64,000 nucleotides of DNA from assembly GCA_021770845.1 (NCBI GenBank), contig JAETQF010000015.1, positions 1 through 64,000 of the forward strand. Direction: 5' to 3'. Below are positions 1-64,000 of the stretch, piece after piece; the first letter of the stretch is position 1, and each line of letters begins with the position of its first letter. The translations under genes and the position numbers were made by a program. The notes below the pieces were generated by a model that made no database searches, was not told where the DNA came from, and worked only from the letters and a program-made list of their open reading frames with translations. Source of the DNA: Oscillospiraceae bacterium. Its GTDB lineage: Bacteria; Bacillota; Clostridia; Oscillospirales; Oscillospiraceae.

Positions 1-375
1 GAGGAAACCGCGGCCAGGCTGGGCAAAGGGATCATTGCCTTCTCGCCCCTGGCTCAGGGACTGCTGACAGACCGCTATCTAAAAGGCGTCCCCGCTGACA
101 GCCGGATCATGACGGACGGCCGCTTCTTAAAGGAAACTGCTTTGACAGAGCAGAGGATGAACCAGATCCGGGCGCTGAACGATTTGGCGGCCCAGCGCGG
201 CCAGACCCTGGCGCAGATGGCGCTGGCCTGGGTTCTGCGCGACGGCATCGTGGCCAGCGTATTGGCTGGGGCCTCCCGCCCGGAGCAGATCCTGGACAAC
301 ATCAAGGCGGCGGAGCATACCAGCTTTTCAGCAGAGGAACTGGCGCTGATCGAAACAATCACCGCAGAGAAGTAA
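1..375 (+). CDS. Aldo/keto reductase, C-terminal part (cut by window start)
   Basis: This is the last 124 codons of an NAD(P)H-dependent aldo/keto reductase that reduces aldehydes or ketones in the cytoplasm. The reading frame is open from base 1 to TAA at 373-375, so the start lies outside the window. Visible family marks are the IIAFSPLAQGLLTDRYL strand/helix, and the segment around MALAWVLRDGIVASVLAGAS with the following RPEQILDNIKAA, which is the usual nucleotide-binding end of the fold. The TDRYLKGVP stretch resembles the L-glyceraldehyde-3-phosphate reductase (YghZ) subgroup. That subgroup is a guess because the catalytic Asp-Tyr-Lys-His part is missing. Confidence 0.9.
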   Translation, partial: EETAARLGKGIIAFSPLAQGLLTDRYLKGVPADSRIMTDGRFLKETALTEQRMNQIRALNDLAAQRGQTLAQMALAWVLRDGIVASVLAGASRPEQILDNIKAAEHTSFSAEELALIETITAEK

Positions 376-427
376 TCTGCCTGCTCTTGGTCAGATCATC
401 AGATTTTAGCACGCCATAGTCAAAGAA

Positions 428-463
428 AAAGCCCTCTGAAATCTCCTGATTTCAGAGGGCTTT
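428..463 (-). terminator. Rho-independent terminator of the tRNA-Pro unit
   Basis: A perfect 16-bp stem (428-443 with 448-463) has a 4-base loop. On the minus strand it is followed by a T-rich run from 430 downward. It starts at the encoded CCA end of the tRNA and separates it from the convergent reductase gene, so it probably stops transcription from both sides. Confidence 0.85.
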
Positions 464-537
464 GGTCCGAGTGACTGGAGTCGAACCAGCCTGACCTTGC
501 TCCCAAAGCAAGTGCCTAACCGATAGGCTACACCCGG
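463..537 (-). tRNA. tRNA-Pro (anticodon UGG)
   Basis: On the minus strand a full cloverleaf can be folded. The acceptor CCGGGTG pairs with CACTCGG (one G-T), the D arm is short with GCC/GGC, the anticodon stem CTTGC/GCAAG holds loop TTTGGGA (anticodon TGG at 34-36, G37), and the T arm is CTGG-TTCGACT-CCAG. CCA is encoded. C1-G72 and discriminator A fit proline tRNAs. The D-arm sequence differs from the common Firmicute form, which the two broken copies upstream resemble more closely. Confidence 0.85.
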
Positions 538-555
538 GTATGAGATTTTTCCAAC

Positions 556-592
556 TGTGGTCAAATATGTGGTCAACGCCGGTTTTTGACCA
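556..592. repeat. TGTGGTCAA direct repeats with an inverted copy (possible attachment-site scar)
   Basis: TGTGGTCAA occurs at 556-564 and again at 568-576, a 12-base period. An inverted TTGACCA lies at 586-592. The cluster sits between the intact tRNA-Pro and a broken tRNA-Pro copy. Short direct repeats next to a tRNA can be integrase arm sites. No integrase gene is present, so this reading is inference. Confidence 0.4.
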
Positions 593-658
593 GTTGCCGG
601 CAGAGGGGAAAAGCCCGCAGACCCGCCCGTCACAGAGCGTTCTGGGTTTTTGGGGAGA

Positions 659-721
659 GGCGGCTCGAACCCGGGCCTCCTGCTCCCAAAGCAGGCGCGC
701 TACCAACTGCGCAACACCCGG
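659..721 (-). pseudogene. Degenerate tRNA-Pro copy, 3' part lost
   Basis: Read on the minus strand from 721, this copy has the acceptor 5' strand CCGGGTG, an intact D arm (GCGC/GCGC) and a perfect anticodon arm CCTGC-TTTGGGA-GCAGG. After TTCGAGC the T stem fails to pair and no matching acceptor 3' strand or CCA follows. It closely resembles a normal Firmicute tRNA-Pro(UGG) 5' half, so it is best read as a remnant, not a working tRNA. Confidence 0.65.
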
Positions 722-732
722 ATATGAAATTT

Positions 733-789
733 ATGGTGGGAGCGCGTGTGCTCCCAAAGCAGGTACGCTGCCAACTGCGCAACACCCGG
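733..789 (-). pseudogene. Second degenerate tRNA-Pro copy
   Basis: From 789 downward the first 40 bases differ from the copy at 721 in only three positions. The 3' side of the anticodon stem is already broken (GCACA instead of GCAGG), and no T arm or acceptor 3' strand can be found. With the other two units it forms a three-member tandem row read toward the terminator at 428-463. Confidence 0.6.
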
Positions 790-854
790 CCACTCGATTC
801 ATCCATGTCCTCCATAATACCAGACGGCGCCCAGTCCCACAGGCTAACTAAATC

Positions 855-883
855 ATTATACCCGATTTCCTTGCGCTTTGCAA
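855..883 (-). promoter_or_regulatory. Sigma-A promoter for the tRNA-Pro row
   Basis: On the minus strand TTGCAA (878-883) and TATAAT (855-860) are separated by 17 bases. It points toward the tRNA-Pro units and overlaps the divergent promoter of trmB. Confidence 0.75.
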
Positions 884-899
884 GCGTTTATGGTAAAAT
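871..899 (+). promoter_or_regulatory. Sigma-A promoter of the trmB-GNAT gene
   Basis: TTGCGC (871-876), a 17-base spacer and TAAAAT (894-899) with an extended TGG before it. It overlaps the opposite promoter of the tRNA-Pro row, so the two may compete for RNA polymerase. Confidence 0.65.
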
Positions 900-966
900 A
901 CTTCCCATAGCTCCCGCGCCTGCCCCACGCCCGCGGCAGACCGGGAAAACAGACGAGGTGATCCCA

Positions 967-2133
967 ATGCGGATGCGCAAAAAGAAAAACCTGGCCCCCC
1001 GGATGGAGGCCTGCGGCCCGCTGCTGGTGGCCGATCCCGCCGCGGAAAAGGGCCGCTGGCGGGCGCGGAAGCCGGACGCGGCCAAGCTGCGGCTGGAGCT
1101 GGGCTGCGGCAAAGGCCGCTTCACCGCCGAAACCGCCGCCGCCCATCCCGAGGATCTGTACGTGGCGGTGGAGCGGGTGCCCGACGCCATGGTCATCGCC
1201 ATGGAGCGGTGCCGGGCCCTGGGCCTCACCAACGTGTTCTTCATCGACGGCGACGCCGCCGCTCTGGACGAGTATTTCGCCCCCGGCGAGGTGGATCTGA
1301 TCTACATCAACTTCTGCGACCCCTGGCCGTCGGTGAAGCACTCCCGCCGCCGGCTCACCCACGTGAATTTTCTGTGGGGCTACCGCCGGGTGCTCAAGGA
1401 GGGGGGGCAGATCCACTTCAAAACCGACAACCACGATCTGTTTGAGTGGTCGCTGTTCCAATTTCCCAAGGCGGGCTTCGCCCTCTCCGAGGTCACCCGC
1501 AACCTCCACGAGCACGGCGTCCAGGGGGTCATGACCGACTACGAGGAGAAATTCCACGCCCTGGGCACCCCCATCAACCGCTGCGTGGGCGCCATGGGCC
1601 CCCTGCCCGACGTGCCGCTGCTGGACGGCCTGGGCCGCCGCCTGCCTGATTGGAACATCCGCCCGGTGGCGGAGGACGATGTGGAGGCGGTGGCCGCCCT
1701 GCTCCAGACTGACCCGGACTACTTTGCCATCGAGGGCCCCCAGCCCAGCCCGGACTCGGTACGGAAGGACATGGTCAACCTCCCGCCCCGGTGCGGGATG
1801 GAGCAGAAGCACTACCTGGCCCTGTGGAAGGAGGGCGCGCCCGCGGCGGTGCTGGATCTGGTAGAGGGCTACCCCAGAGAGCGCACCCTGTTTGTGGGGC
1901 TGCTGTTCCTGGCCCCGGCCCTGCGGCGGCAGGGGACGGGCCGCCGGATCATGGAGGCGGTGCTGGCAGCGGCAAAAGGCGCGGGCCTGGACAGCGTCCG
2001 GCTGGCCTGCCTGATGGACAATGAGGACGGCCACGCCTTCTGGCGGGCCCTGGGCTTCGGCGACCTGCGGGAGGGCGTCCACCTGATGGGGGAGGACTCC
2101 GCCCCCGTCTGGATCATGGAGCGGCTGATCTGA
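967..2133 (+). CDS. trmB: TrmB tRNA (guanine-N7)-methyltransferase fused to a GNAT acetyltransferase
   Basis: The product (388 aa) has two enzyme parts. Residues about 35-215 are TrmB, which puts the N7-methyl on G46 of tRNA using SAM. The marks are ELGCGKGRF (SAM motif I), YVAVERV, FIDGDA, INFCDPWP, HFKTDN and the end motif TDYEEKF. Residues about 225-388 are a GNAT N-acyltransferase with the acetyl-CoA loop RRQGTGRR and the closing FWRALGFGD. ATG at 967 is chosen because GAGGTG lies just upstream and the TrmB start follows directly; the frame is open further upstream but runs across the tRNA remnants. The GNAT substrate is unknown. Confidence 0.9.
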   Translation: MRMRKKKNLAPRMEACGPLLVADPAAEKGRWRARKPDAAKLRLELGCGKGRFTAETAAAHPEDLYVAVERVPDAMVIAMERCRALGLTNVFFIDGDAAALDEYFAPGEVDLIYINFCDPWPSVKHSRRRLTHVNFLWGYRRVLKEGGQIHFKTDNHDLFEWSLFQFPKAGFALSEVTRNLHEHGVQGVMTDYEEKFHALGTPINRCVGAMGPLPDVPLLDGLGRRLPDWNIRPVAEDDVEAVAALLQTDPDYFAIEGPQPSPDSVRKDMVNLPPRCGMEQKHYLALWKEGAPAAVLDLVEGYPRERTLFVGLLFLAPALRRQGTGRRIMEAVLAAAKGAGLDSVRLACLMDNEDGHAFWRALGFGDLREGVHLMGEDSAPVWIMERLI

Positions 2134-2140
2134 GCAGAGA

Positions 2141-2172
2141 CCCCCCGTCCGGGTAAAACCCGGACGGGGGGC
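2141..2172. terminator. Hairpin between convergent genes
   Basis: CCCCCCGTCCGGGT pairs with ACCCGGACGGGGGG around an AAA loop, right after the trmB stop and before the end of the minus-strand XRE gene. There is no long T run, so termination strength is uncertain. Confidence 0.6.
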
Positions 2173-2175
2173 TTG

Positions 2176-3126
2176 CTATGATGCCGCCGTTGGCCGGAAG
2201 GGGCCCCAAGGGATGAAGGAGGGATCGGGTTCCGGGTTCACATCCAACTCGAATAAACCGGACAGGCACATCAGTTCGCAGTCGAACCAGAAAAACCCGG
2301 TGTGCTCCTTCCCGTCGTTATCCCCGGTGAAGGAGTAGTAGATCAGCATGGTTTTGCTGTCCGGCCCCCATTGGACGAACTCATACCGGCCCATGGCGGG
2401 ACGGGCGCTGCCCGCCTTCCAGGAAAGGCCGTAATCGCCCAGCTTGCTGGCCTGGGCGACGGACTCCAAATAGCCGTTCAGATAGGCGGATCCCAGCGCG
2501 TCGCCGCCCTGGCCCAGGAGCAGGTCGGTGTACCCGCCATAATCCAGGGCGTATACATATCGTTGGCTGTCCGGCGACCACCAGAGCCCTTTATAGACGC
2601 AGTCTCCGCAGGAGACCAAACAGTTGTCCGTCAGACCGGAGGCCAGTGTGATGTTGTTCCCAAGAGAGAACCAGCCGGTGTGAGGGTTTTTGCGGTACAC
2701 CCTGATATGGTACGCCCCGTCCGGCGAGATACAGTTTTCCAGAAGGAAGAAGCGCCCCGTTGTTCCGCCCCAGAGGAGAAAGAGAAGGATCAGGCCGATG
2801 GTGACATAAGCTGCCGTTTTCCGTGCGGAGCGCCTCCGCTGCCGGATCTCCTCCCCGGAGTAGGCCAGCACCTCCCGGGCCTGCTGGGCCAGCGCGGGGC
2901 TGTGCTCCTCCTCCGGGATGCGCTCCCCCCGGATCAGCTCCACCACGCTGACCTCCAGAATTTCCGCCAGCGGCTCCAGCAGGGCGATGTCCGGGGCGTT
3001 CAGCCCCCGCTCCCACTTGCTCACCGCCCGGTCGGTGATGTGCAGCCGCTCCGCCAGCTCCCGCTGGGTGAGTTCCCGCTCCGTGCGCAGGGCTTTGATG
3101 AAGGCCCCGGTTTTCAAATTGTCCAT
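2176..3126 (-). CDS. XRE-family regulator anchored in the membrane by one segment
   Basis: The first ~65 residues are a Cro/CI-type helix-turn-helix (LTQRELAERLHITDRAVSKWE). A linker follows, then a single membrane span (about 116-134, around VTIGLILLFLLWG), then an outside-facing domain of about 180 residues rich in Trp/Tyr/Asp. The layout suggests a one-component sensor that binds DNA inside and reads a signal outside. I do not recognise the outer domain. ATG at 3126 has GAGGAGG upstream. The gene is alone, between convergent hairpins, with its own promoter at 3151-3179. Target genes are unknown. Confidence 0.75.
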   Translation of the reverse strand: MDNLKTGAFIKALRTERELTQRELAERLHITDRAVSKWERGLNAPDIALLEPLAEILEVSVVELIRGERIPEEEHSPALAQQAREVLAYSGEEIRQRRRSARKTAAYVTIGLILLFLLWGGTTGRFFLLENCISPDGAYHIRVYRKNPHTGWFSLGNNITLASGLTDNCLVSCGDCVYKGLWWSPDSQRYVYALDYGGYTDLLLGQGGDALGSAYLNGYLESVAQASKLGDYGLSWKAGSARPAMGRYEFVQWGPDSKTMLIYYSFTGDNDGKEHTGFFWFDCELMCLSGLFELDVNPEPDPSFIPWGPFRPTAAS

Positions 3127-3150
3127 GTGGGCACCTCCTCTCCTGCCTGT

Positions 3151-3179
3151 ATCATACCACGCCGCCGGAAGAATTGCAC
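3151..3179 (-). promoter_or_regulatory. Promoter of the XRE membrane regulator
   Basis: On the minus strand GTGCAA (3174-3179), a 17-base spacer and TATGAT (3151-3156) preceded by TGG (extended -10). Confidence 0.6.
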
Positions 3180-3200
3180 CAAACCGCCGGTTGAGCCGCG

Positions 3201-3235
3201 AAAAACGCCCGCCCGGGCTGTCCCGGGCGGGCGTT
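3201..3235 (-). terminator. Terminator of the hemolysin-III-type gene
   Basis: A 14-bp perfect stem AACGCCCGCCCGGG/CCCGGGCGGGCGTT with loop CTGT, followed on the minus strand by five T. Confidence 0.85.
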
Positions 3236-3244
3236 CTCTCACAG

Positions 3245-3970
3245 TTACAGCGGCAGCAACACCCTGTACATCATCACGAAGTGGGCCGCCGACCCCAGCA
3301 CGATGAACACATGAAACACCTCATGGCACCCAAACCGGGGATTGTTCCGCCCCGGCCACTTCAGGGCGTACAGCACGCCGCCGATGGTGTACAGCACGCC
3401 CCCTGCCAGCAGCCACGCCACGCCACGCAGGCCCAGGGCCTGCCACAGGGGATAGATGGCGACCACCGCCAGCCAGCCCATGGCAATATAGATGGTGGAG
3501 GTGACCACCCGGGGGCAGTCGATCCAGGCCATGCTCATCACCAGCCCGGCGATGGCCAGCGCCCAGATCACGCCGAACAACGACCAGCCCCAGGGCCCCC
3601 GCAGGGCGGTGAGGCAGATGGGGGTGTAGGATCCGGCGATGAGGAAATAGATGGAGGCGTGATCGAATTTCCGCAAAGCGATGCGCCCCTCCACCGTGGT
3701 GTTGACACAATGGTACAGGGTGGAGGCGGTGTACAGCCCCGTCATGGACAGCCCGTAGATGGCGAAGGACACCACCTTCCACACGTCGCCCGCCAGCGCC
3801 GCGCCGGTGACCAGCACCGCCGTGGCGATAATGCCCAGCACCGCCCCCACCCCGTGGGTGATGGCCGACCAGGGGCGCAGGCCGTCGTAGGGATTGCGGC
3901 CCTTCTCGGTGGGGCGCTCCCGCCGCCGGGGTTCGCCGTCGCAGGGAAGATGATATAACGCTTGCTCCAT
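3245..3970 (-). CDS. Hemolysin III / adiponectin-receptor family membrane protein
   Basis: A 241-aa protein with about seven membrane spans of the HlyIII/PAQR family (YqfA/TrhA-like), proposed to act in membrane-lipid homeostasis; hemolysis is only shown for one founding member. Family marks are WSAITHGVGAVLG near the start, LYHCVN, KFDHASIYFLIAGSYTPI in the middle, and the closing HEVFHVFIVLGSAAHF. These hold the His/Asp residues thought to bind zinc. ATG at 3970 is preferred over an upstream in-frame start because GCAGGTG sits at the right distance and the upstream part lies across the promoter. Confidence 0.88.
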   Translation of the reverse strand: MEQALYHLPCDGEPRRRERPTEKGRNPYDGLRPWSAITHGVGAVLGIIATAVLVTGAALAGDVWKVVSFAIYGLSMTGLYTASTLYHCVNTTVEGRIALRKFDHASIYFLIAGSYTPICLTALRGPWGWSLFGVIWALAIAGLVMSMAWIDCPRVVTSTIYIAMGWLAVVAIYPLWQALGLRGVAWLLAGGVLYTIGGVLYALKWPGRNNPRFGCHEVFHVFIVLGSAAHFVMMYRVLLPL

Positions 3971-3998
3971 TTCAAGCACCTGCCTTTCTACTGGTTCT

Positions 3999-4027
3999 AT
4001 TATATCCTCATTGCTTTGATACGTCAA
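3999..4027 (-). promoter_or_regulatory. Strong sigma-A promoter of the hemolysin-III-type gene
   Basis: On the minus strand TTGACG (4022-4027), 17 bases, TATAAT (3999-4004). It lies upstream of the ATG at 3970, which supports that start. Confidence 0.85.
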
Positions 4028-4089
4028 GAGGAAAACCATGAAATATAATTATTAAAATTAGATTTGAAAAACCTGGCGAAACATGGGGA

Positions 4090-4118
4090 TTGAATCATGG
4101 GGGAAAAAGGAGTATAAT
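4090..4118 (+). promoter_or_regulatory. Promoter of hemW
   Basis: TTGAAT (4090-4095), 17-base spacer, TATAAT (4113-4118). The mRNA would start about 4125, before the chosen ATG at 4158. Confidence 0.75.
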
Positions 4119-4157
4119 AACAAAAACAGCCCGTTGAACCAACAAAGGGGGGCCTTT

Positions 4158-5387
4158 ATGGGAAGCACGTTGGGGTTATACCTGCACATCCCATTCTGCC
4201 GGAGCAAATGCGACTACTGCGACTTCTACTCCCTGGCGGGGCAGGACGACCGGATGGACGACTACCAGCGCGCCCTGCTCCGGCACATCGCGGAGACGGG
4301 GCCCCGGGCCAAAAAGCAGGTGGTGAACAGCGTCTACATCGGCGGCGGCACCCCCAGCTATTACGGCGAGAAGCGCCTGCTGGAGCTGCTCAGCGCGGTG
4401 CGTAAGCGGTTCACCCTGTCCAAGGACGTGGAGATTACCCTGGAGGCCAACCCGGACAGCGTGGATCTGAAGCAGCTGCGGCGCCTGCGCCGGGCGGGGG
4501 TGAACCGGCTGTCCATGGGGATGCAGTCCGCCTGCGACTGCGAGCTGGTGAGCGTCCACCGCCCCCACACCTACGCCCAGACGGAGGCGGCGGTAAAGGC
4601 GGCCCGGGCGGCCCGGATCAAGAACTTGAACCTGGATCTGATCTACGGCCTGCCGGGGCAGACGGAGGAGAGCTGGCGCGCCTCGGTGGAGGCGGCCCTG
4701 GCCCTGTCCCCGGAGCACCTGTCCTGCTACGGGCTGACGGTGGAGGAGGGCACCCCCCTGGCCCAGCGGGTGGAGCGGGGGGAGCGCCTGCCCGACGACG
4801 ACGAGCAGGCGGCCCGCTACCTGTGGACGGTGGCGCGGCTGGCCCAGGCGGGCTATGAGCAGTACGAGGTGTCCAACTTCTCCAAGACGGGCTATCAGTC
4901 CCGGCACAACCTGAAATATTGGATGGGCCGGCCCTATATCGGCATCGGGGCGGCGGCCCACTCCGACTTCGGCGGCTGCCGGTACTCCTTTGTCCGGGAT
5001 GTGGAGCAGTATATCCGGGGCGTTCAGGGGGACGAGCAGATCCTGGACGAGATGAACGAGATCCCCCAGCGGGAGCGGGGCAGCGAATACCTGATGCTCC
5101 GCCTGCGCACCACCCACGGCATCGAGGAGTGGGAATACCGCCGGGAATACTATATGAATTTCGACCCCATCGCCGCCAAGCTGGCGGAGTACGAGCAGAA
5201 GGGCTGGACGGCCCGCCGGGGCCGCCGCTGGCATTTTACCCCGGAAGGCTTCCTGCTATCCAACCGGCTCATCGGCGAGCTGCTGGAGCTCCAGGAGGTG
5301 GAGACCCTGGCCAACACTCTGGAAAAGATCCGGGGCGGCCAGCTCCCCCAGGCGGAGCGGAACGCGGAGCCTGCGCGCAGGAAATAA
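4158..5387 (+). CDS. hemW: HemW-type radical SAM protein (heme chaperone / oxygen-independent coproporphyrinogen oxidase-like)
   Basis: A 409-aa radical-SAM protein of the HemN/HemW family. The start LYLHIPFCRSKCDYCDFYS carries the CxxxCxxC cluster motif with the following Cys, and GGGTPS is the SAM-binding loop. ITLEANPDS, RLSMGMQS, LDLIYGLPGQT, and the C-terminal HemN domain with SRHNLKYW complete the fold. The extra Cys after CxxxCxxC and the length of about 400 fit HemW, a heme-inserting protein, better than HemN. The ATG at 4158 follows an AAGGGGGG site and the promoter at 4090-4118. It is a single-gene unit. Confidence 0.88.
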   Translation: MGSTLGLYLHIPFCRSKCDYCDFYSLAGQDDRMDDYQRALLRHIAETGPRAKKQVVNSVYIGGGTPSYYGEKRLLELLSAVRKRFTLSKDVEITLEANPDSVDLKQLRRLRRAGVNRLSMGMQSACDCELVSVHRPHTYAQTEAAVKAARAARIKNLNLDLIYGLPGQTEESWRASVEAALALSPEHLSCYGLTVEEGTPLAQRVERGERLPDDDEQAARYLWTVARLAQAGYEQYEVSNFSKTGYQSRHNLKYWMGRPYIGIGAAAHSDFGGCRYSFVRDVEQYIRGVQGDEQILDEMNEIPQRERGSEYLMLRLRTTHGIEEWEYRREYYMNFDPIAAKLAEYEQKGWTARRGRRWHFTPEGFLLSNRLIGELLELQEVETLANTLEKIRGGQLPQAERNAEPARRK

Positions 5388-5389
5388 GG

Positions 5390-5415
5390 GCAGGGGCGGC
5401 GGAAGCCGCCCCTGC
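5390..5415 (+). terminator. Hairpin after hemW
   Basis: GCAGGGGCGGC and GCCGCCCCTGC pair around GGAA three bases after the stop codon. The T run is poor, so it may be a weak terminator. Confidence 0.55.
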
Positions 5416-5439
5416 TGTGCGGTTTGGGGAAATTACCCG

Positions 5440-5468
5440 TTTACAAAGGGCGGGGAATGTGTTAACAT
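5440..5468 (+). promoter_or_regulatory. Promoter of the glycosidase/SLH gene
   Basis: TTTACA (5440-5445), 17 bases, TAACAT (5463-5468) preceded by TGT (extended -10). Confidence 0.65.
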
Positions 5469-5526
5469 AACTTTTACTGTACCGGCCCGGGTTGGCGGGC
5501 CATGGCCCAATCTGAAGGAGGAACCC

Positions 5527-8037
5527 ATGAAAAAATTCGGCAGACGGTTGACGGCAATGGCGCTGGCCCTGGCGCTGGCGGCGGGACTGGCCCCCACGGC
5601 CTTCGCGTCCTGGGCCTTGGGCAGCGAGCTGGTGGCCCGAACCACCCAGCTGGCGGAGGGCGTGTCCCTCACCAGACAGTCCCTGTGGTCGGCGTCCAAA
5701 AGCGACCTGCGCACGGAACACTACATTACATACGACCCCGCCAGCGGCGTAAAGCCCGTGGTGTTCAGCGGCAGGTACGTGGCCAGCACCAACTCCGTGG
5801 CCTCCGCCGCGGCCCAGCTGGAGGGACAGGGCTACCGGGTGGTGGCGGCCGCCAACGGCGGCTGGTTCAACACCGACGGCACCATCGTGGGGATGCTGGT
5901 GACCGACGGGGTGGTGCGCTCCCTGGACGTGGAGAACTACACCCTGCTGGGCTTCACCGGGGACGGCCGCGCCTTCATCGACGAGAACGTGATCACCAAG
6001 AGCGCCGCCTGGCAGAAGGCGGACGGCGCCCCCTTCTCCACCGCCCTGGCGGGCTTCAACGCCTACCGCCATTCCAAGTACTTGGGCGGGCTGTATCTCT
6101 ATAACCAGGACTTTTCCTCCCGGGTGAACAGCGGCGGGCCCTGCGTGTATGCCATTGCCCGCCCGCTGGACGGCGGCGTGATGAAGCTGAACGGCTCGCT
6201 GGAGCTGGAGGTGGTATCGGTGACCGACGCCACCCAGGAAGGGGTCAGCTTTAACGGCAATATCCCCGAGGGCTGCTATATGCTGTACGCCGAGGATCAC
6301 GACAACGCCGCCCTGCTGGACGCCCTGCGGGAGCTGACGGAGGGCCGCCGGATCACGGTGACGGTGGGCGGCGTCAGCGAGCAGTGGAAGGATGCGGCCT
6401 ACGGCATCAGCAGCATCTACCACCCCATACTGCGGGGGGAGCAGATCACCGCCTCCGATCTTCCCACTGCGGCCAACCCCCGCACCGCCGTGGGCATCCG
6501 GGAGGACGGCACGGTGATCCTCTACACCATCGACGGGCGGCAGAGCGGCTATTCCGTGGGGGCCAGCTTCGCCCAGGTGGCGGAGCGCCTCCAGGAGCTG
6601 GGCTGCGTGTCCGCCGTGGCGCTGGACGGCGGCGGCTCCACCAACCTGGGGGCCACCCTGCCGGGTACGGAGAAGTTCGCCATTGTAAACGGCCCGTCCA
6701 CCGATGGGCGGCGGGTGAACAACTCCATCCTGCTGGTGACGGACGACCCCGGCGCCTCCGGCATGGGCCCCGGGGCCTACGTGGACGGGGAGACCCAGGT
6801 GGTGCTGGCCGGGGCCAAGCTGCCGGTGACCGCCACGGCCTACGACGGGGCGGGCCTGCCCGCGCCGGATCAGCCCCTGGAATGGAGCGCCACCGGCGGC
6901 GCCATCACGCCGGGGACGGGCAATGCCGCCGTCTATACCGCCGGGGAGCAGGCCGGGCTGTATTCCATCTCCGCCTCCTCCTCCGGGCAGGGGGCCATGC
7001 CCGTGCAGATCGTGGACGGCCTGAACAGCCTGCGGGTGTCCAAGGAGGGCTCCACGGCCCAGCTGGCCTCGCTGACGGTGGAGCCGGGGCAGACGGTGGA
7101 TCTCACTGCCTCCGGGCGCTGGTGGAACCTGCCGGTGTCCATGGGCGACGAGGACGTGACCTGGACGGCGGATCCCGCCATCGGAACCATTGACGGGACG
7201 GGCCGCTTCATCGCGGCGGGGGACAACGGCAAGGGGAACATCACCGCCACAGCGGGGGGCAAAACGGTGACCATCCCGGTGACGGTGGATCGGGGCGACC
7301 CCTTTGTGGACATCGCGGGCCACTGGAGCGCCCCCCATGTGACCAAGCTGTACGAGATGGAGCTGACCACGGGCTACCAGAGGCCCGACGGCTCCTATGA
7401 GTTCAGGCCCAACGGCCAGCTGTCCCGGGGGGAGCTGGTGGCCTTCCTCAGCCGGCTGCTGAACGTGGACACGGACAAGTACAAGGACGTGGCCCTGCCC
7501 TTCGCGGACGCGGCCTCCATCGCCGACTGGGTGCTGCCCCACGTGAAGGCCATGTACGCCCTGAAGGTGTTCGAGGGCACCGCCGCGGGCGGCAAGGTGT
7601 ACGCCAACCTGAACAGCCCCATAAGCCGGGAGGAGGCCATGACCCTGCTGGGCCGGGTGCTGGCGGATCAGGCGGGGCACGACCTGTCCTCCTTCGGGGA
7701 CGGGGACAAGGTGAGCGGCTGGGCCCGTCCCTATGTGGAGACTCTGGTGTCCCAGGGCATTGTGGAGGGCAGCGACGGCCTGCTGCGGCCCAAGAACAAC
7801 ATCACCCGGGGGGAGGCGGCCAAGCTGCTGGTGTCCATCGCCGGCCTGGACAAGGCGGAGCTCACCCCCCGGCCCGGCCTGGAGCCGCAGCCCCCGGAGC
7901 AGCCCCCGGTGGATCCCAACGGCCCCTTCGTGACGCCCACGGAGCGGCCGGACTTCGGCACGGATAAGCCGCCCCAGACCGGGGATCCCGATTTCGACCC
8001 CCTGGATCACACCTGGGTTACACCTGGACAGAACTGA
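5527..8037 (+). CDS. Secreted phosphodiester glycosidase (NAGPA domain) with Ig-like region and three SLH repeats
   Basis: An 836-aa exported protein. Residues 1-27 are a Sec signal peptide ending PTAFA. Residues about 60-410 form a phosphodiester glycosidase (NAGPA) domain, with NGGWFNTDG near the start and ALDGGGSTNL followed by NGPSTDGRRVNNSILL at the end. This family cleaves sugar-1-phosphodiester links; the substrate here is unknown. Two Ig-like stretches (about 420-590) follow, then three SLH repeats (about 594-780) beginning FVDIAGHWSA, which would bind secondary cell-wall polymer, then a Pro-rich tail. AAGGAGG lies seven bases before the ATG. Likely acts at the cell surface on wall polymers or host glycans. 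Confidence 0.85.
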   Translation: MKKFGRRLTAMALALALAAGLAPTAFASWALGSELVARTTQLAEGVSLTRQSLWSASKSDLRTEHYITYDPASGVKPVVFSGRYVASTNSVASAAAQLEGQGYRVVAAANGGWFNTDGTIVGMLVTDGVVRSLDVENYTLLGFTGDGRAFIDENVITKSAAWQKADGAPFSTALAGFNAYRHSKYLGGLYLYNQDFSSRVNSGGPCVYAIARPLDGGVMKLNGSLELEVVSVTDATQEGVSFNGNIPEGCYMLYAEDHDNAALLDALRELTEGRRITVTVGGVSEQWKDAAYGISSIYHPILRGEQITASDLPTAANPRTAVGIREDGTVILYTIDGRQSGYSVGASFAQVAERLQELGCVSAVALDGGGSTNLGATLPGTEKFAIVNGPSTDGRRVNNSILLVTDDPGASGMGPGAYVDGETQVVLAGAKLPVTATAYDGAGLPAPDQPLEWSATGGAITPGTGNAAVYTAGEQAGLYSISASSSGQGAMPVQIVDGLNSLRVSKEGSTAQLASLTVEPGQTVDLTASGRWWNLPVSMGDEDVTWTADPAIGTIDGTGRFIAAGDNGKGNITATAGGKTVTIPVTVDRGDPFVDIAGHWSAPHVTKLYEMELTTGYQRPDGSYEFRPNGQLSRGELVAFLSRLLNVDTDKYKDVALPFADAASIADWVLPHVKAMYALKVFEGTAAGGKVYANLNSPISREEAMTLLGRVLADQAGHDLSSFGDGDKVSGWARPYVETLVSQGIVEGSDGLLRPKNNITRGEAAKLLVSIAGLDKAELTPRPGLEPQPPEQPPVDPNGPFVTPTERPDFGTDKPPQTGDPDFDPLDHTWVTPGQN

Positions 8038-8204
8038 TACTAATTCTTAATAAAACGATGTAATCGTTTTATGGGGCCGCACAATGCGGCCCGGCGGCGC
8101 AGCCGCCAAGAATGTTGTCCATACTTTTCTTGGTGCGCCGTAGGCGCGGCGGCGTCTCACGCCGCCATAAAAAGATTTTTAAATCTTTTTATCAAGAAAT
8201 AGTA
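8038..8204. repeat. 167-bp modular palindromic element with imperfect terminal inverted repeats
   Basis: The ends TACTAATTCTTAATA (8038-8052) and TATCAAGAAATAGTA (8190-8204) are imperfect inverted copies, matching at about 12 of 15 positions. Inside are stacked hairpins: ATAAAACGAT/ATCGTTTTAT, GGGCCGC/GCGGCCC, GGCGGC/GCCGCC, CCAAGAA/TTCTTGG, GCGCC/GGCGC, GGCGGCG/CGCCGCC and AAAAGATT/AATCTTTT. It codes for nothing evident and starts at the base after the stop codon. It has the look of a non-autonomous repeat (MITE- or REP-like). Confidence 0.6.
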
Positions 8205-8211
8205 TGAACGT

Positions 8212-8249
8212 GAAACGGGAAGCGGGGAAAGTCCCCGCTTCCCGTTTTT
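8212..8249 (+). terminator. Terminator downstream of the glycosidase/SLH gene
   Basis: AAACGGGAAGCGGGGA pairs with TCCCCGCTTCCCGTTT and is followed by T's and C. It lies beyond the palindromic element. Confidence 0.8.
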
Positions 8250-8259
8250 CATGGGCGCG

Positions 8260-8292
8260 AAAAAGGCAGGAGGCCCGAACCGCCGGGCCTCC
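8260..8292 (-). terminator. Terminator of the cupin/SDR/cyclase operon
   Basis: On the minus strand GGAGGCCCG pairs with CGGGCCTCC (8269-8277 and 8284-8292), and a run of T follows at 8264-8260. Confidence 0.8.
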
Positions 8293-8313
8293 CGCCAAAA
8301 GAGAGGAAAACGC

Positions 8314-9327
8314 TTATTTGTTGCGGTTGAACAGCTTCTGGATGTACTCCAGGCAGCTGTCGCCGTTGCCGCTGGCCTCGCCGTAGCCGGTGCCGCCGTA
8401 CTTGTAGGTGCGGGTGGGCACGCCCTTCACCAGCAGATCCTCGTCGATCTCGGCGCTGCAGCGGGCCATGGAGCCGTCGCCCATGTACCAGCGCAGGGGG
8501 AAGCAGTTGAAGCGGAACCACACGCCGGCGGGGATCTTGTCCAGGTCGCCGCCCAGGTTCTCCACGCCCACGATGCCGTGGCCCAGCATCTCCTTGTGGC
8601 AGGGCTCCCAGGTACCCCAGACGCCGATGTTCTCCAGCTCGCCGAACTTCTCGTCGTAGGCGGCCTGGCCGTGGAGGCGGATGTACTCGAACTTGTCGAA
8701 CTCGGCGTAGGCCTCCTCGCCGAACAGCTCCTTGTACTCCTCGGTGATGGGCTTGCCGGTGGCGCCCAGCAGGTTCATGCGGGTCATGCCGTTGTTGCCC
8801 ATGGCGGTGTGCAGGGGGTGATCCAGGGCCTGACTGTCCATGGCCACGCACTTCACCTTGTTCTTCACGAACCACTTGCCCGCGTCGATGCCGGTGCCGG
8901 CGGAGTAGTGGTAGTAGGCCTTGGAGTCGTCGAACAGCCGGTGCATCCCGGTGTTCAGGCAGACGATCTTGCCCTCCAGGTCGGCCTGGTTCACGCCGTA
9001 CTTCTCGCAGGCGGCGTCCAGGTGCTTGTCGGTGATGAGGCCCCAGGGCTCGATGTCGATCTTGAGCACCACGGCGGTGCCGGTGTAGGCGTCCACGGGC
9101 ATCTCGTCGGAGTAGCGGGCGCGGCGGCCGTCGAACTCATACTCCATCACGTGGCGGGGGGCGTCGCAGTGGGTGCCGGTGTGCATGGTGCATTTGATGG
9201 ACTGGGTGAGCACGCCGCCCTTGGCCATGGAGTGGGCGCCCACGATGTCGGGCTTGTCAAAGTAGGGCCAGCGGGGGATCTCCGCGCCGAAGGGGTGGGT
9301 CAGGTCAACAAAAACAGTCTTGCCCAT
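8314..9327 (-). CDS. Cyclase-family metal hydrolase (PF04199; kynurenine formamidase / ring-opening hydrolase-like)
   Basis: A 337-aa enzyme with the family's metal motif as HTGTHCDAPRH (His49, His53, Asp55, His59) and the starting strand VDLTHPFG. Relatives are kynurenine formamidase, isatin hydrolase and dihydrophloroglucinol cyclohydrolase, all Mn/Zn hydrolases that open amides or cyclic ketones. At 337 residues it is much longer than the ~210-aa KynB, so true formamidase is unlikely. ATG at 9327 has GGAGGAG upstream. It is the last gene of a three-gene operon after cupin and SDR, which points to a small catabolic route for a cyclic compound. The substrate is inferred, not shown. Confidence 0.8.
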   Translation of the reverse strand: MGKTVFVDLTHPFGAEIPRWPYFDKPDIVGAHSMAKGGVLTQSIKCTMHTGTHCDAPRHVMEYEFDGRRARYSDEMPVDAYTGTAVVLKIDIEPWGLITDKHLDAACEKYGVNQADLEGKIVCLNTGMHRLFDDSKAYYHYSAGTGIDAGKWFVKNKVKCVAMDSQALDHPLHTAMGNNGMTRMNLLGATGKPITEEYKELFGEEAYAEFDKFEYIRLHGQAAYDEKFGELENIGVWGTWEPCHKEMLGHGIVGVENLGGDLDKIPAGVWFRFNCFPLRWYMGDGSMARCSAEIDEDLLVKGVPTRTYKYGGTGYGEASGNGDSCLEYIQKLFNRNK

Positions 9328-9401
9328 GATAATCTCCTCCAAAAATAATATCGGTGTGTACTTCCGTGCGCCCGCCCACAGAGCGGATGGCGCGGTGGTT
9401 T

Positions 9402-10196
9402 TTAGCAGGTCAGGTAACCGCCGGAGCAGTCGCAGTTGGCGCCGGTGATGTAGTTGGACGCGTCGGAGGACAGGAACAGGGCGTAGCCGGCGAAGTCGGC
9501 GGGCTCGGCCAGACGTCCGATGGGCTCCCGCTTCAGGAAGTTCTTGTACACCTCGGACTCGGGGTCGAACATCCACTCGGTGAGCTCGGAGCGGAACACG
9601 GTGGGGCACAGGGAGTTGACGTTGATCTTGTGCTGGGCGGACAGCTCGCAGGCCATGCTGCTGACCATCAGGTCGGCGCCGCCCTTGGAGGTGCAGTAGC
9701 CGGTGTAGCCCGCCATGCCCCGCTTGGAGCGCTGGCTGGTGACCACCACGATCTTGCCGCCCTTGCCCTGGGCCACCATCTGCTGGGCCACGTACTTCAG
9801 CACGATGTAGACGCTCTTGCAGTCGGCGTCCATGATGTACTGCCACTCCTCCACGGACTGCTCCAGGATGGGCTTGGGCTTGTTGAAGCCGTGGCACACG
9901 GCCAGGATGTTCACCTCGCCGTACTTGTCCACAGTGGCCTTCACCAGGGCCTGCACGTCGCCCTCCTTGGCGGGGTCGGCCACGCAGTAGGCGCAGTCGA
10001 TGCCCTCGGCCTTGAACTCGGCCTCCAGATCCTTCAGCTTGCCCTCGCTGCGGCCGGTCATCATGACCTTGGCGCCGGCGTAGCCGTAGGCCTTGGCCAG
10101 CACCTTGCCCAGGGCGCCCGTGGCGCCGGTGACCACGGCCACCTTGCCCTCCACGGAGAACATATTCTGTACGAAATTCTTCTCAATGGCAACCAT
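9402..10196 (-). CDS. Short-chain dehydrogenase/reductase (SDR)
   Basis: A 264-aa classical SDR. The Rossmann motif is TGATGALG, the Asn/cofactor strand is ILAVCHGF, the catalytic Ser lies in VVVTSQRS and the YxxxK pair is YTGYCTSK. The closing region is [20 protein letters not shown]. It would reduce or oxidise a ketone/alcohol with NAD(P)H. It lies between the cupin and cyclase genes in one operon, with good SD sites (AAGGAGAG) and short gaps. Phloroglucinol reductase and gluconate-type dehydrogenases share this fold; the exact substrate cannot be read from the sequence. Confidence 0.88.
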
Positions 10197-10215
10197 TGCG
10201 GTTCTCTCCTTTCGA

Positions 10216-10566
10216 TCAAGCGTCGGGGTAGTTGATGATGACCAGCATCCTGGCGGGCTTGCCGGACTCGTTCTTCAGGCCGCGGCCCTCGTTGGGGGGG
10301 AAGCTGATGGACTCGTTGGCGTGGATGACGTACTTGTTGCCGTCCTTGTCGGTGACGGTCATCTCGCCCTCCAGGACGAAGTAGACCTTCTCCAGGGGGT
10401 TGTCCTCATAGGCCCACTCCGCGCCGCCGCCGGGCTCGAACTCGGAGACGCCGATCCAGAACTTGGTGGCGCCGGTCTCGTCCTTGCCGTGATACCGCTT
10501 GCAGGTCACGCCGAAGTGGGCGGGGGGGAAGTAGGGTTCCAGCTCCTGATAGGTACGCTTGATCAT
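10216..10566 (-). CDS. Small cupin-domain protein lacking the usual metal histidines
   Basis: A 116-aa single-domain cupin and first gene of the operon with the SDR and the cyclase. The barrel core is seen in [13 protein letters not shown] and [14 protein letters not shown]. The usual HxH in motif 1 is replaced ([12 protein letters not shown]) and the His of motif 2 is also missing, so normal metal binding looks lost. It may be a metal-free isomerase, a ligand-binding subunit or a partner of the other two enzymes. The start ATG at 10566 has AAGGAGG upstream. Function unknown. Confidence 0.78.
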
Positions 10567-10627
10567 GCGGGGTTCCTCCTTGAAAGATATTTTTCATCTT
10601 TGGGGTGGTTCCATTTCCTATGATTTA

Positions 10628-10656
10628 ATTATAAAATAAGCCGTTTATCCGCGCAA
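10628..10656 (-). promoter_or_regulatory. Promoter of the cupin/SDR/cyclase operon
   Basis: On the minus strand TTGCGC (10651-10656), 17 bases, TATAAT (10628-10633). Confidence 0.8.
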
Positions 10657-10678
10657 TCCATACTTTTTCCCCACCTGA

Positions 10679-10692
10679 TTACCATTTGGTAA
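10679..10692. promoter_or_regulatory. Palindromic operator candidate for the HxlR regulator
   Basis: TTACC-ATTT-GGTAA is a perfect dyad located 22 bases upstream of the -35 box of the operon promoter, in the gap to the divergent HxlR gene. HxlR proteins bind such dyads as dimers. A second small dyad, ACAAA-A-TTTGT, lies near 10810-10820. Confidence 0.5.
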
Positions 10693-10915
10693 GCACTCAC
10701 CGCCCGGTATCTGGGAAGGTGCACAAATCCGCCCAAACCAGCTTGGGCAGGGTGCAAAAAAAGGACGGGGGAGGTGAAAAACTTCCCGTGATTTTCACCG
10801 AAAAAAGCGGACAAAATTTGTACTGTTCAACAAGGGGAAAATATGCTAAACTACAGACTGAGACAGAACCCGTATTGGCGGCCGGAGAGGCCCAACGCGC
10901 AGGAGGCGATTGCCC

Positions 10916-11383
10916 ATGGCCAGAAAGACCTTTGACGAGCCCACCAACCCGTACCACTACACCCTGCACTGCATCGGCGGAAAGTGGAAAATGACCATCC
11001 TCCACGAGATCCACACCTACGGCAAGATCCACTTCAATGAGACGCTGAAGGTGCTGCCCGTGTCGGAAAAGGTGCTCAGCCAGCAGCTCAAGGAGCTCCT
11101 GGACGACGGGCTGATCCGCCGGGTGGTGCACGAGGATCAGTTTCCGCCCGCCATCGACTATGAGCTGACGGTGGAGGGGGCGCGGCTGATCCCCGCCCTG
11201 GACATCCTCTATATCTGGAGCATCCGGCAGATGGACGCCCGCCAGGTGCCCATCGACGCGGACGCCTTCGTGGTGCACCAGTCGGAGAAGTACGTGGACG
11301 CCCTGCGGGACATCATGGAGGCCAACGACTTCTGGCCGGACGCCGAGTGCCGGCGGCGGGGCGGCCGAACCAAGCGGACATAA
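10916..11383 (+). CDS. HxlR-family winged-helix transcription regulator
   Basis: A 155-aa DNA-binding protein. The HxlR domain covers residues about 10-105: YTLHCIGGKWKMTILHEI, then the recognition part LPVSEKVLSQQLKELLDDGLI and the wing ending YELTVEGARL. Cys19 sits where some relatives carry a redox-sensing Cys (as in HypR), but this alone does not prove redox control. ATG at 10916 is chosen because AGGAGG is nine bases upstream; the in-frame TTG at 10910 is too close to it. Being divergent from the cupin/SDR/cyclase operon, with a dyad between them, it is the likely local regulator. Confidence 0.88.
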   Translation: MARKTFDEPTNPYHYTLHCIGGKWKMTILHEIHTYGKIHFNETLKVLPVSEKVLSQQLKELLDDGLIRRVVHEDQFPPAIDYELTVEGARLIPALDILYIWSIRQMDARQVPIDADAFVVHQSEKYVDALRDIMEANDFWPDAECRRRGGRTKRT

Positions 11384-11386
11384 GGA

Positions 11387-11430
11387 AAAAAGCCCAGCCG
11401 GGAGTGAAACCACTCCCGGCTGGGCTTTTA
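11387..11430 (+). terminator. Terminator of the HxlR gene
   Basis: A 19-bp stem (11388-11406 with 11411-11429) with loop AAAC and a TTTT end. Confidence 0.88.
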
Positions 11431-11450
11431 AAGGAGCCTGCCCCACGGCA

Positions 11451-11485
11451 AAGCGCCCTCCCCGCCGCAGGCGGGGAGGGCGCTT
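11451..11485 (-). terminator. Terminator of the purine permease gene
   Basis: AAGCGCCCTCCCCGCC and its exact complement form a 16-bp stem with a 3-base loop just after the permease stop. The T run is weak. Confidence 0.65.
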
Positions 11486-11501
11486 CATAGGGTTCCTTTT
11501 C

Positions 11502-12944
11502 TCACACAGTGAGGAAAAACTTGATCAGGAACAGGACGGAGATAACGTAGGTCAGTACGGACACATCCTTGGCCTTGCCGGTGAACACCTTGATGACGGT
11601 GTAGGTGATCAGGGCCAGGCCGATGCCATGGCCGATGGAGCCGGAGATGGGCATGGCCAGCAGCATGATGAACACGGGGGCGGCGGTGGCGATATCATCA
11701 AAGTTGATGTTCTTCAGGCCGCTCAGCATCAGAATGCCCACATAGATGAGGGCGGCGGAGGTGGCGGCGGCGGGGATGATGGCCGCGATGGGGGCGATGA
11801 ACATACAGGCCAGGAACAGGATGCCGGTGGTGAGGGCGGTCAGGCCGGTGCGGCCGCCGGCCTCCACGCCGGAGGCGGACTCCACAAAGGTGGTGACGGT
11901 GGAGGTGCCGGTGCAGGAACCCACCACGGTGCCGATGGCGTCGGACAGCAGGGTCTCCCGCATCTGGGGCATTTTGCCGTCCTTGTCCACCATCTTGGCC
12001 CGGTTGGCGGTAGCGATCACGGTGCCGATGGTATCGAACATATCAATGATGCAGAAGGTGATGATCAGGATGATGACGGTGGACCAGCCCAAGGAGAACA
12101 GGGTGGCAAAGTCAAATTTGAACAGGGTGGTGGCGGCCATGTCGCCGAAGGGGGGCAGCCAGCTGGCGGTGGCCAGGGCGGCGAAGGGGTTGGTGGCCAG
12201 GAAGATGGCCTGGCCGGCCCAGTTGACCACCGAGGCGATGAGCATACCGAACAGCACCGCGCCCTTGACCTGATAGTGGGCCAGGATGATGATGGCGAAC
12301 AGGCCGATGAACATGGTGACCACGGTGAGAACCATGGCGGGCCAGTACTCGCCCAGGGCCTCCTTGGCGGTGCTGGCGGCCAGGGCGCCGAAGAAATCCC
12401 GCATGACCTGATGCTCGGAGGCGGCGCCCACGCCCGCGTTGGAGCCGAAGCCGATGTTCATCAGCATCAGGCCGATGGCGGGGCCGATGCCCAGGCGCAC
12501 CCCCAGGGGGATGGCTTCCACGATCTTCTCACGCACGTTCAGCACGGACAGAACCAGGAAGATGATGCCCTCCACCAGGATGATGCACAGACCGGCCTGG
12601 AGGCCGGCCAGGTAGGAGCAGCCCGCCGCACCGGCGATCTGGGCGATGACCACGGCGAAGTAGGAGTTGAGGCCCATGCCGGGGGCCAGGGCGAAGGGCT
12701 TGTTGGCCAGGAAGGCCATGCAGAACATGGCCACGGCGGAGGCCAGGCAGGTGGCCAGGAACACGCCGTTCCAGGCGGCGGTGCCGTCCGCGCCGAAGCC
12801 GCCGAAGGCGCCCTGGCCAAAGCCGACGATCAGATTGGGGTTCAGGGCGATGATGTAGGCCATCGTCATGAACGTGGTGAGTCCGGCCACGATCTCGGTG
12901 CGCACCGAGGTGCCGTTCTCCTTGAGCTTAAAAATTTTCTCCAT
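11502..12944 (-). CDS. NCS2-family purine permease (guanine/hypoxanthine type, PbuG/AzgA-like)
   Basis: A 480-aa membrane transporter with about 12-14 spans, importing a purine base by ion symport. The start region ENGTSVRTEIVAGLTTFMTMAYI is typical of the AzgA/PbuG branch. FVESASGVEAGGRTGLTAL holds substrate-site residues, and IPAAATSAALIYVG and GIGLALITYTVIKV complete the family pattern. A guanine-class riboswitch precedes it, so guanine or hypoxanthine is the likely cargo. It is a single gene with its own terminator. The neighbouring divergent gene codes for a purine phosphoribosyltransferase that would trap the imported base. Confidence 0.92.
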   Translation of the reverse strand: MEKIFKLKENGTSVRTEIVAGLTTFMTMAYIIALNPNLIVGFGQGAFGGFGADGTAAWNGVFLATCLASAVAMFCMAFLANKPFALAPGMGLNSYFAVVIAQIAGAAGCSYLAGLQAGLCIILVEGIIFLVLSVLNVREKIVEAIPLGVRLGIGPAIGLMLMNIGFGSNAGVGAASEHQVMRDFFGALAASTAKEALGEYWPAMVLTVVTMFIGLFAIIILAHYQVKGAVLFGMLIASVVNWAGQAIFLATNPFAALATASWLPPFGDMAATTLFKFDFATLFSLGWSTVIILIITFCIIDMFDTIGTVIATANRAKMVDKDGKMPQMRETLLSDAIGTVVGSCTGTSTVTTFVESASGVEAGGRTGLTALTTGILFLACMFIAPIAAIIPAAATSAALIYVGILMLSGLKNINFDDIATAAPVFIMLLAMPISGSIGHGIGLALITYTVIKVFTGKAKDVSVLTYVISVLFLIKFFLTV

Positions 12945-12989
12945 AAAAAACTCCCTCTCCAGAATTTCCTTCGGGCAAACCGGATCGGG

Positions 12990-13030
12990 AAAAACAAAAT
13001 CAGCCCGGAAAGCGCGTGAACTTCCGGGCC
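12990..13030 (-). terminator. Riboswitch expression platform (intrinsic terminator)
   Basis: On the minus strand GCCCGGAA (13029-13022) pairs with TTCCGGGC (13010-13003), followed by a T-rich run (TGATTTTGTTTTT). It lies directly after the purine aptamer and before the permease ATG, as in a ligand-controlled OFF switch. Confidence 0.75.
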
Positions 13031-13038
13031 TGTTCTGT

Positions 13039-13108
13039 TTTCGGTAGCCGCCTGAAATCGGTCAGGCCGTAGAGACTCGGAACCCATCCCGTTCCGATTA
13101 TACCGAAG
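13039..13108 (-). ncRNA. Purine riboswitch aptamer, guanine class
   Basis: Read on the minus strand, the P1 stem is CTTCGGTA paired with TACCGAAA. J1/2 is TATAATC. P2 is GGAAC/GTTCC with loop GGGATGG. J2/3 is GAGTCTCTAC. P3 is GCCTGA/TCAGGC with a short loop, and J3/1 is GGCTAC. The C in GGCTAC is the position that selects guanine or hypoxanthine (U would select adenine). An intrinsic terminator follows at 13030-12990, and a purine permease is downstream. Excess guanine should stabilise the aptamer and switch the permease off. Confidence 0.85.
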
Positions 13109-13128
13109 GATATTGAGTTGACAAGGAT

Positions 13129-13134
13129 ATCATA
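13129..13134 (-). promoter_or_regulatory. -10 box of the riboswitch/permease promoter
   Basis: On the minus strand TATGAT with TGC before it (extended -10). The -35 is poor. Transcription would begin about 20 bases before the aptamer. Confidence 0.55.
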
Positions 13135-13192
13135 GCACAGAGCCTCACGGATTTCCATAGTTTTTTTCTTTTCCCCAGAACTTCATTACATT

Positions 13193-13221
13193 TTGACAAG
13201 AAGGGACAGGGGGAGTATAAT
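13193..13221 (+). promoter_or_regulatory. Consensus sigma-A promoter of the purine PRTase gene
   Basis: TTGACA (13193-13198), 17 bases, TATAAT (13216-13221): a perfect match to both hexamers. Confidence 0.92.
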
Positions 13222-13290
13222 ATCTCTCGTACAAATCACAACGGGCGGCGGGGGAGCACCCGGCCCGCCCCAACTGGGAGTTGACTGGAA

Positions 13291-13842
13291 ATGACCTATG
13301 AGATGAAGGTAGCGGGGCTGACGCGCAGTCTGCCCCTGTGCCCCATCAGCGACACGCTGATGATCGGCGCGTTTGTCATATTCGGGGACGTGGAACTCAC
13401 CTGCGCCTGCGCCCGGGATCTGCTGAAGCTCGCGCCGGAGTTCGACTACATGGTGGCCCCGGAGGCCAAGGCCATCCCGCTGGTGCACGAGATGGCCCGT
13501 CAGAGCGGCCGCAACGAGTATTTCCTGGTGCGCAAGAAGAAAAAGGCGTACATGAACGGGGTGTTTGAGGCGGTGGATCGCTCCATCACTACCGAGGGGG
13601 AGCAGAAGCTGTACATGGACGGGGCGGACGCGGCCAAGATCAAGGGCAAGCGCATCCTGATCCTGGACGACGTGATCTCCACCGGCGGCTCCCTGGCGGC
13701 GGTGGAGAGCCTGGTGGAGCAGGCGGAAGGCCAGGTGGTGGGCCGCATGGCCATTCTGGCCGAGGGGGACGCCGCCAAGCGGGACGACATCCTGTTTTTG
13801 GAGAAGCTGCCCCTGTTCAATTCCGACGGACAGCCGCTGTAA
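13291..13842 (+). CDS. Purine phosphoribosyltransferase (adenine/xanthine PRTase-like)
   Basis: A 183-aa type I PRTase that joins a purine base to PRPP to give a nucleotide in the cytoplasm. The PRPP loop is ILILDDVISTGGS, with APEAKAIPLVHEMAR earlier and RKKKKAYMNGV in the flexible region, resembling the Apt/Xpt group. The exact base preference cannot be fixed. It is transcribed from a consensus promoter at 13193-13221 with a 70-base leader and GGGAG before the ATG. It is divergent from the riboswitch-controlled purine permease, which suggests the pair handle salvage together. Confidence 0.88.
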   Translation: MTYEMKVAGLTRSLPLCPISDTLMIGAFVIFGDVELTCACARDLLKLAPEFDYMVAPEAKAIPLVHEMARQSGRNEYFLVRKKKKAYMNGVFEAVDRSITTEGEQKLYMDGADAAKIKGKRILILDDVISTGGSLAAVESLVEQAEGQVVGRMAILAEGDAAKRDDILFLEKLPLFNSDGQPL

Positions 13843-13877
13843 ACATCGCGCCCTCCCACTGGGAGGGCGCGATGTTT
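13841..13877. terminator. Bidirectional terminator between convergent genes
   Basis: AAACATCGCGCCCTCCC pairs perfectly with GGGAGGGCGCGATGTTT (17 bp, loop ACT). It overlaps the PRTase stop codon and reaches the end of the minus-strand amidotransferase. Confidence 0.75.
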
Positions 13878-14535
13878 ATACGTTGCGCACCATGTTGAGA
13901 AAAGCCCGGAACACAGCCCCGCCGTCCACCGTGTCCGGCCTGGCCTTTGCCCCGGTCATCCGCTCCGGGTGGAACTGGACGGCGATGAGGGGCAGCGTCT
14001 CGTGCTCCACCGCCTCCGCCACCCCGCCCTCCGAGCGGGCGGTGACGGACAGCCCCCGCCCCAGCCGCCCCAGGGCCTGGTGGTGGGCGCTGTTCACGGA
14101 AAACACCGGGCCGTACAGCCGGTGAAGCAGGGAGCCCTCCACAGCGTGCACCGGGTGCACCCGATCCCCCTCCCCGCCCCCGTGGAAGGGGGCCAGGGCA
14201 GGGGGGAGATCCTGCACCAGATCGCCCCCCAGCCACACGTTCACCACCTGGAACCCCCGGCAGACGGCCAGCACCGGCTTCCCGGCGGCGCGGAAGGCGT
14301 CCAGCAGGGCCAGCTCCGCCCCGTCCCGGGCGGGGTCGATGTCCCGGGAGCCGCAGTCCGGCTGGCCGAACCGGGCGGGCTCCATATCCCCGCCCCCCGC
14401 CAGCAGCAGGCCGTCATAATGCAGATCCGGGGCGGGGAGGCAGCGGGCCTCCCCCTGGGCCCCGGCGGCCTTCAGGGCGGCCAGGTAGTTGGAGGGATCC
14501 CCTCCGCCGGTGGAGATGAGGATATTTGGATTCAT
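13876..14535 (-). CDS. Class I glutamine amidotransferase, gamma-glutamyl-GABA hydrolase (PuuD)-like
   Basis: A 219-aa cytoplasmic hydrolase of the peptidase C26 group. The nucleophile elbow is VLAVCRGFQVVNV (catalytic Cys), FSVNSAHHQAL lies in the middle, and the His-Glu pair is in VQFHPERM. The family removes gamma-linked glutamyl groups; the substrate here is open. The start ATG overlaps the stop of the flippase gene (ATGA) with GAGGAGG upstream, so the two are translated together. At 219 residues it is slightly shorter than typical PuuD (~250), mainly at the N-terminus. Confidence 0.82.
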   Translation of the reverse strand: MNPNILISTGGGDPSNYLAALKAAGAQGEARCLPAPDLHYDGLLLAGGGDMEPARFGQPDCGSRDIDPARDGAELALLDAFRAAGKPVLAVCRGFQVVNVWLGGDLVQDLPPALAPFHGGGEGDRVHPVHAVEGSLLHRLYGPVFSVNSAHHQALGRLGRGLSVTARSEGGVAEAVEHETLPLIAVQFHPERMTGAKARPDTVDGGAVFRAFLNMVRNV

Positions 14536-16115
14536 GCCGTATGCCTCCTCTGCCTGAAATAGGTTCCGAACCGGGCAAACACCACTGTGACGGACGTGCC
14601 TTGGGCCAGCAGGGCGGCGGCGTACAGCACCAGCCCCAGGGCGGAGCAGGCCAGCGCCGACCAGCCCTGGCCGCAGCCCGCGTCCAGCATAATCCGGAAG
14701 AACAGATTGCACCACAGCCCCATAAAGACGGCCGCCAGCAGGGGCCGGCCGAACCACCGGAACCACCGGGCCCGCAGCTCCGCCGCCCGGAGGACGCTGG
14801 CCAGGTTGAGTCCCGCCCCCACGATGCCGGAGACCACGAACCCCGCCGCGAACCCCGGCAGCCCCCACCGGGGCACGGCGAAAAAGGTGAAGGCCAGCTG
14901 CGCCGCGTCGCTGAGGATGGCGTTCCGGGCCCCCTTGCCCTGGAGGCCCAGGCCGTTCAGCGCCCCGGACAGCACCGACTGCCAGCAGCCCAGCAGGGTA
15001 CCCACGGCCAGGGGGAGGATCAGCTCGCCCACCCGGTCGTCCCGGAACATGGCCCGGCCGATGGTGGGCCCCACCACTGCCAGCAGGGCCATGGCCGGGG
15101 CCATCAGCAGGGAGGTGGCGGACATCACCCGATCCAGGAAGCCCGCCGCCGCCCGCCGATCCCCCCGGGCGGTGCGCCGGGAGAGATCGGGCACCATCAC
15201 CAGGCACAACGCCCCGATGAAGCCCGTGGGCAGCCCCAGCAGGGGCAGGGTCATGCCGCACAGCACCCCGAACTCGGACATGGCCTCCGGCAGGGCCATG
15301 CCCCCCTCCACCAGCTTGGCGGGGATGAGCACCGAGTTGGCGCAGCCCAGCACCGTCCCCAGCAGGGAGGTGGCCCCCACCGGCAGGGCGATGGCGAACA
15401 GCCGGCGGCGGCTCACCTCCTCCCGGGCGGGGCCGGGGGGAAACTGCCGCCAGTGCCGCCGGAACAGCAGGGTGAGGGCGCAGGAGGAGCACACCTCGCA
15501 CAACACCATGCCCAGCACGATGACGCCCACCGTCTCCTCCGCCGAGCGGGGCAGCAGGGCCGCCAGCAGACCCAGCACCGCCCCCGCCCGGATGAGCTGC
15601 TCCGCCGTCTCCACGGCGGCGGGGGGGCGCACCCTGCCGATGCCGTAAAAGCAGTGCTTGTGGAGGTTCTCCACCCCGGTGAGCAGCACGCAGGGCACCA
15701 GCAGCACCACGCCCAGGCGGGTGCGGGCATCGCCTAAGAGGTAGACGGAGATGGGGTCGGACAGGGCGGCCACGGCGATGCCCAGGGGGACGGCCAGCAG
15801 GAAAAAGCCCCCCAGGGCCCGGCGGAGTATGTGCCGCACGGCGCCGTCGTCCCCCAGGGCGTGGTACCGGGCGGACAGGGTGGACACCGCCACCGTCAGC
15901 CCCACGGCGGTCACCGACATGAGCATGGAGTAGGCGGGCATGACCAGCTGGTACAGCCCCATGGTTTCCGCGCCGATGAGGCGGGATAAGAACATCCGGT
16001 AGACAAAGCCCACCACCTGGGAGAACAGGCCGGTGGCGGTCAGCAGTAAGGTTCCGGCCAACAGGGTAGACAAGGGCGCACCCCCTCGCGATTTCAGGAT
16101 CATCGATCTATCCAT
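14532..16115 (-). CDS. SpoVB-like lipid flippase (MVF/MOP superfamily)
   Basis: A 527-aa membrane protein with about 14 spans. The start GLFSQVVGFVYRMFLSRLIGAETMGLYQL is the classical N-terminus of the SpoVB/YtgP/MurJ-like group, which flips lipid-linked sugars for wall, cortex or polysaccharide synthesis. In this family SpoVB acts in spore cortex formation; here a vegetative role is just as possible. I see no good SD before ATG 16115, which is unusual in this window. It lies after the wal operon terminator and shares a stop/start with the amidotransferase gene. Confidence 0.85.
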   Translation of the reverse strand: MDRSMILKSRGGAPLSTLLAGTLLLTATGLFSQVVGFVYRMFLSRLIGAETMGLYQLVMPAYSMLMSVTAVGLTVAVSTLSARYHALGDDGAVRHILRRALGGFFLLAVPLGIAVAALSDPISVYLLGDARTRLGVVLLVPCVLLTGVENLHKHCFYGIGRVRPPAAVETAEQLIRAGAVLGLLAALLPRSAEETVGVIVLGMVLCEVCSSCALTLLFRRHWRQFPPGPAREEVSRRRLFAIALPVGATSLLGTVLGCANSVLIPAKLVEGGMALPEAMSEFGVLCGMTLPLLGLPTGFIGALCLVMVPDLSRRTARGDRRAAAGFLDRVMSATSLLMAPAMALLAVVGPTIGRAMFRDDRVGELILPLAVGTLLGCWQSVLSGALNGLGLQGKGARNAILSDAAQLAFTFFAVPRWGLPGFAAGFVVSGIVGAGLNLASVLRAAELRARWFRWFGRPLLAAVFMGLWCNLFFRIMLDAGCGQGWSALACSALGLVLYAAALLAQGTSVTVVFARFGTYFRQRRHTA

Positions 16116-16160
16116 ATGAGGGAGGGCCTGTCTGACATACCGGGCGGGCCTTCATCCGGA

Positions 16161-16209
16161 AAAAACGCCGCGCCGCCCGCCCGGAACCAGCCGGGAGGCG
16201 GCGCGGCGG
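16161..16209 (-). terminator. Terminator of the wal operon
   Basis: A long GC stem (with one bulge) CGCCGCGCCGCC...GGCGGCGCGGCG with CCCGG/CCGGG at the top, followed on the minus strand by six T. Confidence 0.85.
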
Positions 16210-16215
16210 GCTGTC

Positions 16216-17055
16216 TTATGGATCGGGTACGCGGGCGAGGGCCCCGGTGGCGCAGTCCAGGTAGTACCGGGCGGTGTCGGTGGTGACCAGCCAGGCCGGG
16301 GTGAGCCGGACGCCGCCGGACATGGGCTGAACCGTCCCCCGCCACCCCGGCTCCATGGACTGGATGGCGGAGCACACGTCGCCGGTGGCGGCGATCTCCT
16401 CGGAGAAGCGGGTCAGCGCCGTGGGCAGGGTCATGGACTGGGCCCGCTCCGCCGTGCCGTCGGGGGCGGCCAGCAGAGTGCCCTGGACGGAGCGCAGGGT
16501 GCCGTCCTGATAGGCGAACTCCACCTCACAGGAGAACAGCGGCCTGCCGCCCCGGGTCTGCCGGAACCGCACCCGCGTCCAGCCGTCCTCCTCCGCCATG
16601 CCGATCTGCGACCCGTCCACGCCCATTTTTTTCAGCAGGCCGGCGGCGTGGCGCTCCGGGCTGCCGTCGGCGGACAGGCCGGGGCCGCCGGTCAGCTCGG
16701 CGGACAGCTCCCCGCCCGCCCGGACGCTCACCGCGCCGCTGCTGTTCTGATAGAGGTACAGCCCGCCCCCCCGGTTGTCCGCCTGGACGGCCTCCCCGCC
16801 CAGCAGGGCCTGGGCCAGCCGGAGCTCCCGATCCGGATCCCGTTCCACGGTGAGGGGGGGCAGCTCCCCGGCGGAGGCCAGCCTGTCCGCCTCCACCCGG
16901 ATGCCCCGGGCCTCCAGCCTGACCAGGGTGAGCTCCAGCGCCTTCCGCTCGTACTGGACGGACTCGGTATACCGCGTCCCCACCAGCACCAGCAGGAAGC
17001 CGTTCACCAGCAGCAGAATGAGGATGATGATGTTTTTCAGCTTGGGCCATTCCAT
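16216..17055 (-). CDS. yycI: YycI-like regulator of the WalRK system
   Basis: A 279-aa membrane-anchored protein with a short cytoplasmic start, one span (about 8-27, NIIILILLLVNGFLLVLVG) and an outside domain. Order and layout (WEWxKxKxIFIxxFLxLNxFL-like start) fit YycI, which in Bacillus pairs with YycH to hold the WalK kinase in check. It lies three bases after the yycH gene and before the operon terminator. Sequence similarity in YycI is generally low, so the name rests on the start motif and the operon position. Confidence 0.75.
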   Translation of the reverse strand: MEWPKLKNIIILILLLVNGFLLVLVGTRYTESVQYERKALELTLVRLEARGIRVEADRLASAGELPPLTVERDPDRELRLAQALLGGEAVQADNRGGGLYLYQNSSGAVSVRAGGELSAELTGGPGLSADGSPERHAAGLLKKMGVDGSQIGMAEEDGWTRVRFRQTRGGRPLFSCEVEFAYQDGTLRSVQGTLLAAPDGTAERAQSMTLPTALTRFSEEIAATGDVCSAIQSMEPGWRGTVQPMSGGVRLTPAWLVTTDTARYYLDCATGALARVPDP

Positions 17056-17058
17056 CCG

Positions 17059-18336
17059 TCACACCGCCTCCCAGCCGGGGGAGACGGACTGGCCGCCCCC
17101 GTCCCGGTATTGGATCACCAGCTCCCGCCGCTCCCGGGTGAGGTCGGGCAGCATGGCCGCCGCCTTCCGGATGGGCAGGAGCAGGGCGTTTTCCTTCTGG
17201 GCGGTGTACTGCCGCAGATGGAGGACGAACTGGGTGATGCAGCCGTCCCGCACCAGAAACTCCGCCGCCCAGCCCTCGTCATAGAGGTAGACGGCGCTGC
17301 CCCCCAGGCGGTAGCCGAACCGCACCTGCCAGCCGTCCCCGTAGGGCCGGACGGACAGCAGGTACAGCCGGGCCTCCCCGCACAGGGGCGCCATGGCCCG
17401 CTCGGCCAGGGCCCGGGCCCCCTCGGCGGCCTGGGCGGCGGAGACGACGCCGTTGGTGTGCTCCACCGGGTACTTGCCGCTCTGGGCGGCCCGGTAGGTG
17501 GCGGTGACCCCGTCCCGGATCACCAGCCGATCCGTGCCGTCCATATAGACCTCGCCGCTGCTGCCGGGGGCGTGGTTCCGGCTGTTGAAGGACAGGGCGT
17601 CCACCAGCGCCTCCGCCCCGGCGGCGGAGGACAGGGGGGCGGAGACGTCGTACAGGCCGGCGGCGGGCTCCCCCTCGGTGATCAGGGTGAAGGGATTCAG
17701 CAGGCGGTTCAGGCTCTCGTCCTCAAAGGCAAAGTAGGCGCCGTTGGGGGTGACGGCCTCCACCGCCGGATCCAGGTGGAGAGATCGGGACAGGGCGGTG
17801 GGGCAGGTGAAGTACCCGCCGTCCCCGGCGTCCTCCCAGCACAGGGACACGGCGTCCCCCTCCTCGGCCACCAGGGCCACCCGGCGGGCGCTGCCTTTGA
17901 GCGGGCAGTCCCCGCCCCCCAGCCACCGGGCCAGGGCGGCCAGGGGGATCTCCCCGGAGAAGTCGAAGTAGGCCCCCCGCCGGCGCAGGCAGGCCCGCCA
18001 CTGGCTGTCGGACAGGGCGGCGGGCTCCCCGGCCCCGGTCAGCGCGTCCCCCAGCAGGGGGACGAAGGCGGCGAACACCTCGTCCATCCGGCCGTCGTCA
18101 TATTGCAGGCCGAAGCGATCCCCGTCCCGGCATACCGCCAGGCGGGCGGGGAGGATGGGGCCGGACTGGGCCCCTCCGATGCTGGCGCCCGTCGGGGCGG
18201 GCCGGAGGCCCAGCAGCTCCACCAGCCCGCTGTCCCGCACCAGGGGGGTCATGGACAGCAGCGCCGCGGCGGACAGGGTGAGCAGGACGATGGCGGCGTT
18301 TTTCCCCCACTCCAGGGCGGATTGCTTATCCCTCAT
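17059..18336 (-). CDS. yycH: YycH-like regulator of the WalRK system
   Basis: A 425-aa protein with a single N-terminal span (about 13-31) and a large outside domain. It lies directly downstream of walK, with its ATG (18336) inside the end of walK (11-base overlap) and GGAGG before it, so it is translationally coupled. YycH in Bacillus binds WalK in the membrane and limits its activity. The sequence itself is weakly conserved; SNRNHAPGSSGE-like central parts cannot be assigned by eye. Position and topology carry the call. Confidence 0.75.
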   Translation of the reverse strand: MRDKQSALEWGKNAAIVLLTLSAAALLSMTPLVRDSGLVELLGLRPAPTGASIGGAQSGPILPARLAVCRDGDRFGLQYDDGRMDEVFAAFVPLLGDALTGAGEPAALSDSQWRACLRRRGAYFDFSGEIPLAALARWLGGGDCPLKGSARRVALVAEEGDAVSLCWEDAGDGGYFTCPTALSRSLHLDPAVEAVTPNGAYFAFEDESLNRLLNPFTLITEGEPAAGLYDVSAPLSSAAGAEALVDALSFNSRNHAPGSSGEVYMDGTDRLVIRDGVTATYRAAQSGKYPVEHTNGVVSAAQAAEGARALAERAMAPLCGEARLYLLSVRPYGDGWQVRFGYRLGGSAVYLYDEGWAAEFLVRDGCITQFVLHLRQYTAQKENALLLPIRKAAAMLPDLTRERRELVIQYRDGGGQSVSPGWEAV

Positions 18337-19795
18337 GATCGTTTTCCTCCGGGCCGGCCACGGGCAGCTCCATGCGGATGGTGAGGCCGGGCTCCGCCTT
18401 GTCCACCAGATAGAGCCGGCCCTGGTGCCGGTGCATGATCTCCCGGGCGATGGACAGGCCCAGCCCCGTGCCGCCGGACTGCCGGGAACGGGCCTTGTCC
18501 ACCCGGTAGAACCGCTCGAAGATGCGGTCGCGATCCCCCTCGGGGATGCCGATGCCGTTGTCGTCCACCTCCATCCACACCTTGTCCCCCTCCTGGCCGG
18601 CGGACAGGACGATGTGCCCGCCGTCGGGGGTGTACTTGATGGCGTTGGACACAATGTTCATCATCACCTGCATGATCCGCTCCCGGTCGGCCCGCACCTG
18701 GGGCAGCCGGTCGGGCAGGCGCAGCTCCACGGTGTGGGCGTGGTTCTGGGCGTCCATGAGGATGGCCTGGTAGGTGTCGTCCACCGCCTGGGCGAAGGGA
18801 AAGAGGGTGAGGCGCAGTTCGCTGCGCCCGGAGTCGAACCGGGACAGGGTAAGGAGATCCTGCAAAATGTGGGCCATCCGGTCGGACTCGTTGAGGATCA
18901 CCCCCAGGAATTTCTTCTCCATCTCCGGGGACAGGCCGCCCACCCCGTCGTCCAGGGTCTCGGCATAGCTGCGGATGTTGGTGAGGGGGGTGCGCAGCTC
19001 GTGGGACACGTTGGCCACGAAGTCCTTGCGCTCCTGCTCCGCCTTTTCCAGCTCGTTGATGTTGGTTTCCAGCTGCTGGGCCATGGTGTTGAAGCTCTCG
19101 GTGAGCTGGCCGATCTCGTCGCTGCTGGACACCTCCAGCTTCCGGGAGAAGTCCCCCCGGGCCACCTGCTCGATGCCGTCGGTGAGCCGCTGGAGGGGGT
19201 TGACCATGGTTTTGGCCAGCAGGAAGGACAGCAGCACCGAGATCACCAGGCCCAGGGCCAGGGCCTCCAGGATCAGGCTGAACATCTCGGCGTTCAGGGC
19301 CCGGGCGGTCTCCCGGCTGTCCAGGAGGTAGATGATATAGTCCTGCCCGCCCCGGGTGATGGGGATGGCGGCGTCCATGTAGTCGGCGGTGACGCTGCTT
19401 TCAAAGCCCATCTGCCCCAGCAGGGCCTTGGAGAGGTTGGGGGTGACAGCCACGCCCCCCTCCGGCTCCGGGGCGGATCCGCCCAGATAGCGGCCGGTGG
19501 CGCCGTCCAGCACAAAGAAATTGCGGTGCCGCCGATCCACCCCCAGCACGCCCTCGTTGGTGGACAGCACCGCCTCCACCATGGCGGCGCCGTCCGTCTC
19601 CCCCTCCCGGGCGGTCTGGAGATCCCGGACAAAGTCGGCGTTGTCCTGGCCGAAGGCGGCGGCGATCTGGCTGTAGAAGTCTTGGATATAGTAGCCGGTG
19701 ACGGAGTTCATGAGGAACGCGCCCACCACCACCATGAGGGATACGATGAGCAGTACCAGAATGAGCACCAGCTTCAGGTGTAACGTACGGCGCAT
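18326..19795 (-). CDS. walK: WalK sensor histidine kinase
   Basis: A 489-aa kinase controlling cell-wall metabolism with WalR. It has a span at about 9-29, an outside sensor of about 140 residues, a second span (about 175-195), HAMP (about 196-250), a HisKA domain with VSHELRTPLT (His265), and a HATPase with NIVSNAIKYTP (N box), DNGIGIP (G1) and GTGLGLSI (G2). No PAS domain is evident between HAMP and HisKA, which classical Bacillus WalK has. The gene follows walR after a 140-base gap that holds a palindromic repeat, and overlaps yycH. Confidence 0.9.
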   Translation of the reverse strand: MRRTLHLKLVLILVLLIVSLMVVVGAFLMNSVTGYYIQDFYSQIAAAFGQDNADFVRDLQTAREGETDGAAMVEAVLSTNEGVLGVDRRHRNFFVLDGATGRYLGGSAPEPEGGVAVTPNLSKALLGQMGFESSVTADYMDAAIPITRGGQDYIIYLLDSRETARALNAEMFSLILEALALGLVISVLLSFLLAKTMVNPLQRLTDGIEQVARGDFSRKLEVSSSDEIGQLTESFNTMAQQLETNINELEKAEQERKDFVANVSHELRTPLTNIRSYAETLDDGVGGLSPEMEKKFLGVILNESDRMAHILQDLLTLSRFDSGRSELRLTLFPFAQAVDDTYQAILMDAQNHAHTVELRLPDRLPQVRADRERIMQVMMNIVSNAIKYTPDGGHIVLSAGQEGDKVWMEVDDNGIGIPEGDRDRIFERFYRVDKARSRQSGGTGLGLSIAREIMHRHQGRLYLVDKAEPGLTIRMELPVAGPEENDHEG

Positions 19796-19827
19796 GGGCG
19801 GGCCATCCTCTCCGAAATTTAGAATCT

Positions 19828-19901
19828 GTAGGGGAGGGGCTTGCCCCTCCCGCCTGGGATGCTGCCGTTACCGGCACGGGCGGGGCAAGCCCCGCCCCTA
19901 C
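19828..19901. repeat. Palindromic intergenic repeat between walR and walK
   Basis: GTAGGGGAGGGGCTTGCCCC starts at 19828, and its near complement GGGGCAAGCCCCGCCCCTAC ends at 19901, enclosing a 30-base centre (CTGGGATG...CCGGCA). Such G-rich inverted units look like a dispersed intergenic palindrome. It sits inside the wal operon, so it may affect the walR-walK transcript. Confidence 0.6.
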
Positions 19902-19935
19902 AAAGCGTCAAAAGCGCGATTCATGCAGATCGCCG

Positions 19936-20637
19936 TTATACCCCGAAGGCGTAGCCCAGGCCCCGGCGGGTGATGATGAATTTGGGGTCGGCGGGGTCGT
20001 CCTCCAGCTTTTCCCGCAGGCGGCGGATGGCCACGTCCACCGCCCGCACGTCCCCCACGTAGCCGTCGTAGTTCCACACCCGCTCCATCAGGGTCTCCCG
20101 GGAGACGGCCTGGCCCCGGCTGGAGGCCAGGGTCTTGACCAGCTCATATTCCCGCTGGGTGAGTTCCAGGGGCTGGCCGTCCTTGTAGACGATCATGGTG
20201 TCCGTGTCCACCTGCACCCGGCCCAGATCCAGCCGGTTTCCGGGGCTTTTCGGGGCGGCCTGGGCCAGCATATCGGTGCGGCGGATGTTGCTTTTCACCC
20301 GGGCCAGCAGCTCCCGCATGGAGAAGGGCTTGGTGATATAGTCGTCCGCCCCCAGCTCCAGGCCCAGCACCTTGTCCGTCTCCTCCTCCCGGGCGGTGAG
20401 CATGATGATGGGGGTGGCCCGGCCCTGCTCCCGCAGGGTGCGGCACACCTGGAAGCCGTCCAGCTTGGGCAGCATCAGATCCAGCAGGATGAGATCCGGA
20501 TCCTGCTCCAGGGCCAGCCGCAGGCCCGCCGCCCCGTCCAGTGCCTCCAGGGTGTCGTACCCCTCCCGCTGGAGGTTGAAGGTGAGGATGTCCACAATGT
20601 TGCGCTCGTCCTCCACCACCAGGATTTTCTTACCCAT
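19936..20637 (-). CDS. walR: WalR response regulator (OmpR/PhoB family)
   Basis: A 233-aa regulator. The receiver domain has the acid pocket EDE (9-11), phospho-acceptor Asp53 in ILLDLMLPKLDG, Thr in MLTAR and Lys in TKPF. The C-terminal winged helix carries LTQREYELVKTLAS and VDVAIRRLREKLEDDP, ending in RRGLGYAF. That VDVxIRRLRxKIExxP form is typical of WalR/YycF. It controls wall hydrolase genes. Its ATG overlaps the end of the Nudix gene by eight bases, so it is coupled to it. Confidence 0.92.
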   Translation of the reverse strand: MGKKILVVEDERNIVDILTFNLQREGYDTLEALDGAAGLRLALEQDPDLILLDLMLPKLDGFQVCRTLREQGRATPIIMLTAREEETDKVLGLELGADDYITKPFSMRELLARVKSNIRRTDMLAQAAPKSPGNRLDLGRVQVDTDTMIVYKDGQPLELTQREYELVKTLASSRGQAVSRETLMERVWNYDGYVGDVRAVDVAIRRLREKLEDDPADPKFIITRRGLGYAFGV

Positions 20638-21187
20638 GGGCTTCCTCCCGCTCCTTTCTCATGAGCCGATCCGCCCGGTACAGGGCGGCCAGGGTTTTCG
20701 CGTCGTTGATCCGCCCGTCCGCCGCCATCTCCAGGGCTTCGGCAAAGGGCAGCTTGAAGGGCTCCAGAAACTCGTCCCGATCCAGGTGCCGGTCGCCGAA
20801 GGTGAGATCCCGGGCCAGAAAGAGGTAGAGCATCTCGTCGGTGTAGCCCACGCTGGGCATGATATAGCCCAGAGCGTCCCACCGGCCGGCCTGGGCGCCG
20901 ATCTCCTCCTTCAGCTCCCGCCGGATGGCGTCAAAGGGATCCTCCCCCGGCTCCAGCTTGCCGGCGGGAATCTCGGTGACAATTTTATGGTACGGGTAGC
21001 GGAACTGGCGCTCCAGATACACGTTTCCCTCCCCGTCCAGGGCGGCCACCGCCGCGCCGCCGGGGTGGTGCACCATCTCCCGCACCGAGGTGCCGCCGTC
21101 CGCCAGCTCCACCTGATCCCGGTAGAGCTTGAGCAGCACGCCGTCAAAGGCCAGCTCGCTGGCCAGGGTTTTCTCGTTTAATTCCAT
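20630..21187 (-). CDS. Nudix hydrolase, ADP-ribose pyrophosphatase type
   Basis: A 185-aa Nudix enzyme that splits a nucleoside-diphosphate-linked compound such as ADP-ribose. The Nudix box reads GKLEPGEDPFDAIRRELKEE (GX5EX7REUXEE pattern), preceded by the ADP-ribose-class element ERQFRYP. ATG at 21187 has GGGAGGGG upstream and is preferred to the in-frame start at 21226. It is first in the operon with walRK, an arrangement not found in Bacillus, and its stop overlaps walR. Confidence 0.88.
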   Translation of the reverse strand: MELNEKTLASELAFDGVLLKLYRDQVELADGGTSVREMVHHPGGAAVAALDGEGNVYLERQFRYPYHKIVTEIPAGKLEPGEDPFDAIRRELKEEIGAQAGRWDALGYIMPSVGYTDEMLYLFLARDLTFGDRHLDRDEFLEPFKLPFAEALEMAADGRINDAKTLAALYRADRLMRKEREEAHG

Positions 21188-21237
21188 GGGAACCCCTCCC
21201 GCCGCAATTTTGTCTGTGGAGCGCAATGATAAAAAGT

Positions 21238-21243
21238 ATTATA
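21238..21243 (-). promoter_or_regulatory. Extended -10 promoter of the nudix-wal operon
   Basis: On the minus strand TATAAT with TGG before it; the -35 region is poor. Confidence 0.6.
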
Positions 21244-21325
21244 CCACGTTTGCCGAAAGATAGGAAGCGGGAAACGGGAAAATCTTCCGGGGCGGCGTGG
21301 GCGGGAAAATTCGCCGTATTTGCTA

Positions 21326-21354
21326 TTGACAACGAAAGTTAGGGGTGGTACACT
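21326..21354 (+). promoter_or_regulatory. Promoter of the feo operon with an overlapping imperfect dyad
   Basis: TTGACA (21326-21331), 17 bases, TACACT (21349-21354) with TGG before it. The -10 lies in an imperfect inverted repeat (GGGGTGGT ... ACTACCTAC), a plausible metal-repressor site of DtxR or Fur type. Which repressor is unknown. Confidence 0.75.
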
Positions 21355-21418
21355 ACCTACGCTGAAAAAGTTAGCTGTTTCTAACCAATGGGCTGGACAG
21401 CGTTTGGAGGAGAACGCC

Positions 21419-21643
21419 ATGAAAACATTGAAGGATGTTCGGGTGGGCAAAACGGCGGTGGTGCGCCGCCTCCACGGGGAGGGCCCGGTGCGCCGCCGGA
21501 TCATGGACATGGGGATCACCAAGGGGGTGGAGATCTACGTCCGGAAGGTGGCCCCCCTGGGCGATCCCATGGAGCTGACGGTGCGGGGGTACGAGCTGTC
21601 CCTGCGCAAGGAGGACGCGGAAATGATCGAGGTGGAGGAGTGA
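21419..21643 (+). CDS. feoA: FeoA, ferrous iron transport accessory protein
   Basis: A 74-aa SH3-like protein that supports FeoB in ferrous iron uptake at the inner face of the membrane. LHGEGPVRRRIMDMGITKGVEI and the closing GYELSLRKEDAEMIEV are the FeoA pattern. ATG 21419 follows GGAGGAG. Ten bases separate it from feoB, so they form one operon with the small Cys-rich gene that follows. Confidence 0.92.
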   Translation: MKTLKDVRVGKTAVVRRLHGEGPVRRRIMDMGITKGVEIYVRKVAPLGDPMELTVRGYELSLRKEDAEMIEVEE

Positions 21644-21653
21644 ACGATATACA

Positions 21654-24014
21654 ATGGATGTGAAAATTGCCCTGGCGGGCAATCCCAACTGCGGGAAAAC
21701 AACGCTGTTTAACGCCCTCACCGGCTCCAACCAGTACGTGGGCAACTGGCCCGGGGTGACGGTGGAGAAGAAGGAGGGCCGGCTCAAGGGCCGCCCCGAC
21801 GTGATCATACAGGATCTGCCCGGGATCTACTCCCTGTCCCCCTACACCCTGGAGGAGGTGGTGACCCGGAACTACCTGGTGAAGGAGCAGCCCGACGCCA
21901 TCCTGAACATCGTGGACGGCACCAACATCGAGCGCAACCTCTACCTCACCACTCAGCTCATCGAACTGGGGCTGCCGGTGGTGGTGGCGGTGAACATGAT
22001 CGATCTGGTGCGGAAGAACGGGGACAAGATCGACCTGGAGCGGTTGGGGAAGGCCCTGGGCTGCGAGGTGGTGGAGATCTCCGCCCTGAAGAACGAGGGC
22101 GGGCTGGCCGCGGCGGAGCGGGCCGGGGCGCTGGCCCAGGCCCACAAGGCGGGGGAGATCCCCCATATGTTCACCGGCAGCGTGGAGCACGCCCTGGCCC
22201 ACATCGAGGAGTCCATCCAGGATCGGGTGGACATACAGCATCTGCGCTGGTACTCTATCAAGGTGTTCGAGCGGGACGAGAAGGTGCTGGAGGAGCTGGG
22301 CATCGACGGCCAGCTCCGGGCCCATCTGGAGGAGCACATCGCCGACTGCGAGCGGGAGCTGGACGACGACGCGGAGTCCATCATCACCAACCAGCGGTAC
22401 GACTACATCGGCGGCGTGGTGGCCAAGGCGGTGGAGAAAAAGACCGCCAAGCACGCCGCCACCCTGTCGGACAGGATCGACGGGGTGGTGACCAACCGGG
22501 TGCTGGCCCTGCCCATCTTCGTGGCGGTGATGTTTTTGATCTACGCCATCGCCATGGGCCCCTGGCCCGTCTCCGTAGGGGCGCGGCTCACCGACTGGGC
22601 CAACGACGGCGTGTTCGGGGACGGCTGGTTTGTCCCCTTCACCGGCTCGGATACGGAGGGCTACAACGAGGCCGCGGGCGCGTTTGAGGAGGCCCAGGCC
22701 ATCATCGCCGCCTATGAGGCCGGGGAGCCGGAGGTCTACCTCTACGATGAGGATGCCGGCGAGGTGATCACCCTGAAGGCCACCGAGCCGGCCTACCGGG
22801 AGGCCCTCACCGTAACGGAGCCGGATCCCCAAACTTATGGCGCCTGGGTGCCCGGTCTGCCTGTGCTCATCGAGAACGGCCTGGACGCCCTCCACTGCAA
22901 CGACGCGGTGAAGTCCCTGGTGCTGGACGGCATTGTGGGCGGCGTGGGGGCGGTGCTGGGCTTCGTGCCCCAGCTGCTGGTGCTGTTCCTGCTGCTGGCC
23001 ATTGTGGAGGACGTGGGCTATATGTCCCGGGTGGCCTTCATCATGGACAGGCTGTTCCGCCGGTTCGGCCTGTCCGGCAAGTCCTTCATCCCCATGCTGG
23101 TGGCCACGGGCTGCGGCGTGCCGGGGGTGATGGCCTCCCGCACCATCGATCAGGACAGGGATCGGAAGATGACGATTATGACCACCTGCTTCATCCCGTG
23201 CAGCGCCAAGATGCCCATCATCGGCCTGTTCGCCGGGGCGCTGTTCGGCAAGTCCGTCTGGGTGGCGGTGTCTGCCTACTTCATCGGCGTGGGGGCGGTG
23301 GTGGTGTCCGGCCTGATGCTGAAAAAGTTCCGGGCCTTCTCCGGCGAGCCCGCCCCCTTTGTCATGGAGCTGCCCGCCTACCATCTGCCCTCCGCCGCCA
23401 ACGTGCTGCGCACCACCGCCGACCGGGGCTGGTCCTTTGTGAAGCGGGCGGGCACCGTGATCCTTCTGTCCACCGTGGCGCTGTGGTTCCTCCAGAGCTT
23501 TGGCTTTGAGGGCGGGGCCTTCGGCCTGGTGTCGGACAGCGACTTCTCCCTGCTGGCCACCGTGGGCCGGATGGTGGCGGTGCTGTTCGCCCCCCTGGGC
23601 TTCGGACACTGGCAGACCGCCGTGGCCACCCTCACCGGCCTCATCGCCAAGGAGGAGGTGGTGGCCACCCTCCAGGTGCTGTACCCGGGGGACGTGTATC
23701 GGAACCTGGCGGCGGTGTTCACCGGCCCCTCGGCCTATGCCTTTATGATCTTCAACCTGCTGTGCGCCCCCTGCTTTGCCGCCATCGGCGCCATCCGGCG
23801 GGAGATGAACAGCCCCCGCTGGACGTGGGCCGCCATCGGCTATATGTGCGGCTTCGCCTATGTGATCTCACTGATCGTGTACCAGCTGGGCGGGCTGCTG
23901 GCGGGGACGCTGGCCTTCAATCCGTTTACGGTTGTGGCGCTGGCGCTGCTGGCGGGGCTGCTGTATCTGCTCTTACGGCCCGCCGCCAAGCGGGCCCCTG
24001 TGGGGAGCGTGTGA
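21654..24014 (+). CDS. feoB: FeoB, ferrous iron permease with G domain
   Basis: A 786-aa membrane protein that takes up Fe(II). The N-terminal G domain has G1 GNPNCGKTT, switch NWPGVTVEKKEG, G3 DLPG and G4 NMID. A helical linker follows, then the permease with GxxxC-type gates (VATGCGVPGVMASRT and TTCFIPCSAKMPII). A hydrophilic insert of about 70 residues lies after the first span (around residues 320-395), a feature of some Clostridia FeoB. The middle and last gate parts are intact, so it should be active. Confidence 0.94.
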   Translation: MDVKIALAGNPNCGKTTLFNALTGSNQYVGNWPGVTVEKKEGRLKGRPDVIIQDLPGIYSLSPYTLEEVVTRNYLVKEQPDAILNIVDGTNIERNLYLTTQLIELGLPVVVAVNMIDLVRKNGDKIDLERLGKALGCEVVEISALKNEGGLAAAERAGALAQAHKAGEIPHMFTGSVEHALAHIEESIQDRVDIQHLRWYSIKVFERDEKVLEELGIDGQLRAHLEEHIADCERELDDDAESIITNQRYDYIGGVVAKAVEKKTAKHAATLSDRIDGVVTNRVLALPIFVAVMFLIYAIAMGPWPVSVGARLTDWANDGVFGDGWFVPFTGSDTEGYNEAAGAFEEAQAIIAAYEAGEPEVYLYDEDAGEVITLKATEPAYREALTVTEPDPQTYGAWVPGLPVLIENGLDALHCNDAVKSLVLDGIVGGVGAVLGFVPQLLVLFLLLAIVEDVGYMSRVAFIMDRLFRRFGLSGKSFIPMLVATGCGVPGVMASRTIDQDRDRKMTIMTTCFIPCSAKMPIIGLFAGALFGKSVWVAVSAYFIGVGAVVVSGLMLKKFRAFSGEPAPFVMELPAYHLPSAANVLRTTADRGWSFVKRAGTVILLSTVALWFLQSFGFEGGAFGLVSDSDFSLLATVGRMVAVLFAPLGFGHWQTAVATLTGLIAKEEVVATLQVLYPGDVYRNLAAVFTGPSAYAFMIFNLLCAPCFAAIGAIRREMNSPRWTWAAIGYMCGFAYVISLIVYQLGGLLAGTLAFNPFTVVALALLAGLLYLLLRPAAKRAPVGSV

Positions 24015-24017
24015 GAT

Positions 24018-24191
24018 ATGGCTGGGTTTCTCAGCGAAAACTGGGGCAATCTCCTGGTGATCGCCCTGATCGCCCTGGTGCTGGCCGCCGTGATCCGGGG
24101 CCAGTGGAAGGGGCGGAAGATGGGCAAGTCCGGCTGTGGATGCGGCTGCGATGGCTGCCCCTCCCGGGGGATCTGCCATCCGGAGGAATAA
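24018..24191 (+). CDS. FeoB-associated Cys-rich membrane protein
   Basis: A 57-aa protein starting three bases after feoB. It has one membrane span (about 10-27, NLLVIALIALVLAAVI), a basic patch and a Cys-rich end (CGCGCDGC followed by CPSRGIC-like Cys). It matches the small FeoB-associated family (PF12669). The role is not fixed; it may replace FeoC or handle iron at the inner face. Confidence 0.85.
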   Translation: MAGFLSENWGNLLVIALIALVLAAVIRGQWKGRKMGKSGCGCGCDGCPSRGICHPEE

Positions 24192-24192
24192 G

Positions 24193-24228
24193 AAAGGGCC
24201 CGGAAGCCATGCTTCCGGGCCCTTTTTC
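24193..24228 (+). terminator. Terminator of the feo operon
   Basis: AAAGGGCCCGGAAGC/GCTTCCGGGCCCTTT, 15 bp, loop CAT, then T's. Confidence 0.9.
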
Positions 24229-24241
24229 TGTACAAAACAGA

Positions 24242-25552
24242 TTACCGCTCACACTTCCAATAAAATACGCTGTAGGGGGGCAGCTCGCTGCCGCCGCCGA
24301 AGTCGTGCTCCTCCCCGGTGAGCAGATCCACTGCCCGGCCGCAGCCCGCGTCGAAGTGGGCGGTGTAGGGCTGGCTGTCCGCGTTCACCGCCACCAGCAC
24401 CCGCTCGCCGTCGGTGCGGCGCTGGAAGATGGCCTGCTTGTTGGTGAGCACCACGTCCTGGAAGCCGCCCCAGCACAGGGCCTCGCTGTCCCGGTGGGCC
24501 TTGGCCATGGCGGCGATCCGATCCGTCAGCTCATTCCACTCCGGCTCGTCGAAGCAGGGCCGCAGGGCCTCGTCCCCCTGGCCCTTGTCGCCCTTGGCCC
24601 CCCACTCGCTGCCGTAGTAGAGGCAGGGGATGCCGGGCATCCCGAACAGCACCCCGTACAGCAGGGGCAGGTGCTCCGGATTTTGCAGGATGGAGGCCAC
24701 CCGGGTCACGTCGTGGTTGTCGGCGAAGCACAGCAGGTGCTTGCCCTTGTACAGCGTCCAGTTTTCCGGGCCGAACTGCCGCTTCAGGCTGTGGACGATC
24801 TCAAACAGGTTCATGGAGTTGAAGCTGGAGTACAGCCCCTTGTAGCACTCGTAGTTGGTGCAGGAGTGGAGCATCTCGTCGTTGACCCACTGGTTGTAAT
24901 CCCCGTGGAGGGTCTCGCCCAGCAGGAAAAACTCCGGCTTCAGCTCATTGCAGAAGGAGCGCAGGCGGCGCAAAAAGTCCTTGTCCAGGCAGTAGGCCAC
25001 GTCCAGACGCAGCCCGTCGATGCCGAACTCGTCCACCCAGAACTTCACCGTGTCCAGCAGGTAGTCCACTACGGCGGGGTTGCGCAGGTTGAGCTTCACC
25101 AGCTCGAAGTGGCCCTCCCAGCCCTCGTACCAGAAACCGTCGTTGTAGTTGGAGTTGCCGTCGAAGCTGATGTGGAACCAGTCCTTGTAGGGGGAGTCCC
25201 ACTTCTTCTCCTGCACGTCCCGAAAGGCCCAGAAGCCCCGGCCCACATGGTTGAACACCCCGTCCAGCACCACCTTGATCCCGTGGGCGTGGAGGGTTTC
25301 GCACACCTGGGCGAAGTCCTCGTTGGTGCCCAGGCGGCAGTCGATTTTGCGGTAGTCCCGGGTGTCGTAGCCGTGGCGGTCGCTCTCAAAAATAGGACAC
25401 AGGTAGACCGCGTCCGCCCCCAGCTTTTGAATATGTCCGGCCCAGTCCCCGATTTTGCCGATGCGGCTGGCAGGGACGCCGTCGTTCTCCCTGGGGGCCC
25501 CGCAGAAGCCCAGGGGATAGATCTGATAAAATACGCTGCGCTCCGCCCACAT
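24242..25552 (-). CDS. GH13 alpha-amylase family hydrolase (small cyclomaltodextrinase-like)
   Basis: A 436-aa enzyme acting on alpha-glucans or maltodextrins. The four GH13 regions are seen: DGVFNHVG, GLRLDVAYC (nucleophile Asp), FFLLGETL (acid/base Glu) and FADNHD (third acid). No signal peptide is visible, so it should work in the cytoplasm on glycogen-like or imported dextrins. ATG 25552 is chosen because AAAGGAAG lies eight bases upstream; GTG at 25561 would sit on the SD. It is a lone gene. Confidence 0.9.
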   Translation of the reverse strand: MWAERSVFYQIYPLGFCGAPRENDGVPASRIGKIGDWAGHIQKLGADAVYLCPIFESDRHGYDTRDYRKIDCRLGTNEDFAQVCETLHAHGIKVVLDGVFNHVGRGFWAFRDVQEKKWDSPYKDWFHISFDGNSNYNDGFWYEGWEGHFELVKLNLRNPAVVDYLLDTVKFWVDEFGIDGLRLDVAYCLDKDFLRRLRSFCNELKPEFFLLGETLHGDYNQWVNDEMLHSCTNYECYKGLYSSFNSMNLFEIVHSLKRQFGPENWTLYKGKHLLCFADNHDVTRVASILQNPEHLPLLYGVLFGMPGIPCLYYGSEWGAKGDKGQGDEALRPCFDEPEWNELTDRIAAMAKAHRDSEALCWGGFQDVVLTNKQAIFQRRTDGERVLVAVNADSQPYTAHFDAGCGRAVDLLTGEEHDFGGGSELPPYSVFYWKCER

Positions 25553-25602
25553 GGGCGTCACTTCCTTTCTCTTTCATCCTGGCGGTGATGCCGTGAGCCA
25601 TA

Positions 25603-25631
25603 AGTATAACAGGAACGGGGTCAAAAAGCAA
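25603..25631 (-). promoter_or_regulatory. Promoter of the GH13 gene
   Basis: On the minus strand TTGCTT (25626-25631), 17 bases, TATACT (25603-25608) preceded by TGT. Confidence 0.7.
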
Positions 25632-25663
25632 GCGATCCCCCTTGATACAAACGTCTTCTGTTG

Positions 25664-26245
25664 TCAAGAAGCCGCAGAGCAGCCCATCCGCCGGAGGGAA
25701 GCCTCCACGCGGCGCGCGTCCCGGCACTGCGCGTCCAGCACGCCCCGCAGCACGGGGGGCAGCTGGGTGCACAGCTCGTACCGCAGGGTGTTCCGGGCGG
25801 CCTGGGCGGCGCCCCGGCAGTGGGGGAGCATCTGATGCAGGAACACCGCGTCCACCCGGTTCCCCTCCGGGGCGGAGCGCATCCGGGCAAACATCTCCCG
25901 GAGGATCAGATCCATCCGCCGCTGGCATAGCCGCAGCTCCGGCCGGGGGTTGGTGAGCTGATCCGCGGCGGGCAGGATTTGCTCCAGGGCCTGGACGGTC
26001 TGGGTCCGCTGCTCCGCCATGCCCTGGGCCAGGCGACGGACGGCCCGGTCGTCGGACACCTCCAGAAGGTTCCGGCACATCCGGACGGCGGCCTGGTGGT
26101 GGGGGATCAGCTGGACGATGAGGTTGTGGGAGACGCTCTGGGTGAGCCTGGCGGTGGTGACGCCCTGGATCATCTCGTCCAGGATCTGGTAGTAGCAGCA
26201 CAGGTAACGCTTGGCCCCGTCGCTGAGCAGATAGGTGTTTGCCAT
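25664..26245 (-). CDS. DUF305-like four-helix protein with two His-rich repeats
   Basis: A 193-aa helical protein. Two related stretches are visible, SHNLIVQLIPHHQAAVRM and VFLHQMLPHCRGAAQA. They resemble the DUF305 motif (FxxxMIPHHxxAxxM), so the gene may hold a duplicated ferritin-like unit. No signal peptide is visible, while most DUF305 proteins are exported. AGGAGGG lies before ATG 26245. Function is unknown; metal binding by the His pairs is a guess. Confidence 0.65.
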   Translation of the reverse strand: MANTYLLSDGAKRYLCCYYQILDEMIQGVTTARLTQSVSHNLIVQLIPHHQAAVRMCRNLLEVSDDRAVRRLAQGMAEQRTQTVQALEQILPAADQLTNPRPELRLCQRRMDLILREMFARMRSAPEGNRVDAVFLHQMLPHCRGAAQAARNTLRYELCTQLPPVLRGVLDAQCRDARRVEASLRRMGCSAAS

Positions 26246-26296
26246 GGTTTTACCCTCCTTTTGCCCATCCTATGAGGGAAAACCCGGTTGGGTGCG

Positions 26297-26326
26297 CAAA
26301 AGGGCGGCGGATTTTCCCCGCCGCCC
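26297..26326 (-). terminator. Terminator of prfC
   Basis: On the minus strand GGGCGGCGG/CCGCCGCCC (26326-26302) followed by TTTT. Confidence 0.85.
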
Positions 26327-26331
26327 CGTTC

Positions 26332-27933
26332 TCAGAATTTGGCCCCGCCGAACTCGGACAGGGTGATCTGCTTGTTCCGCTCCGCCGTCCAGTTGATGGA
26401 CCACTGGGAGGCGAACAGCAGCAGCTGGTTCTGCCGGTAGTCCTCCACCAGCATGGCGTCCCCGGGGAGGGTGAGATCCTCCGCCCGGAGGGGCTCCTCC
26501 CCCTCGTGGTGGAGCCAGCGCAGGTACTCGTAGGGCAGGCCCTCGGCGTAGAGATCCACGCCGTACTCGTTTTTCAACCGGTACTCCAGCACGTCGAATT
26601 GCAGCGTGCCCACCACGCCCACAATGACCTCCTCCATGCCGGAGTAGGGGGTCTTGAAGATCTGGATGGCGCCCTCCTGGGCGATCTGCTCCATCCCCTT
26701 GAGGAACTGCTTGCGCTTCATGGTGTCCAGGGGGCGCACCCGGCGGAAGTGCTCCGGGGCGAAGGTGGGGATGGGGTCGAACTGGAATTTGTGGGCGGCG
26801 GTGCACAGGGTGTCCCCGATGGAGAAGATGCCCGGGTCGAATACGCCGATGATGTCCCCGGCGTAGGCCTCCTCGATGATCTCCCGCTCGGCGGCCATGA
26901 GCTGCTGGGGCCGGGAGAGCTTGATTTTTTTGCCCCCCTGGACGTGGTAGACCTCCTTGTCCGCCTCGAACTTGCCGGACACCACCCGCATGAAGGCGAT
27001 CCGATCCCGGTGGGCCTTGTTCATGTTGGCCTGGATTTTGAACACGAAGGCGGAGAAGCCGTCGTCAAAGGAGTCGATGAGCTTGTCCCCCGCCGTCCGG
27101 GGCAGGGGGGCGGTAGTCATTCTCAGGAAGTCCTCCAGGAAGGGCTCCACGCCGAAGTTGGTGAGGGCGGAGCCGAAGAACACCGGGGACAGCTGCCCGT
27201 GGCGCACCCGATCCAGGTCGAACTCGCAAGACGCGCCGTCCAGCAGCTCGATCTCGTCGTTGAGCTGATCCCGGTAGGAGGAACCGATGAGTTCCGCCAG
27301 GGCCGGATCGTCCAGGGCCACCTCGGTGGCGGTGGCCGCCTTGGAGCCGCCGTTGGAGGTGAAGTGGATAATCCGCTTCCGATCCCGGTCGTACACGCCC
27401 TGAAACGCCTTGCCGCAGCCGATGGGCCAGTTGACGGCGTAGGTGTCGATGCCCAGCTCGTGCTCCAGCTCCTGGCACAGCTCGAAGGGATCCCGGGCCT
27501 CCCGATCCATCTTGTTGATGAAGGTGAAGATGGGGATGTCCCGCAGGCGGCACACCTTGAACAGCTTCCGGGTCTGGGCCTCCACGCCCTTGGCGGCGTC
27601 GATCACCATCACGGCGGAGTCGGCGGCCATCAGGGTGCGGTAGGTGTCCTCCGAGAAGTCCTGGTGGCCCGGTGTGTCCAGAATGTTGATGCAGAAGCCC
27701 TCGTACTGGAACTGCATCACAGAGGACGTGACGGAGATCCCGCGCTGCTTTTCGATCTCCATCCAGTCGGAGGTGGCGGCCCGGGCGTTCTTCTTGCCCT
27801 TCACCACCCCGGCCTGGGCGATGGCGCCCCCGTAGAGCAGGAATTTCTCCGTCAGGGTGGTTTTGCCCGCGTCGGGGTGGCTGATGATGGCAAAGGTTCG
27901 GCGGCGTTTGATTTCCGATTCGTATTGTGACAT
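26332..27933 (-). CDS. prfC: Peptide chain release factor 3 (GTPase)
   Basis: A 533-aa translational GTPase that recycles RF1/RF2 from the ribosome. The G domain shows SHPDAGKTTLTE (P loop), QRGISVTSSVMQF (switch), DTPGHQDFSEDTYRT and NKMDR. The RF3-type region (KGKKNARAATSDWMEIE) sets it apart from EF-G and LepA. The length matches RF3 (~530). ATG 27933 has GGAGGG upstream. It has its own promoter at 28032-28060 and terminator. Confidence 0.95.
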   Translation of the reverse strand: MSQYESEIKRRRTFAIISHPDAGKTTLTEKFLLYGGAIAQAGVVKGKKNARAATSDWMEIEKQRGISVTSSVMQFQYEGFCINILDTPGHQDFSEDTYRTLMAADSAVMVIDAAKGVEAQTRKLFKVCRLRDIPIFTFINKMDREARDPFELCQELEHELGIDTYAVNWPIGCGKAFQGVYDRDRKRIIHFTSNGGSKAATATEVALDDPALAELIGSSYRDQLNDEIELLDGASCEFDLDRVRHGQLSPVFFGSALTNFGVEPFLEDFLRMTTAPLPRTAGDKLIDSFDDGFSAFVFKIQANMNKAHRDRIAFMRVVSGKFEADKEVYHVQGGKKIKLSRPQQLMAAEREIIEEAYAGDIIGVFDPGIFSIGDTLCTAAHKFQFDPIPTFAPEHFRRVRPLDTMKRKQFLKGMEQIAQEGAIQIFKTPYSGMEEVIVGVVGTLQFDVLEYRLKNEYGVDLYAEGLPYEYLRWLHHEGEEPLRAEDLTLPGDAMLVEDYRQNQLLLFASQWSINWTAERNKQITLSEFGGAKF

Positions 27934-28031
27934 GGGGTGTTCCCTCCATTGTAATAGGTTTGGTTGTGGGGTGGATGGCCGGCTTTACATGGGGAACCCT
28001 CCCAGCGTTGAGTTGAAATGTTTGGCAAGAC

Positions 28032-28060
28032 ATTATATCACCTTGTACTCAAAAGAGCAA
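28032..28060 (-). promoter_or_regulatory. Promoter of prfC
   Basis: On the minus strand TTGCTC (28055-28060), 17 bases, TATAAT (28032-28037), extended by TGA. Confidence 0.8.
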
Positions 28061-28216
28061 CAGCCGCCGGGAAAAATCCTGTTCCCCGGAAGGGAGGAGG
28101 GCCATGGAGGCTGCGGACAGGGCGGAACGGACAGGCACGGCGGCGGGGCGGGGCGCATAACCGTGGTTGAGGCCCCCTGCGCGGGGCCCGAACGCAATCA
28201 CAGAGAGGAGAATTGG

Positions 28217-28420
28217 ATGAAAGAGGTATTGCAGAACCGGCTGGCCCGGCTGCTGTGCGTCAAGTCGCTGGTGACGCTGGCGCTGACGGCGGTGTTCGCC
28301 TTCCTGGCGGTCACCGGGGAGGTGGGCCAGGACTTTATGACGGTGTATACCGTCATCATCGCCTTTTACTTTGGAACCCAGATAGAACGGCAGAACCAGA
28401 GCGGGGGGAACGGCCAATGA
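28217..28420 (+). CDS. Small holin-like phage membrane protein
   Basis: A 67-aa protein with an N-terminal basic helix and two hydrophobic stretches (SLVTLALTAVFAFLAV and FMTVYTVIIAFYFG), ending in a polar tail (ERQNQSGGN). This shape is common for small phage holin-like proteins next to endolysins. AGAGAGGAG lies before ATG 28217. Its stop overlaps the ATG of the amidase (ATGA), so the two are coupled. Confidence 0.7.
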   Translation: MKEVLQNRLARLLCVKSLVTLALTAVFAFLAVTGEVGQDFMTVYTVIIAFYFGTQIERQNQSGGNGQ

Positions 28421-29247
28421 AGCTGATCCGCTGCCTTTTGACGGAAAATGACTGCTATCGCACCAAGCGCACCATCCAGCCCAAGGGCGTCATGGTGCAC
28501 TCCACCGGGGCGGACAACCCGAACCTGCGGCGGTACGTCCAGCCCGTGAAGGGCGGGGACGGGGACTACGCCGCCCTCATGGCCCTGCTGGGCTGGAACA
28601 AGAACGGCAACCACTGGAACCGCCCGGGGCTGGACGTGTGCGTCCACGGCTTCATCGGTAGGCTGGCCGACGGTTCCATCGCGTCGGTGCAGACCCTGCC
28701 CTGGAACCACCGGGGCTGGCACGCCGGCACGGGCACCAGCGGCGGCAGCGCCAACAACACCCACATTTCCTTTGAGATCTGTGAGGACGCGCTCACCGAC
28801 CCGGCCTATTTTAAAACGGTATACCGGGAGGCGGTGGAGCTCACCGCCCTGCTGTGCAAAGAGTACGGCCTGAACCCGCTGGCGGACGGGGTGGTGATCT
28901 GCCACAGCGAGGGCTACCGCCGGGGGATCGCCTCCGGCCACGCCGACGTGGAGCACTGGTTTCCCCGCCAGGGCAAGAGCATGGACGACTTCCGCCGGGA
29001 TGTGGCGGCAGCCCTGGCCCCCAAGCCGGAGCCGGAGCCCGACCCCGACCCCAAACCTGATCCGGAGGAGGATGACGAGATGACCTATTACAAGACGCTG
29101 GACGAGGTGCCCGAGTACTACCGCCCCACGGTGGAGAAGCTGGTGGAGGCCGGGGCGCTGAAGGGCACGGCGGAGGATGTGCTCAACGTGTCCGAGGACT
29201 TCTGCCGCACCATGACGGTGCTGGATCGGATGGGCAAGCTGGACTGA
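28417..29247 (+). CDS. Phage-type N-acetylmuramoyl-L-alanine amidase (endolysin)
   Basis: A 276-aa peptidoglycan hydrolase. The N-terminal amidase-2 domain (about 1-190) has GVMVHSTGADNP (zinc His), HGFIGRLADG, HRGWHAG, ISFEICED and the late HADVEHWFP part. An acidic Pro-rich linker (PEPEPDPDPKPDPEEDDE) leads to a small C-terminal unit that may bind the wall. There is no signal peptide, so release would need the holin-like partner. No head, tail or integrase genes are near, so this is an orphan lysis pair, either a phage remnant or a recruited system. Confidence 0.88.
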   Translation: MKLIRCLLTENDCYRTKRTIQPKGVMVHSTGADNPNLRRYVQPVKGGDGDYAALMALLGWNKNGNHWNRPGLDVCVHGFIGRLADGSIASVQTLPWNHRGWHAGTGTSGGSANNTHISFEICEDALTDPAYFKTVYREAVELTALLCKEYGLNPLADGVVICHSEGYRRGIASGHADVEHWFPRQGKSMDDFRRDVAAALAPKPEPEPDPDPKPDPEEDDEMTYYKTLDEVPEYYRPTVEKLVEAGALKGTAEDVLNVSEDFCRTMTVLDRMGKLD

Positions 29248-29253
29248 ACAAGA

Positions 29254-29281
29254 GGAGGACGCCTGGGTTCAGGCGTCCTCC
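29254..29281. terminator. Hairpin shared by the endolysin gene and the small RHH gene
   Basis: GGAGGACGCCTG/CAGGCGTCCTCC, 12 bp, loop GGTT. It overlaps the stop codon of the minus-strand small gene. The T run is weak on both strands. Confidence 0.6.
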
Positions 29282-29436
29282 AGCTCTATTTTGTCCACTT
29301 TTTCCTCAAATTCCTTTACCCGGAGCTTGCAGGCCCATTCAATCTCCTTGATTCTGGAGCGGCCGTAATACTTCCCGATGTAGGTCAGCTTGCGGGCCAG
29401 CTCCTCGTCCATCACCATAGTAAACTTGACGTCCAT
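29269..29436 (-). CDS. Small ribbon-helix-helix-like DNA-binding protein
   Basis: A 55-aa protein: a beta strand (DVKFTMVMD) followed by two helices (EELARKLTYIGKYYGRS and RIKEIEWACKLRVKEFEEKVD), the Arc/MetJ-type layout. Start ATG 29436 is preferred because GAGGTGAT lies just upstream; the in-frame ATG at 29469 has no good SD. It may be an antitoxin-like or phage-type repressor. The gap upstream has three ATTGAT repeats and a palindrome over a divergent promoter, which would fit its binding sites. Confidence 0.6.
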   Translation of the reverse strand: MDVKFTMVMDEELARKLTYIGKYYGRSRIKEIEWACKLRVKEFEEKVDKIELEDA

Positions 29437-29471
29437 TCTGATCACCTCGTCGAAAATTTTACCAGTCAAGC

Positions 29472-29507
29472 ATTGATTCAGGATTGATTTAGTATTGATA
29501 CAATACT
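29472..29507. promoter_or_regulatory. Operator candidate: ATTGAT repeats at 11-base spacing plus a palindrome
   Basis: ATTGAT starts at 29472, 29483 and 29494, exactly one helical turn apart. The palindrome AGTATTG-ATA-CAATACT covers 29491-29507 and overlaps the -35 box of the divergent promoter. RHH repressors often bind such short repeats side by side. Confidence 0.55.
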
Positions 29508-29523
29508 GGAATTATGCTACAAT
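29495..29523 (+). promoter_or_regulatory. Sigma-A promoter reading into a short untranslated region
   Basis: TTGATA (29495-29500), 17 bases, TACAAT (29518-29523), extended by TGC. It is followed by a terminator at 29621-29657 and no convincing gene between. Confidence 0.8.
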
Positions 29524-29529
29524 ATGGAT

Positions 29530-29657
29530 GCTGGATAGGATTACAGCCCCTGTCCGGCGAGCAGTCAGTCGGATGTATGATATGCCTTCGGCGGGGTCAC
29601 GGCCCCCGCCGGGGCCGGAGCGCCCGCCCACCTCTCTTTCCTGGAGGCGGGCGTTTT
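29530..29657 (+). ncRNA. Candidate small RNA (about 130 nt)
   Basis: It is bounded by a good promoter (29495-29523) and an intrinsic terminator (29621-29657). It contains a GGCCCC/GGGGCC hairpin near 29601-29616. No start codon with an SD is seen inside. It could be a small RNA controlled by the RHH protein, or a first leader of the aroF unit. Confidence 0.45.
29621..29657 (+). terminator. Terminator ending the short transcript before the aroF leader
   Basis: CGCCCGCC (29621-29628) pairs with GGCGGGCG (29646-29653), then TTTT. Confidence 0.7.
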
Positions 29658-29677
29658 CCGTGGGCAAAAATTTTCTC

Positions 29678-29706
29678 TTGACTTTCATGCTTAAAAGTGT
29701 TAGAGT
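29678..29706 (+). promoter_or_regulatory. Promoter of the aroF-tyrA leader transcript
   Basis: TTGACT (29678-29683), 17 bases, TAGAGT (29701-29706), just before the leader-peptide SD. Confidence 0.7.
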
Positions 29707-29736
29707 AACCACAGCAACCAAAAGGAGGAGCCGCGT

Positions 29737-29808
29737 ATGAACTGCCGGAGCTGCGGGTATGGCGAGTACCGCTATTCTTATGATAGCGGCCTTTTGTCAT
29801 GCCCTTGA
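29737..29808 (+). CDS. Tyr-rich leader peptide of the aroF attenuator
   Basis: A 23-codon reading frame with a strong SD (AAAGGAGGAG) that ends TGA at 29806-29808. Four of its residues are Tyr (8, 11, 13 and 15, codons at 29758, 29767, 29773 and 29779), packed in GYGEYRYSYD. It also has three Cys, two of them as CRSC. It lies between a promoter and an intrinsic terminator directly upstream of aroF and tyrA. That position and the Tyr cluster fit ribosome-mediated attenuation by charged tRNA-Tyr. The CRSC part could also hint at a tiny zinc peptide, which I consider less likely. Confidence 0.7.
   Translation: MNCRSCGYGEYRYSYDSGLLSCP
29769..29789 (+). promoter_or_regulatory. Pause hairpin inside the leader peptide
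   Basis: CCGCTAT (29769-29775) pairs with ATAGCGG (29783-29789) around the Tyr codons. In classical attenuation such a 1:2 hairpin times the polymerase. Confidence 0.5.
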
Positions 29809-29833
29809 GCGGCGGCGCGGCACGGGAAACTGC

Positions 29834-29862
29834 GCGGCGGCCCGAAGGGGCCGCCGCTTTTT
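29834..29862 (+). terminator. Attenuator terminator before aroF
   Basis: GCGGCGGCCC (29834-29843) pairs with GGGCCGCCGC (29848-29857), followed by TTTTT (29858-29862). The segment GCGGCGGCGC at 29809-29818, right after the leader stop codon, can pair with GCCGCCGC of the same arm and would be the antiterminator strand. A ribosome at the stop codon would mask it and let the terminator form. Confidence 0.8.
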
Positions 29863-29908
29863 GTGTGCCCGGAGAAAAAACGACAAACTTCAAAGGAGCG
29901 GATATACG

Positions 29909-30925
29909 ATGGTAGTCATTATGAAGCACGGTTTCACCGCCGAACAGCTGGAGCAGGCCGTCCACGCCATGGAGGCGGGGGGCGTGCGGGTGATGGTGTC
30001 CAAGGGCGCCGAGACCACCATTTTAGGCGCGGAAGGGGACGCGGGAGCCCTGAACCAGGAGACGCTGGCCCAGCTCCCCGGAGTGGAGCGGGTGATGCGG
30101 GTGAGCGAGCCCTACAAAAAGGCCAACCGCAAGTATCACCCGGACGACTCGGTGATCGACATCGGCGGCGGCGTGTCCATCGGTGGGAAGAAGATCGCGG
30201 TCATCGCCGGGCCCTGCTCCGTGGAGAGCGAGGAGCAGATCCTGGAGGTGGCCCAGTCCGTCCAGAAGTCCGGGGCGGCGGCCCTCCGGGGGGGCGCGTA
30301 CAAGCCCCGCACCTCCCCCTACGCCTTCCAGGGCAAGGGGGTGGAGGGCGTGCTCCTGCTGGACGAGGCCCGGAAGAATACCGGTCTGCCCATCGTGTCC
30401 GAGCTGATGAGCGCCGACCAGCTCCCCCTCTTTGAGGAGGCGGTGGACGTGATCCAGATCGGGGCCCGGAATATGCAGAACTTCGACCTGCTGAAGAAGG
30501 TGGGCAAGACCCACAAGCCCATCCTGCTCAAGCGGGGCCTGTCCTCCACCATCGAGGAGTGGCTCATGAGCGCGGAGTACATCATGGCCGGGGGCAACCC
30601 CAACGTGATCCTGTGCGAGCGGGGCATCCGCACCTTTGAGACCTACACCCGGAACACGCTGGACTTGTCGGCGGTGCTGGCGGTGAAGCGGCAGAGCCAC
30701 CTGCCGGTGGTGGTGGATCCTTCCCACGCCTGCGGCAAGGCGTGGATGGTGGAGCGGATGGCCATGGCGGCGGTGGCCGCCGGGGCGGACGGGCTGATCA
30801 TCGAGGTGCACAACAACCCGTCCTGCGCCCTGTGCGACGGGGCCCAGTCGGTGACGCCGGAGCAGTTCGGCGAGATGATGGACAAGCTGCGCCCGCTGGC
30901 TGCCTGCGTGGGCCGGGAGCTGTGA
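29909..30925 (+). CDS. aroF: 3-deoxy-7-phosphoheptulonate (DAHP) synthase, AroF with N-terminal regulatory domain
   Basis: A 338-aa enzyme joining PEP and erythrose-4-phosphate, the first step of the shikimate route. Residues about 1-70 form the ferredoxin-like domain found in the Thermotoga-type class Ib enzymes, which binds Tyr/Phe for feedback. The barrel has AGPCSVES, RGGAYKPRTSPYAFQG, IGARNMQNF, LLKRGLSSTIEEW, VDPSHACG and EVHNNPSCALCDG. The C in DPSHACG lies by the metal site. Its ATG follows AAAGGAG and a Tyr leader attenuator, and tyrA follows at once. Confidence 0.94.
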   Translation: MVVIMKHGFTAEQLEQAVHAMEAGGVRVMVSKGAETTILGAEGDAGALNQETLAQLPGVERVMRVSEPYKKANRKYHPDDSVIDIGGGVSIGGKKIAVIAGPCSVESEEQILEVAQSVQKSGAAALRGGAYKPRTSPYAFQGKGVEGVLLLDEARKNTGLPIVSELMSADQLPLFEEAVDVIQIGARNMQNFDLLKKVGKTHKPILLKRGLSSTIEEWLMSAEYIMAGGNPNVILCERGIRTFETYTRNTLDLSAVLAVKRQSHLPVVVDPSHACGKAWMVERMAMAAVAAGADGLIIEVHNNPSCALCDGAQSVTPEQFGEMMDKLRPLAACVGREL

Positions 30926-30939
30926 GAACGGGGCGTTTT

Positions 30940-31815
30940 ATGGAAAAAAAAATCTTGGTGGTGGGCTTAGGGCTCATCGGCGGCTCCCTGGCCATGGCCC
31001 TGCGGGGCTTTGAGGACTTTGAGATCGTGGGCACGGACGTGTCCCCCGCCGTCCGGGAACAGGCGGCGGCCAAGGGGGCGGGGGATCGGGTGGCCCCCGA
31101 CCCCGAGCCGGAGCTGCCCGGGGCGGACGTGGTGGTGCTGTGCCAGGATCCGGCGGGGATCACCGGCTTCCTGGCGGAGCACCGGGATCGGTTCAAGCCC
31201 GGCGCCCTGGTGACGGACGTGTGCGGCGTGAAAACCGCCGTCATGGCGGCGGCGGAGTGCCTGCGGCCGGACGTGGACTTCATCGGCTGCCACCCCATGG
31301 CGGGCAAGGAGGTGTCCGGCATCGGCAACGCCGAGGCGGGGCTGTTCCGCAACACCCACTTCATTGTCACCCCCGGCCCCCGGGCCACGGGGGAGCACCT
31401 GGCCCTGCTGCGGCGCATGGCGGACTGGTGCCGCTTCGGGGACGTGATCGAGACCACCCCGGAGCGCCACGACGCCATGATCGCCTACACCAGCCAGCTC
31501 ATGCACGTCATCGCCCTGTCGGTGTGCGACAACGACGAGCTGTTCGCCTGCAAGGGCTTCGAAGGCGGCTCCTTCCGGGACTGTACCCGGGTGGCGGCGC
31601 TGGATCCCGCCATGTGGGTGCAGCTGTTCTCCCTCAACGCCCCGGCGCTCACCGGGGTGGTGCGGGCGCTGGAGGACAGGCTGCGCCAGTACCGCCAGGC
31701 CATGGAGGCGGGGGATCGGGAGGGCCTGCGGGCCATGCTGGCCTGCGCGTCGGATCGGAAGAAGCGCATCGACCTGGAGCGGGCCCGGGGCGACGATGTG
31801 CACCCCGCCTTCTGA
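30940..31815 (+). CDS. tyrA: Prephenate dehydrogenase
   Basis: A 291-aa NAD-linked enzyme that turns prephenate to 4-hydroxyphenylpyruvate for tyrosine. The Rossmann start is VVGLGLIGGSLAMAL. Catalytic and binding marks are CHPMAGKEVSG, FRNTHFIVTP, TPERHDAMIAYTSQLMHVIA and the helix KGFEGGSFRDCTRVA. No C-terminal ACT domain is present, so feedback may rest on the AroF domain and the leader. It starts 14 bases after aroF. Confidence 0.92.
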   Translation: MEKKILVVGLGLIGGSLAMALRGFEDFEIVGTDVSPAVREQAAAKGAGDRVAPDPEPELPGADVVVLCQDPAGITGFLAEHRDRFKPGALVTDVCGVKTAVMAAAECLRPDVDFIGCHPMAGKEVSGIGNAEAGLFRNTHFIVTPGPRATGEHLALLRRMADWCRFGDVIETTPERHDAMIAYTSQLMHVIALSVCDNDELFACKGFEGGSFRDCTRVAALDPAMWVQLFSLNAPALTGVVRALEDRLRQYRQAMEAGDREGLRAMLACASDRKKRIDLERARGDDVHPAF

Positions 31816-31825
31816 AATTCTTAAA

Positions 31826-31854
31826 TTGACGGCGGCGCTCCCCGGTGGTACACT
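31826..31854 (+). promoter_or_regulatory. Promoter of the Nudix / AI-2E gene pair
   Basis: TTGACG (31826-31831), 17 bases, TACACT (31849-31854) preceded by TGG. Confidence 0.8.
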
Positions 31855-31905
31855 GGGGGAAAGCGCGGCCGGGCGTGGAAAAATTTGGGGCCGCGGGAGG
31901 ACGCG

Positions 31906-32385
31906 ATGGGCTATATCATGGATTTGCGGGCCTATGTGGGCCACCGCCCCCTGATCCAGGTGGGCTCCTGCGTGATTTTGGAGGACGGGCAGGGGCGCGT
32001 CCTGCTCCAGCGGAGGACGGACGACGGCCTGTGGAGCTTTTCCGGCGCGGGCTCCATGGAGCCGGGGGAGTCGGCGGAGGACGCCGCCCGCCGGGAGCTG
32101 CTGGAGGAGACGGGTCTCACCGCCCGCACCCTGGAGCTGTGCGGCGTGTTCACCGGGCCGCGGGAGCACCACGTCTACCCCAACGGCGACGAGGTGTACA
32201 ACGTGGAATTTTTCTTTGTGTGCCGGGACTGGCTCGGGACGCTGCGGCGTCAGGCGGACGAGGTGGAGGAGCTGCGGTTTTTCCATCCGGACGAGCTTCC
32301 CGACGGCCTGTCCCCGGGGCTCCGGCGGCGGCTGCCGGACTGGCTGGCGCACCGGCAGGCAAGGGAAGCCGCCAAGCCTCACTGA
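31906..32385 (+). CDS. Nudix hydrolase
   Basis: A 159-aa Nudix protein. The box is GSMEPGESAEDAARRELLEE, with RVLLQRRTDDGLWSFSGAG before it, typical of nucleotide-sanitising or general Nudix enzymes. Substrate unknown. ATG 31906 follows GGGAGGA. A promoter lies at 31826-31854. The AI-2E permease gene starts 17 bases downstream, so the two may be co-transcribed. Confidence 0.85.
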   Translation: MGYIMDLRAYVGHRPLIQVGSCVILEDGQGRVLLQRRTDDGLWSFSGAGSMEPGESAEDAARRELLEETGLTARTLELCGVFTGPREHHVYPNGDEVYNVEFFFVCRDWLGTLRRQADEVEELRFFHPDELPDGLSPGLRRRLPDWLAHRQAREAAKPH

Positions 32386-32401
32386 GACGGGGGAGCGTGC
32401 C

Positions 32402-33553
32402 ATGGACAAAAAACTGTTTCGCAGCCTGATCCTGCTCATCACCTACGCGGTGGTGCTGGTGGCGGTGATCGTGAAGATCGACGCGGTGACGGGTTGGCTG
32501 GGCGGGGTGATCGCCGCCTTCCGGCCGTTGATCATCGGGGCGGTCATCGCCTTCATCCTCAACCGGCCCTGCAATTTCTTCGCCCGGCTGTACCAGCGGG
32601 CCCTGCCGGAAAAGGCCCGGGGGGCGGCCCGGCCCCTGGCGGCGGCCACGGCCTACCTCCTTGTGATCGCGCTGTTCACGGCGTTGATCGCCCTGGTGGT
32701 GCCCGAGCTCACCCACAGCATCGAGATGTTCATCGGCAACCTGAACGCCTACGCCGCCAACTTCCAGGCGCTGTTTGACTGGCTGGTGGCCAAGCTGGAT
32801 CTGGAGCAGCTGGCCAACCTGGATCTGTCGGCAGGGATCAGCGACTCGCTGAAGGATCTGCTCACCGGGGCGCTGGACGCCCTGACCAACACCCTGCCCC
32901 ACCTCATCGGCATGACCGGCGTGCTGATCTCGGCGGTGGTGACCGGGGTGATCTCCTTTGTGTTTTCCATCTACGTGCTGTCCGGCGGGCCCAGGCTGAC
33001 GGCCCAGTGCCGCCGGCTGGTGCGGGCCTACCTGCCCCAGCGGGCGGCGGATACGGTGCTGTCCGTCACCCGGCTGACGGCGGACACCTTCTCCAAATAC
33101 GTCAACGGCCAGATCATCGAGGCGTGCATCCTGGGCAGCCTGTGCTTCCTGGGTATGTGCATCCTCCGGTTTGACTACGCCCCTCTGATCTCGGTGGCGG
33201 TGGGGGTGTTTGCCCTGATCCCCATCGCGGGGGCCTACCTGGGGGCGGTGCTGGCGGTGCTGCTGCTGGTGATGATCGACCCCTGGCAGGCGGTGTGGTT
33301 CCTGGTGTTCCTGGTCTGCCTCCAGCAGTTTGAGGGCAACCTGATCTATCCCCGAGTGGTGGGCACGTCCATGGGCCTGCCGGGGATCTGGGTGCTGGCG
33401 GCGGTGACGGTGGGCGGCTCCCTGCTGGGCCTGGTGGGCATGGTGGTGAGCGTGCCGCTGGCGGCGGTGGCTTACACCCTGCTGAAGCAGGATCTGCGCG
33501 CCCGGACGCCCGCTCCGGCCCCGGCGGAGCCTCCGGAGGATCCGCAGTCATAA
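32402..33553 (+). CDS. AI-2E family transporter (PF01594)
   Basis: A 383-aa membrane protein with about eight spans. The family is named after an AI-2 exporter but includes Na+/H+ antiporters and other permeases, so the cargo is open. Marks are the long amphipathic helix region before the fourth span, and LIPIAGAYLGAVLAVLL with QQFEGNLIYPRVVGTSMGLPGIWVLAAV near the end. The C-terminus is Pro/Ala-rich. The TAA stop is part of the sigma-E-type promoter of yabP. Confidence 0.88.
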   Translation: MDKKLFRSLILLITYAVVLVAVIVKIDAVTGWLGGVIAAFRPLIIGAVIAFILNRPCNFFARLYQRALPEKARGAARPLAAATAYLLVIALFTALIALVVPELTHSIEMFIGNLNAYAANFQALFDWLVAKLDLEQLANLDLSAGISDSLKDLLTGALDALTNTLPHLIGMTGVLISAVVTGVISFVFSIYVLSGGPRLTAQCRRLVRAYLPQRAADTVLSVTRLTADTFSKYVNGQIIEACILGSLCFLGMCILRFDYAPLISVAVGVFALIPIAGAYLGAVLAVLLLVMIDPWQAVWFLVFLVCLQQFEGNLIYPRVVGTSMGLPGIWVLAAVTVGGSLLGLVGMVVSVPLAAVAYTLLKQDLRARTPAPAPAEPPEDPQS

Positions 33554-33576
33554 TCCTGGGACAAACCCCATACACT
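33547..33576 (+). promoter_or_regulatory. Sigma-E (sporulation) promoter of yabP
   Basis: GTCATAAT (33547-33554), a 14-base spacer and CATACACT (33569-33576) fit the mother-cell sigma-E consensus closely. The -35 overlaps the stop codon of the AI-2E gene. In Bacillus yabP and yabQ belong to the sigma-E set. Confidence 0.8.
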
Positions 33577-33607
33577 GGAACCATCAAGCGTAAAGGGAGA
33601 TGGTTCC

Positions 33608-33889
33608 ATGGCGTATGAAGGCGGCCTGTCCGCCCCCCACCATGTGGTGATTGAGGAGCGGAAAAGCCTGACGGTGTCCGGGGTGGAGGATGTGGAGCGG
33701 TTCGACGAGACCACCATCGTGCTGTCCACCTCCAAGGGGGCCATGGTGGTGACCGGGGAGAATCTGCACATCGAGAAGCTGTCCCTGGACGGCGGCGATC
33801 TGAAGGTGGAGGGCGACATCGACGCCGTCAGCTACGAGGACGACGCCGGGGGAGGCCGGGGCGGGTTCCTGGCCCGGCTGCTGCGCTGA
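33608..33889 (+). CDS. yabP: Sporulation protein YabP
   Basis: A 93-aa protein of the YabP family, needed in sporulation in some species. Marks are HHVVIEERKSLTVSGVEDVERFDE and MVVTGENLHIEKLSLDGGDLKVEGDIDAVSY-like strands, a pattern typical of this short beta-rich family. It lies next to yabQ, divIC and an S1-domain gene, the same order as in Bacillus. A sigma-E-like promoter precedes it, and AAAGGGAGA lies before ATG 33608. Confidence 0.9.
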   Translation: MAYEGGLSAPHHVVIEERKSLTVSGVEDVERFDETTIVLSTSKGAMVVTGENLHIEKLSLDGGDLKVEGDIDAVSYEDDAGGGRGGFLARLLR

Positions 33890-33892
33890 TCC

Positions 33893-34591
33893 ATGCACGT
33901 CGATATCGCGGGCCAGGGGCTGATCTTCGGCCAGGGGTTCCTGCTGGGGGCGGCGCTGGGCCTGCTCTACGACGGGATGCGCACCCTGCGCCGGAGCATC
34001 CGCCTGCCGGCGCTGGCCTTTGTGCTGGATCTGCTGTTCTGGCTGGGGGCGGTGGCGGCCCTGTTTGCCCTCACCCTGCTGCGGGACAACGGCGAGGTGC
34101 GCATTTACCATATGCTGGCCTTCCTGCTGGGCGGGGGGCTGTATTTTGTGACGCTGAGCCGTCTGGTGCTGCCGGCGCTGCTGTGGCTGGCGGGAATTAT
34201 ACGGACGGTGTGGGCGTTTTTGACGGCTCCGATCCGAGGGTTGGGACGGGCCGGAAAAAAAGTTTTGAAAAACCAAAAAAAACACTTTCAAAATTGGCTG
34301 GAATGGTATAAAATAAATATGATACACCGTTTTGCCACGCAGGCGGGAGAGGAGGCGGCGACAGATGAAGGTCAAACGCGCGGGCATCGCCACAAAGCTG
34401 CTGGTGCTGGTGCTGCTGGCGGTACTGGCCGCCGGCCTGCTGTCCACCCAGGCAAAGCTGACCGAGGCCCGAAGCGGGCGGGACGAGCTGGCCCGCCAGG
34501 TGGAGGAGCAGCGGGAGGCCAACGCCGGGCTGGCGGACGATATCGCCCACAGCGGCGACCCGGACTACCTGGCGGACATCGCCAGAAGTAA
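33893..34591 (+). CDS. yabQ: Sporulation membrane protein YabQ with an out-of-family C-terminal tail
   Basis: A 232-aa reading frame. Residues 1-~110 carry about four spans of the YabQ family (QGLIFGQGFLLGAALGLLYDGMRTLRR), needed for spore cortex in Bacillus. From about residue 158 the frame runs 227 bases into divIC in another frame. The tail becomes Gly/Arg/Ala-rich with no family resemblance, as expected if the normal stop has been lost. The SD is weak, and translation probably follows from yabP four bases upstream. The core is certain; the true end is not. Confidence 0.8.
   Translation: MHVDIAGQGLIFGQGFLLGAALGLLYDGMRTLRRSIRLPALAFVLDLLFWLGAVAALFALTLLRDNGEVRIYHMLAFLLGGGLYFVTLSRLVLPALLWLAGIIRTVWAFLTAPIRGLGRAGKKVLKNQKKHFQNWLEWYKINMIHRFATQAGEEAATDEGQTRGHRHKAAGAGAAGGTGRRPAVHPGKADRGPKRAGRAGPPGGGAAGGQRRAGGRYRPQRRPGLPGGHRQK
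34294..34323 (+). promoter_or_regulatory. Possible vegetative promoter of divIC inside yabQ
   Basis: TTGGCT (34294-34299), 18 bases, TATGAT (34318-34323). A second option is an extended -10 TGGTATAAA at 34304-34312. A vegetative start would let divIC be made outside sporulation. Confidence 0.5.
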
Positions 34592-34643
34592 GCTGGGCCT
34601 GCTGGAGCCGGACGAGATCGAGTTTGTCGATTCGTCGAAATAA
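34365..34643 (+). CDS. divIC: Septum formation initiator DivIC/FtsB-type protein
   Basis: A 92-aa bitopic protein of the division machinery (partner of FtsL/DivIB). It has one membrane span (about 8-25, ATKLLVLVLLAVLAAGLL), a coiled-coil (RDELARQVEEQREANAGLADD) and the family end DPDYLADIARSKLGLLEPDEIEFVD. ATG 34365 has GAGGAGG upstream and is preferred over an earlier in-frame ATG. The gene overlaps the reading frame of yabQ by 227 bases. Confidence 0.9.
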   Translation: MKVKRAGIATKLLVLVLLAVLAAGLLSTQAKLTEARSGRDELARQVEEQREANAGLADDIAHSGDPDYLADIARSKLGLLEPDEIEFVDSSK

Positions 34644-34692
34644 GGTTTTTGTGGGGAAAATCCATACATACTGAGAGGGAAAAAAGAGATTT

Positions 34693-35178
34693 ATGGGGAT
34701 TGAAGTCGGCTCTATCTTAGACGGAAAGGTGACTGGGATCACCAATTTCGGCGCGTTCGTGTCGCTGCCGGGCAATCGCTCGGGCCTGGTACACATTTCG
34801 GAGATCGCGTACTCCTACGTCAACGACGTCCACGACCACCTGACGGAGGGACAGGAGGTCAAGGTGAAGGTCATCGGCGTGGACGCGAACAACCGCATCA
34901 ACCTGTCCATCAAACAGGCGGCGCCGCCGCCCCCACGGCCGGAGCGCCGCCCCGGCCCCCGGCCCGGGAGCCCCAATCCCCATGCCCGTCCGGAGGGGGA
35001 GCACCGCCAGGCCCGCCGTCCCGGATCGGGCCGGAGCTTTACGCCGGAGCCCGTCCAGCCCCGGGGCCCGGCCAGCTTCGAGGATCAGCTCAAGCAGTTT
35101 ATGGCCAGCTCGGACAGCAAGCTGTCGGAGCTGCACATGAACGAGAAGCGGGGTAGCCGCAGGGGCGGAAGGAAGTAA
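34693..35178 (+). CDS. S1 RNA-binding domain protein (YabR / general stress protein 13-like)
   Basis: A 161-aa protein. Residues 1-~75 are an S1 domain (GSILDGKVTGITNFGAFVSLP, GLVHISEIA, GQEVKVKVIGVD, INLSIKQA). The rest is a disordered Pro/Arg-rich tail, ending in a short helix and basic RGSRRGGRK. It probably binds RNA or ribosomes. Position after divIC matches yabR in Bacillus. It ends the sporulation/division cluster. Confidence 0.88.
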   Translation: MGIEVGSILDGKVTGITNFGAFVSLPGNRSGLVHISEIAYSYVNDVHDHLTEGQEVKVKVIGVDANNRINLSIKQAAPPPPRPERRPGPRPGSPNPHARPEGEHRQARRPGSGRSFTPEPVQPRGPASFEDQLKQFMASSDSKLSELHMNEKRGSRRGGRK

Positions 35179-35187
35179 GAGAGGAAA

Positions 35188-35214
35188 GGGGGGCGCTGTG
35201 CGCCCCCCTTTTTT
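35188..35214 (+). terminator. Terminator of the yabP-yabQ-divIC-S1 cluster
   Basis: GGGGGGCGC/GCGCCCCCC, loop TGT, then TTTTTT. Confidence 0.92.
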
Positions 35215-35230
35215 GATGTTGCCCGCGGTT

Positions 35231-35338
35231 AAAAAAGCGGCTCTTTTCCAGTTGTGGAAAAGAGCCCAGGGTCTATTTGCGCGGGAGAATGGAATGACCG
35301 CATGGGCTGCCCCATGCCGCGGCCTCTGCCGCCAGTTC
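35231..35338 (-). ncRNA. Candidate small RNA on the minus strand
   Basis: A minus-strand intrinsic terminator (12-bp perfect stem 35239-35266, then GC and TTTTTT at 35236-35231) has no minus-strand gene to serve. About 75 bases upstream on that strand lies an extended -10 TGGTACACT (35339-35347), though the -35 is poor. Between them a GCATGGG/CCCATGC hairpin can form. Together this suggests an RNA of about 105 nt. The plus-strand view is a structured leader of the amidohydrolase. Confidence 0.45.
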
Positions 35339-35394
35339 AGTGTACCACAGCGGCGTGGAAAAGGCGGTCGAACGGTGACGGAGGAGGAAATTCA

Positions 35395-36546
35395 ATGCTG
35401 ATAGTCAACGGAATCGTCCACACCATGGACGTGGGCACCATCCCCCGGGGCTTTGTCCGCACGGAGGGCAGCCGCATCGCCCAGGTGGGCCCCATGGATC
35501 AGCTGGCCGGGGAGGGGGATCCCGCCGGCGTCATCGACGCGGAGGGGGGGCACGTCCTCCCCGGCTTTCTCGACGCCCACTGCCATGTGGGCCTGTACGG
35601 CGGGGCGGCCCAGGAGGACGATCTCAACGAGAGCCCCGCCCCCTGCACCCCCCAGCTCCGGGCGCTGGACGGGGTGAACCCGCTGAACCAGTATTTCCGG
35701 GAGGCCCGGCGGGCGGGGGTGACCTGCCTGCTCACCGGCCCGGGCTCCGCCAACCCCATCGCGGGGCAGTCGGTGCTGCTGAAAACGGCGGGCGGGGTCA
35801 TCGATCAGATGGTGGTGCGCGCGCCGGCCTCCATGAAGTTCGCCCTGGGGGAGAACCCCAAGGGGATCCACAAGGGCCACGGCCCCGCCACCCGCATGGC
35901 CTCCGCCGCCCTGATCCGGGAGCGGCTGGCCAAAGCCCTGGACTATGAGCTGAAGTGGGCCAAGGCCCAGGCGGACGACGCCATGGAGGATCCGGAGTTC
36001 GACGCGGGGCTGGACGCCCTGCGGCCGGTGGTGGGGGGACGGCTGGCCGCCCACTTCCACGCCCACCGGGCGGACGACATCGTCACCGCCGTGCGCCTGT
36101 CCAAAGAATTTGGGCTGGACTGTGTCATCGTCCACGGCACCGAGGGCCATCTGGTGGCGGACTTTCTGGCCAGGGAGGGGGTGCCGGTGATCACCGGGCC
36201 CTTCCTGATGGATCGGTGCAAGCCGGAGCTGGCCAACCTGACCATGGAGAACACCGCCATTTTGGCCCGGGCGGGGGTGCAGGTGGCCATCTGCACCGAC
36301 CACCCGGAGACGCCTATCTCCCTGCTGCCCTTCTGCGCGGCCATGGCCGCCCGGGCGGGGATGGACGAGGAGGAGGCCCTGGCCGCCATCACCATCAACG
36401 CCGCCTGCATCGCCGGGGCAGGGGACAGGCTGGGCTCCCTTTCCCCGGGAAAGGACGCGGACATCGTGGTGATGGACGGCCACCCCTTCCACTGGCGCAG
36501 CAGGGCCGTCCATGTGCTGATCGATGGGCAGGAGGTCAGGGATTGA
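35395..36546 (+). CDS. Amidohydrolase, imidazolonepropionase-like
   Basis: A 383-aa metal hydrolase of the amidohydrolase superfamily. The metal pair is in GFLDAHCHVG, with more ligands in HFHAHRADD and VHGTEGHL, and the catalytic Asp in ICTDHPETP. The N- and C-terminal strands (MLIVNGIVHTMD ... LSPGKDADIVVMDGHP) form the usual small beta domain. It acts on a C-N bond in a ring or amide in the cytoplasm; the substrate is unknown. ATG 35395 follows GAGGAGGA. Confidence 0.88.
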   Translation: MLIVNGIVHTMDVGTIPRGFVRTEGSRIAQVGPMDQLAGEGDPAGVIDAEGGHVLPGFLDAHCHVGLYGGAAQEDDLNESPAPCTPQLRALDGVNPLNQYFREARRAGVTCLLTGPGSANPIAGQSVLLKTAGGVIDQMVVRAPASMKFALGENPKGIHKGHGPATRMASAALIRERLAKALDYELKWAKAQADDAMEDPEFDAGLDALRPVVGGRLAAHFHAHRADDIVTAVRLSKEFGLDCVIVHGTEGHLVADFLAREGVPVITGPFLMDRCKPELANLTMENTAILARAGVQVAICTDHPETPISLLPFCAAMAARAGMDEEEALAAITINAACIAGAGDRLGSLSPGKDADIVVMDGHPFHWRSRAVHVLIDGQEVRD

Positions 36547-36599
36547 AAAATTTTTGTGAAAAATGCCAAAAGGGTATGGCGCATTGACGGAGGGTATGA

Positions 36600-36605
36600 T
36601 ATAAT
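36600..36605 (+). promoter_or_regulatory. Extended -10 promoter of hpf
   Basis: TATAAT preceded by TGA. The -35 is weak. It lies about 65 bases before the hpf ATG. Confidence 0.6.
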
Positions 36606-36669
36606 AACAGCATACAGGGGGAGTCGTTCCCCCAACGCTGCGCCCCTTTGGGCGAAAGGAGCTGAGCAC

Positions 36670-37209
36670 ATGAAGTTTACGTTTACAGACAAAAAGGTGA
36701 ATCTGCCCAAGTCCCTCCACAACTATGCCGAGAAAAAGGTGGGGAAGCTGGACCGCTACTTCAAAAATGAGGCGGAGGCCAACCTGGTTTTTTCTGTGGA
36801 AAAGGATCGGAACAAGGTGGAGCTGACCATCCGTTCCGGCGGTACCATCCTGCGGGTGGCGGAGAGTACGTCGGATATGTTCGCGTCGGTGGACGCGGCG
36901 GTCACCTCTATGGAGCGGCAGCTTCGCAAGCATAAGACCCGCCTGGAGAAGCGGCTGCGCCAGGGCGCGTTTGTCCAGCCCGCGGCGGAGGAGGAGACCT
37001 CCTTCGTCCCCGACGTGGAGGAGCGGGAGTTCCAGGTGGTGCGAACCAAGCGGTTCCCCATCAAGCCTATGACGGTGGACGAGGCCATTCTCCAAATGGA
37101 TCTGCTGGGGCACAGCTTCTACGCGTTCAAGAATGAGGACGGCGGCGCCTTCGCGGTGGTCTATAAGCGCAACGACGGCGGCTACGGCCTGATTGAGGAC
37201 GAGGAATAA
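36670..37209 (+). CDS. hpf: Ribosome hibernation promoting factor, long form
   Basis: A 179-aa protein that binds the 30S decoding centre and joins two 70S into 100S ribosomes in stationary phase. Residues 1-~100 are the HPF/YfiA fold (KKVGKLDRYFKNEAEANLVFSVEKD). The C-terminal dimerisation part runs from about 120, with VRTKRFPIKPMTVDEAILQMDLLGHSFYAF and VVYKRNDGGYGLIE. Both parts are complete, so this is the long Firmicute form. AAAGGAG precedes ATG 36670. Confidence 0.94.
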   Translation: MKFTFTDKKVNLPKSLHNYAEKKVGKLDRYFKNEAEANLVFSVEKDRNKVELTIRSGGTILRVAESTSDMFASVDAAVTSMERQLRKHKTRLEKRLRQGAFVQPAAEEETSFVPDVEEREFQVVRTKRFPIKPMTVDEAILQMDLLGHSFYAFKNEDGGAFAVVYKRNDGGYGLIEDEE

Positions 37210-37223
37210 ACAGAACAAAAGCT

Positions 37224-37255
37224 CCGCCCCGCCGGGTGACCGGCGGGGCGGTTTT
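37224..37255 (+). terminator. Terminator of hpf
   Basis: CCGCCCCGCCGG/CCGGCGGGGCGG, loop GTGA, then TTTT. Confidence 0.88.
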
Positions 37256-37259
37256 GGCC

Positions 37260-37883
37260 TCAGTCGAACTGGGTGACCCAGAGGTCGGAGCGGTACGCCT
37301 CAAAGCACAGGGCAATCTGCTCCGGGGTGTTCTTCTCCTCCGCCAGCGGGGGGAGCTGATCCGGGGGGAAGTAGCGGGCCTCGGTGGTTTCGATGTTGGG
37401 GACGAACTGCCCGCCGACGGTGTCGCACTGGAAGAAGATCTTGCACACGCCGTAGGGACAGACGGGGCCATTGTGCTTTGCCAGATCCTGGACGGCGATG
37501 ATCCGCTGGGGGATCACGTCCAGCCCCGCCTCCTCCTTCACTTCCTTGACGGTGTTCTCCCCCACGGAGACATTCACATCGCACCAGCCGCCGGGGAGGG
37601 CCCAGCGGCCGTCCCGCTCCCGCACCAGGAGGATCTGCCCATCCTGGAACAGGGCGGCCCGGGTGTCCAGTTTGGGGGTCTGATAGCCCGTCTCATTGCA
37701 GAACAGCCCTGTCACCGTCTCCACGGGCAGATCTGCCATCCGGGCCATCATCTCGGCGGAGAGCTCCCGGATGCGGGCATACCGCTCCAGGTCAAAGTCG
37801 TCTCTGCCGTAGGTGAGCCCCGCCTGGGCCAGGCTTTGCAGCTCTACGATCCAGGCCAGCCATTGTTGTGCGCCCGCGTCCAT
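37260..37883 (-). CDS. Nudix hydrolase with helical N-terminal domain
   Basis: A 207-aa protein. Residues 1-~60 are a helical unit (WIVELQSLAQAGLTYGRDDFDLERYARIREL) of the Nudix-N type (PF12535). The Nudix box follows in GGWCDVNVSVGENTVKEVKEEAGLD. The box reads VKEVKEEAG where REUXEE is usual, so Lys replaces Arg. Many relatives act on ADP-ribose or similar. It ends right at the terminator of hpf. Confidence 0.86.
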   Translation of the reverse strand: MDAGAQQWLAWIVELQSLAQAGLTYGRDDFDLERYARIRELSAEMMARMADLPVETVTGLFCNETGYQTPKLDTRAALFQDGQILLVRERDGRWALPGGWCDVNVSVGENTVKEVKEEAGLDVIPQRIIAVQDLAKHNGPVCPYGVCKIFFQCDTVGGQFVPNIETTEARYFPPDQLPPLAEEKNTPEQIALCFEAYRSDLWVTQFD

Positions 37884-37913
37884 GGGCCGTCCTCCTCTGT
37901 TGAAGTGCCTTGA

Positions 37914-38123
37914 CTATAACGCAAAATCCTCGTCCCGCAGATGGGCGAAGGAGGCGGCCAGGGGCTTGGGGGGAACCCGCTTCAAGGGATCGTACCGAAA
38001 CCGGCGGCAGGCGCCGGAGGCGGCCACGATGCCCTTTTTCACGCACATCACCTGATCGTCCTCCAACGGCGTGCCCCGCTTGCAGTAGGCGCAGCGGGGG
38101 TCGATATCCTTATCAAACAGCAT
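37914..38123 (-). CDS. Small Cys-containing protein of unknown function
   Basis: A 69-aa protein I do not recognise by name. It has CAYCKRG near the start and two later Cys (VMCVKKG and GACRRFRYDP), so four Cys that could hold zinc. The basic centre and the short acidic end suggest a small cytoplasmic protein. It starts 30 bases before the Nudix gene and may be co-transcribed with it. Confidence 0.65.
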   Translation of the reverse strand: MLFDKDIDPRCAYCKRGTPLEDDQVMCVKKGIVAASGACRRFRYDPLKRVPPKPLAASFAHLRDEDFAL

Positions 38124-38206
38124 GGGGGCCTCCTTGGGGGGTAATATACCGTTTCATTGTCACGCTGCGGCGGCTGCGCGACGGAGAATAACTCCGCGCT
38201 TCTTCA

Positions 38207-39379
38207 TTATACACCCCTGCGCGGCACATTTCCACACTTTTTTCGCAGAAGGGGCCCGCACAGTCCCGCCAGAATCAGCCAGCCCGCCAGCGCCGCCAGG
38301 GTGGACGCCGCCAGGGCGGTGGAGAAATCCAGGGCGGCGATGGACTCGGCCTGCTCCGCCAGGTAGTCCGCCACCGGGGCGGACAGCGGGAACAGCCGGG
38401 TGACCCCCCAGGTGAGAGCGGCGGCGATGAGCCCGTGGCACAGCTTGCCCGCCAGGTACACCCGGGCGGACAGGCCGCTGTCCACCAGGAAGGACAGTAC
38501 CTGACAGTGGACGGACAGACCCGCCCACCCCAGCATGAAGGCCGCCATGGACACCCGCCCCGCCAGCTCCGCGCCCCCCCGCAGGGAGGCCACCCCCGAG
38601 GACAGCTCCAGCAGCCCCGCCACCAGCCGGCGGGCCCACTCCCCCTCGAAGCCCGCCAGGGACAGCAGGGCCGCCAACCCCGACAGCACGCCGTAGGCGG
38701 ACAGCAGCCGCAGCACCACGGCGAAGAACACCACGAAGGCGCAGATGTTCAGCGTGCTCTGAAGCGCCCGGGACACCGCCCCGGTGAAGGCGGCGGGGAG
38801 GGTGACGGTCTGGATGGGCTTGGGGCGGACGGCCCGGGCCCGGCCTCGATCTGTGCCGCCGTAGAACCGGAACAGCAGCCCCACCAGCAGCGACGCCAGG
38901 GCGTGGGTGAGGTAGAGCAGCAGGCCCACCCGGCTGTCCCCGAACACCCCCGCCCCCACTACGCCCAGGATGAAGGCGGGGCCGGAGTTGTTGCAGAAGG
39001 CCAGCAGCCGCTCCGCCTCCGTCTTGGAGCACAGCCCCTGCTCGTAGAGCTGGAGGGCGGTGCGGGCCCCCACGGGGTAGCCGCCGATGAAGCCCAGGGC
39101 CACCGCCGCCGCGCAGGAGCCGCTCACCCGGAACAGGGGGCGCATCAGGCCCTCCAGCGCCCGGCCCAGATAGGCCGCCAGCCCCAGATCCACCACCAGG
39201 GAGGACAGCACGAAGAAGGGGAACAGGGAGGGCACGATGACGTTGAAGCACAGGGTCAGCCCGTCCTTGGCCCCGGCGATGGCCTCCGCGGGGGAGAACA
39301 CCAGCGCCGCCGTGGCGATGAGCAGCGCCAGCCCCGCCAGCGCGTCCCGCACCTGTTTTTGCTTGAGCAGCCTCAGCAT
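38207..39379 (-). CDS. ylbJ: Sporulation integral membrane protein, YlbJ-like (nucleoside-recognition fold)
   Basis: A 390-aa membrane protein with about nine spans. Marks are NVIVPSLFPFFVLSSLVVDLG, the gate ALGFIGGYPVGARTALQLYEQG and FCNNSGPAFILGVVGAGVFG, all strong YlbJ features. In Bacillus YlbJ is a sigma-E protein used in spore formation. The cargo is not known. No sigma-E promoter could be assigned with certainty upstream. An 83-base gap separates it from the small Cys gene downstream. Confidence 0.88.
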   Translation of the reverse strand: MLRLLKQKQVRDALAGLALLIATAALVFSPAEAIAGAKDGLTLCFNVIVPSLFPFFVLSSLVVDLGLAAYLGRALEGLMRPLFRVSGSCAAAVALGFIGGYPVGARTALQLYEQGLCSKTEAERLLAFCNNSGPAFILGVVGAGVFGDSRVGLLLYLTHALASLLVGLLFRFYGGTDRGRARAVRPKPIQTVTLPAAFTGAVSRALQSTLNICAFVVFFAVVLRLLSAYGVLSGLAALLSLAGFEGEWARRLVAGLLELSSGVASLRGGAELAGRVSMAAFMLGWAGLSVHCQVLSFLVDSGLSARVYLAGKLCHGLIAAALTWGVTRLFPLSAPVADYLAEQAESIAALDFSTALAASTLAALAGWLILAGLCGPLLRKKCGNVPRRGV

Positions 39380-39444
39380 GGCCTCACCCCCCGTGGGAGA
39401 GACTATGCGGAAGCGGGGGAGAACTTGCCTGTCCCGGCGGATTT

Positions 39445-40827
39445 TCAGGCGGCGTGGGGGGCGCCCCGGTCAAAGGAGTGAGCCCAGTCGGAGCGCAGCA
39501 GGAATACCAGCAGCACGATGGAGCTCAGCGTCCAGGTGAGGGGGTAGGCCCAGGAAATGGTCTGGAACACCGGGAAGGCCCGCACCGCCAGGGTGACGTA
39601 GGCCACCCGGACGCAGCACCAGAAGGCCAGCATGGTGACCATGGGGACGAAGGAGCGGCCGCACCCCCGCAGCACCCCGCCGGCGCAGTAGGTGAAGGCC
39701 AGCATACAGAAGAAGGGGGCCACGGTGCGGGCGTGGATCGTCCCGAACCGGATGGCCTCCGCCTGATCCACGAAGGCGCCTAAAGCGGGGGGCGCCGCCA
39801 GCAGGAACAGCAGGCCGATGAGCTCCGCCACCGCCACGCCGGAGATGATGCCGAACACCGCGCCCTTTTTGGCCCGGTCGTACTGCCGGGCCCCCAGGTT
39901 CTGGCTGATGAAGGTGGGCAGGGCCATGGACATACTCATGATGGGCAGGAACACCAGCCCCTCCAGCTTCACATAGGCCCCGTGGCCGGACATGGCGTAC
40001 TCCCCGAAGGAGTTGATGTTGCTCTGGATGACGATGTTGCCCACGCTGATCACCGCGTTCTGCACCCCGGTGGGCAGGCCCTGGCGGAGGATCTGGGGGA
40101 GTATGCCCGGGTAGAGCCGCAGCCGGTGGAGATCCAGCCGGGTAAAATCCTTCACCCGGCACATCCGCCACAGGCACAGCAGGAAGCTGACCCCCTGGGT
40201 GAGCACGGTGGCGGCGGCGGCCCCCGCCACCCCCCAGTGGAAGGCGGCCACAAAGAGCAGATCCAGCCCCATATTCAGCACGGAGGAGATCATCAGGTAG
40301 TACAGGGGGTGGAGGCTGTCCCCCAAGGACTGCATGACGGCCATGCAGATGTTGTAGAGGATCACGGTGAACACGCCGCCGAAGTAGATCCGGAAGTAGG
40401 TCAGGGAGTAGGGCAGCACGGTGTCCGGGGTGTTCATCAGCACCAGCAGCTGGGGGATGAGCAGAAGCCCCACCACGGTGGACAGCACCGAGGCGATAAT
40501 GCCAAACAAAAAGCTGGTGTGGATGGCCCGGGACACGCTGTCCTTGTCTCCCGCGCCGTAGTACCGGGAGATAACCACCCCGCCGCCCACGGCGATGCCG
40601 TTAAAGAAGCCGATGACCAGGAAGGTGAGGTTGCCGCCGGAGCTGACGGCGGCAAAGGCCCCGTTGTCGGCGAAGTTGCCCAGCACCCAGGCGTCCGCCA
40701 TGTTGTAGAGCTGCTGGAGGAACTGCCCCAGCAGCATGGGCAGGGCAAAGGAGACGATGCTGCGGACGATGGAGCCCTGGGTGAGGGGGGCGGCGCGGCC
40801 GTCCCCGGACTGCTTGGAGATTGACAT
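39445..40827 (-). CDS. MATE-family efflux transporter
   Basis: A 460-aa exporter with 12 spans in two halves. Typical parts are FALPMLLGQFLQQLYNMADAWVLG near the start, SLHPLYYLMISSVLNMGLDLLFV in the middle and FISQNLGARQYDRAKKG in the second half. MATE pumps move drugs or metabolites against H+ or Na+. ATG 40827 is preferred to an upstream in-frame start because the promoter lies at 40869-40896. Confidence 0.9.
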   Translation of the reverse strand: MSISKQSGDGRAAPLTQGSIVRSIVSFALPMLLGQFLQQLYNMADAWVLGNFADNGAFAAVSSGGNLTFLVIGFFNGIAVGGGVVISRYYGAGDKDSVSRAIHTSFLFGIIASVLSTVVGLLLIPQLLVLMNTPDTVLPYSLTYFRIYFGGVFTVILYNICMAVMQSLGDSLHPLYYLMISSVLNMGLDLLFVAAFHWGVAGAAAATVLTQGVSFLLCLWRMCRVKDFTRLDLHRLRLYPGILPQILRQGLPTGVQNAVISVGNIVIQSNINSFGEYAMSGHGAYVKLEGLVFLPIMSMSMALPTFISQNLGARQYDRAKKGAVFGIISGVAVAELIGLLFLLAAPPALGAFVDQAEAIRFGTIHARTVAPFFCMLAFTYCAGGVLRGCGRSFVPMVTMLAFWCCVRVAYVTLAVRAFPVFQTISWAYPLTWTLSSIVLLVFLLRSDWAHSFDRGAPHAA

Positions 40828-40868
40828 GATCCCGATCCCTCGATTTCGCGAAAAGTATCCAAGGGGAC

Positions 40869-40896
40869 AGTATAGCGCGTCTGCCCGGAAAGTCAA
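40869..40896 (-). promoter_or_regulatory. Promoter of the MATE gene
   Basis: On the minus strand TTGACT (40891-40896), 16 bases, TATACT (40869-40874). Confidence 0.75.
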
Positions 40897-40917
40897 GAGG
40901 GGATGGGGAAAGAGGGG

Positions 40918-40950
40918 GAAAAAGGGCCCCTCCGGCAGGGGAGGGGCCCT
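40918..40950 (-). terminator. Terminator of the BceAB-like operon
   Basis: On the minus strand AGGGCCCCTCC/GGAGGGGCCCT followed by T's. Confidence 0.85.
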
Positions 40951-40953
40951 GGA

Positions 40954-43002
40954 TCAGCGGACGATCTTGTAATAGGTGCGGGCGGTGAGCAGGTACACCA
41001 CGGCGTACACCCCCAGGAAGGCCAGCAGCGTCCCCCCGGTGCACAGCACCACCGTCATCACGCTGCGCACCCCGAACATGGTGAGCATCCGGGCCACCAG
41101 ATTGAAGTCGAACAGGATGTGGATGGCCGCCACCGCGATGGGCAGGAAGAACACCAGGAGCACCTGGCTGCGGATGGAGGACTTCACCTCCCGGCGGCTC
41201 AGGCCCACCTTGCGCATGATCTCGAACCGGCCCTGATCCTCATAGCCCTCGGACACCTGCTTGTAGTAGATGATGAGCACCGTGGCCATGAGGAAGATGA
41301 CCCCCAGGAGGATCCCCAGGAACAGGAAGCCTCCCGCCATGGCGTAGCCGTCCACCGCCATCTCCGCCCGGGAGTCCACCCGCCAGGACTCCCAGCCGCC
41401 GGTGCCGTCGAAGAAGCCCGGGTCGTTGATCGTGGCGTCCGACCAGGCGTCCAACAGCGCCAGCTCCTCGTCGTTGGTGCAGTCCAGATCCACCAGCAGC
41501 ACGGCGGTGCGGTTGGCGGCATAGTTGTCCAGGGCCTGACGCTGAAGGGCCCAGAGCCGGGCCAGCACAGTCCGGTCGGACACCACCAGGCACAGCGGCT
41601 CGCTCATATCGAAGGTGGTGCGGAAATACTCGATCTCGGGCAGGGTCTGCACCGCGATCAGGGACTGGGGATCGCCCACCTCCTTGCCGCCGTCGATGCC
41701 CTGAATGGTGAGCTCTGGGCCGAAACCGGCGGGCAGCGTCCCGCACACCGCCGCCTCCCCCGGCTGGAGGGAGGGGGCCTCGCCCCCGGTGAGGGCGGCG
41801 TAGCCCTGGGCTGTCAGCAGGTAGAGGGCCCGGCGGTCGTTGTTCTCCCCCTGAGCGCCCACCTCAAGACGTTTGGTGGCCGGGTTGGCCAGCACGTTGA
41901 AGTGCAGGTACTCCGCCGCGCCCACCCCGGTGACGGGGACGCCCTGCTCTTGGGCAAAGCGGTTTACCAGGGACGCGGCGCCGTCCAGATCCAGATCCTG
42001 ATCCTGGGCGGGGTCGAAGCTGACCGTCATGTTCAGATTGGCGGGGTACTGGGCGGCGATGATCTCCCCCTGCCCCAGGTAGAGGGCCAGGGTGCCCGAG
42101 ATCATCACCATCACCATGGTGGACAAAATGCAGATGTTGGCCAGCCCCACGGCATTGCGCTTCATGCGGTAGAGCATCCCGGATATGCCGATGAAGTGGC
42201 CGGTCTGGTAGTAGAAGCCCTTGTTCTTCCGCAGCAGCTTCAGCAGGGCGATGCTCCCGGCGGTGAACAGGCAGTAGGTGCCGATGATCACCAGCAGCAC
42301 CGCGATGAAGTAGAGGCCCATGGCCACGGCGGGATCCTTGGTGACCACGGCGATGAAGTAGCCCGCCCCCAGGCAGAGGGCCCCAATCACCGCCATGAGC
42401 CAGCGGGTGCGGGGCTCCTTCTCTCCCACGTTCCCGCCGTGGAGCAGCTCGATGGGCCGGGACAGCCGCACCCGGAACAGGTTCAGCGCCAGGGCCAGCA
42501 GGAGCAGCAGCCCGAAGAACACCGCCGTTTTGAGCATGGCGGGCAGGGAGAGAGAGGAGTGGAAGGGGATGGAAAACTGAAGCAGGGAGACCAGGGCCAC
42601 GGTGGCCAGCTTGTGGAAGATCACCCCCAGCACCAGCCCGCCGCCAATGCCCAGCAGGGCGGTGTACAGGCTCTCCCAGCACTGGATCAGGGCGATGTTC
42701 CCCTTGCCCATGCCCAGGATGTTGTAGAGGCCCAGCTCCTTCTTGCGCTGCTTCATCAGGAAGCTGTTGATGTACAGCAGCAGCACGGTGGACAGCACCC
42801 CCGCCACGAACATCCCGATCTGCATCATCACCATCACATAGGCAAAGCCCCGCATCTCCAGCACGCCGGGGTCGGCGCACAGGGCGGACATGACGTAAAA
42901 GGCGGCGGTGAGCCCCGCCAGGGCCAGCAGGTAGGGGACAAAGAAGCGGTGGTTCTGCCGCATCCCCCGGGCGGCCAGCTTGGGATAAAGGCCGTTACGC
43001 AC
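40954..43002 (-). CDS. BceB-type ABC permease (FtsX-like)
   Basis: A 682-aa permease with ten spans and one large outside domain (about residues 310-535) between spans 7 and 8, the BceB layout. These pumps free the cell surface of peptide antibiotics such as bacitracin. QRKKELGLYNILGMGKGNIALIQ and QGRFEIMRKVGLSRREVKSSIRSQ are FtsX-type coupling loops. GTG at 43002 is preferred since GGAGG lies eight bases upstream; an in-frame GTG at 43011 sits on the SD. It overlaps the ATPase gene by eight bases. Confidence 0.88.
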   Translation of the reverse strand: MRNGLYPKLAARGMRQNHRFFVPYLLALAGLTAAFYVMSALCADPGVLEMRGFAYVMVMMQIGMFVAGVLSTVLLLYINSFLMKQRKKELGLYNILGMGKGNIALIQCWESLYTALLGIGGGLVLGVIFHKLATVALVSLLQFSIPFHSSLSLPAMLKTAVFFGLLLLLALALNLFRVRLSRPIELLHGGNVGEKEPRTRWLMAVIGALCLGAGYFIAVVTKDPAVAMGLYFIAVLLVIIGTYCLFTAGSIALLKLLRKNKGFYYQTGHFIGISGMLYRMKRNAVGLANICILSTMVMVMISGTLALYLGQGEIIAAQYPANLNMTVSFDPAQDQDLDLDGAASLVNRFAQEQGVPVTGVGAAEYLHFNVLANPATKRLEVGAQGENNDRRALYLLTAQGYAALTGGEAPSLQPGEAAVCGTLPAGFGPELTIQGIDGGKEVGDPQSLIAVQTLPEIEYFRTTFDMSEPLCLVVSDRTVLARLWALQRQALDNYAANRTAVLLVDLDCTNDEELALLDAWSDATINDPGFFDGTGGWESWRVDSRAEMAVDGYAMAGGFLFLGILLGVIFLMATVLIIYYKQVSEGYEDQGRFEIMRKVGLSRREVKSSIRSQVLLVFFLPIAVAAIHILFDFNLVARMLTMFGVRSVMTVVLCTGGTLLAFLGVYAVVYLLTARTYYKIVR

Positions 43003-43762
43003 GCTTCTCACCTCCGTCGGCGAGCCGGGTGAGGGTTTCGGTGATGAGGCGGTACATCTGGCCGTCGGTGCGGTTCTCCCGGTAGAGCTGGTGGTACACC
43101 CGGCCGTCCCGGATGAACAGCACCCGGCCTGCCCGGCTGGCGGCGGCGGTGGAGTGGGTGACCATGAGCACCGTCTGGCCTGCCCGGTTGATCTGGGTGA
43201 ACAGATCCATCAGGCTGTCCGCCGCCCGGGAGTCCAGGGCGCCGGTGGGCTCGTCGGCCAGCACGATCTGGGGCTGGGTGATCAGCGCCCGGGCCACGGC
43301 GCACCGCTGCTTCTGGCCGCCGGACACCTCGTAGGGGTACTTGTCCAGCAGCTGCTGGATGCCCAGCGCCTCGGCCAGAGGGGCCAGGCGGCGCACCATC
43401 TCCTGATACTTCTTTCCCGCCAGCACCAGTGGGAGGAGGATGTTGTCCCGGAGGGAGAAGGTGTCCAGCAGGTTGAAGTCCTGGAACACGAAGCCCAGGT
43501 TGTCCCGGCGGAAGGCGGCCAGCTCCTTCTCCCGCACCGCGGTGAGATCCCGGCCCGCCAGCAGCACCGACCCGGCGGTGGGCCTGTCCAGTGCCGCCAG
43601 GATGTTCAGCAGGGTGGTTTTGCCCGAGCCGGACTCGCCCATGATGGCTACGTATTCCCCCTCCTCCACGGTGAAGGACACGTCGGCCAGGGCCTCCACC
43701 TTCTGGGCCCCGAAGCGGGTGGAGTAGATTTTCTGCACGTGATTGACTTCCAGGATTGACAT
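42995..43762 (-). CDS. BceA-type ABC ATP-binding protein
   Basis: A 255-aa ATPase. Walker A is GESGSGKTT, the Q loop FVFQDFNLLDTF, the signature VSGGQKQRCAVARAL and Walker B IVLADEPTGALD, the MacB/LolD/BceA form. It drives the BceB-type permease downstream. ATG 43762 follows GGAGGG; the upstream in-frame TTG is less likely. No BceRS two-component genes are next to it, so the control must come from elsewhere. A dyad at 43818-43838 may be the operator. Confidence 0.9.
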   Translation of the reverse strand: MSILEVNHVQKIYSTRFGAQKVEALADVSFTVEEGEYVAIMGESGSGKTTLLNILAALDRPTAGSVLLAGRDLTAVREKELAAFRRDNLGFVFQDFNLLDTFSLRDNILLPLVLAGKKYQEMVRRLAPLAEALGIQQLLDKYPYEVSGGQKQRCAVARALITQPQIVLADEPTGALDSRAADSLMDLFTQINRAGQTVLMVTHSTAAASRAGRVLFIRDGRVYHQLYRENRTDGQMYRLITETLTRLADGGEKRA

Positions 43763-43817
43763 AGCGATTCCCTCCAACTGGTTTGCGCCGCGCTCCGGCG
43801 GTGCTGTGCTGTCTAAC

Positions 43818-43838
43818 TGTACTATCCGTATCAGTACA
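43818..43838. promoter_or_regulatory. Dyad operator candidate upstream of the BceAB-like operon
   Basis: TGTACT-n9-AGTACA, with further CTGTC and GACAG on the flanks. It resembles operators of GntR/YtrA-type repressors. It lies about 55 bases before the ATPase ATG. Confidence 0.5.
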
Positions 43839-43905
43839 GACAGTATACACCTGGAGGGTTAAGAAACCAGCGGGGAGAATTGTAAGATTTGTTTAAGAAG
43901 CAGGA

Positions 43906-43940
43906 TAAAAAAGCCTCCCCCGGCAAAGCCGGGGGAGGCT
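43906..43940 (-). terminator. Terminator of the hnd operon
   Basis: On the minus strand AGCCTCCCCCGGC/GCCGGGGGAGGCT, 13 bp, followed by six T. Confidence 0.92.
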
Positions 43941-43957
43941 GGCAGCACGCGATCCGA

Positions 43958-45712
43958 TCAGGTGCGATACCGCGTCTGGGGCACGTAGGTGCAGTGGAGC
44001 AGCTCGTGGGCCTTGTGGCCGCCGGGCTCGCCCAGGTAGGTCTCGTAGACCTCCTTGACCACCGGGCTCTCATGGCTGCGGCGGCGGGGCATATCCGCGT
44101 CCTGCTTGTAAAGGGCCTGGGCCCGAAGCGTGCGAAGGTCGGTAAAGGAGCGCACAGAGGAGGCGTGGAGGGGCTGGCCGCCGCCGTTGACGCAGCCGCC
44201 GGGACAGGCCATGAACTCGATGAAGTCATAGTGCAGCTCGCCGGACTTCAGGCCGTCCAGCACGATCTTGGCGTTGGCCAGGCCGGAGGCCACGCACACC
44301 TTCACGGTGCGGCCGGGCAGCTCGTAGGCGGCCTCCTTGATGTCCTTGATGCCACGAACCTCGTGGAACTCCAGGGGGGCGTCGGCGTCGCCCATCAGCT
44401 TGGCCGCCACGGTGCGCAGGGCGGCCTCCATCACGCCGCCGGTGGCGCCGAAGATGACGGACGCGCCGGTGGAAATGCCCAGCATGGGGTCGAACTCGCC
44501 GTCGGGCAGGTGATCGAACATCATGCCCGCCTGGGTGATCATCCGGGCCAGCTCCCGGGTGGTGAGGGAGGCGTCCACCGGCATACAGCCGTTGGCCATG
44601 CGCTGCTCCTCCCGCTTGACCTCGTACTTCTTGGCGGTGCAGGGCATGATGGACACCACGTAGATGTCCTTGGGGTCGATGCCCGCCTTCTCGGCGTAGT
44701 AGCTCTTAACCAGCGCGCCGAACATCTGCTGGGGAGACTTGCAGGAGGACAGGGAGGGGATGAACTCGGGGTAGTGCTGCTCGCAGAACCGGATCCAGCC
44801 GGGGGAGCAGGAGGTGATCATGGGCAGGGTGCCGCCGTTCTGGAGGCGCTCCAGGAACTCGGTGCCCTCCTCCATGATGGTGAAGTCGGCGGCGGTGTCC
44901 ACATCGAACACCTTGTCGAAGCCCAGGCGGCGCAGGGCGGACACCATCTTGCCCTCCACATTGGTGCCGATGGGCATATCGAAGCACTCGCCCAGGGTGA
45001 CCCGGACGGAGGGGGCGGGGCCCACCACCACGTGCTTGGTGGGGTCGTGGAGGGCGGCCAGCACCTCGGGGATGGAGTCCTGCTCGCTGAGGGCGCCGGT
45101 GGGGCAGGCCACCAGGCACTGGCCGCAGGACACGCAGTCCACCTCGGCCAGATCCCGGTCGAAGGCGGAGCCGATGTGGGTCATGAAGCCCCGGTCGTTG
45201 GGGCCGATGACGCCCACGGACTGGTACTTGCGGCAGGCGGCGGTGCACCGGCGGCACAGGATGCACTTGGAGTTGTCCCGCACCAGGTGCAGGGCGGAGG
45301 CCTCGATCTGGGGCACCATCAGGTCGTTGGCGTAGCGCACCGCGTCGATCTGGAACTCCGCCGCCAGCTCCCGCAGCTCACAGTGGGCGTTGCGGGCGCA
45401 GGTCAGGCAGTCCATCCGGTGGTTGGACAGGATCAGCTCCAGGGAGAGCTGCCGGGAGTGGCGCACCTTGGGGGTGTTGGTCTGCACCTCCATGCCCTCG
45501 CTGACGGGGTAGACGCAGGACGCCATCAGCGAGCGGGCGCCCTTCACCTCCACCACGCAGATCCGGCAGGAGCCGATCTCGTTCACGTCCTTCAGGTAGC
45601 ACAGGGAGGGGATCTTGAAGCCCGCGGCCCGGGCGGCCTCCAGCACCGTGGTTCCCTCGGGGACGGTGACGGGGATATCGTTGATCTTCAGATTAACCAT
45701 TTTAGGTTCCAT
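43958..45712 (-). CDS. hndD: NADH-dependent [FeFe]-hydrogenase catalytic subunit, HndD-like
   Basis: A 584-aa hydrogenase. The N-terminus has a [2Fe-2S] domain (CYLKDVNEIGSCRIC), the His-Cys cluster motif HRMDCLTCARNAHC, and two [4Fe-4S] sites (CILCRRCTAAC and CVSCGQCLVAC). The H-cluster motifs are TSCSPGW, MPCTAKKYE and EFMACPGGCVNGGGQP. The first has Ser where many enzymes have Cys. A small-subunit-like end (from about residue 510) is fused. It would make or use H2 with NADH via HndC, possibly together with ferredoxin (bifurcation). Last gene of the operon. Confidence 0.93.
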   Translation of the reverse strand: MEPKMVNLKINDIPVTVPEGTTVLEAARAAGFKIPSLCYLKDVNEIGSCRICVVEVKGARSLMASCVYPVSEGMEVQTNTPKVRHSRQLSLELILSNHRMDCLTCARNAHCELRELAAEFQIDAVRYANDLMVPQIEASALHLVRDNSKCILCRRCTAACRKYQSVGVIGPNDRGFMTHIGSAFDRDLAEVDCVSCGQCLVACPTGALSEQDSIPEVLAALHDPTKHVVVGPAPSVRVTLGECFDMPIGTNVEGKMVSALRRLGFDKVFDVDTAADFTIMEEGTEFLERLQNGGTLPMITSCSPGWIRFCEQHYPEFIPSLSSCKSPQQMFGALVKSYYAEKAGIDPKDIYVVSIMPCTAKKYEVKREEQRMANGCMPVDASLTTRELARMITQAGMMFDHLPDGEFDPMLGISTGASVIFGATGGVMEAALRTVAAKLMGDADAPLEFHEVRGIKDIKEAAYELPGRTVKVCVASGLANAKIVLDGLKSGELHYDFIEFMACPGGCVNGGGQPLHASSVRSFTDLRTLRAQALYKQDADMPRRRSHESPVVKEVYETYLGEPGGHKAHELLHCTYVPQTRYRT

Positions 45713-45730
45713 CGTGTCTTCCTCCCTCCC

Positions 45731-47533
45731 TTACGCTTTGGAGATGGCGTCGAAGCGGCAGTTGTTCTGGCACAGGCCGCAGTGGATGCACTTGTTCTGA
45801 TCGATGACGTGGGGGGCCTTCACCGCGCCGGAGATGGCGTTCACCGGGCAGTTCCGGGCGCACAGGGTACAGCCCTTGCACTTGCCCGGGTCGATGATGT
45901 ACCGGGTGAGGTTGCGGCACACCCCGGCGGGGCACCGCTTCTCCACCACGTGGGCCACGTACTCGTCCCGGAAGTATTTCAGCGTGGACAGCACCGGGTT
46001 GGGGGCGGACTGCCCCAGGGCGCACAGGGCGGAGTCCTTCAGGTGGTGGCACAGCTCCTCGATGGTGTCCAGATCCTCCAGGGTGCCCTTGCCGTCGGTG
46101 ATCTTGCACAGCAGGTCGTACAGCCGCTTGGTGCCGATACGGCAGGGGACGCACTTGCCGCAGGACTCGTCTACGCAGAACTCCAGGAAGAACTTGGCAA
46201 TGTCCACCATGCAGTTGTCCTCGTCCATGACGATGAGGCCGCCGGAGCCCATCATGGAGCCGATGGCGGTGAGGGAGTCATAGTCGATGGGGGTGTCGAT
46301 GAGTTCAGCAGGGATGCAGCCGCCGGAGGGGCCGCCGGTCTGGGCGGCCTTGAACTTCTTGCCGTTGGGGATGCCGCCGCCGATGTCCTCGATGATGGTG
46401 CGCAGGGTGGTGCCCATGGGGACCTCCACCAGGCCGGTGTTGGTGATCTTGCCGCCCAGGGCGAACACCTTGGTGCCCTTGGACTTCTCGGTGCCGATGG
46501 CGGCGAACTTCTCCCAGCCGTTGTTCAGGATCCAGGTGATGTTGGCGTAGGTCTCCACGTTGTTCAGCAGGGTGGGCTTGCCAAACAGGCCCTTCACCGC
46601 CGGGAAGGGGGGACGGGGCCGGGGCTCGCCCCGGTGGCCCTCGATGGAGGTCATGAGGGCGGTCTCCTCGCCGCACACAAAGGCGCCGGCGCCCAGCCGC
46701 AGCTCCAGCTTGAAGGAGAAGCCGGAGCCCAGGATGTCGTCGCCCAGCAGGCCGTACTCCTCCGCCTGCTTGATGGCCAGCTCCAGCCGCTTGACGGCGA
46801 TGGGGTACTCGGCCCGGATGTAGATGTAGCCCTGATGGGAGCCCACGGCGTAGCCCGCGATGGTCATGGCCTCGATGACGGAGAAGGGGTCGCCCTCCAG
46901 CACCGAGCGATCCATGAACGCGCCGGGGTCGCCCTCGTCGGCGTTGCAGCACACGTACTTCACCCCGTCGGGGCTCACCGCGTCATAGGTGAACTGCCAC
47001 TTGTTGCCGGTGGGGAAGCCCGCGCCGCCCCGGCCCCGGAGGCCGGACTTCTTCAGCGCGTCGATAATCTCCTGGGGCGGGGTTTTCTCGGTGAGGATCC
47101 GCTCCAGGGCGGTGTAGCCGTCCACGCCGATGTACTCATCGATGGACTCGGGGTTGATGACGCCGCAGTTGCGCAGGGCGATGCGCAGCTGGTGCTTGTA
47201 GAACTGGGTCTCGTTCAGGGACGTGACGGACTCGCCCGCCTCGCCCTCCATGTGGAGCAGGCGGGTGACGATACGGCCCTTGACGATATGCTCGGCCACG
47301 ATCTCATGAACGTCGTCCACGGTGACCCGGGTGTAGCACGCCCCCTCGGGGAACACCATGACGATGGGGCCCATGGCGCACAGGCCGAAGCAGCCGGTCT
47401 TAACCACCCGAACCTCCTGATCCATGCCCTCCAGCTTCAGCTCCTCCTCAAAGGCGGTGATGAGCTTGGGGCTGTCGGAGGAGGTGCAGCCGGTGCCGGT
47501 GCACACCATGATGTGGCTTCGGATATGGCTCAT
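45731..47533 (-). CDS. hndC: HndC-like flavin/NADH subunit of the hydrogenase (NuoF-type)
   Basis: A 600-aa protein. Residues 1-~120 are a thioredoxin-like [2Fe-2S] domain (CTGTGCTSS ... KTGCFGLC). The NuoF core follows with the FMN loop GRGGAGFPTGNKW and the NADH site (CNADEGDPGAFMDRS, GAGAFVCGEETALM). The cluster SxxCGxCxxCR is ESCGKCVPCRIG, and the end has two [4Fe-4S] motifs (CKGCTLCARNC and CIHCGLCQNNC). It takes electrons from NADH to the catalytic HndD. Confidence 0.93.
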   Translation of the reverse strand: MSHIRSHIMVCTGTGCTSSDSPKLITAFEEELKLEGMDQEVRVVKTGCFGLCAMGPIVMVFPEGACYTRVTVDDVHEIVAEHIVKGRIVTRLLHMEGEAGESVTSLNETQFYKHQLRIALRNCGVINPESIDEYIGVDGYTALERILTEKTPPQEIIDALKKSGLRGRGGAGFPTGNKWQFTYDAVSPDGVKYVCCNADEGDPGAFMDRSVLEGDPFSVIEAMTIAGYAVGSHQGYIYIRAEYPIAVKRLELAIKQAEEYGLLGDDILGSGFSFKLELRLGAGAFVCGEETALMTSIEGHRGEPRPRPPFPAVKGLFGKPTLLNNVETYANITWILNNGWEKFAAIGTEKSKGTKVFALGGKITNTGLVEVPMGTTLRTIIEDIGGGIPNGKKFKAAQTGGPSGGCIPAELIDTPIDYDSLTAIGSMMGSGGLIVMDEDNCMVDIAKFFLEFCVDESCGKCVPCRIGTKRLYDLLCKITDGKGTLEDLDTIEELCHHLKDSALCALGQSAPNPVLSTLKYFRDEYVAHVVEKRCPAGVCRNLTRYIIDPGKCKGCTLCARNCPVNAISGAVKAPHVIDQNKCIHCGLCQNNCRFDAISKA

Positions 47534-47552
47534 ATGTGTTTCCTCCCTCCAA

Positions 47553-47921
47553 TTATTCGGCGGCGCCGATGGTATAGTCCTGCACCACGCTGTGGTTCAC
47601 CAGGTGCTGCTCCACGATGGCGGGCACCATCTCCGGGCGCAGGCGCACGTAGGTCACCTTTTCCTCCCCGGGGACAAACACCTCGGCCACCGGCTCCAGC
47701 CGGCACACGCCGATGCAGCCCGTCTGGGACACGGTGACGTTGGTCAGGCCCCGGCGGTTGATCTCGTCCAAAAAGGCGGTCATCACGGGGCGGGCGCCGG
47801 CGGCGATGCCGCAGGTGGCCATGCCCACCACCACCCGGATATTGCTCTCGTCGTTCTCCCGCAGATCCATCTGGCGCTTCATTTTTTCCCGGATGGCCTT
47901 CAGTTCTTCTAAGCTTTTCAT
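47553..47921 (-). CDS. hndB: HndB-like thioredoxin-fold [2Fe-2S] subunit
   Basis: A 122-aa protein with MATCGIAAGARP and QTGCIGVCRLEP, the four-Cys pattern of the NuoE/HndB thioredoxin-like [2Fe-2S] fold. It is the small electron carrier of the Hnd complex. Its ATG overlaps the stop of the HATPase gene (ATGA), and hndC follows after 19 bases. Confidence 0.9.
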   Translation of the reverse strand: MKSLEELKAIREKMKRQMDLRENDESNIRVVVGMATCGIAAGARPVMTAFLDEINRRGLTNVTVSQTGCIGVCRLEPVAEVFVPGEEKVTYVRLRPEMVPAIVEQHLVNHSVVQDYTIGAAE

Positions 47922-48499
47922 TGTACCTCTCCTTCGCTTACGGCGGCGGGGCTCACGTCCACCGCCGCTTCGTTTTCCTGCTCGGTCAGATAGTCCTGGA
48001 TCCAGGCGAACACCTCCGGCTCCGCCAGGGAGACGTCGTCGCCCAGAATGTCCCGCAGCTCCGCCGTGGACAGCGCCGCCTCCCCCTTGGGGGTGGTGTG
48101 GCGGTAGGTCAGCTCCATGTCCGGGCTGCCCTGGATGAGCAGCGCCACCGCCCCGGGCAGATCCCCCAGGGGGGGACAGTCCAGGTGCCGCCGCTGGAAG
48201 CGGGCGGTGAGGGTGGTGCCCACCCCCAGGGTGCTGTCGATGGACAGCGAGCCGCCGGTCTGCTCCGCCGTCAGCCGCAGCAGGGGCAGGCCCAGCCCCA
48301 CCTTCCGGGTGGTGCGGGTGGTGGTGAAGGGGTCGGTGACCCGGGCCAGGAACTCCGGGGCCATGCCCCGTCCGTCGTCGGCAATGGCGATGGCCAGCCA
48401 GCCGTCCTCATCCTCGTCCAGGGTGATGGACACGTGTTTAGCTCCCGCCGCCACCGAGTTTTTCGCCACGTCCAGCAGGTGCAGGGACAGCTCCTTCAT
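47918..48499 (-). CDS. HATPase-domain protein inside the hnd operon
   Basis: A 193-aa protein with a GHKL ATP-binding domain. The N box is LLDVAKNSVAAGAKH, the G1 box IADDGRGM, and the G2 part KVGLGLPLLR. There is no HisKA domain, receiver or membrane span, so it is not a normal sensor kinase. Such genes often lie between hndA and hndB in Clostridia. It overlaps both neighbours by four bases (ATGA), showing tight co-translation. It may act as a switch or anti-sigma-like regulator of the complex. Role unknown. Confidence 0.85.
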   Translation of the reverse strand: MKELSLHLLDVAKNSVAAGAKHVSITLDEDEDGWLAIAIADDGRGMAPEFLARVTDPFTTTRTTRKVGLGLPLLRLTAEQTGGSLSIDSTLGVGTTLTARFQRRHLDCPPLGDLPGAVALLIQGSPDMELTYRHTTPKGEAALSTAELRDILGDDVSLAEPEVFAWIQDYLTEQENEAAVDVSPAAVSEGEVQ

Positions 48500-48999
48500 C
48501 CCTTTTTGATGTATTCGTCCAGGATGGGGCCCACCTGGGCGGCGGTGAGGCGGCCGTACACGTCGTCGTTGATCATCATGACGGGGGCCAGGCCGCAGGC
48601 GCCGATGCACCGGCAGGCGTCCAGGGAGAACAGCCCGTCGGTGGTGATGCCGCCGGGGGCGATGTTCAGCTTCTTCTCCACCGCGTTCAGCACGTCCGCC
48701 GCGCCCTTCACGTAACAGGCAGTGCCCAGACACACGGAGATCTGGTATTTCCCCTTGGGGTTGAGGGAGAAGAAGGAGTAAAAGCTGGCCACGCCGTAGA
48801 TCTCGGACAGGGGGATATCCAGCCCCTCGGCCACCATGATCTGAACCTCCTCCGGCAGATAGCCGAAGATCTCCTGGGCGGCCTGGAGCACCGGCATGGT
48901 GGCCCCGGGCTGGCCCTTGTGCGCCTCAATGACCTGGCGCAGGCGTTCCTCCTGCTCCGGGGTGCCCCGGTAAGGTACTGCGGTTTTGCAGTTAGGCAT
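48496..48999 (-). CDS. hndA: HndA-like NuoE-type [2Fe-2S] subunit
   Basis: A 167-aa subunit. The N-terminal helical part (LPEEVQIMVAEGLDIPLSEIYGVASFYSFF) and the [2Fe-2S] ligands CLGTACYVKGA and CRCIGACGLAP are the NuoE/HndA pattern. First gene of the hnd operon. ATG 48999 follows GAGGAAG and is preferred to an earlier in-frame start. The promoter region and a long leader hairpin lie at 49079-49131. Confidence 0.92.
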   Translation of the reverse strand: MPNCKTAVPYRGTPEQEERLRQVIEAHKGQPGATMPVLQAAQEIFGYLPEEVQIMVAEGLDIPLSEIYGVASFYSFFSLNPKGKYQISVCLGTACYVKGAADVLNAVEKKLNIAPGGITTDGLFSLDACRCIGACGLAPVMMINDDVYGRLTAAQVGPILDEYIKKG

Positions 49000-49078
49000 T
49001 TCGCTTCCTCCTTGTACTTGATATGGGGCGGCCACAGCCTGCCGCCGCCCCGGTGATTGGATCACAGGGTAAGAGAAT

Positions 49079-49115
49079 ACCCGGGCGAACAGTCTGCCAA
49101 ACGATCACCCGGGCA
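49079..49115 (-). promoter_or_regulatory. Leader hairpin of the hnd operon
   Basis: On the minus strand CCCGGGTGA and TTCGCCCGGG pair (with G-T) around a 15-base loop, just after the predicted transcript start. It lies about 90 bases before hndA and has no T run. It could be mRNA-protecting or regulatory. Confidence 0.45.
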
Positions 49116-49125
49116 CGTTACGTTT

Positions 49126-49131
49126 ATTCTA
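49126..49131 (-). promoter_or_regulatory. -10 box of the hnd operon promoter
   Basis: On the minus strand TAGAAT preceded by TGG (extended). A TTGGAC-like -35 lies 19 bases upstream. No clear Rex operator could be read. Confidence 0.6.
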
Positions 49132-49185
49132 CCACAGGAACCAGCAGTTTGTCCAAGCTAACAGCATAAATTCCGTTAAAATTCG

Positions 49186-49920
49186 TCAGGAAATTCCATC
49201 CGAAGCTGGCGCGCCCGACCGGAGCCATGCCAAAGCCGCCTGTGGGGTGCGCTCTGGCAGCACCATATACTGGTGAGCGTCCCGGATCTGATCCAGGTAG
49301 TGGGCGTCGCTGCCGTCGAAGTGGGGCACGCCCCGGAGATCGGGCCGGTCAAACAGGTCGGGGGGGCAGTTTTTGGAGATCTCCGCCACGGAAAAGCCCA
49401 TGGCCGGATCCCAAAGCCCCAGGTTGGCCAGCAGGGAGAAGGAGGGCCGGTCGATGTGGGCGGGGTAGGCCACGCCGCCGAAGGAGGCCGCCAGCGCCGC
49501 CGCGTCGTAAATGCCGACGGAGGAGGCCCCGGCCAGGAAGGCGTCCTCCTCCCCCAGCACCCGATCCTCCTCGTCCATGTAGATCTGGGGGCCAAAGACG
49601 GCGGGGTTGTTCTTCAGGGGGGGCAGCTTTTCCCGCACCAGGGCGGAGAAGGCGTCCGCCTCCGCCAGCCCCGGGAACAGGCACACCACGTGGGCCTCCT
49701 CCACGGTGGTCAGCTCCATCCCCGGCAGGGCCAGCAGGCCGCAGCGCTCCGCCGCCCGGCAGAAGGGGGCGCAGTTGCCGCAGGTGTTGTGGTCGGTGAG
49801 GGCCACCACCTCCAGCCCCGCCAGGGCGCACATTCCCGCCAGATTGGCGGGGGTGTTGTCCTCCCCGCCGCAGGGCGAAAGACAGCTGTGGAGATGGAGG
49901 TCGAACGCGTATTGTTTCAT
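49186..49920 (-). CDS. PHP-domain phosphoesterase
   Basis: A 244-aa metal-dependent phosphoesterase of the PHP group. Marks are FDLHLHSCLSPCG (metal His pair), VVALTDHNTCGN, LPGMELTTVEEAHVVCLFPG and the late HFDGSDAHYL. Relatives act on nucleotides or sugar phosphates. It is the last gene of the sensory hydrogenase block and may remove a phosphate or nucleotide signal. Substrate unknown. Confidence 0.85.
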   Translation of the reverse strand: MKQYAFDLHLHSCLSPCGGEDNTPANLAGMCALAGLEVVALTDHNTCGNCAPFCRAAERCGLLALPGMELTTVEEAHVVCLFPGLAEADAFSALVREKLPPLKNNPAVFGPQIYMDEEDRVLGEEDAFLAGASSVGIYDAAALAASFGGVAYPAHIDRPSFSLLANLGLWDPAMGFSVAEISKNCPPDLFDRPDLRGVPHFDGSDAHYLDQIRDAHQYMVLPERTPQAALAWLRSGAPASDGIS

Positions 49921-49948
49921 GCCTCGGCCTCCATTCCCTCTTGGTTTG

Positions 49949-50281
49949 CTACCGCCCGATCAGCCCGCCCAGCCGGACGGCGCAGTCGAACACGGACAGA
50001 TCCGTCCCCAGCAGGGTGATCCCCTGGGCCCGGGCCTTGTCCAGCAGGGGGGGATCGGGGATCACGCCCTCCGCCAGCACCACGCAGGCGGTATCCGACA
50101 GGGCGGCCACCGCCGCCACGTTCACGTTGCTCATGATGGTGAGCCACGCGCCCCCGGCGGGGGCCCGGCCCATCACCCAGCTGAGCAGGTCGCCGCAATA
50201 GCCCCCCTCCACCGGGCGATCCGGGTCGTCCAGATGGAACACGGACAGGGGGATGGCGTCAATCAAGCCTTGTACCGTCAT
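49949..50281 (-). CDS. DRTGG-domain protein (second copy)
   Basis: A 110-aa protein. MSNVNVAAVAALSDTACVVLAEG and GITLLGTDLSVFDCAVRLGGLI fit the DRTGG domain, which is found next to regulatory CBS or phosphotransacetylase units and is thought to sense a ligand. It lies between the hydrogenase-like gene and the PHP gene. A related protein is the first gene of the same block. Function unknown. Confidence 0.75.
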   Translation of the reverse strand: MTVQGLIDAIPLSVFHLDDPDRPVEGGYCGDLLSWVMGRAPAGGAWLTIMSNVNVAAVAALSDTACVVLAEGVIPDPPLLDKARAQGITLLGTDLSVFDCAVRLGGLIGR

Positions 50282-50296
50282 AGCGTTACCGTCCTT

Positions 50297-51637
50297 TCAC
50301 CGGTCGTCCAGCAGCGGGGGCAGGCCGCCGCAGGCGTCGTCCTGATGGCGGCGGAAGGGGGCGGGGAGGTACTCGTCCGCGTCGGTGCGGCCCGCCATGT
50401 GCTGCATCCGCTCCCGCACCTTGAAGATGCAGTCGTCCTCGCTGGCCCGGCCCATCACCACGTCCTCGGCGAAGGCCCGGCAGGAGGGGGCCCCGCAGGA
50501 GCCGCACCGCAGGCCGGGGAGCTGCTCCTCCAGCTTCTGGATGGCCCGCATCTTCTCCATGGCCCGGCGGCGGTTGGAGTCCAGCTGGAAGGTGGGCAGG
50601 AACTCCGGCTTTTTGGTGTAGTCCAGAATGTCGCTGACCTCCTCCCGGTCGGCGGTTCGGGGCCGGAGGGGGGAGAGGTTGGCCATCAGGCCCTTCAGCC
50701 GCATCTTGGCGGTGAAGGGGTTCTCCACCGTGAGGCAGCCCCCCAGGCAGCCCTGGGTGCAGGCCCGCAGCTCGATGAAGTCCGCCTCGGGCATACGGCC
50801 GTCCTCGATCTCCTCCAAAATGCGGATCACGTTGTTGATGCCGTCCACGGCGATGTAGTTCTTGTCCCGGCGGGACAGGGCCTCGCCCCCGGCAAAGGCC
50901 CAGCTCACCCCGGCGGCCCCCGCCGCCATGGGCTTCAGGTTGTCCATGTCCAGCTGGCGCATGGGATCCAGCAGGGCCAGGTAGACGTCCCGGATGGCGA
51001 AGGCCCCGTCCACCACCTGCCGCTTCAGGCCCTCGGGCGCGGCGGCGGCGGTGAGCTGGGAGGTGCAGGGGACGATGGTGAACACGCCGATCTCGTCGGG
51101 GGACAGGCCGGTGGCCTCCGCCGCCCTCCGGCGGGCCAGGATGGCGGCCAGCTCCAGGGGGGTGATCACCGGGGCGATGTGGCCCAGCAGGTCGGGGAAG
51201 CGGATGCAGATCAGCCGCACCACCGCGGGACAGGCGGGGGAGAGCTCCGGCTTGAGGGTGCCGTCCCCGGTGCGGTGATCCAGGCAGTCGGCCAGCAGCT
51301 CCGCCGCCGCCGCGGACTCGTACACATCGTCGAACCCGATGGACAGCAGGCCGTTGAGGACGATGTTGATGTCGTCCAGGTGGTGGAACTGGGCATAGAG
51401 GGCGGGGTCGGGCACGGCGATATTATACTGGAACCGCTTGAGCATATAGAAGTCGCTGCGGACGGACTGCACCGCCTGATGGGGGCACACCTGGACGCAG
51501 GTGCCGCAGTCGATGCAGCGGTTGGGCAGGATGGTGGCCTTGCCGCTGCGCACGCGGATGGCTTCCGTGGGACAGCTCTTGATGCAGGTGGTGCAGCCCC
51601 GGCATTTTTTCAGGTTGAGGGAGACAGAGTGGCGCAC
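50297..51637 (-). CDS. [FeFe]-hydrogenase-like protein of sensory type
   Basis: A 446-aa protein. Two [4Fe-4S] motifs come first (Cys12/15/18/22 and Cys41/44/47/51). The H-cluster region has SPACPAVV, VPCTSQLTA and ELRACTQGCLGG. The four cluster ligands are kept, but the usual proton-transfer Cys is Ala and the second motif lacks its Lys and Glu. A Cys-rich end (RCGSCGAPSCRAFAEDVV) of the Fe-S type (PF04060) replaces the PAS domain of classical sensors. These changes fit the sensory groups (C/D), so slow H2 sensing is likelier than bulk turnover. GTG 51637 follows AAGGAGGTAA. Confidence 0.85.
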   Translation of the reverse strand: MRHSVSLNLKKCRGCTTCIKSCPTEAIRVRSGKATILPNRCIDCGTCVQVCPHQAVQSVRSDFYMLKRFQYNIAVPDPALYAQFHHLDDINIVLNGLLSIGFDDVYESAAAAELLADCLDHRTGDGTLKPELSPACPAVVRLICIRFPDLLGHIAPVITPLELAAILARRRAAEATGLSPDEIGVFTIVPCTSQLTAAAAPEGLKRQVVDGAFAIRDVYLALLDPMRQLDMDNLKPMAAGAAGVSWAFAGGEALSRRDKNYIAVDGINNVIRILEEIEDGRMPEADFIELRACTQGCLGGCLTVENPFTAKMRLKGLMANLSPLRPRTADREEVSDILDYTKKPEFLPTFQLDSNRRRAMEKMRAIQKLEEQLPGLRCGSCGAPSCRAFAEDVVMGRASEDDCIFKVRERMQHMAGRTDADEYLPAPFRRHQDDACGGLPPLLDDR

Positions 51638-51686
51638 GCCGGTTACCTCCTTCGGTTTTGATGCAAAGCGCGAGGTCCCGGGCGCT

Positions 51687-52112
51687 TCACTCAATGCGCA
51701 CCACCATGGTGACGGTGGTGCCCACGCCGACGGTGGACTCCACCGTCATCTCGTCGCTGTACTTTTTCATGTTGGGCAGGCCCATGCCCGCCCCAAAGCC
51801 CAGATCCCGCACCGAGTCGGCGGCGGTGGTGAAGCCCGCCTGCATGGCCTTGTCAATGTCGGGGATGCCGGGGCCGGTGTCGGTGAGGGTGATGGTGATA
51901 TCGTCCAGCCCCACGTCCACCCGGGCGGTGCCGCCGTTGGCGTGGATGACCATGTTGATCTCGCCCTCGTACATACACACGGACACCCGGCGGATGACGC
52001 TGGGATCCAGGCCCAGCTTCCGCAGGGCCTGCTTTACGCCGGAGGACGCCTCCCCCGCGTGGGTGAGATCGCCCCCCTCTACCGCATAGGTGAGGGTAAT
52101 GCAGTCGTCCAT
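51687..52112 (-). CDS. RsbW-like HATPase (anti-sigma-type kinase fold)
   Basis: A 141-aa GHKL protein with VCMYEGEINMVIHANGG (N box), LTDTGPGIPDID (G1) and GFGAGMGLPNMKKYS (G2). The short length and the N box EINMVIHAN match the RsbW/SpoIIAB group. No anti-sigma antagonist or sigma gene is near. ATG 52112 follows GGAGTG. It lies between a DRTGG gene and the hydrogenase-like gene, suggesting it passes their signal. A second HATPase gene occurs in the hnd operon. Confidence 0.86.
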   Translation of the reverse strand: MDDCITLTYAVEGGDLTHAGEASSGVKQALRKLGLDPSVIRRVSVCMYEGEINMVIHANGGTARVDVGLDDITITLTDTGPGIPDIDKAMQAGFTTAADSVRDLGFGAGMGLPNMKKYSDEMTVESTVGVGTTVTMVVRIE

Positions 52113-52117
52113 GGCGC

Positions 52118-52456
52118 TCACTCCCGCAGACCGTTGATGTACAAAAGGCCGCAGGCGTTGTACATCCGCTCCTTGGTGGCCAGCACCACCAGCTGCCGAT
52201 CCTGGGCCAGATCCAGGATGGCCTCGTCGGGCTGCTTGCCCCGGACAAAGACGATGCACTTCATGTCCATCATCTCGGCGGTGCGCACCACCTGGGGGTT
52301 CACCAGCCCCGTGAGCAGCAGGGCCTGGTTCTTCACATAGGCCAGCACGTCGCTCATGAAGTCGCTGCCGCAGGCGGAGCGTACCTCGGTATCCAGCAGC
52401 TCCTCCCCGCACAGCACCTCCGCGTGCAGGATATCACGGACTTCCTTTAACGTCAT
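52118..52456 (-). CDS. DRTGG-domain protein (first copy)
   Basis: A 112-aa protein. VRSACGSDFMSDVLAYVKNQALLLTGLVNPQVVRTAEMMDMKCIVFVRGK and the closing YNACGLLYINGL are typical of small DRTGG proteins found with [FeFe]-hydrogenases. It is the first gene of the sensory block and has its own promoter at 52491-52519. The ligand is unknown. Confidence 0.78.
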   Translation of the reverse strand: MTLKEVRDILHAEVLCGEELLDTEVRSACGSDFMSDVLAYVKNQALLLTGLVNPQVVRTAEMMDMKCIVFVRGKQPDEAILDLAQDRQLVVLATKERMYNACGLLYINGLRE

Positions 52457-52490
52457 TCTGATGTACCTCCTCGTGCCCTAAACTGCCTTT

Positions 52491-52519
52491 AGAATACCAT
52501 GAATTTTGCCAAAAGCCAA
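52491..52519 (-). promoter_or_regulatory. Promoter of the sensory hydrogenase block
   Basis: On the minus strand TTGGCT (52514-52519), 17 bases, TATTCT (52491-52496) preceded by TGG. Confidence 0.65.
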
Positions 52520-52565
52520 TAGAAATTTTAAAAAAACCTTGTGAAAATTGTAACAAGAAAGCAAA

Positions 52566-52599
52566 AAGTATCCCCGGCTCCGCCAGTGGAAGCCGGGGA
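52566..52599 (-). terminator. Terminator of the second MATE gene
   Basis: On the minus strand TCCCCGGCT/AGCCGGGGA followed by TACTTTTTGC. Confidence 0.8.
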
Positions 52600-52657
52600 C
52601 GCATATGACAGAGGAGAGGAGCCGCCGGCCAGCTCCCGCGAAGAAGGGCGGCGCCCG

Positions 52658-54016
52658 CTACGCTCCGGAGGAGGGCCCGGGCCAGAGGAACAGCCTTTTC
52701 TGCCGCAGCAGGTAATAGCCCAGCCCCGCCAGATCCGCCAGCGCCCAGCCGATGGGCACCGACCACCAGATGCCCGTCACGCCCACGGTGGGAATGGCGG
52801 ACAGCAGGTGGGCCAGGGCCACCCGTGTGCCCAGGGAGATCACCGTCAGCACCACCGACATACCGGGCCTGCCCAGGGCCCGGTACAGGCCGTACAGCAG
52901 GAACAGGCAGCCGATGCCGGCGTAGAACGCCCCCTCAATGCGCAGGTAGCGCACCCCCTCCGCCACCGTCTCCAGATCTCCCGGCTCGGTGAACAGGCCC
53001 ATGAGGGGGGCGGCGAGCAGGCACACCAGGGCGGAGGACACCGCGCAGAACACCAGCGACACGGCCACCGCGCCCCGCAGCCCCCGGCGGATGCGCTCCT
53101 CCTGCCTCGCGCCGTAGTTCTGGGCGATGAAGGTGGAGAAGGCGCTGCCGAAGTCCTGCACCGGCATATAGGCGAATGAGTCGATCTTCACCGCCGCGGC
53201 GAAGGCGGCCATCACCGTGGGGCCGAAGCTGTTCACCAGCCCCTGCACCATCAGGATGCCCAGGTTCATCACCGACTGCTGCACGCAGGTGAGGACGGAG
53301 AAGCCGGCGATCTCCCGCACCCGGCGCAGGCGCAGCCGGAAGCGGCCCCGGCCGGGGCGCAGCTCCGGGCGGCGGATCAGGGTGTAGGCGGATATGCCCA
53401 GGCCGGAGGCGTACTGGGCCAGGACGGTGGCCTCGGCGGCCCCCGCCGCGCCCCGCTCCAGCCCCAGCACAAACCAGAGATCCAGGACAATGTTCAGCGC
53501 CGCGGAGGCGGCCAGAAAGGCCAGCGGAACCACGGAATTGCCCACCGCCCGCAGGAAGGAGGCGAAGTAGTTATAGAGGAAGGTGGCGGCGATGCCGCAG
53601 AAGATGACGGCCAGGTACTCCCGCATCATGGGCCACACCGCGTCCGGTACCTGGAGAAAGATCCGGATCCCGTCCAGGCAGGCAAAGGCCAGAGCGGTCA
53701 GCGCCAGGGCCAGCGCCGCGATGAGGACGAAGGAGGCGTGGGCCCCCTCCCGCAGGCCGTCCTCGTCCCGCTGGCCGAAGCGGATGGAGAACACCGCCCC
53801 GCTGCCCATGCACAGGCCCAGCAGGATGGAGGTGAGAAAGGTCATCAGGGTGAAGGACGAGCCCACCGCCGCCAGGGCGTTTTTGCCCAGATACCGCCCC
53901 ACGATGAGGGTGTCCGCGATGTTGTAGCACTGCTGGAGCAGATCGCCCAGAATCATGGGGACGGCGAAGGCCAGCATGGAGCCCATCACGGGGCCCCTGG
54001 TGAGATCCCGGTTCAT
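52658..54016 (-). CDS. MATE-family efflux transporter
   Basis: A 452-aa exporter with 12 spans. FAVPMILGDLLQQCYNIADTLIVGRYLGKNALAAVG is a classical MATE start, and FIAQNYGARQEERIRRG marks the second half. It is only distantly like the MATE at 39445. Substrate unknown. It starts 19 bases after the CmpB-type gene, so the two may be co-transcribed. Confidence 0.9.
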   Translation of the reverse strand: MNRDLTRGPVMGSMLAFAVPMILGDLLQQCYNIADTLIVGRYLGKNALAAVGSSFTLMTFLTSILLGLCMGSGAVFSIRFGQRDEDGLREGAHASFVLIAALALALTALAFACLDGIRIFLQVPDAVWPMMREYLAVIFCGIAATFLYNYFASFLRAVGNSVVPLAFLAASAALNIVLDLWFVLGLERGAAGAAEATVLAQYASGLGISAYTLIRRPELRPGRGRFRLRLRRVREIAGFSVLTCVQQSVMNLGILMVQGLVNSFGPTVMAAFAAAVKIDSFAYMPVQDFGSAFSTFIAQNYGARQEERIRRGLRGAVAVSLVFCAVSSALVCLLAAPLMGLFTEPGDLETVAEGVRYLRIEGAFYAGIGCLFLLYGLYRALGRPGMSVVLTVISLGTRVALAHLLSAIPTVGVTGIWWSVPIGWALADLAGLGYYLLRQKRLFLWPGPSSGA

Positions 54017-54035
54017 GCCATCCCTCCTCTCCCGG

Positions 54036-55325
54036 TCAGTCCCCGGTGACCATCATGTTGGGCCAGCGATCCTCCATCCGCTCGTCCCCGTACTGGCTGT
54101 CCAGGAACTCCTCAAAGGCGTTGGCGGGCTCGGGCTGGACGGCCCGGCCGCCGTAGCGGATCATGGCGGCGCTGGTGAGCAGGGCGTTGCAGGCCATGAA
54201 GAACACCACGATCCAGGTGAGGATCTTGCCCGCCAGGGCGGGGAGGGACTCGATGCCCCTGGACATGGGCGGGTAGATCCCCTTGATCCACACCACCGCC
54301 AGCACGCCCCAGAAGAAGCAGAACAGCACGTTGGTGCGCCCGCCGATGTTCAGCGGCATCTCGCTGTAGTCCCAGAACACGGTGCCGAACACCAGCTCGG
54401 TGAACACGCTGCATAAGTACTCGTAGGCGCCCCCCACCACGAACCCGGCCAGGAACACATAGCGGTCGTTTTTGTCCGCCAGCCCCTGGAGGGCCACGGT
54501 GAGCACCACCGCTCCCAGCCCCCACACAAAGCTGAAGGGGCCGTAGAGCACGCTGGAGCGGTTCATCCACTGGCCGTCCACCAGGCCGCACCAGAAGGTC
54601 TCGATGATATCCCCCAGCAGGGCGGAGAGGAGAAACACCCACACCAGCTTGTCCCAGCACAGGCCCTTGGCGAAGGTGTAGGCCCCCTCCTCCGCCCCGG
54701 GGCGCTGCTCCAGGCCGGGGTAGGCTTTTTGAAGGCGCTTCCAGACGGCGCGGTAGATCCGATCCGCCAGCTTCTTCTGGCCGCTGCCCGCTTGCAGGGC
54801 CTCGTACCGGGAGGCGTCCCCGGTGCGCACGGCGTAGAACACGGCGGCGAAGTCCAGGGCGATGAGGGCCAGCGCCGCCAGCACTACGATGTGCCGGACA
54901 ATCTCCGGGATCAGCAGCACCCCCGCCAGCAGCACCGGGTGGATGACAAGATAGGCCAGATAGTACACCGCCGCCGCCAGCAGGGAGGCGGCCAGCCCCT
55001 TCCCGGTGCCGGACAGCAGGCGGCTGCGCTCCTGGTTCCACCGGATCTTGGGGCCCACCCGCTGGAAAAAGTGGTCGCCGATGCGCTCCACCACCGAGGA
55101 CACCGCCAGGGTGGCCAGGAAGGACAGGATGTGCCGCCCCGCCAGGGTGGGCAGGATGATCAGCAGCAGTACAAAGGTGAAGCCGTAGGACAGCACCAGC
55201 GGCAGGGCCACCACGCCCCGGTTGCAGAACCTCCGGCGCACCACGGCGTAGTACCCGGCCTCCGCCGCCCAGCCCAGGAAGGAATAGATCAGCAGAAACA
55301 GGGCCAGATCATACAGGTCATACAT
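54036..55325 (-). CDS. CmpB-type membrane protein with a duplicated domain (PF06541)
   Basis: A 429-aa membrane protein. The CmpB-type unit (LFLLIYSFLGWAAEAGYYAVVRRRFCNRG, then ALPLVLSYGF) occurs at the N-terminus. A second copy starts near residue 232 (VFLLSALLGDIIETFWCGLVDGQWMNRS, then LYGPFSFVWGLG). Most family members have a single unit of 150-200 aa. The family is annotated as a putative ABC permease but no ATPase is near. Role unknown. Confidence 0.8.
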   Translation of the reverse strand: MYDLYDLALFLLIYSFLGWAAEAGYYAVVRRRFCNRGVVALPLVLSYGFTFVLLLIILPTLAGRHILSFLATLAVSSVVERIGDHFFQRVGPKIRWNQERSRLLSGTGKGLAASLLAAAVYYLAYLVIHPVLLAGVLLIPEIVRHIVVLAALALIALDFAAVFYAVRTGDASRYEALQAGSGQKKLADRIYRAVWKRLQKAYPGLEQRPGAEEGAYTFAKGLCWDKLVWVFLLSALLGDIIETFWCGLVDGQWMNRSSVLYGPFSFVWGLGAVVLTVALQGLADKNDRYVFLAGFVVGGAYEYLCSVFTELVFGTVFWDYSEMPLNIGGRTNVLFCFFWGVLAVVWIKGIYPPMSRGIESLPALAGKILTWIVVFFMACNALLTSAAMIRYGGRAVQPEPANAFEEFLDSQYGDERMEDRWPNMMVTGD

Positions 55326-55360
55326 AGGGGGACACGGCCTTTCTCTCTATGGTTGGACAA

Positions 55361-55400
55361 GACCGCACAACGCGGCGCGGGCGCGGCTGTGCGGTCTTGC
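55361..55400 (-). terminator. Terminator of the ATP synthase operon
   Basis: AAGACCGCACA/TGTGCGGTCTT, 11 bp with an 18-base GC-rich loop; the T run is weak. Confidence 0.6.
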
Positions 55401-55427
55401 TTTGTTGCGGCGCTGTACCGGCGGGGG

Positions 55428-55840
55428 CTACCGCCCGACGCCGTGGGACTTGACCCGCAGGCGGTTCAGCGCCCGGGCCAGGGTGGCCTGGGCCACCTGG
55501 TGCTCCTGGCGGCTCTTTTTTTGCAGCAGGGCCTCCCGGGCCTCGTCGGCCTCCCGGCGGGCCCGCACCTCGTCGATCTCCTCCGGGCGCTCGGCGGAGT
55601 CCACCAGTACCAGCACCTCATTCTTCTCCACTTTCACCATGCCGGGGGAGACGGCGGCCAGCTGTACCTCGCCGTCCGGGGGCTGCCAGCGCAGCGTGCC
55701 GGGCTGGACGGCGGCGATCATGGGGCTGTGGTGGGCCAGGATGCCCTGCTCCCCGTCGCTGGTGGGGATGGTGAGGCTGACGCAGGGCCCCTCATAGAAG
55801 GTGCGGTCGGCGGCCAGAATGTGTACCTGAAAGGCGTCCA

Positions 55841-55841
<1 letters not shown>
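55428..55841 (-). CDS. atpC: F1 ATP synthase epsilon subunit
   Basis: A 137-aa subunit. The beta barrel has FQVHILAADRTFYEG, SDGEQGILAHHSPMIAAVQPG and VSPGMVKVEKNEVLVLVD; a helical hairpin follows. It links gamma to the c ring and can brake ATP hydrolysis. Its ATG overlaps the atpD stop (TAATG), so the two are coupled. Last gene of the operon. Confidence 0.93.
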
Positions 55842-58146
<2,305 letters not shown>

Positions 58147-58147
58147 G

Positions 58148-59908
58148 TCAGCCGCCCTGCTTTCCGCCGCCCCGGAACTGCTCCAGGTATTCGTGGGCCA
58201 AGGTCAGGATCTCCTCCCGATCCTCCGGGGGGAGCTGGCCGGTCAGGTCGATGCGGCGGCACAGGTCGGCGCCGCTGGTTTCCACGTAGTCCAGCAGGCC
58301 CGCCCGGAAGGCGTCCATCCGCTCCAGGGGCACATCCTGCATCACGTGGCCCAGGGCGGACACCAGAATGACCACCTGCTGGTGCTGGGAGAAGGGGGCG
58401 TACTGGGGCTGGCGCAGCAGGCGCATGAGCCCCTGGCCGTAGGTGAGCTGCCGCTTGGTGGCGTCGTCCAGGTCGCTGGAGAACTGGGTGAACACCTCCA
58501 TCTCCCGGTACTGGGCCAGCTCCAGCCGGATGGCCCCGGCGGCGGACTTCATGGCCTTGGTCTGAGCGTCGCCGCCTACACGGGACACGGACAGGCCCAC
58601 GTTGACGGCGGGCCGCTGGCCGGAGAAGAACAGGTCGCTCTCCAGGAAGATCTGGCCGTCGGTGATGGAGATGATATTGGTGGGGATATAGGCGGACACG
58701 TCCCCCGCCTGGGTCTCCACGATGGGCAGGGCGGTCATGCTGCCGCCCCCCAGCTCGTCGCTGAGGTGGGCGGATCGCTCCAGCAGCCGGGAGTGGAGGT
58801 AGAACACGTCGCCGGGGTAGGCTTCCCGGCCGGGGGAGCGCTCCAGCAGCAGGGACAGGGCCCGGTAGGCCACCGCGTGCTTGCTGAGGTCGTCGTAGAC
58901 GATGAGCACGTCCCGGCCCTGGTGCATGAAGTGCTCGCCCAGGGCGCAGCCGGCGTAGGGGGCGATATACTGCAATGCGGCGGACGCCCCGGCGGGGGCG
59001 GAGATGACACAGGTGTAGTCCATGGCCCCCCGGCGCTTCAGGTTCTCCACCAGCTGGGCCACCGAGCTGGTCTTTTGGCCGATGGCCACATAGATGCACA
59101 CCACGTCCTTGCCCTTCTGGTTGAGGATGGTGTCAATGGCCACGGCGGTCTTGCCCGTCTGCCGGTCGCCGATGATGAGCTCCCGCTGGCCCCGGCCGAT
59201 GGGGAACATGGAGTCGATGGCCAGCAGGCCGGTCTCCATGGGGGCGTTCACCGGCTGGCGATCCAGGATGCCGGGGGCGGGGGCCTCAATGGGCCGGCGG
59301 CCCTGGGGGCGCAGGCGGCCCCGGCCGTCGATGGGCTGGCCCAGGGCGTCCACCACCCGGCCCAGGAACTCGTCGCCCACGGGCATACCGGCGGTTTTCA
59401 GGGTGCGGCGCACCATGCTGCCCGCGCTGATGGCCTCGCTGTCCCCGAACAGAATGCAGCTCAGGCCGTCGGGCCGCAGATCCTGCACCATGCCCCGCAC
59501 GCCGCCCGAGAAGATCAGGATCTCGCCGTACTGGGCGTGCTCCAGGCCGGTGACGGTGGCGATCTCGCTGTCCACGGTGCGCACGGTGCCGATCTCCTCC
59601 GGGACGGCGGCCAGCTCCCAGTCGTCCACCGCCTGGCGCATCAGGGGGAGCAGGTCGTCCTTCCCCGGCTGGAGCTGCCGCAGGTAGTCGGTGAACTGCC
59701 GCACCCGGCCGTCGAACGTCCAGTCGTACACGTCGGAGCCCACCTGGAGCCGGAAGCCGCTTTTCAGGGCGGCGTCCTCCTCCCAGTGGAGGGGAACCGT
59801 CCGGTGGTAGGTGCGGGTGAGGAACTCCTCAAACCGGTGGAGCTGTTCGCCGGTGGGGCGGGCGGCGCTGCGCAGCTCGGCGCTGAGCCGGCTCCTACTT
59901 GCTCTCAT
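58148..59908 (-). CDS. atpA: ATP synthase alpha subunit with an N-terminal delta (OSCP)-like domain
   Basis: A 586-aa protein, about 80 residues longer than normal AtpA (~505). Residues about 10-80 match the C-terminal part of the delta subunit (AtpH): FEEFLTRTYHRTVPLHWEED, then LKSGFRLQVGSDVYDWTFDG and RQFTDYL. Alpha follows, with GTVRTVDSEIATVTGLE, Walker A GDRQTGKTA (about 247-255) and PAVNVGLSVSRVGG with the Arg finger. No separate atpH exists between atpF and atpA. The ATG at 59908 has GGGAGG eight bases upstream and lies inside the end of atpF, so the long start is real. Confidence 0.9.
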   Translation of the reverse strand: MRASRSRLSAELRSAARPTGEQLHRFEEFLTRTYHRTVPLHWEEDAALKSGFRLQVGSDVYDWTFDGRVRQFTDYLRQLQPGKDDLLPLMRQAVDDWELAAVPEEIGTVRTVDSEIATVTGLEHAQYGEILIFSGGVRGMVQDLRPDGLSCILFGDSEAISAGSMVRRTLKTAGMPVGDEFLGRVVDALGQPIDGRGRLRPQGRRPIEAPAPGILDRQPVNAPMETGLLAIDSMFPIGRGQRELIIGDRQTGKTAVAIDTILNQKGKDVVCIYVAIGQKTSSVAQLVENLKRRGAMDYTCVISAPAGASAALQYIAPYAGCALGEHFMHQGRDVLIVYDDLSKHAVAYRALSLLLERSPGREAYPGDVFYLHSRLLERSAHLSDELGGGSMTALPIVETQAGDVSAYIPTNIISITDGQIFLESDLFFSGQRPAVNVGLSVSRVGGDAQTKAMKSAAGAIRLELAQYREMEVFTQFSSDLDDATKRQLTYGQGLMRLLRQPQYAPFSQHQQVVILVSALGHVMQDVPLERMDAFRAGLLDYVETSGADLCRRIDLTGQLPPEDREEILTLAHEYLEQFRGGGKQGG

Positions 59909-60386
59909 GGGCCGCGCCTCCCTCTGCCAGATCTAAAAACTGGTCGAAGGGATCCTCGTGGAGGGCCAGCCGCTGGGCCGCCGTCTCCGCCAGCCTGCGG
60001 ATGTCCTGCTGGGAGTCGTACAGGGCCTGCTCCCGGGTGCGCTCCGCGTCGGCGTGGGCCCGGGACACGATGAGCTCGGCCTGGGCCTGGGCCTGATCCA
60101 GCTGCTCTTGAACGGACTGCTGGAGGGACTGCTGGGCCTTGGCGCGGGACTGGCGGATCTCCTCCTCCGCCCCCTCCAGCTTCTCCTTGTACTCCGTCTG
60201 GATCCGATCCGCCTGGGCCAGCTTGTCCTGGGCCTGCTGATCCAGCTGGCGGTAGTGCTCGTCCCGCTTGGCCATGAACTGCTTCACCGGCTTGTACAGC
60301 AGGAAGTACAGCCCGCCCACCAGGATGGCCAGGTTCATCCAGTGCAGCAGAATCTGCTGCGGGTCAATGTTTAAAGGCCACGGCAT
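59895..60386 (-). CDS. atpF: Fo ATP synthase b subunit
   Basis: A 163-aa subunit. It has one N-terminal span (LHWMNLAILVGGLYFLLYKPV) followed by a long coiled-coil rich in Gln/Glu/Arg (EHYRQLDQQAQDKLAQADR). It is the peripheral stalk. ATG 60386 is preferred because AAAGGAGG lies ten bases upstream; the upstream in-frame start is doubtful. Its last 14 bases overlap the start of the [10 protein letters not shown] gene. Confidence 0.93.
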   Translation of the reverse strand: MPWPLNIDPQQILLHWMNLAILVGGLYFLLYKPVKQFMAKRDEHYRQLDQQAQDKLAQADRIQTEYKEKLEGAEEEIRQSRAKAQQSLQQSVQEQLDQAQAQAELIVSRAHADAERTREQALYDSQQDIRRLAETAAQRLALHEDPFDQFLDLAEGGAAHESK

Positions 60387-60405
60387 TTTGCAAACGCCTC
60401 CTTTG

Positions 60406-60768
60406 TTACAGCACAAAGATGATCAGGATGACCACCAGCAGGGCGTAGATGATGGCCGTCTCGATAAACACCAGGCCCAGCATCAGGGTGGTGCGCACCT
60501 TGCCCTCCGCCTCGGGCTGGCGGGCGATGCTCTCAGTGGACTTGGCGGTGGCCAGGCCCATACCCACGGCGCCGCCGGCGGCGGCGATGCCCACGGCGAT
60601 GCCCGCGGCGATGGCCTTCAGGCCGATGGTGGAGCCCTCCTCCGTCTCGGACTGGGCGGCGTCCTCCCCCCGGGCGGGGGCGTCGGAGGCAAAGGCGGGG
60701 GCGGCCAGGGCCAGAGTGAGCACCAGCGCGCCGGCCAGGATCAGGATCTTCTTCAGCAGATGTTTCAT
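60406..60768 (-). CDS. atpE: Fo ATP synthase c subunit with N-terminal signal-like extension
   Basis: A 120-aa c subunit. Residues 1-~28 form a signal-like hydrophobic start (LILAGALVLTLALAAPAFAS), and an acidic linker to ~45 follows. The helical hairpin has GIAVGIAAAGGAVGMGLAT, the loop IARQPE and the ion-binding Glu103 in LVFIETAIIYAL. The usual c subunit is ~75-90 aa. The Gln typical of Na+-type rings is Met70 here, so H+ is more likely, though ET after the site is seen in Na+ types too. Confidence 0.93.
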   Translation of the reverse strand: MKHLLKKILILAGALVLTLALAAPAFASDAPARGEDAAQSETEEGSTIGLKAIAAGIAVGIAAAGGAVGMGLATAKSTESIARQPEAEGKVRTTLMLGLVFIETAIIYALLVVILIIFVL

Positions 60769-60817
60769 GGGGTATGACCTCCTTGAAGTTGTTGTCTTTC
60801 TTGATGGGGACGGGCCG

Positions 60818-61657
60818 TCAGGCGTGCTCCGCCGGGGCGGGCGCCTGCTTCTTCTTGGGCTTGGGCGGGGAGGGCTCGGACACCTCGCCGTAGTACATGG
60901 ACGTGAGCATCGTCAGCACGTAGGTCTGGATGACGGCGTGGAGCAGGGTGAACAGCACGCCCACCACCACCGGCAGCACGAAACTCAGGTTCACGTAGTA
61001 GTAGACCAGCTCCGTCACCAGCAGGCCGCTGAGCAGGGCGCCGAACAGACGGAAGCTCATGGAGATGGGCAGGGAGAACTCCTTCAGGGTCTTGCCCACG
61101 CCCTTCACGCCGTTGGCGGCGATGCCGCCGGACAGGATCACCAGATAGGACAGGGTGCCCAGGGCGATGGCGGCGTTCACGTCGGACAGGGGGGCGGGCA
61201 GGGTGATGGGGTGCCCCCCCACGGTCACCGCCTGGATGCCCAGCAGCTCAAACAGGGTGCCCACGAAGATGAAGGCGCCGGCGGCGAAGATGTAGGCCCC
61301 CACGAACCGGAAGCGGTGGGGGCTGGCCCCCCGGGCCATGTTGTCAAAGAGGCCCACCGCCTGCTCCAGCAGGAGCTGGAGCTTACCGGGGATATACCGG
61401 AAGCGGGGGACGGCGAATATACGGATCAGGGCGGCGGCGATCAGCAGGATGATCGTCACCAGGAAGGCGGAGATCAGGCCTGGGTTGACCTCCTTCAGGC
61501 CCAGCAGGCTGATCCGGTTCACGTCGTGGAGCACCGCGTCCCGCATGGTTTCCTGGACGGTCTCCACCCGCTCCCCGGGGCCGGCCAGCAGCGCCCCGGC
61601 CAGCAGCAGGAGCACGATCCCGATCCACACCGCCAGCCCTTTTTTGTGCTGGTTCAT
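60818..61657 (-). CDS. atpB: Fo ATP synthase a subunit
   Basis: A 279-aa membrane protein with an N-terminal span and five to six helices. The conserved Arg helix is ISMSFRLFGALLSGLLVTELV, and the last helices have HAVIQTYVLTMLTSMYYGE. It forms the ion path with the c ring. ATG 61657 is preferred to TTG just before it, with AAGGGATG upstream. First gene of the operon atpB-E-F-(H)A-G-D-C. Confidence 0.93.
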   Translation of the reverse strand: MNQHKKGLAVWIGIVLLLLAGALLAGPGERVETVQETMRDAVLHDVNRISLLGLKEVNPGLISAFLVTIILLIAAALIRIFAVPRFRYIPGKLQLLLEQAVGLFDNMARGASPHRFRFVGAYIFAAGAFIFVGTLFELLGIQAVTVGGHPITLPAPLSDVNAAIALGTLSYLVILSGGIAANGVKGVGKTLKEFSLPISMSFRLFGALLSGLLVTELVYYYVNLSFVLPVVVGVLFTLLHAVIQTYVLTMLTSMYYGEVSEPSPPKPKKKQAPAPAEHA

Positions 61658-61743
61658 CAAGCATCCCTTCTCTCAATGAAATCCTTTGGGCTCCCATTCT
61701 TTCCAGAAGCCCCGCGCCCGTGTGGGCCGGACGCATCGTCCCC

Positions 61744-61749
61744 ATTGTA
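61744..61749 (-). promoter_or_regulatory. Extended -10 promoter of the ATP synthase operon
   Basis: On the minus strand TACAAT preceded by TGC. The -35 (TGGAAA) is weak. Confidence 0.55.
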
Positions 61750-61898
61750 GCACCGTTGCCAATAACTTTCCAGCGGCGGGGCCCTCCTTTTTCCGGGAAA
61801 ACCGCACAGACTTTTGAACGCATTTTGTAAATTTTTGTGGAGTTTACCCGGGGGCTGAAAAAGGGGGGCCAAAGCGGGGGAAATTCCCCCGGGAGGCC

Positions 61899-61927
61899 GT
61901 GACAAACGGCCCGGATTGTGGTATGAT
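61899..61927 (+). promoter_or_regulatory. Promoter of the DUF4317 gene
   Basis: GTGACA (61899-61904), 17 bases, TATGAT (61922-61927). The 320-base gap to atpB also holds a GGGGGAAATTCCCCC palindrome near 61876-61890. I see no gene in it. Confidence 0.7.
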
Positions 61928-61984
61928 AACAAAACATTACCGTCCGCGCCCAGCGGCGCGGGACTTTGACAAGCGAGGGATACC

Positions 61985-63145
61985 ATGAATCAGAAAGAAC
62001 TGGGCGAGCTGCGCCGGCGGCTGCGCCCCGGAAAGAATAACCTCAGCCATGTGTACGGCTGCTATGTGAGCCCCCTGAAGGAGATCATCGCGGAGGTGGA
62101 TCAGCCCCTGTCCCTGCTGAACGAGGACGACGTGGAGAGCTGCCTGGCCCTGCTGCGCAAGGCCCTGTCCGGCGGGCTGGGCCGCAACCTGATCGACGTG
62201 GAATTCTCCACCCGGCAGGTGGCGGAGGGGGAGGAGCTGAAGCGGCTCCAGGCCCTTCGGGAGGCCAGACTGAAGGACGCCGCCGCCCGCCGGGCCTTCT
62301 ATGAGACGGTCATCCAGAACCTGGAGCTGGGGGAGGACAGCTACCTGATCCTGCTGGCCCAGGAGAGCTACGACGTGCCCTTCCGCACCCGGAACGACGA
62401 GACGCTGGACGACGCCTCTGAGACGGTGTACTCCTACCTGCTGTGCGCGGTATGCCCCATGCGGGAGGGAAAGCCGGGGCTGGGCTACGTGCCCAACGAG
62501 AACGCCCTCCACGTGAAAACCGCCGGACGGCTGGCCGCCCCGCCGGAGGTGGGCTTCCTGTGGCCCGCCTTTGACGACCGGGCCGCCAACCTGTACAACG
62601 CGCTGTACTACGCCCGCAAGCCGGAGCTGCTCCACGGGGAGTTCCTCAGCGGGGTGTTCGGCACGGAGCCGCCCCTGTCCGCCCCGGAGCAGCGGGAGGC
62701 CTTTGAGACCGCCCTCACCGACGCCTTGGGCGCGGAGTGCAGCATGGAGCTGGTGCAGGCCGTCCACGAGCAGCTTCGGGAGCGCATCGAGCTGCACAAG
62801 GAGAGCCGGGATCCGGAGCCCCTCACCGTCACGGCCAAGGACGTGGGCGGGATGCTGCGGGAGTGCGGCGTGGAGGCGGAGCGGGTGTCCGCCTTCCAGG
62901 ACTACTGCGGCCAGCGGCTGGGCGAGGAGGCGGCGGTGGATCCCGCCAACCTCATCGACAGCAAGCGCTTCCAGATCAAGGCCGGGGAGATCACCATCAC
63001 CGTGAAGCCGGAGCTCAGCGGCCAGGTGGAGTCCCGGGTGCTGGAGGGGCGTACTTATCTGCTCATCCCCGCCGGGGACGGGGTGGAGGTGAACGGCCTG
63101 CCGGTGGAGCTGGAGGCCGAGGCCCAGCCCGCGGCCCAGGCGTGA
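61985..63145 (+). CDS. DUF4317-family protein
   Basis: A 386-aa cytoplasmic protein of a family common in Clostridia. The start ELRRRLRPGKNNLSHVYGCYV and the later FLWPAFDDRAANLYNALYY are typical of DUF4317. The C-terminus has a strand-rich end (FQIKAGEITITVKPEL). No known catalytic motif. Function unknown. It is followed after 31 bases by the barnase-like gene and may share its transcript. Confidence 0.85.
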   Translation: MNQKELGELRRRLRPGKNNLSHVYGCYVSPLKEIIAEVDQPLSLLNEDDVESCLALLRKALSGGLGRNLIDVEFSTRQVAEGEELKRLQALREARLKDAAARRAFYETVIQNLELGEDSYLILLAQESYDVPFRTRNDETLDDASETVYSYLLCAVCPMREGKPGLGYVPNENALHVKTAGRLAAPPEVGFLWPAFDDRAANLYNALYYARKPELLHGEFLSGVFGTEPPLSAPEQREAFETALTDALGAECSMELVQAVHEQLRERIELHKESRDPEPLTVTAKDVGGMLRECGVEAERVSAFQDYCGQRLGEEAAVDPANLIDSKRFQIKAGEITITVKPELSGQVESRVLEGRTYLLIPAGDGVEVNGLPVELEAEAQPAAQA

Positions 63146-63176
63146 GGCCCGGGTGGAACAGGAGGGAGGGATTGTC

Positions 63177-63779
63177 ATGCTGAAACGGATCACCGCCTGG
63201 CTGCTGGCTGCGGTGTGGGCGCTGGTTCTGACGGGCTGCAGCCCGGGGACGGGGGCCGTCCAGAGCCCGGAGGGGACGGTGTTCCTGCCCTCCGCCGTCC
63301 AGACGGAGCTGCCGGAGACGGAGGTTCCGGAGGCGGCGGGGCCGGATACGCCGATCCCTGAGACGGCGGCGCCGGAGACTCCAGCTCCAGTGGAGGACAC
63401 CCCGGCCCCGGCCACCGAGGCCCCGGGGGTGGACGAGGACGGCTTTTACCACACCAAGGATGAGGTGGCGCTGTACCTCCACCTGTACGGCCATCTGCCC
63501 GCGAACTACGTCACCAAGCGGGAGGCCCAGGAGCTGGGCTGGACGGGGGGCAGCGTGGAGCGGTACGCCGGGGAGGGGACGGCCATCGGCGGCAGCCGCT
63601 TCGGGAATTACGAGGGCCAGCTGCCGGAGAAGGAGGGCCGAACCTATCAGGAGTGCGACATCGACACGGTGGGGCGCTCCTCCCGGGGGGCCAAGCGGAT
63701 CGTGTTCTCCAACGACGGGCTGATCTACTACACCGGGGATCACTACGAGAGCTTTGAGCTGCTCTATGGGGAGCCTTGA
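63177..63779 (+). CDS. Barnase-family ribonuclease with a lipoprotein signal
   Basis: A 200-aa protein. A lipobox (LVLTGC) at about 14-19 predicts lipid attachment, then a Thr/Glu/Pro-rich linker to about 85. The RNase domain starts YHTKDEVALYLHLYGHLP. Barnase marks are ANYVTKREAQELGW, IGGSRFGNYEGQLP, the catalytic Glu in YQECDID, Arg in GAKRIVFS, and His in GDHYESF. So all three catalytic residues are kept. GGAGGGAGGG precedes ATG 63177. Its stop is one base before the barstar-like gene. Confidence 0.9.
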   Translation: MLKRITAWLLAAVWALVLTGCSPGTGAVQSPEGTVFLPSAVQTELPETEVPEAAGPDTPIPETAAPETPAPVEDTPAPATEAPGVDEDGFYHTKDEVALYLHLYGHLPANYVTKREAQELGWTGGSVERYAGEGTAIGGSRFGNYEGQLPEKEGRTYQECDIDTVGRSSRGAKRIVFSNDGLIYYTGDHYESFELLYGEP

Positions 63780-63780
63780 T

Positions 63781-64000
63781 ATGCGTCAAATTGAATTGGA
63801 TGGGGCCTGCCTGTGCCGGAGGAAACAGGCCATGGACTATTTGAGCGCGCGGCTGGAGCTGCCGGAGTGGTGGGGGCGGAATCTGGACGCCCTGCACGAC
63901 TGTCTGACGGAGCCGGGGGAGCCCAGGCTGCTGGTACTGGCGGATCGGGCGGCTATGGAGGGCGCGCCCTTTGGCCGCCGGCTGCTGCGGGTGCTGGAGG
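63781..64000 (+). CDS. Barstar-family ribonuclease inhibitor (cut by window end)
   Basis: The first 73 codons of a barstar-like protein, open to the window end. IELDGACLCRRKQAMDYLSARLELPEWWGRNLDALHDCL is the barstar pattern, with the LPxWWGRNLDAL helix that fits into the RNase active site. It starts right after the barnase gene, so the toxin and its inhibitor are made together. The C-terminal part is outside the window. Confidence 0.88.
   Translation, partial: MRQIELDGACLCRRKQAMDYLSARLELPEWWGRNLDALHDCLTEPGEPRLLVLADRAAMEGAPFGRRLLRVLE

Follow-up and report, generated by a model that had tools for sequence, protein, structure and literature searches.

ATP synthases in which a shortened delta subunit (OSCP) is joined to alpha have been built by engineering. 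According to Ueno et al., 2025 (PMC12229609), the N-terminal domain of delta sits on the pseudo-threefold axis and limits the enzyme to one peripheral stalk. In the Bacillus PS3 enzyme, delta residues 2-104 were removed and the remainder was fused to alpha (deltaDeltaN-alpha), which gave enzymes with up to three peripheral stalks and a subunits; the H+/ATP ratio was 5.8 in the fusion enzyme as compared to 3.0. In cryo-EM, particles with all three stalks were very rare, and gels indicated about two stalks on average. The Discussion of that paper also points to natural deltaDeltaN-alpha (Acidaminococcus fermentans, UniProt G4Q3K6, A0A1I2C5T3), described there as awaiting experimental verification. 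Since that source holds both the engineered architecture and these named natural cases, the gene described below is not new in kind.

Other rotary enzymes arrange stalks and delta differently. In V-type enzymes a single a subunit goes with two or three stalks. The mycobacterial b-delta fusion keeps the delta N-terminal domain and is present in one copy per enzyme. In mycobacteria delta is carried by the stator subunit b (7jg5_d and others), whereas the delta C-terminal domain (deltaC) studied here, which the mycobacterial deltaC matches, is fused to alpha. According to PMC5706428, N-ATPases have no delta, and their b is extended and resembles the E subunit. The N-type ATPase, the V/A-type E subunit and FliH share with the operon described here the lack of a separate delta; their delta-like domain is on the stalk, whereas here it is on the catalytic hexamer. 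The ATP synthase of Chloroflexus aurantiacus (9itj and five more entries) is F-type, with 12 delta chains in 6 entries; in 9itk these are chains S and W, and delta is a chain of its own of 157 aa, listed as subunit delta. This suggests two deltas per complex and that a natural two-delta enzyme may already be solved; a literature search found no paper on these structures. Literature searches, with preprints and subscription journals thinly covered, likewise found no survey of natural delta-alpha fusions and no reports of b'-deltaC-alpha, tandem or full-delta fusions. The survey of the fusion's spread and recurrence given below is new; the architecture itself was already known.

The window, i.e. 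the whole stretch of DNA analysed, comprises 64,000 nucleotides of an Oscillospiraceae genome (GCA_021770845.1, contig JAETQF010000015.1). Its minus strand carries a seven-gene atp operon, atpB-E-F-A-G-D-C, with the following features:

60818..61660, minus strand: atpB (a subunit), ORF and Pfam
60406..60768, minus strand: atpE (c subunit) with a signal-peptide-like N-terminal extension, ORF and Pfam
59895..60386, minus strand: atpF (b subunit), from an ATG with Shine-Dalgarno sequence, ORF and Pfam; C-terminal stretch FDQFLDLAEGG
59917..59922, minus strand: Shine-Dalgarno sequence GGGAGG of atpA, within the end of atpF, sequence and SD score
58148..59908, minus strand: atpA, fused deltaC-alpha subunit, 586 aa, stop included; ORF, ATG start, Pfam, TIGR00962
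59669..59908, minus strand: delta (OSCP) C-terminal domain, atpA residues 1-80; PF00213, hhalign, predicted model and PDB matches
59600..59668, minus strand: linker and alpha N-terminal helix, atpA residues 81-103; alignment to 9jc1_I, helix by analogy
58148..59599, minus strand: alpha barrel, nucleotide-binding and C-terminal domains, atpA residues 104-586 and stop; PF02874, PF00006, PF00306
57250..58146, minus strand: atpG (gamma), ORF and Pfam
55841..57253, minus strand: atpD (beta), ORF and Pfam
55428..55841, minus strand: atpC (epsilon), ORF and Pfam; both Pfam domains present

The c subunit (60406-60768, minus strand) has 120 aa, including its signal-peptide-like N-terminal extension (MKHLLKKILILAGALVLTLALAAPAFA...); the usual c subunit is shorter.

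A preliminary description of this DNA had proposed that alpha starts about 80 residues early and that the extra part resembles the C-terminal half of delta. The F-type alpha model TIGR00962 matches atpA with 704 bits (curated cut-off 484) and begins at residue 84 of 586; atpA thus carries about 80 additional N-terminal residues. Within these, residues 2-75 correspond to positions 97-171 of the 172 positions of PF00213 (OSCP), scoring 29.1 bits when the full protein is searched and 34.4 bits (E 3e-8) when only residues 1-84 are, both above the gathering cut-off of 22.3 bits. A complete delta was looked for and its N-terminal domain was absent, only positions 97-171 of PF00213 being matched in atpA. 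When a profile from 48 fused N-termini was aligned by hhalign to one from 13 free full-length deltas, the probability was 97.8% and the E-value 7.6e-13, and the match falls on the C-terminal part of delta. The AlphaFold model of residues 1-85 has its best matches among delta/OSCP C-terminal domains at a moderate pLDDT of 75.6; the first 41 rows of the Foldseek search with this model are all F-type ATP synthase entries, FliH and V1-ATPase chains stand in lower rows, and VIA-align served only as a re-check of Foldseek's own list. Judged by these profile and model matches, the N-terminal part of atpA is the C-terminal domain of delta and not a complete delta subunit, and the early start, the likeness to delta and the loss of its N-terminal unit all hold as first proposed.

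A misassigned start codon, with the delta-like stretch lying outside alpha, or a resemblance by chance would agree with the modest OSCP score of the single protein (29-34 bits) and the moderate model confidence. We consider this very improbable: the ATG of atpA is preceded by a strong Shine-Dalgarno sequence (GGGAGG, 59917-59922) inside the end of atpF, as the preliminary description had noted, with an overlap of 14 bases between the two genes; the delta-like and alpha parts lie in one open frame with no stop between them; and conservation in many relatives, the profile E-value and the fold match in Foldseek stand against it as well. Hence atpA is confirmed as a natural fusion of the delta C-terminal domain to the N-terminus of alpha. 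An N-type identity of this alpha was rejected, the two models of alternate F1F0 enzymes remaining below their cut-offs (TIGR03324, 620.1 as compared to 750.5 bits; TIGR03305, 594.5 as compared to 752 bits).

The absence of a separate atpH from the operon, also stated in the preliminary description, holds. The genome of the window (2.48 Mb, 48 contigs) is 82% complete, and in a PF00213 search of it no free delta was found elsewhere; it returned atpA and one sub-threshold match only, a protein on another contig with 11.1 bits. The latter was rejected as a free delta: it is FliH (PF02108, 32.8 bits; cut-off 24.1), encoded between FliI and FliG, and the neighbouring FliI scores above the cut-off of TIGR03497. 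Neither of the two outcomes that the preliminary description had named as refuting, a free full-length atpH or a lack of OSCP similarity in residues 1-85, was thus observed in this 82% complete genome. These flagellar genes lie at G000:C42:33641-36926, where G000 is the genome of the window. A further ATPase of the family, perhaps V-type judging from a weak atpA match and length only, lies at G000:C34:19379-20428.

The engineered PS3 fusion (9jc1, chain I) aligns with residues 15-564 of the window's alpha. Both have deltaC on the N-terminus of alpha, no delta N-terminal domain and, within the 82% complete genome of the window, no free delta. They differ in that the PS3 protein is man-made with GGSGGS at the junction, whereas the window has a natural linker about three residues shorter, and in that the C-terminal domain of epsilon was removed from the PS3 enzyme, whereas the window's epsilon has both Pfam domains. 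Going by the authors' description (PMC12229609), A. fermentans, G4Q3K6 and A0A1I2C5T3 share the window's architecture, a delta-alpha gene fusion without the delta N-terminal domain. The class of A. fermentans is a different one.

The fusion recurs among relatives. Of 60 genomes examined (that of the window plus 59 relatives), 32 scored above cut-off for OSCP, and the same ones did so for atpA: 18 have deltaC-alpha, 2 b'-deltaC-alpha and 10 a free full delta, one has a free deltaC of 74 aa and one a free delta whose N-terminal part has diverged (Pfam positions 86-171 only). In the other 28, atpA remained below cut-off, with 24 weaker matches to related ATPases (including an F1-like alpha in G009, see below) and 4 without any. 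A pattern search of named genomes matched 180 stretches, of which 177 encode a relative; the best 80 of these 177 include deltaC-alpha from strains that bear the labels Flintibacter muris, Colidextribacter, Acutalibacter and Faecalibacterium.

Across the order, 205 of 394 genomes have OSCP above cut-off, and among the matches listed most are full-length, in frames of 173-199 aa. Searching 61 of the 205 again gave 48 with the fusion, 7 with free deltaC, 1 with b-deltaC, 2 with deltas that have the N-terminal domain and are unfused to alpha, and 3 other or unassigned. Together with six known from the survey of relatives (G000, G039, G052-G055), the fusion is present in at least 54 of the 205 delta-bearing genomes. 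In all 48 fused genomes re-examined, every OSCP match (E <= 0.001) lies inside a fused ORF; G133 has two such matches, both in a single ORF. Three matches were not counted as ATP synthases (L111 in G232, and those in G154 and G310); L111 was rejected since it adjoins a FliI-like frame that is 28% identical to alpha. One genome, G413, has two fused operons on different contigs, b'-deltaC-alpha (L088, C31) and deltaC-alpha (L315, C36), the latter 73% identical to the window's alpha. Read by hand, and in samples that overlap one another and the order-level set, an open fused frame is found in at least 33 of 197 genomes with a match at class level (341 searched) and in at least 18 of 285 at phylum level (348 searched). 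Some class-level genomes have fused and unfused alpha together; in G621 the unfused alpha has a full delta of its own (L305).

The 298 loci that could be classified were picked by search with duplicates included, so that the following are counts and not frequencies: 168 deltaC-alpha, 86 free full delta, 17 b'-deltaC-alpha, 15 full-length delta fused to alpha, 9 free deltaC, 2 tandem deltaC-deltaC-alpha (both in G133) and 1 b-deltaC. Five were assigned by hand (L092 as b'-deltaC-alpha; L081, L204 and L297 as deltaC-alpha; L087 as b-deltaC), and L144 was rejected as a stop-to-stop artefact. Pfam confirms two of the b'-deltaC-alpha proteins, with ATP-synt_B, OSCP and alpha domains all above cut-offs, and also the tandem, one full-length delta-alpha fusion and three reduced free deltas. 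Several single loci were of note. In L087:1492-2208 (minus strand, G314) b is fused to a lone delta C-terminal domain, a layout like that of the V/A-type E subunit; L052:1267-2049 (minus strand, G169) is a free delta in which the C-terminal domain occurs twice in tandem, and L053:1-2004 (minus strand, G363) a full-length delta fused to alpha. The single contig of G275 has free deltaC at C1:13680-13865 and 1707256-1707441 with identical scores, perhaps from duplicate operons.

Trees of the alpha core were built with FastTree (188 rows, thinned by identity from the 277 that were long enough) and with IQ-TREE (91 rows, hand-chosen from the former to span all states). The fewest fused/free changes are 12 in both; all states together need 16 changes in the FastTree tree and 18 in the IQ-TREE tree, and presence of the N-terminal domain needs 9 in the latter. 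A single fused clade, with 60 fused rows constrained, was rejected (log-likelihood 702 lower, p-AU 1.5e-50). The fusion is therefore recurrent, with at least 12 fused/free changes; by such counts fusion, fission and transfer are indistinguishable. Support is weak for several of the deeper branches, and fused rows surround three of the free full deltas (L212, L216, L217). In the clade of the window, free full delta and full-length delta-alpha fusion lie outside the main deltaC-alpha group, a nesting that points to fusion first and loss of the N-terminal domain later; in another clade two deltaC-alpha genes are surrounded by free deltaC genes, which points to loss first and fusion later. Tree nesting thus suggests two routes to deltaC-alpha. 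The 14 b'-deltaC-alpha rows form one clade with support 100.

F1 has three alpha subunits, so that three delta-like units per F1 follow, as already stated in the preliminary description. The delta C-terminal domain, which grips the end of the b dimer, is placed on the N-terminus of each alpha, and the delta N-terminal domain, which in ordinary enzymes occupies the axis of the alpha3beta3 crown so that only one delta fits, is gone. With deltaC on every alpha and the axial domain lost, F1 would offer three equivalent b-docking sites instead of one and could hold more than one b2 stalk, up to three, and a single a subunit or several, like the PS3 fusion. In the window's enzyme the three docking sites are identical in sequence, and the C-terminal stretch FDQFLDLAEGG of b is retained as judged by eye. 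The gene atpA encodes a natural deltaDeltaN-alpha subunit. We infer stalk number, a-subunit number and ion/ATP ratio in the window's organism by analogy with the engineered enzyme: the subunit would probably go with more than one b2 stalk, up to three, and one or more a subunits.

The fusion might instead serve only as an adaptor that replaces delta, with a single b2 stalk on one deltaC and the other two deltaC empty, because one a subunit and the geometry of the membrane allow only one. A single stalk and a single a subunit are usual in F-type enzymes, the window's operon has one a gene (atpB) and one b gene (atpF), and the rarity of triple-stalk particles and the gel average of about two in PMC12229609 also speak for a single stalk. 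The identity of the three sites speaks against it, as do the b'-deltaC-alpha fusions, which give every alpha a membrane anchor, and on balance we regard a single stalk as rather unlikely. All 17 b'-deltaC-alpha loci, from 15 genomes, encode a fused chain that begins with a hydrophobic (membrane) helix, and each has a separate b-like frame immediately upstream, as in these two examples:

L033:7488-9707, plus strand: b'-deltaC-alpha, separate b-like frame just upstream
L034:7610-9817, minus strand: b'-deltaC-alpha, separate b-like frame just upstream

At the nine of these loci whose b end was inspected by eye, the end of the separate b is without the docking pattern of other b subunits. The gene structure of b'-deltaC-alpha would imply three anchors per F1, if the chain stays whole, and among natural enzymes no other lineage argues as strongly for several stalks. 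Given the architectures of the relatives, natural multi-stalk F-type ATP synthases thus appear more likely. From the full-length delta-alpha fusions it is clear that a delta can be joined to alpha with its N-terminal domain still in place; since three such domains cannot share the axial site, fused deltas need not all be used alike.

Alternatively, part of the alpha pool might be without deltaC, by an internal translation start or proteolysis, giving on average one fused and two bare alphas per F1. The GTG codon of residue 109 (window position 59584) is preceded by an SD-like GAGGAG at a distance of 9 nt, and an SD-like start is present at this position in 59 of 172 fused as compared to 3 of 89 free loci. 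Likewise, SD-like starts occur in the linker in 48% of 142 fused loci, 52 of those loci having one at the residue-109 position, as compared to 18% and 29% in control stretches of alpha at the same threshold. However, among 84 fused loci with EExGxV, GAGGAG with GTG occurs 39 times where 35.4 (SD 4.1) are expected from codon use, and a start at residue 109 would remove the N-terminal helix of alpha. The enrichment at the main position being explained by codon use, the internal start at residue 109 was rejected, and a mixed alpha pool is improbable.

For more than one stalk on the deltaC-alpha enzyme, a life on small gradients would offer a rationale. RnfD/NqrB (PF03116) is present in 13 of 15 genomes of the window's genus with the fusion and in 0 of 5 with a free full delta (hand tally); it is also present in each of the 5 free-full-delta genomes examined from other families. 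A general link of the fusion to RnfD/NqrB was therefore rejected, and as there is none beyond the genus, the low-gradient rationale is unproven. Taking the survey together, it is quite conceivable, and put forward here tentatively, that anaerobic Clostridia, many of which live in guts, widely possess natural F-type ATP synthases with two or three peripheral stalks, possibly combined with more than one a subunit and a higher ion-to-ATP ratio, and that these enzymes arose repeatedly: by fusion and then N-terminal loss, by loss and then fusion, and with b', deltaC and alpha in one chain. Natural multi-stalk occurrence was proposed in PMC12229609; the recurrent series from free delta to b'-deltaC-alpha makes this proposal directly testable and is relevant to ATP formation by anaerobes at small ion gradients.

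A separate F1-like operon was observed in a genome of the same genus (L308:434-5188; G009:C29). It encodes a membrane coiled-coil-like protein, an alpha-like protein, gamma, a ParA-like ATPase and a beta-like protein; a search of the 60 genomes gave no second alpha close to that of this operon. The beta-like protein, cut by the contig end, has an N-terminal extension rich in Gly, Met, Pro and Ala, and the operon possibly encodes a rotary machine other than ATP synthase.
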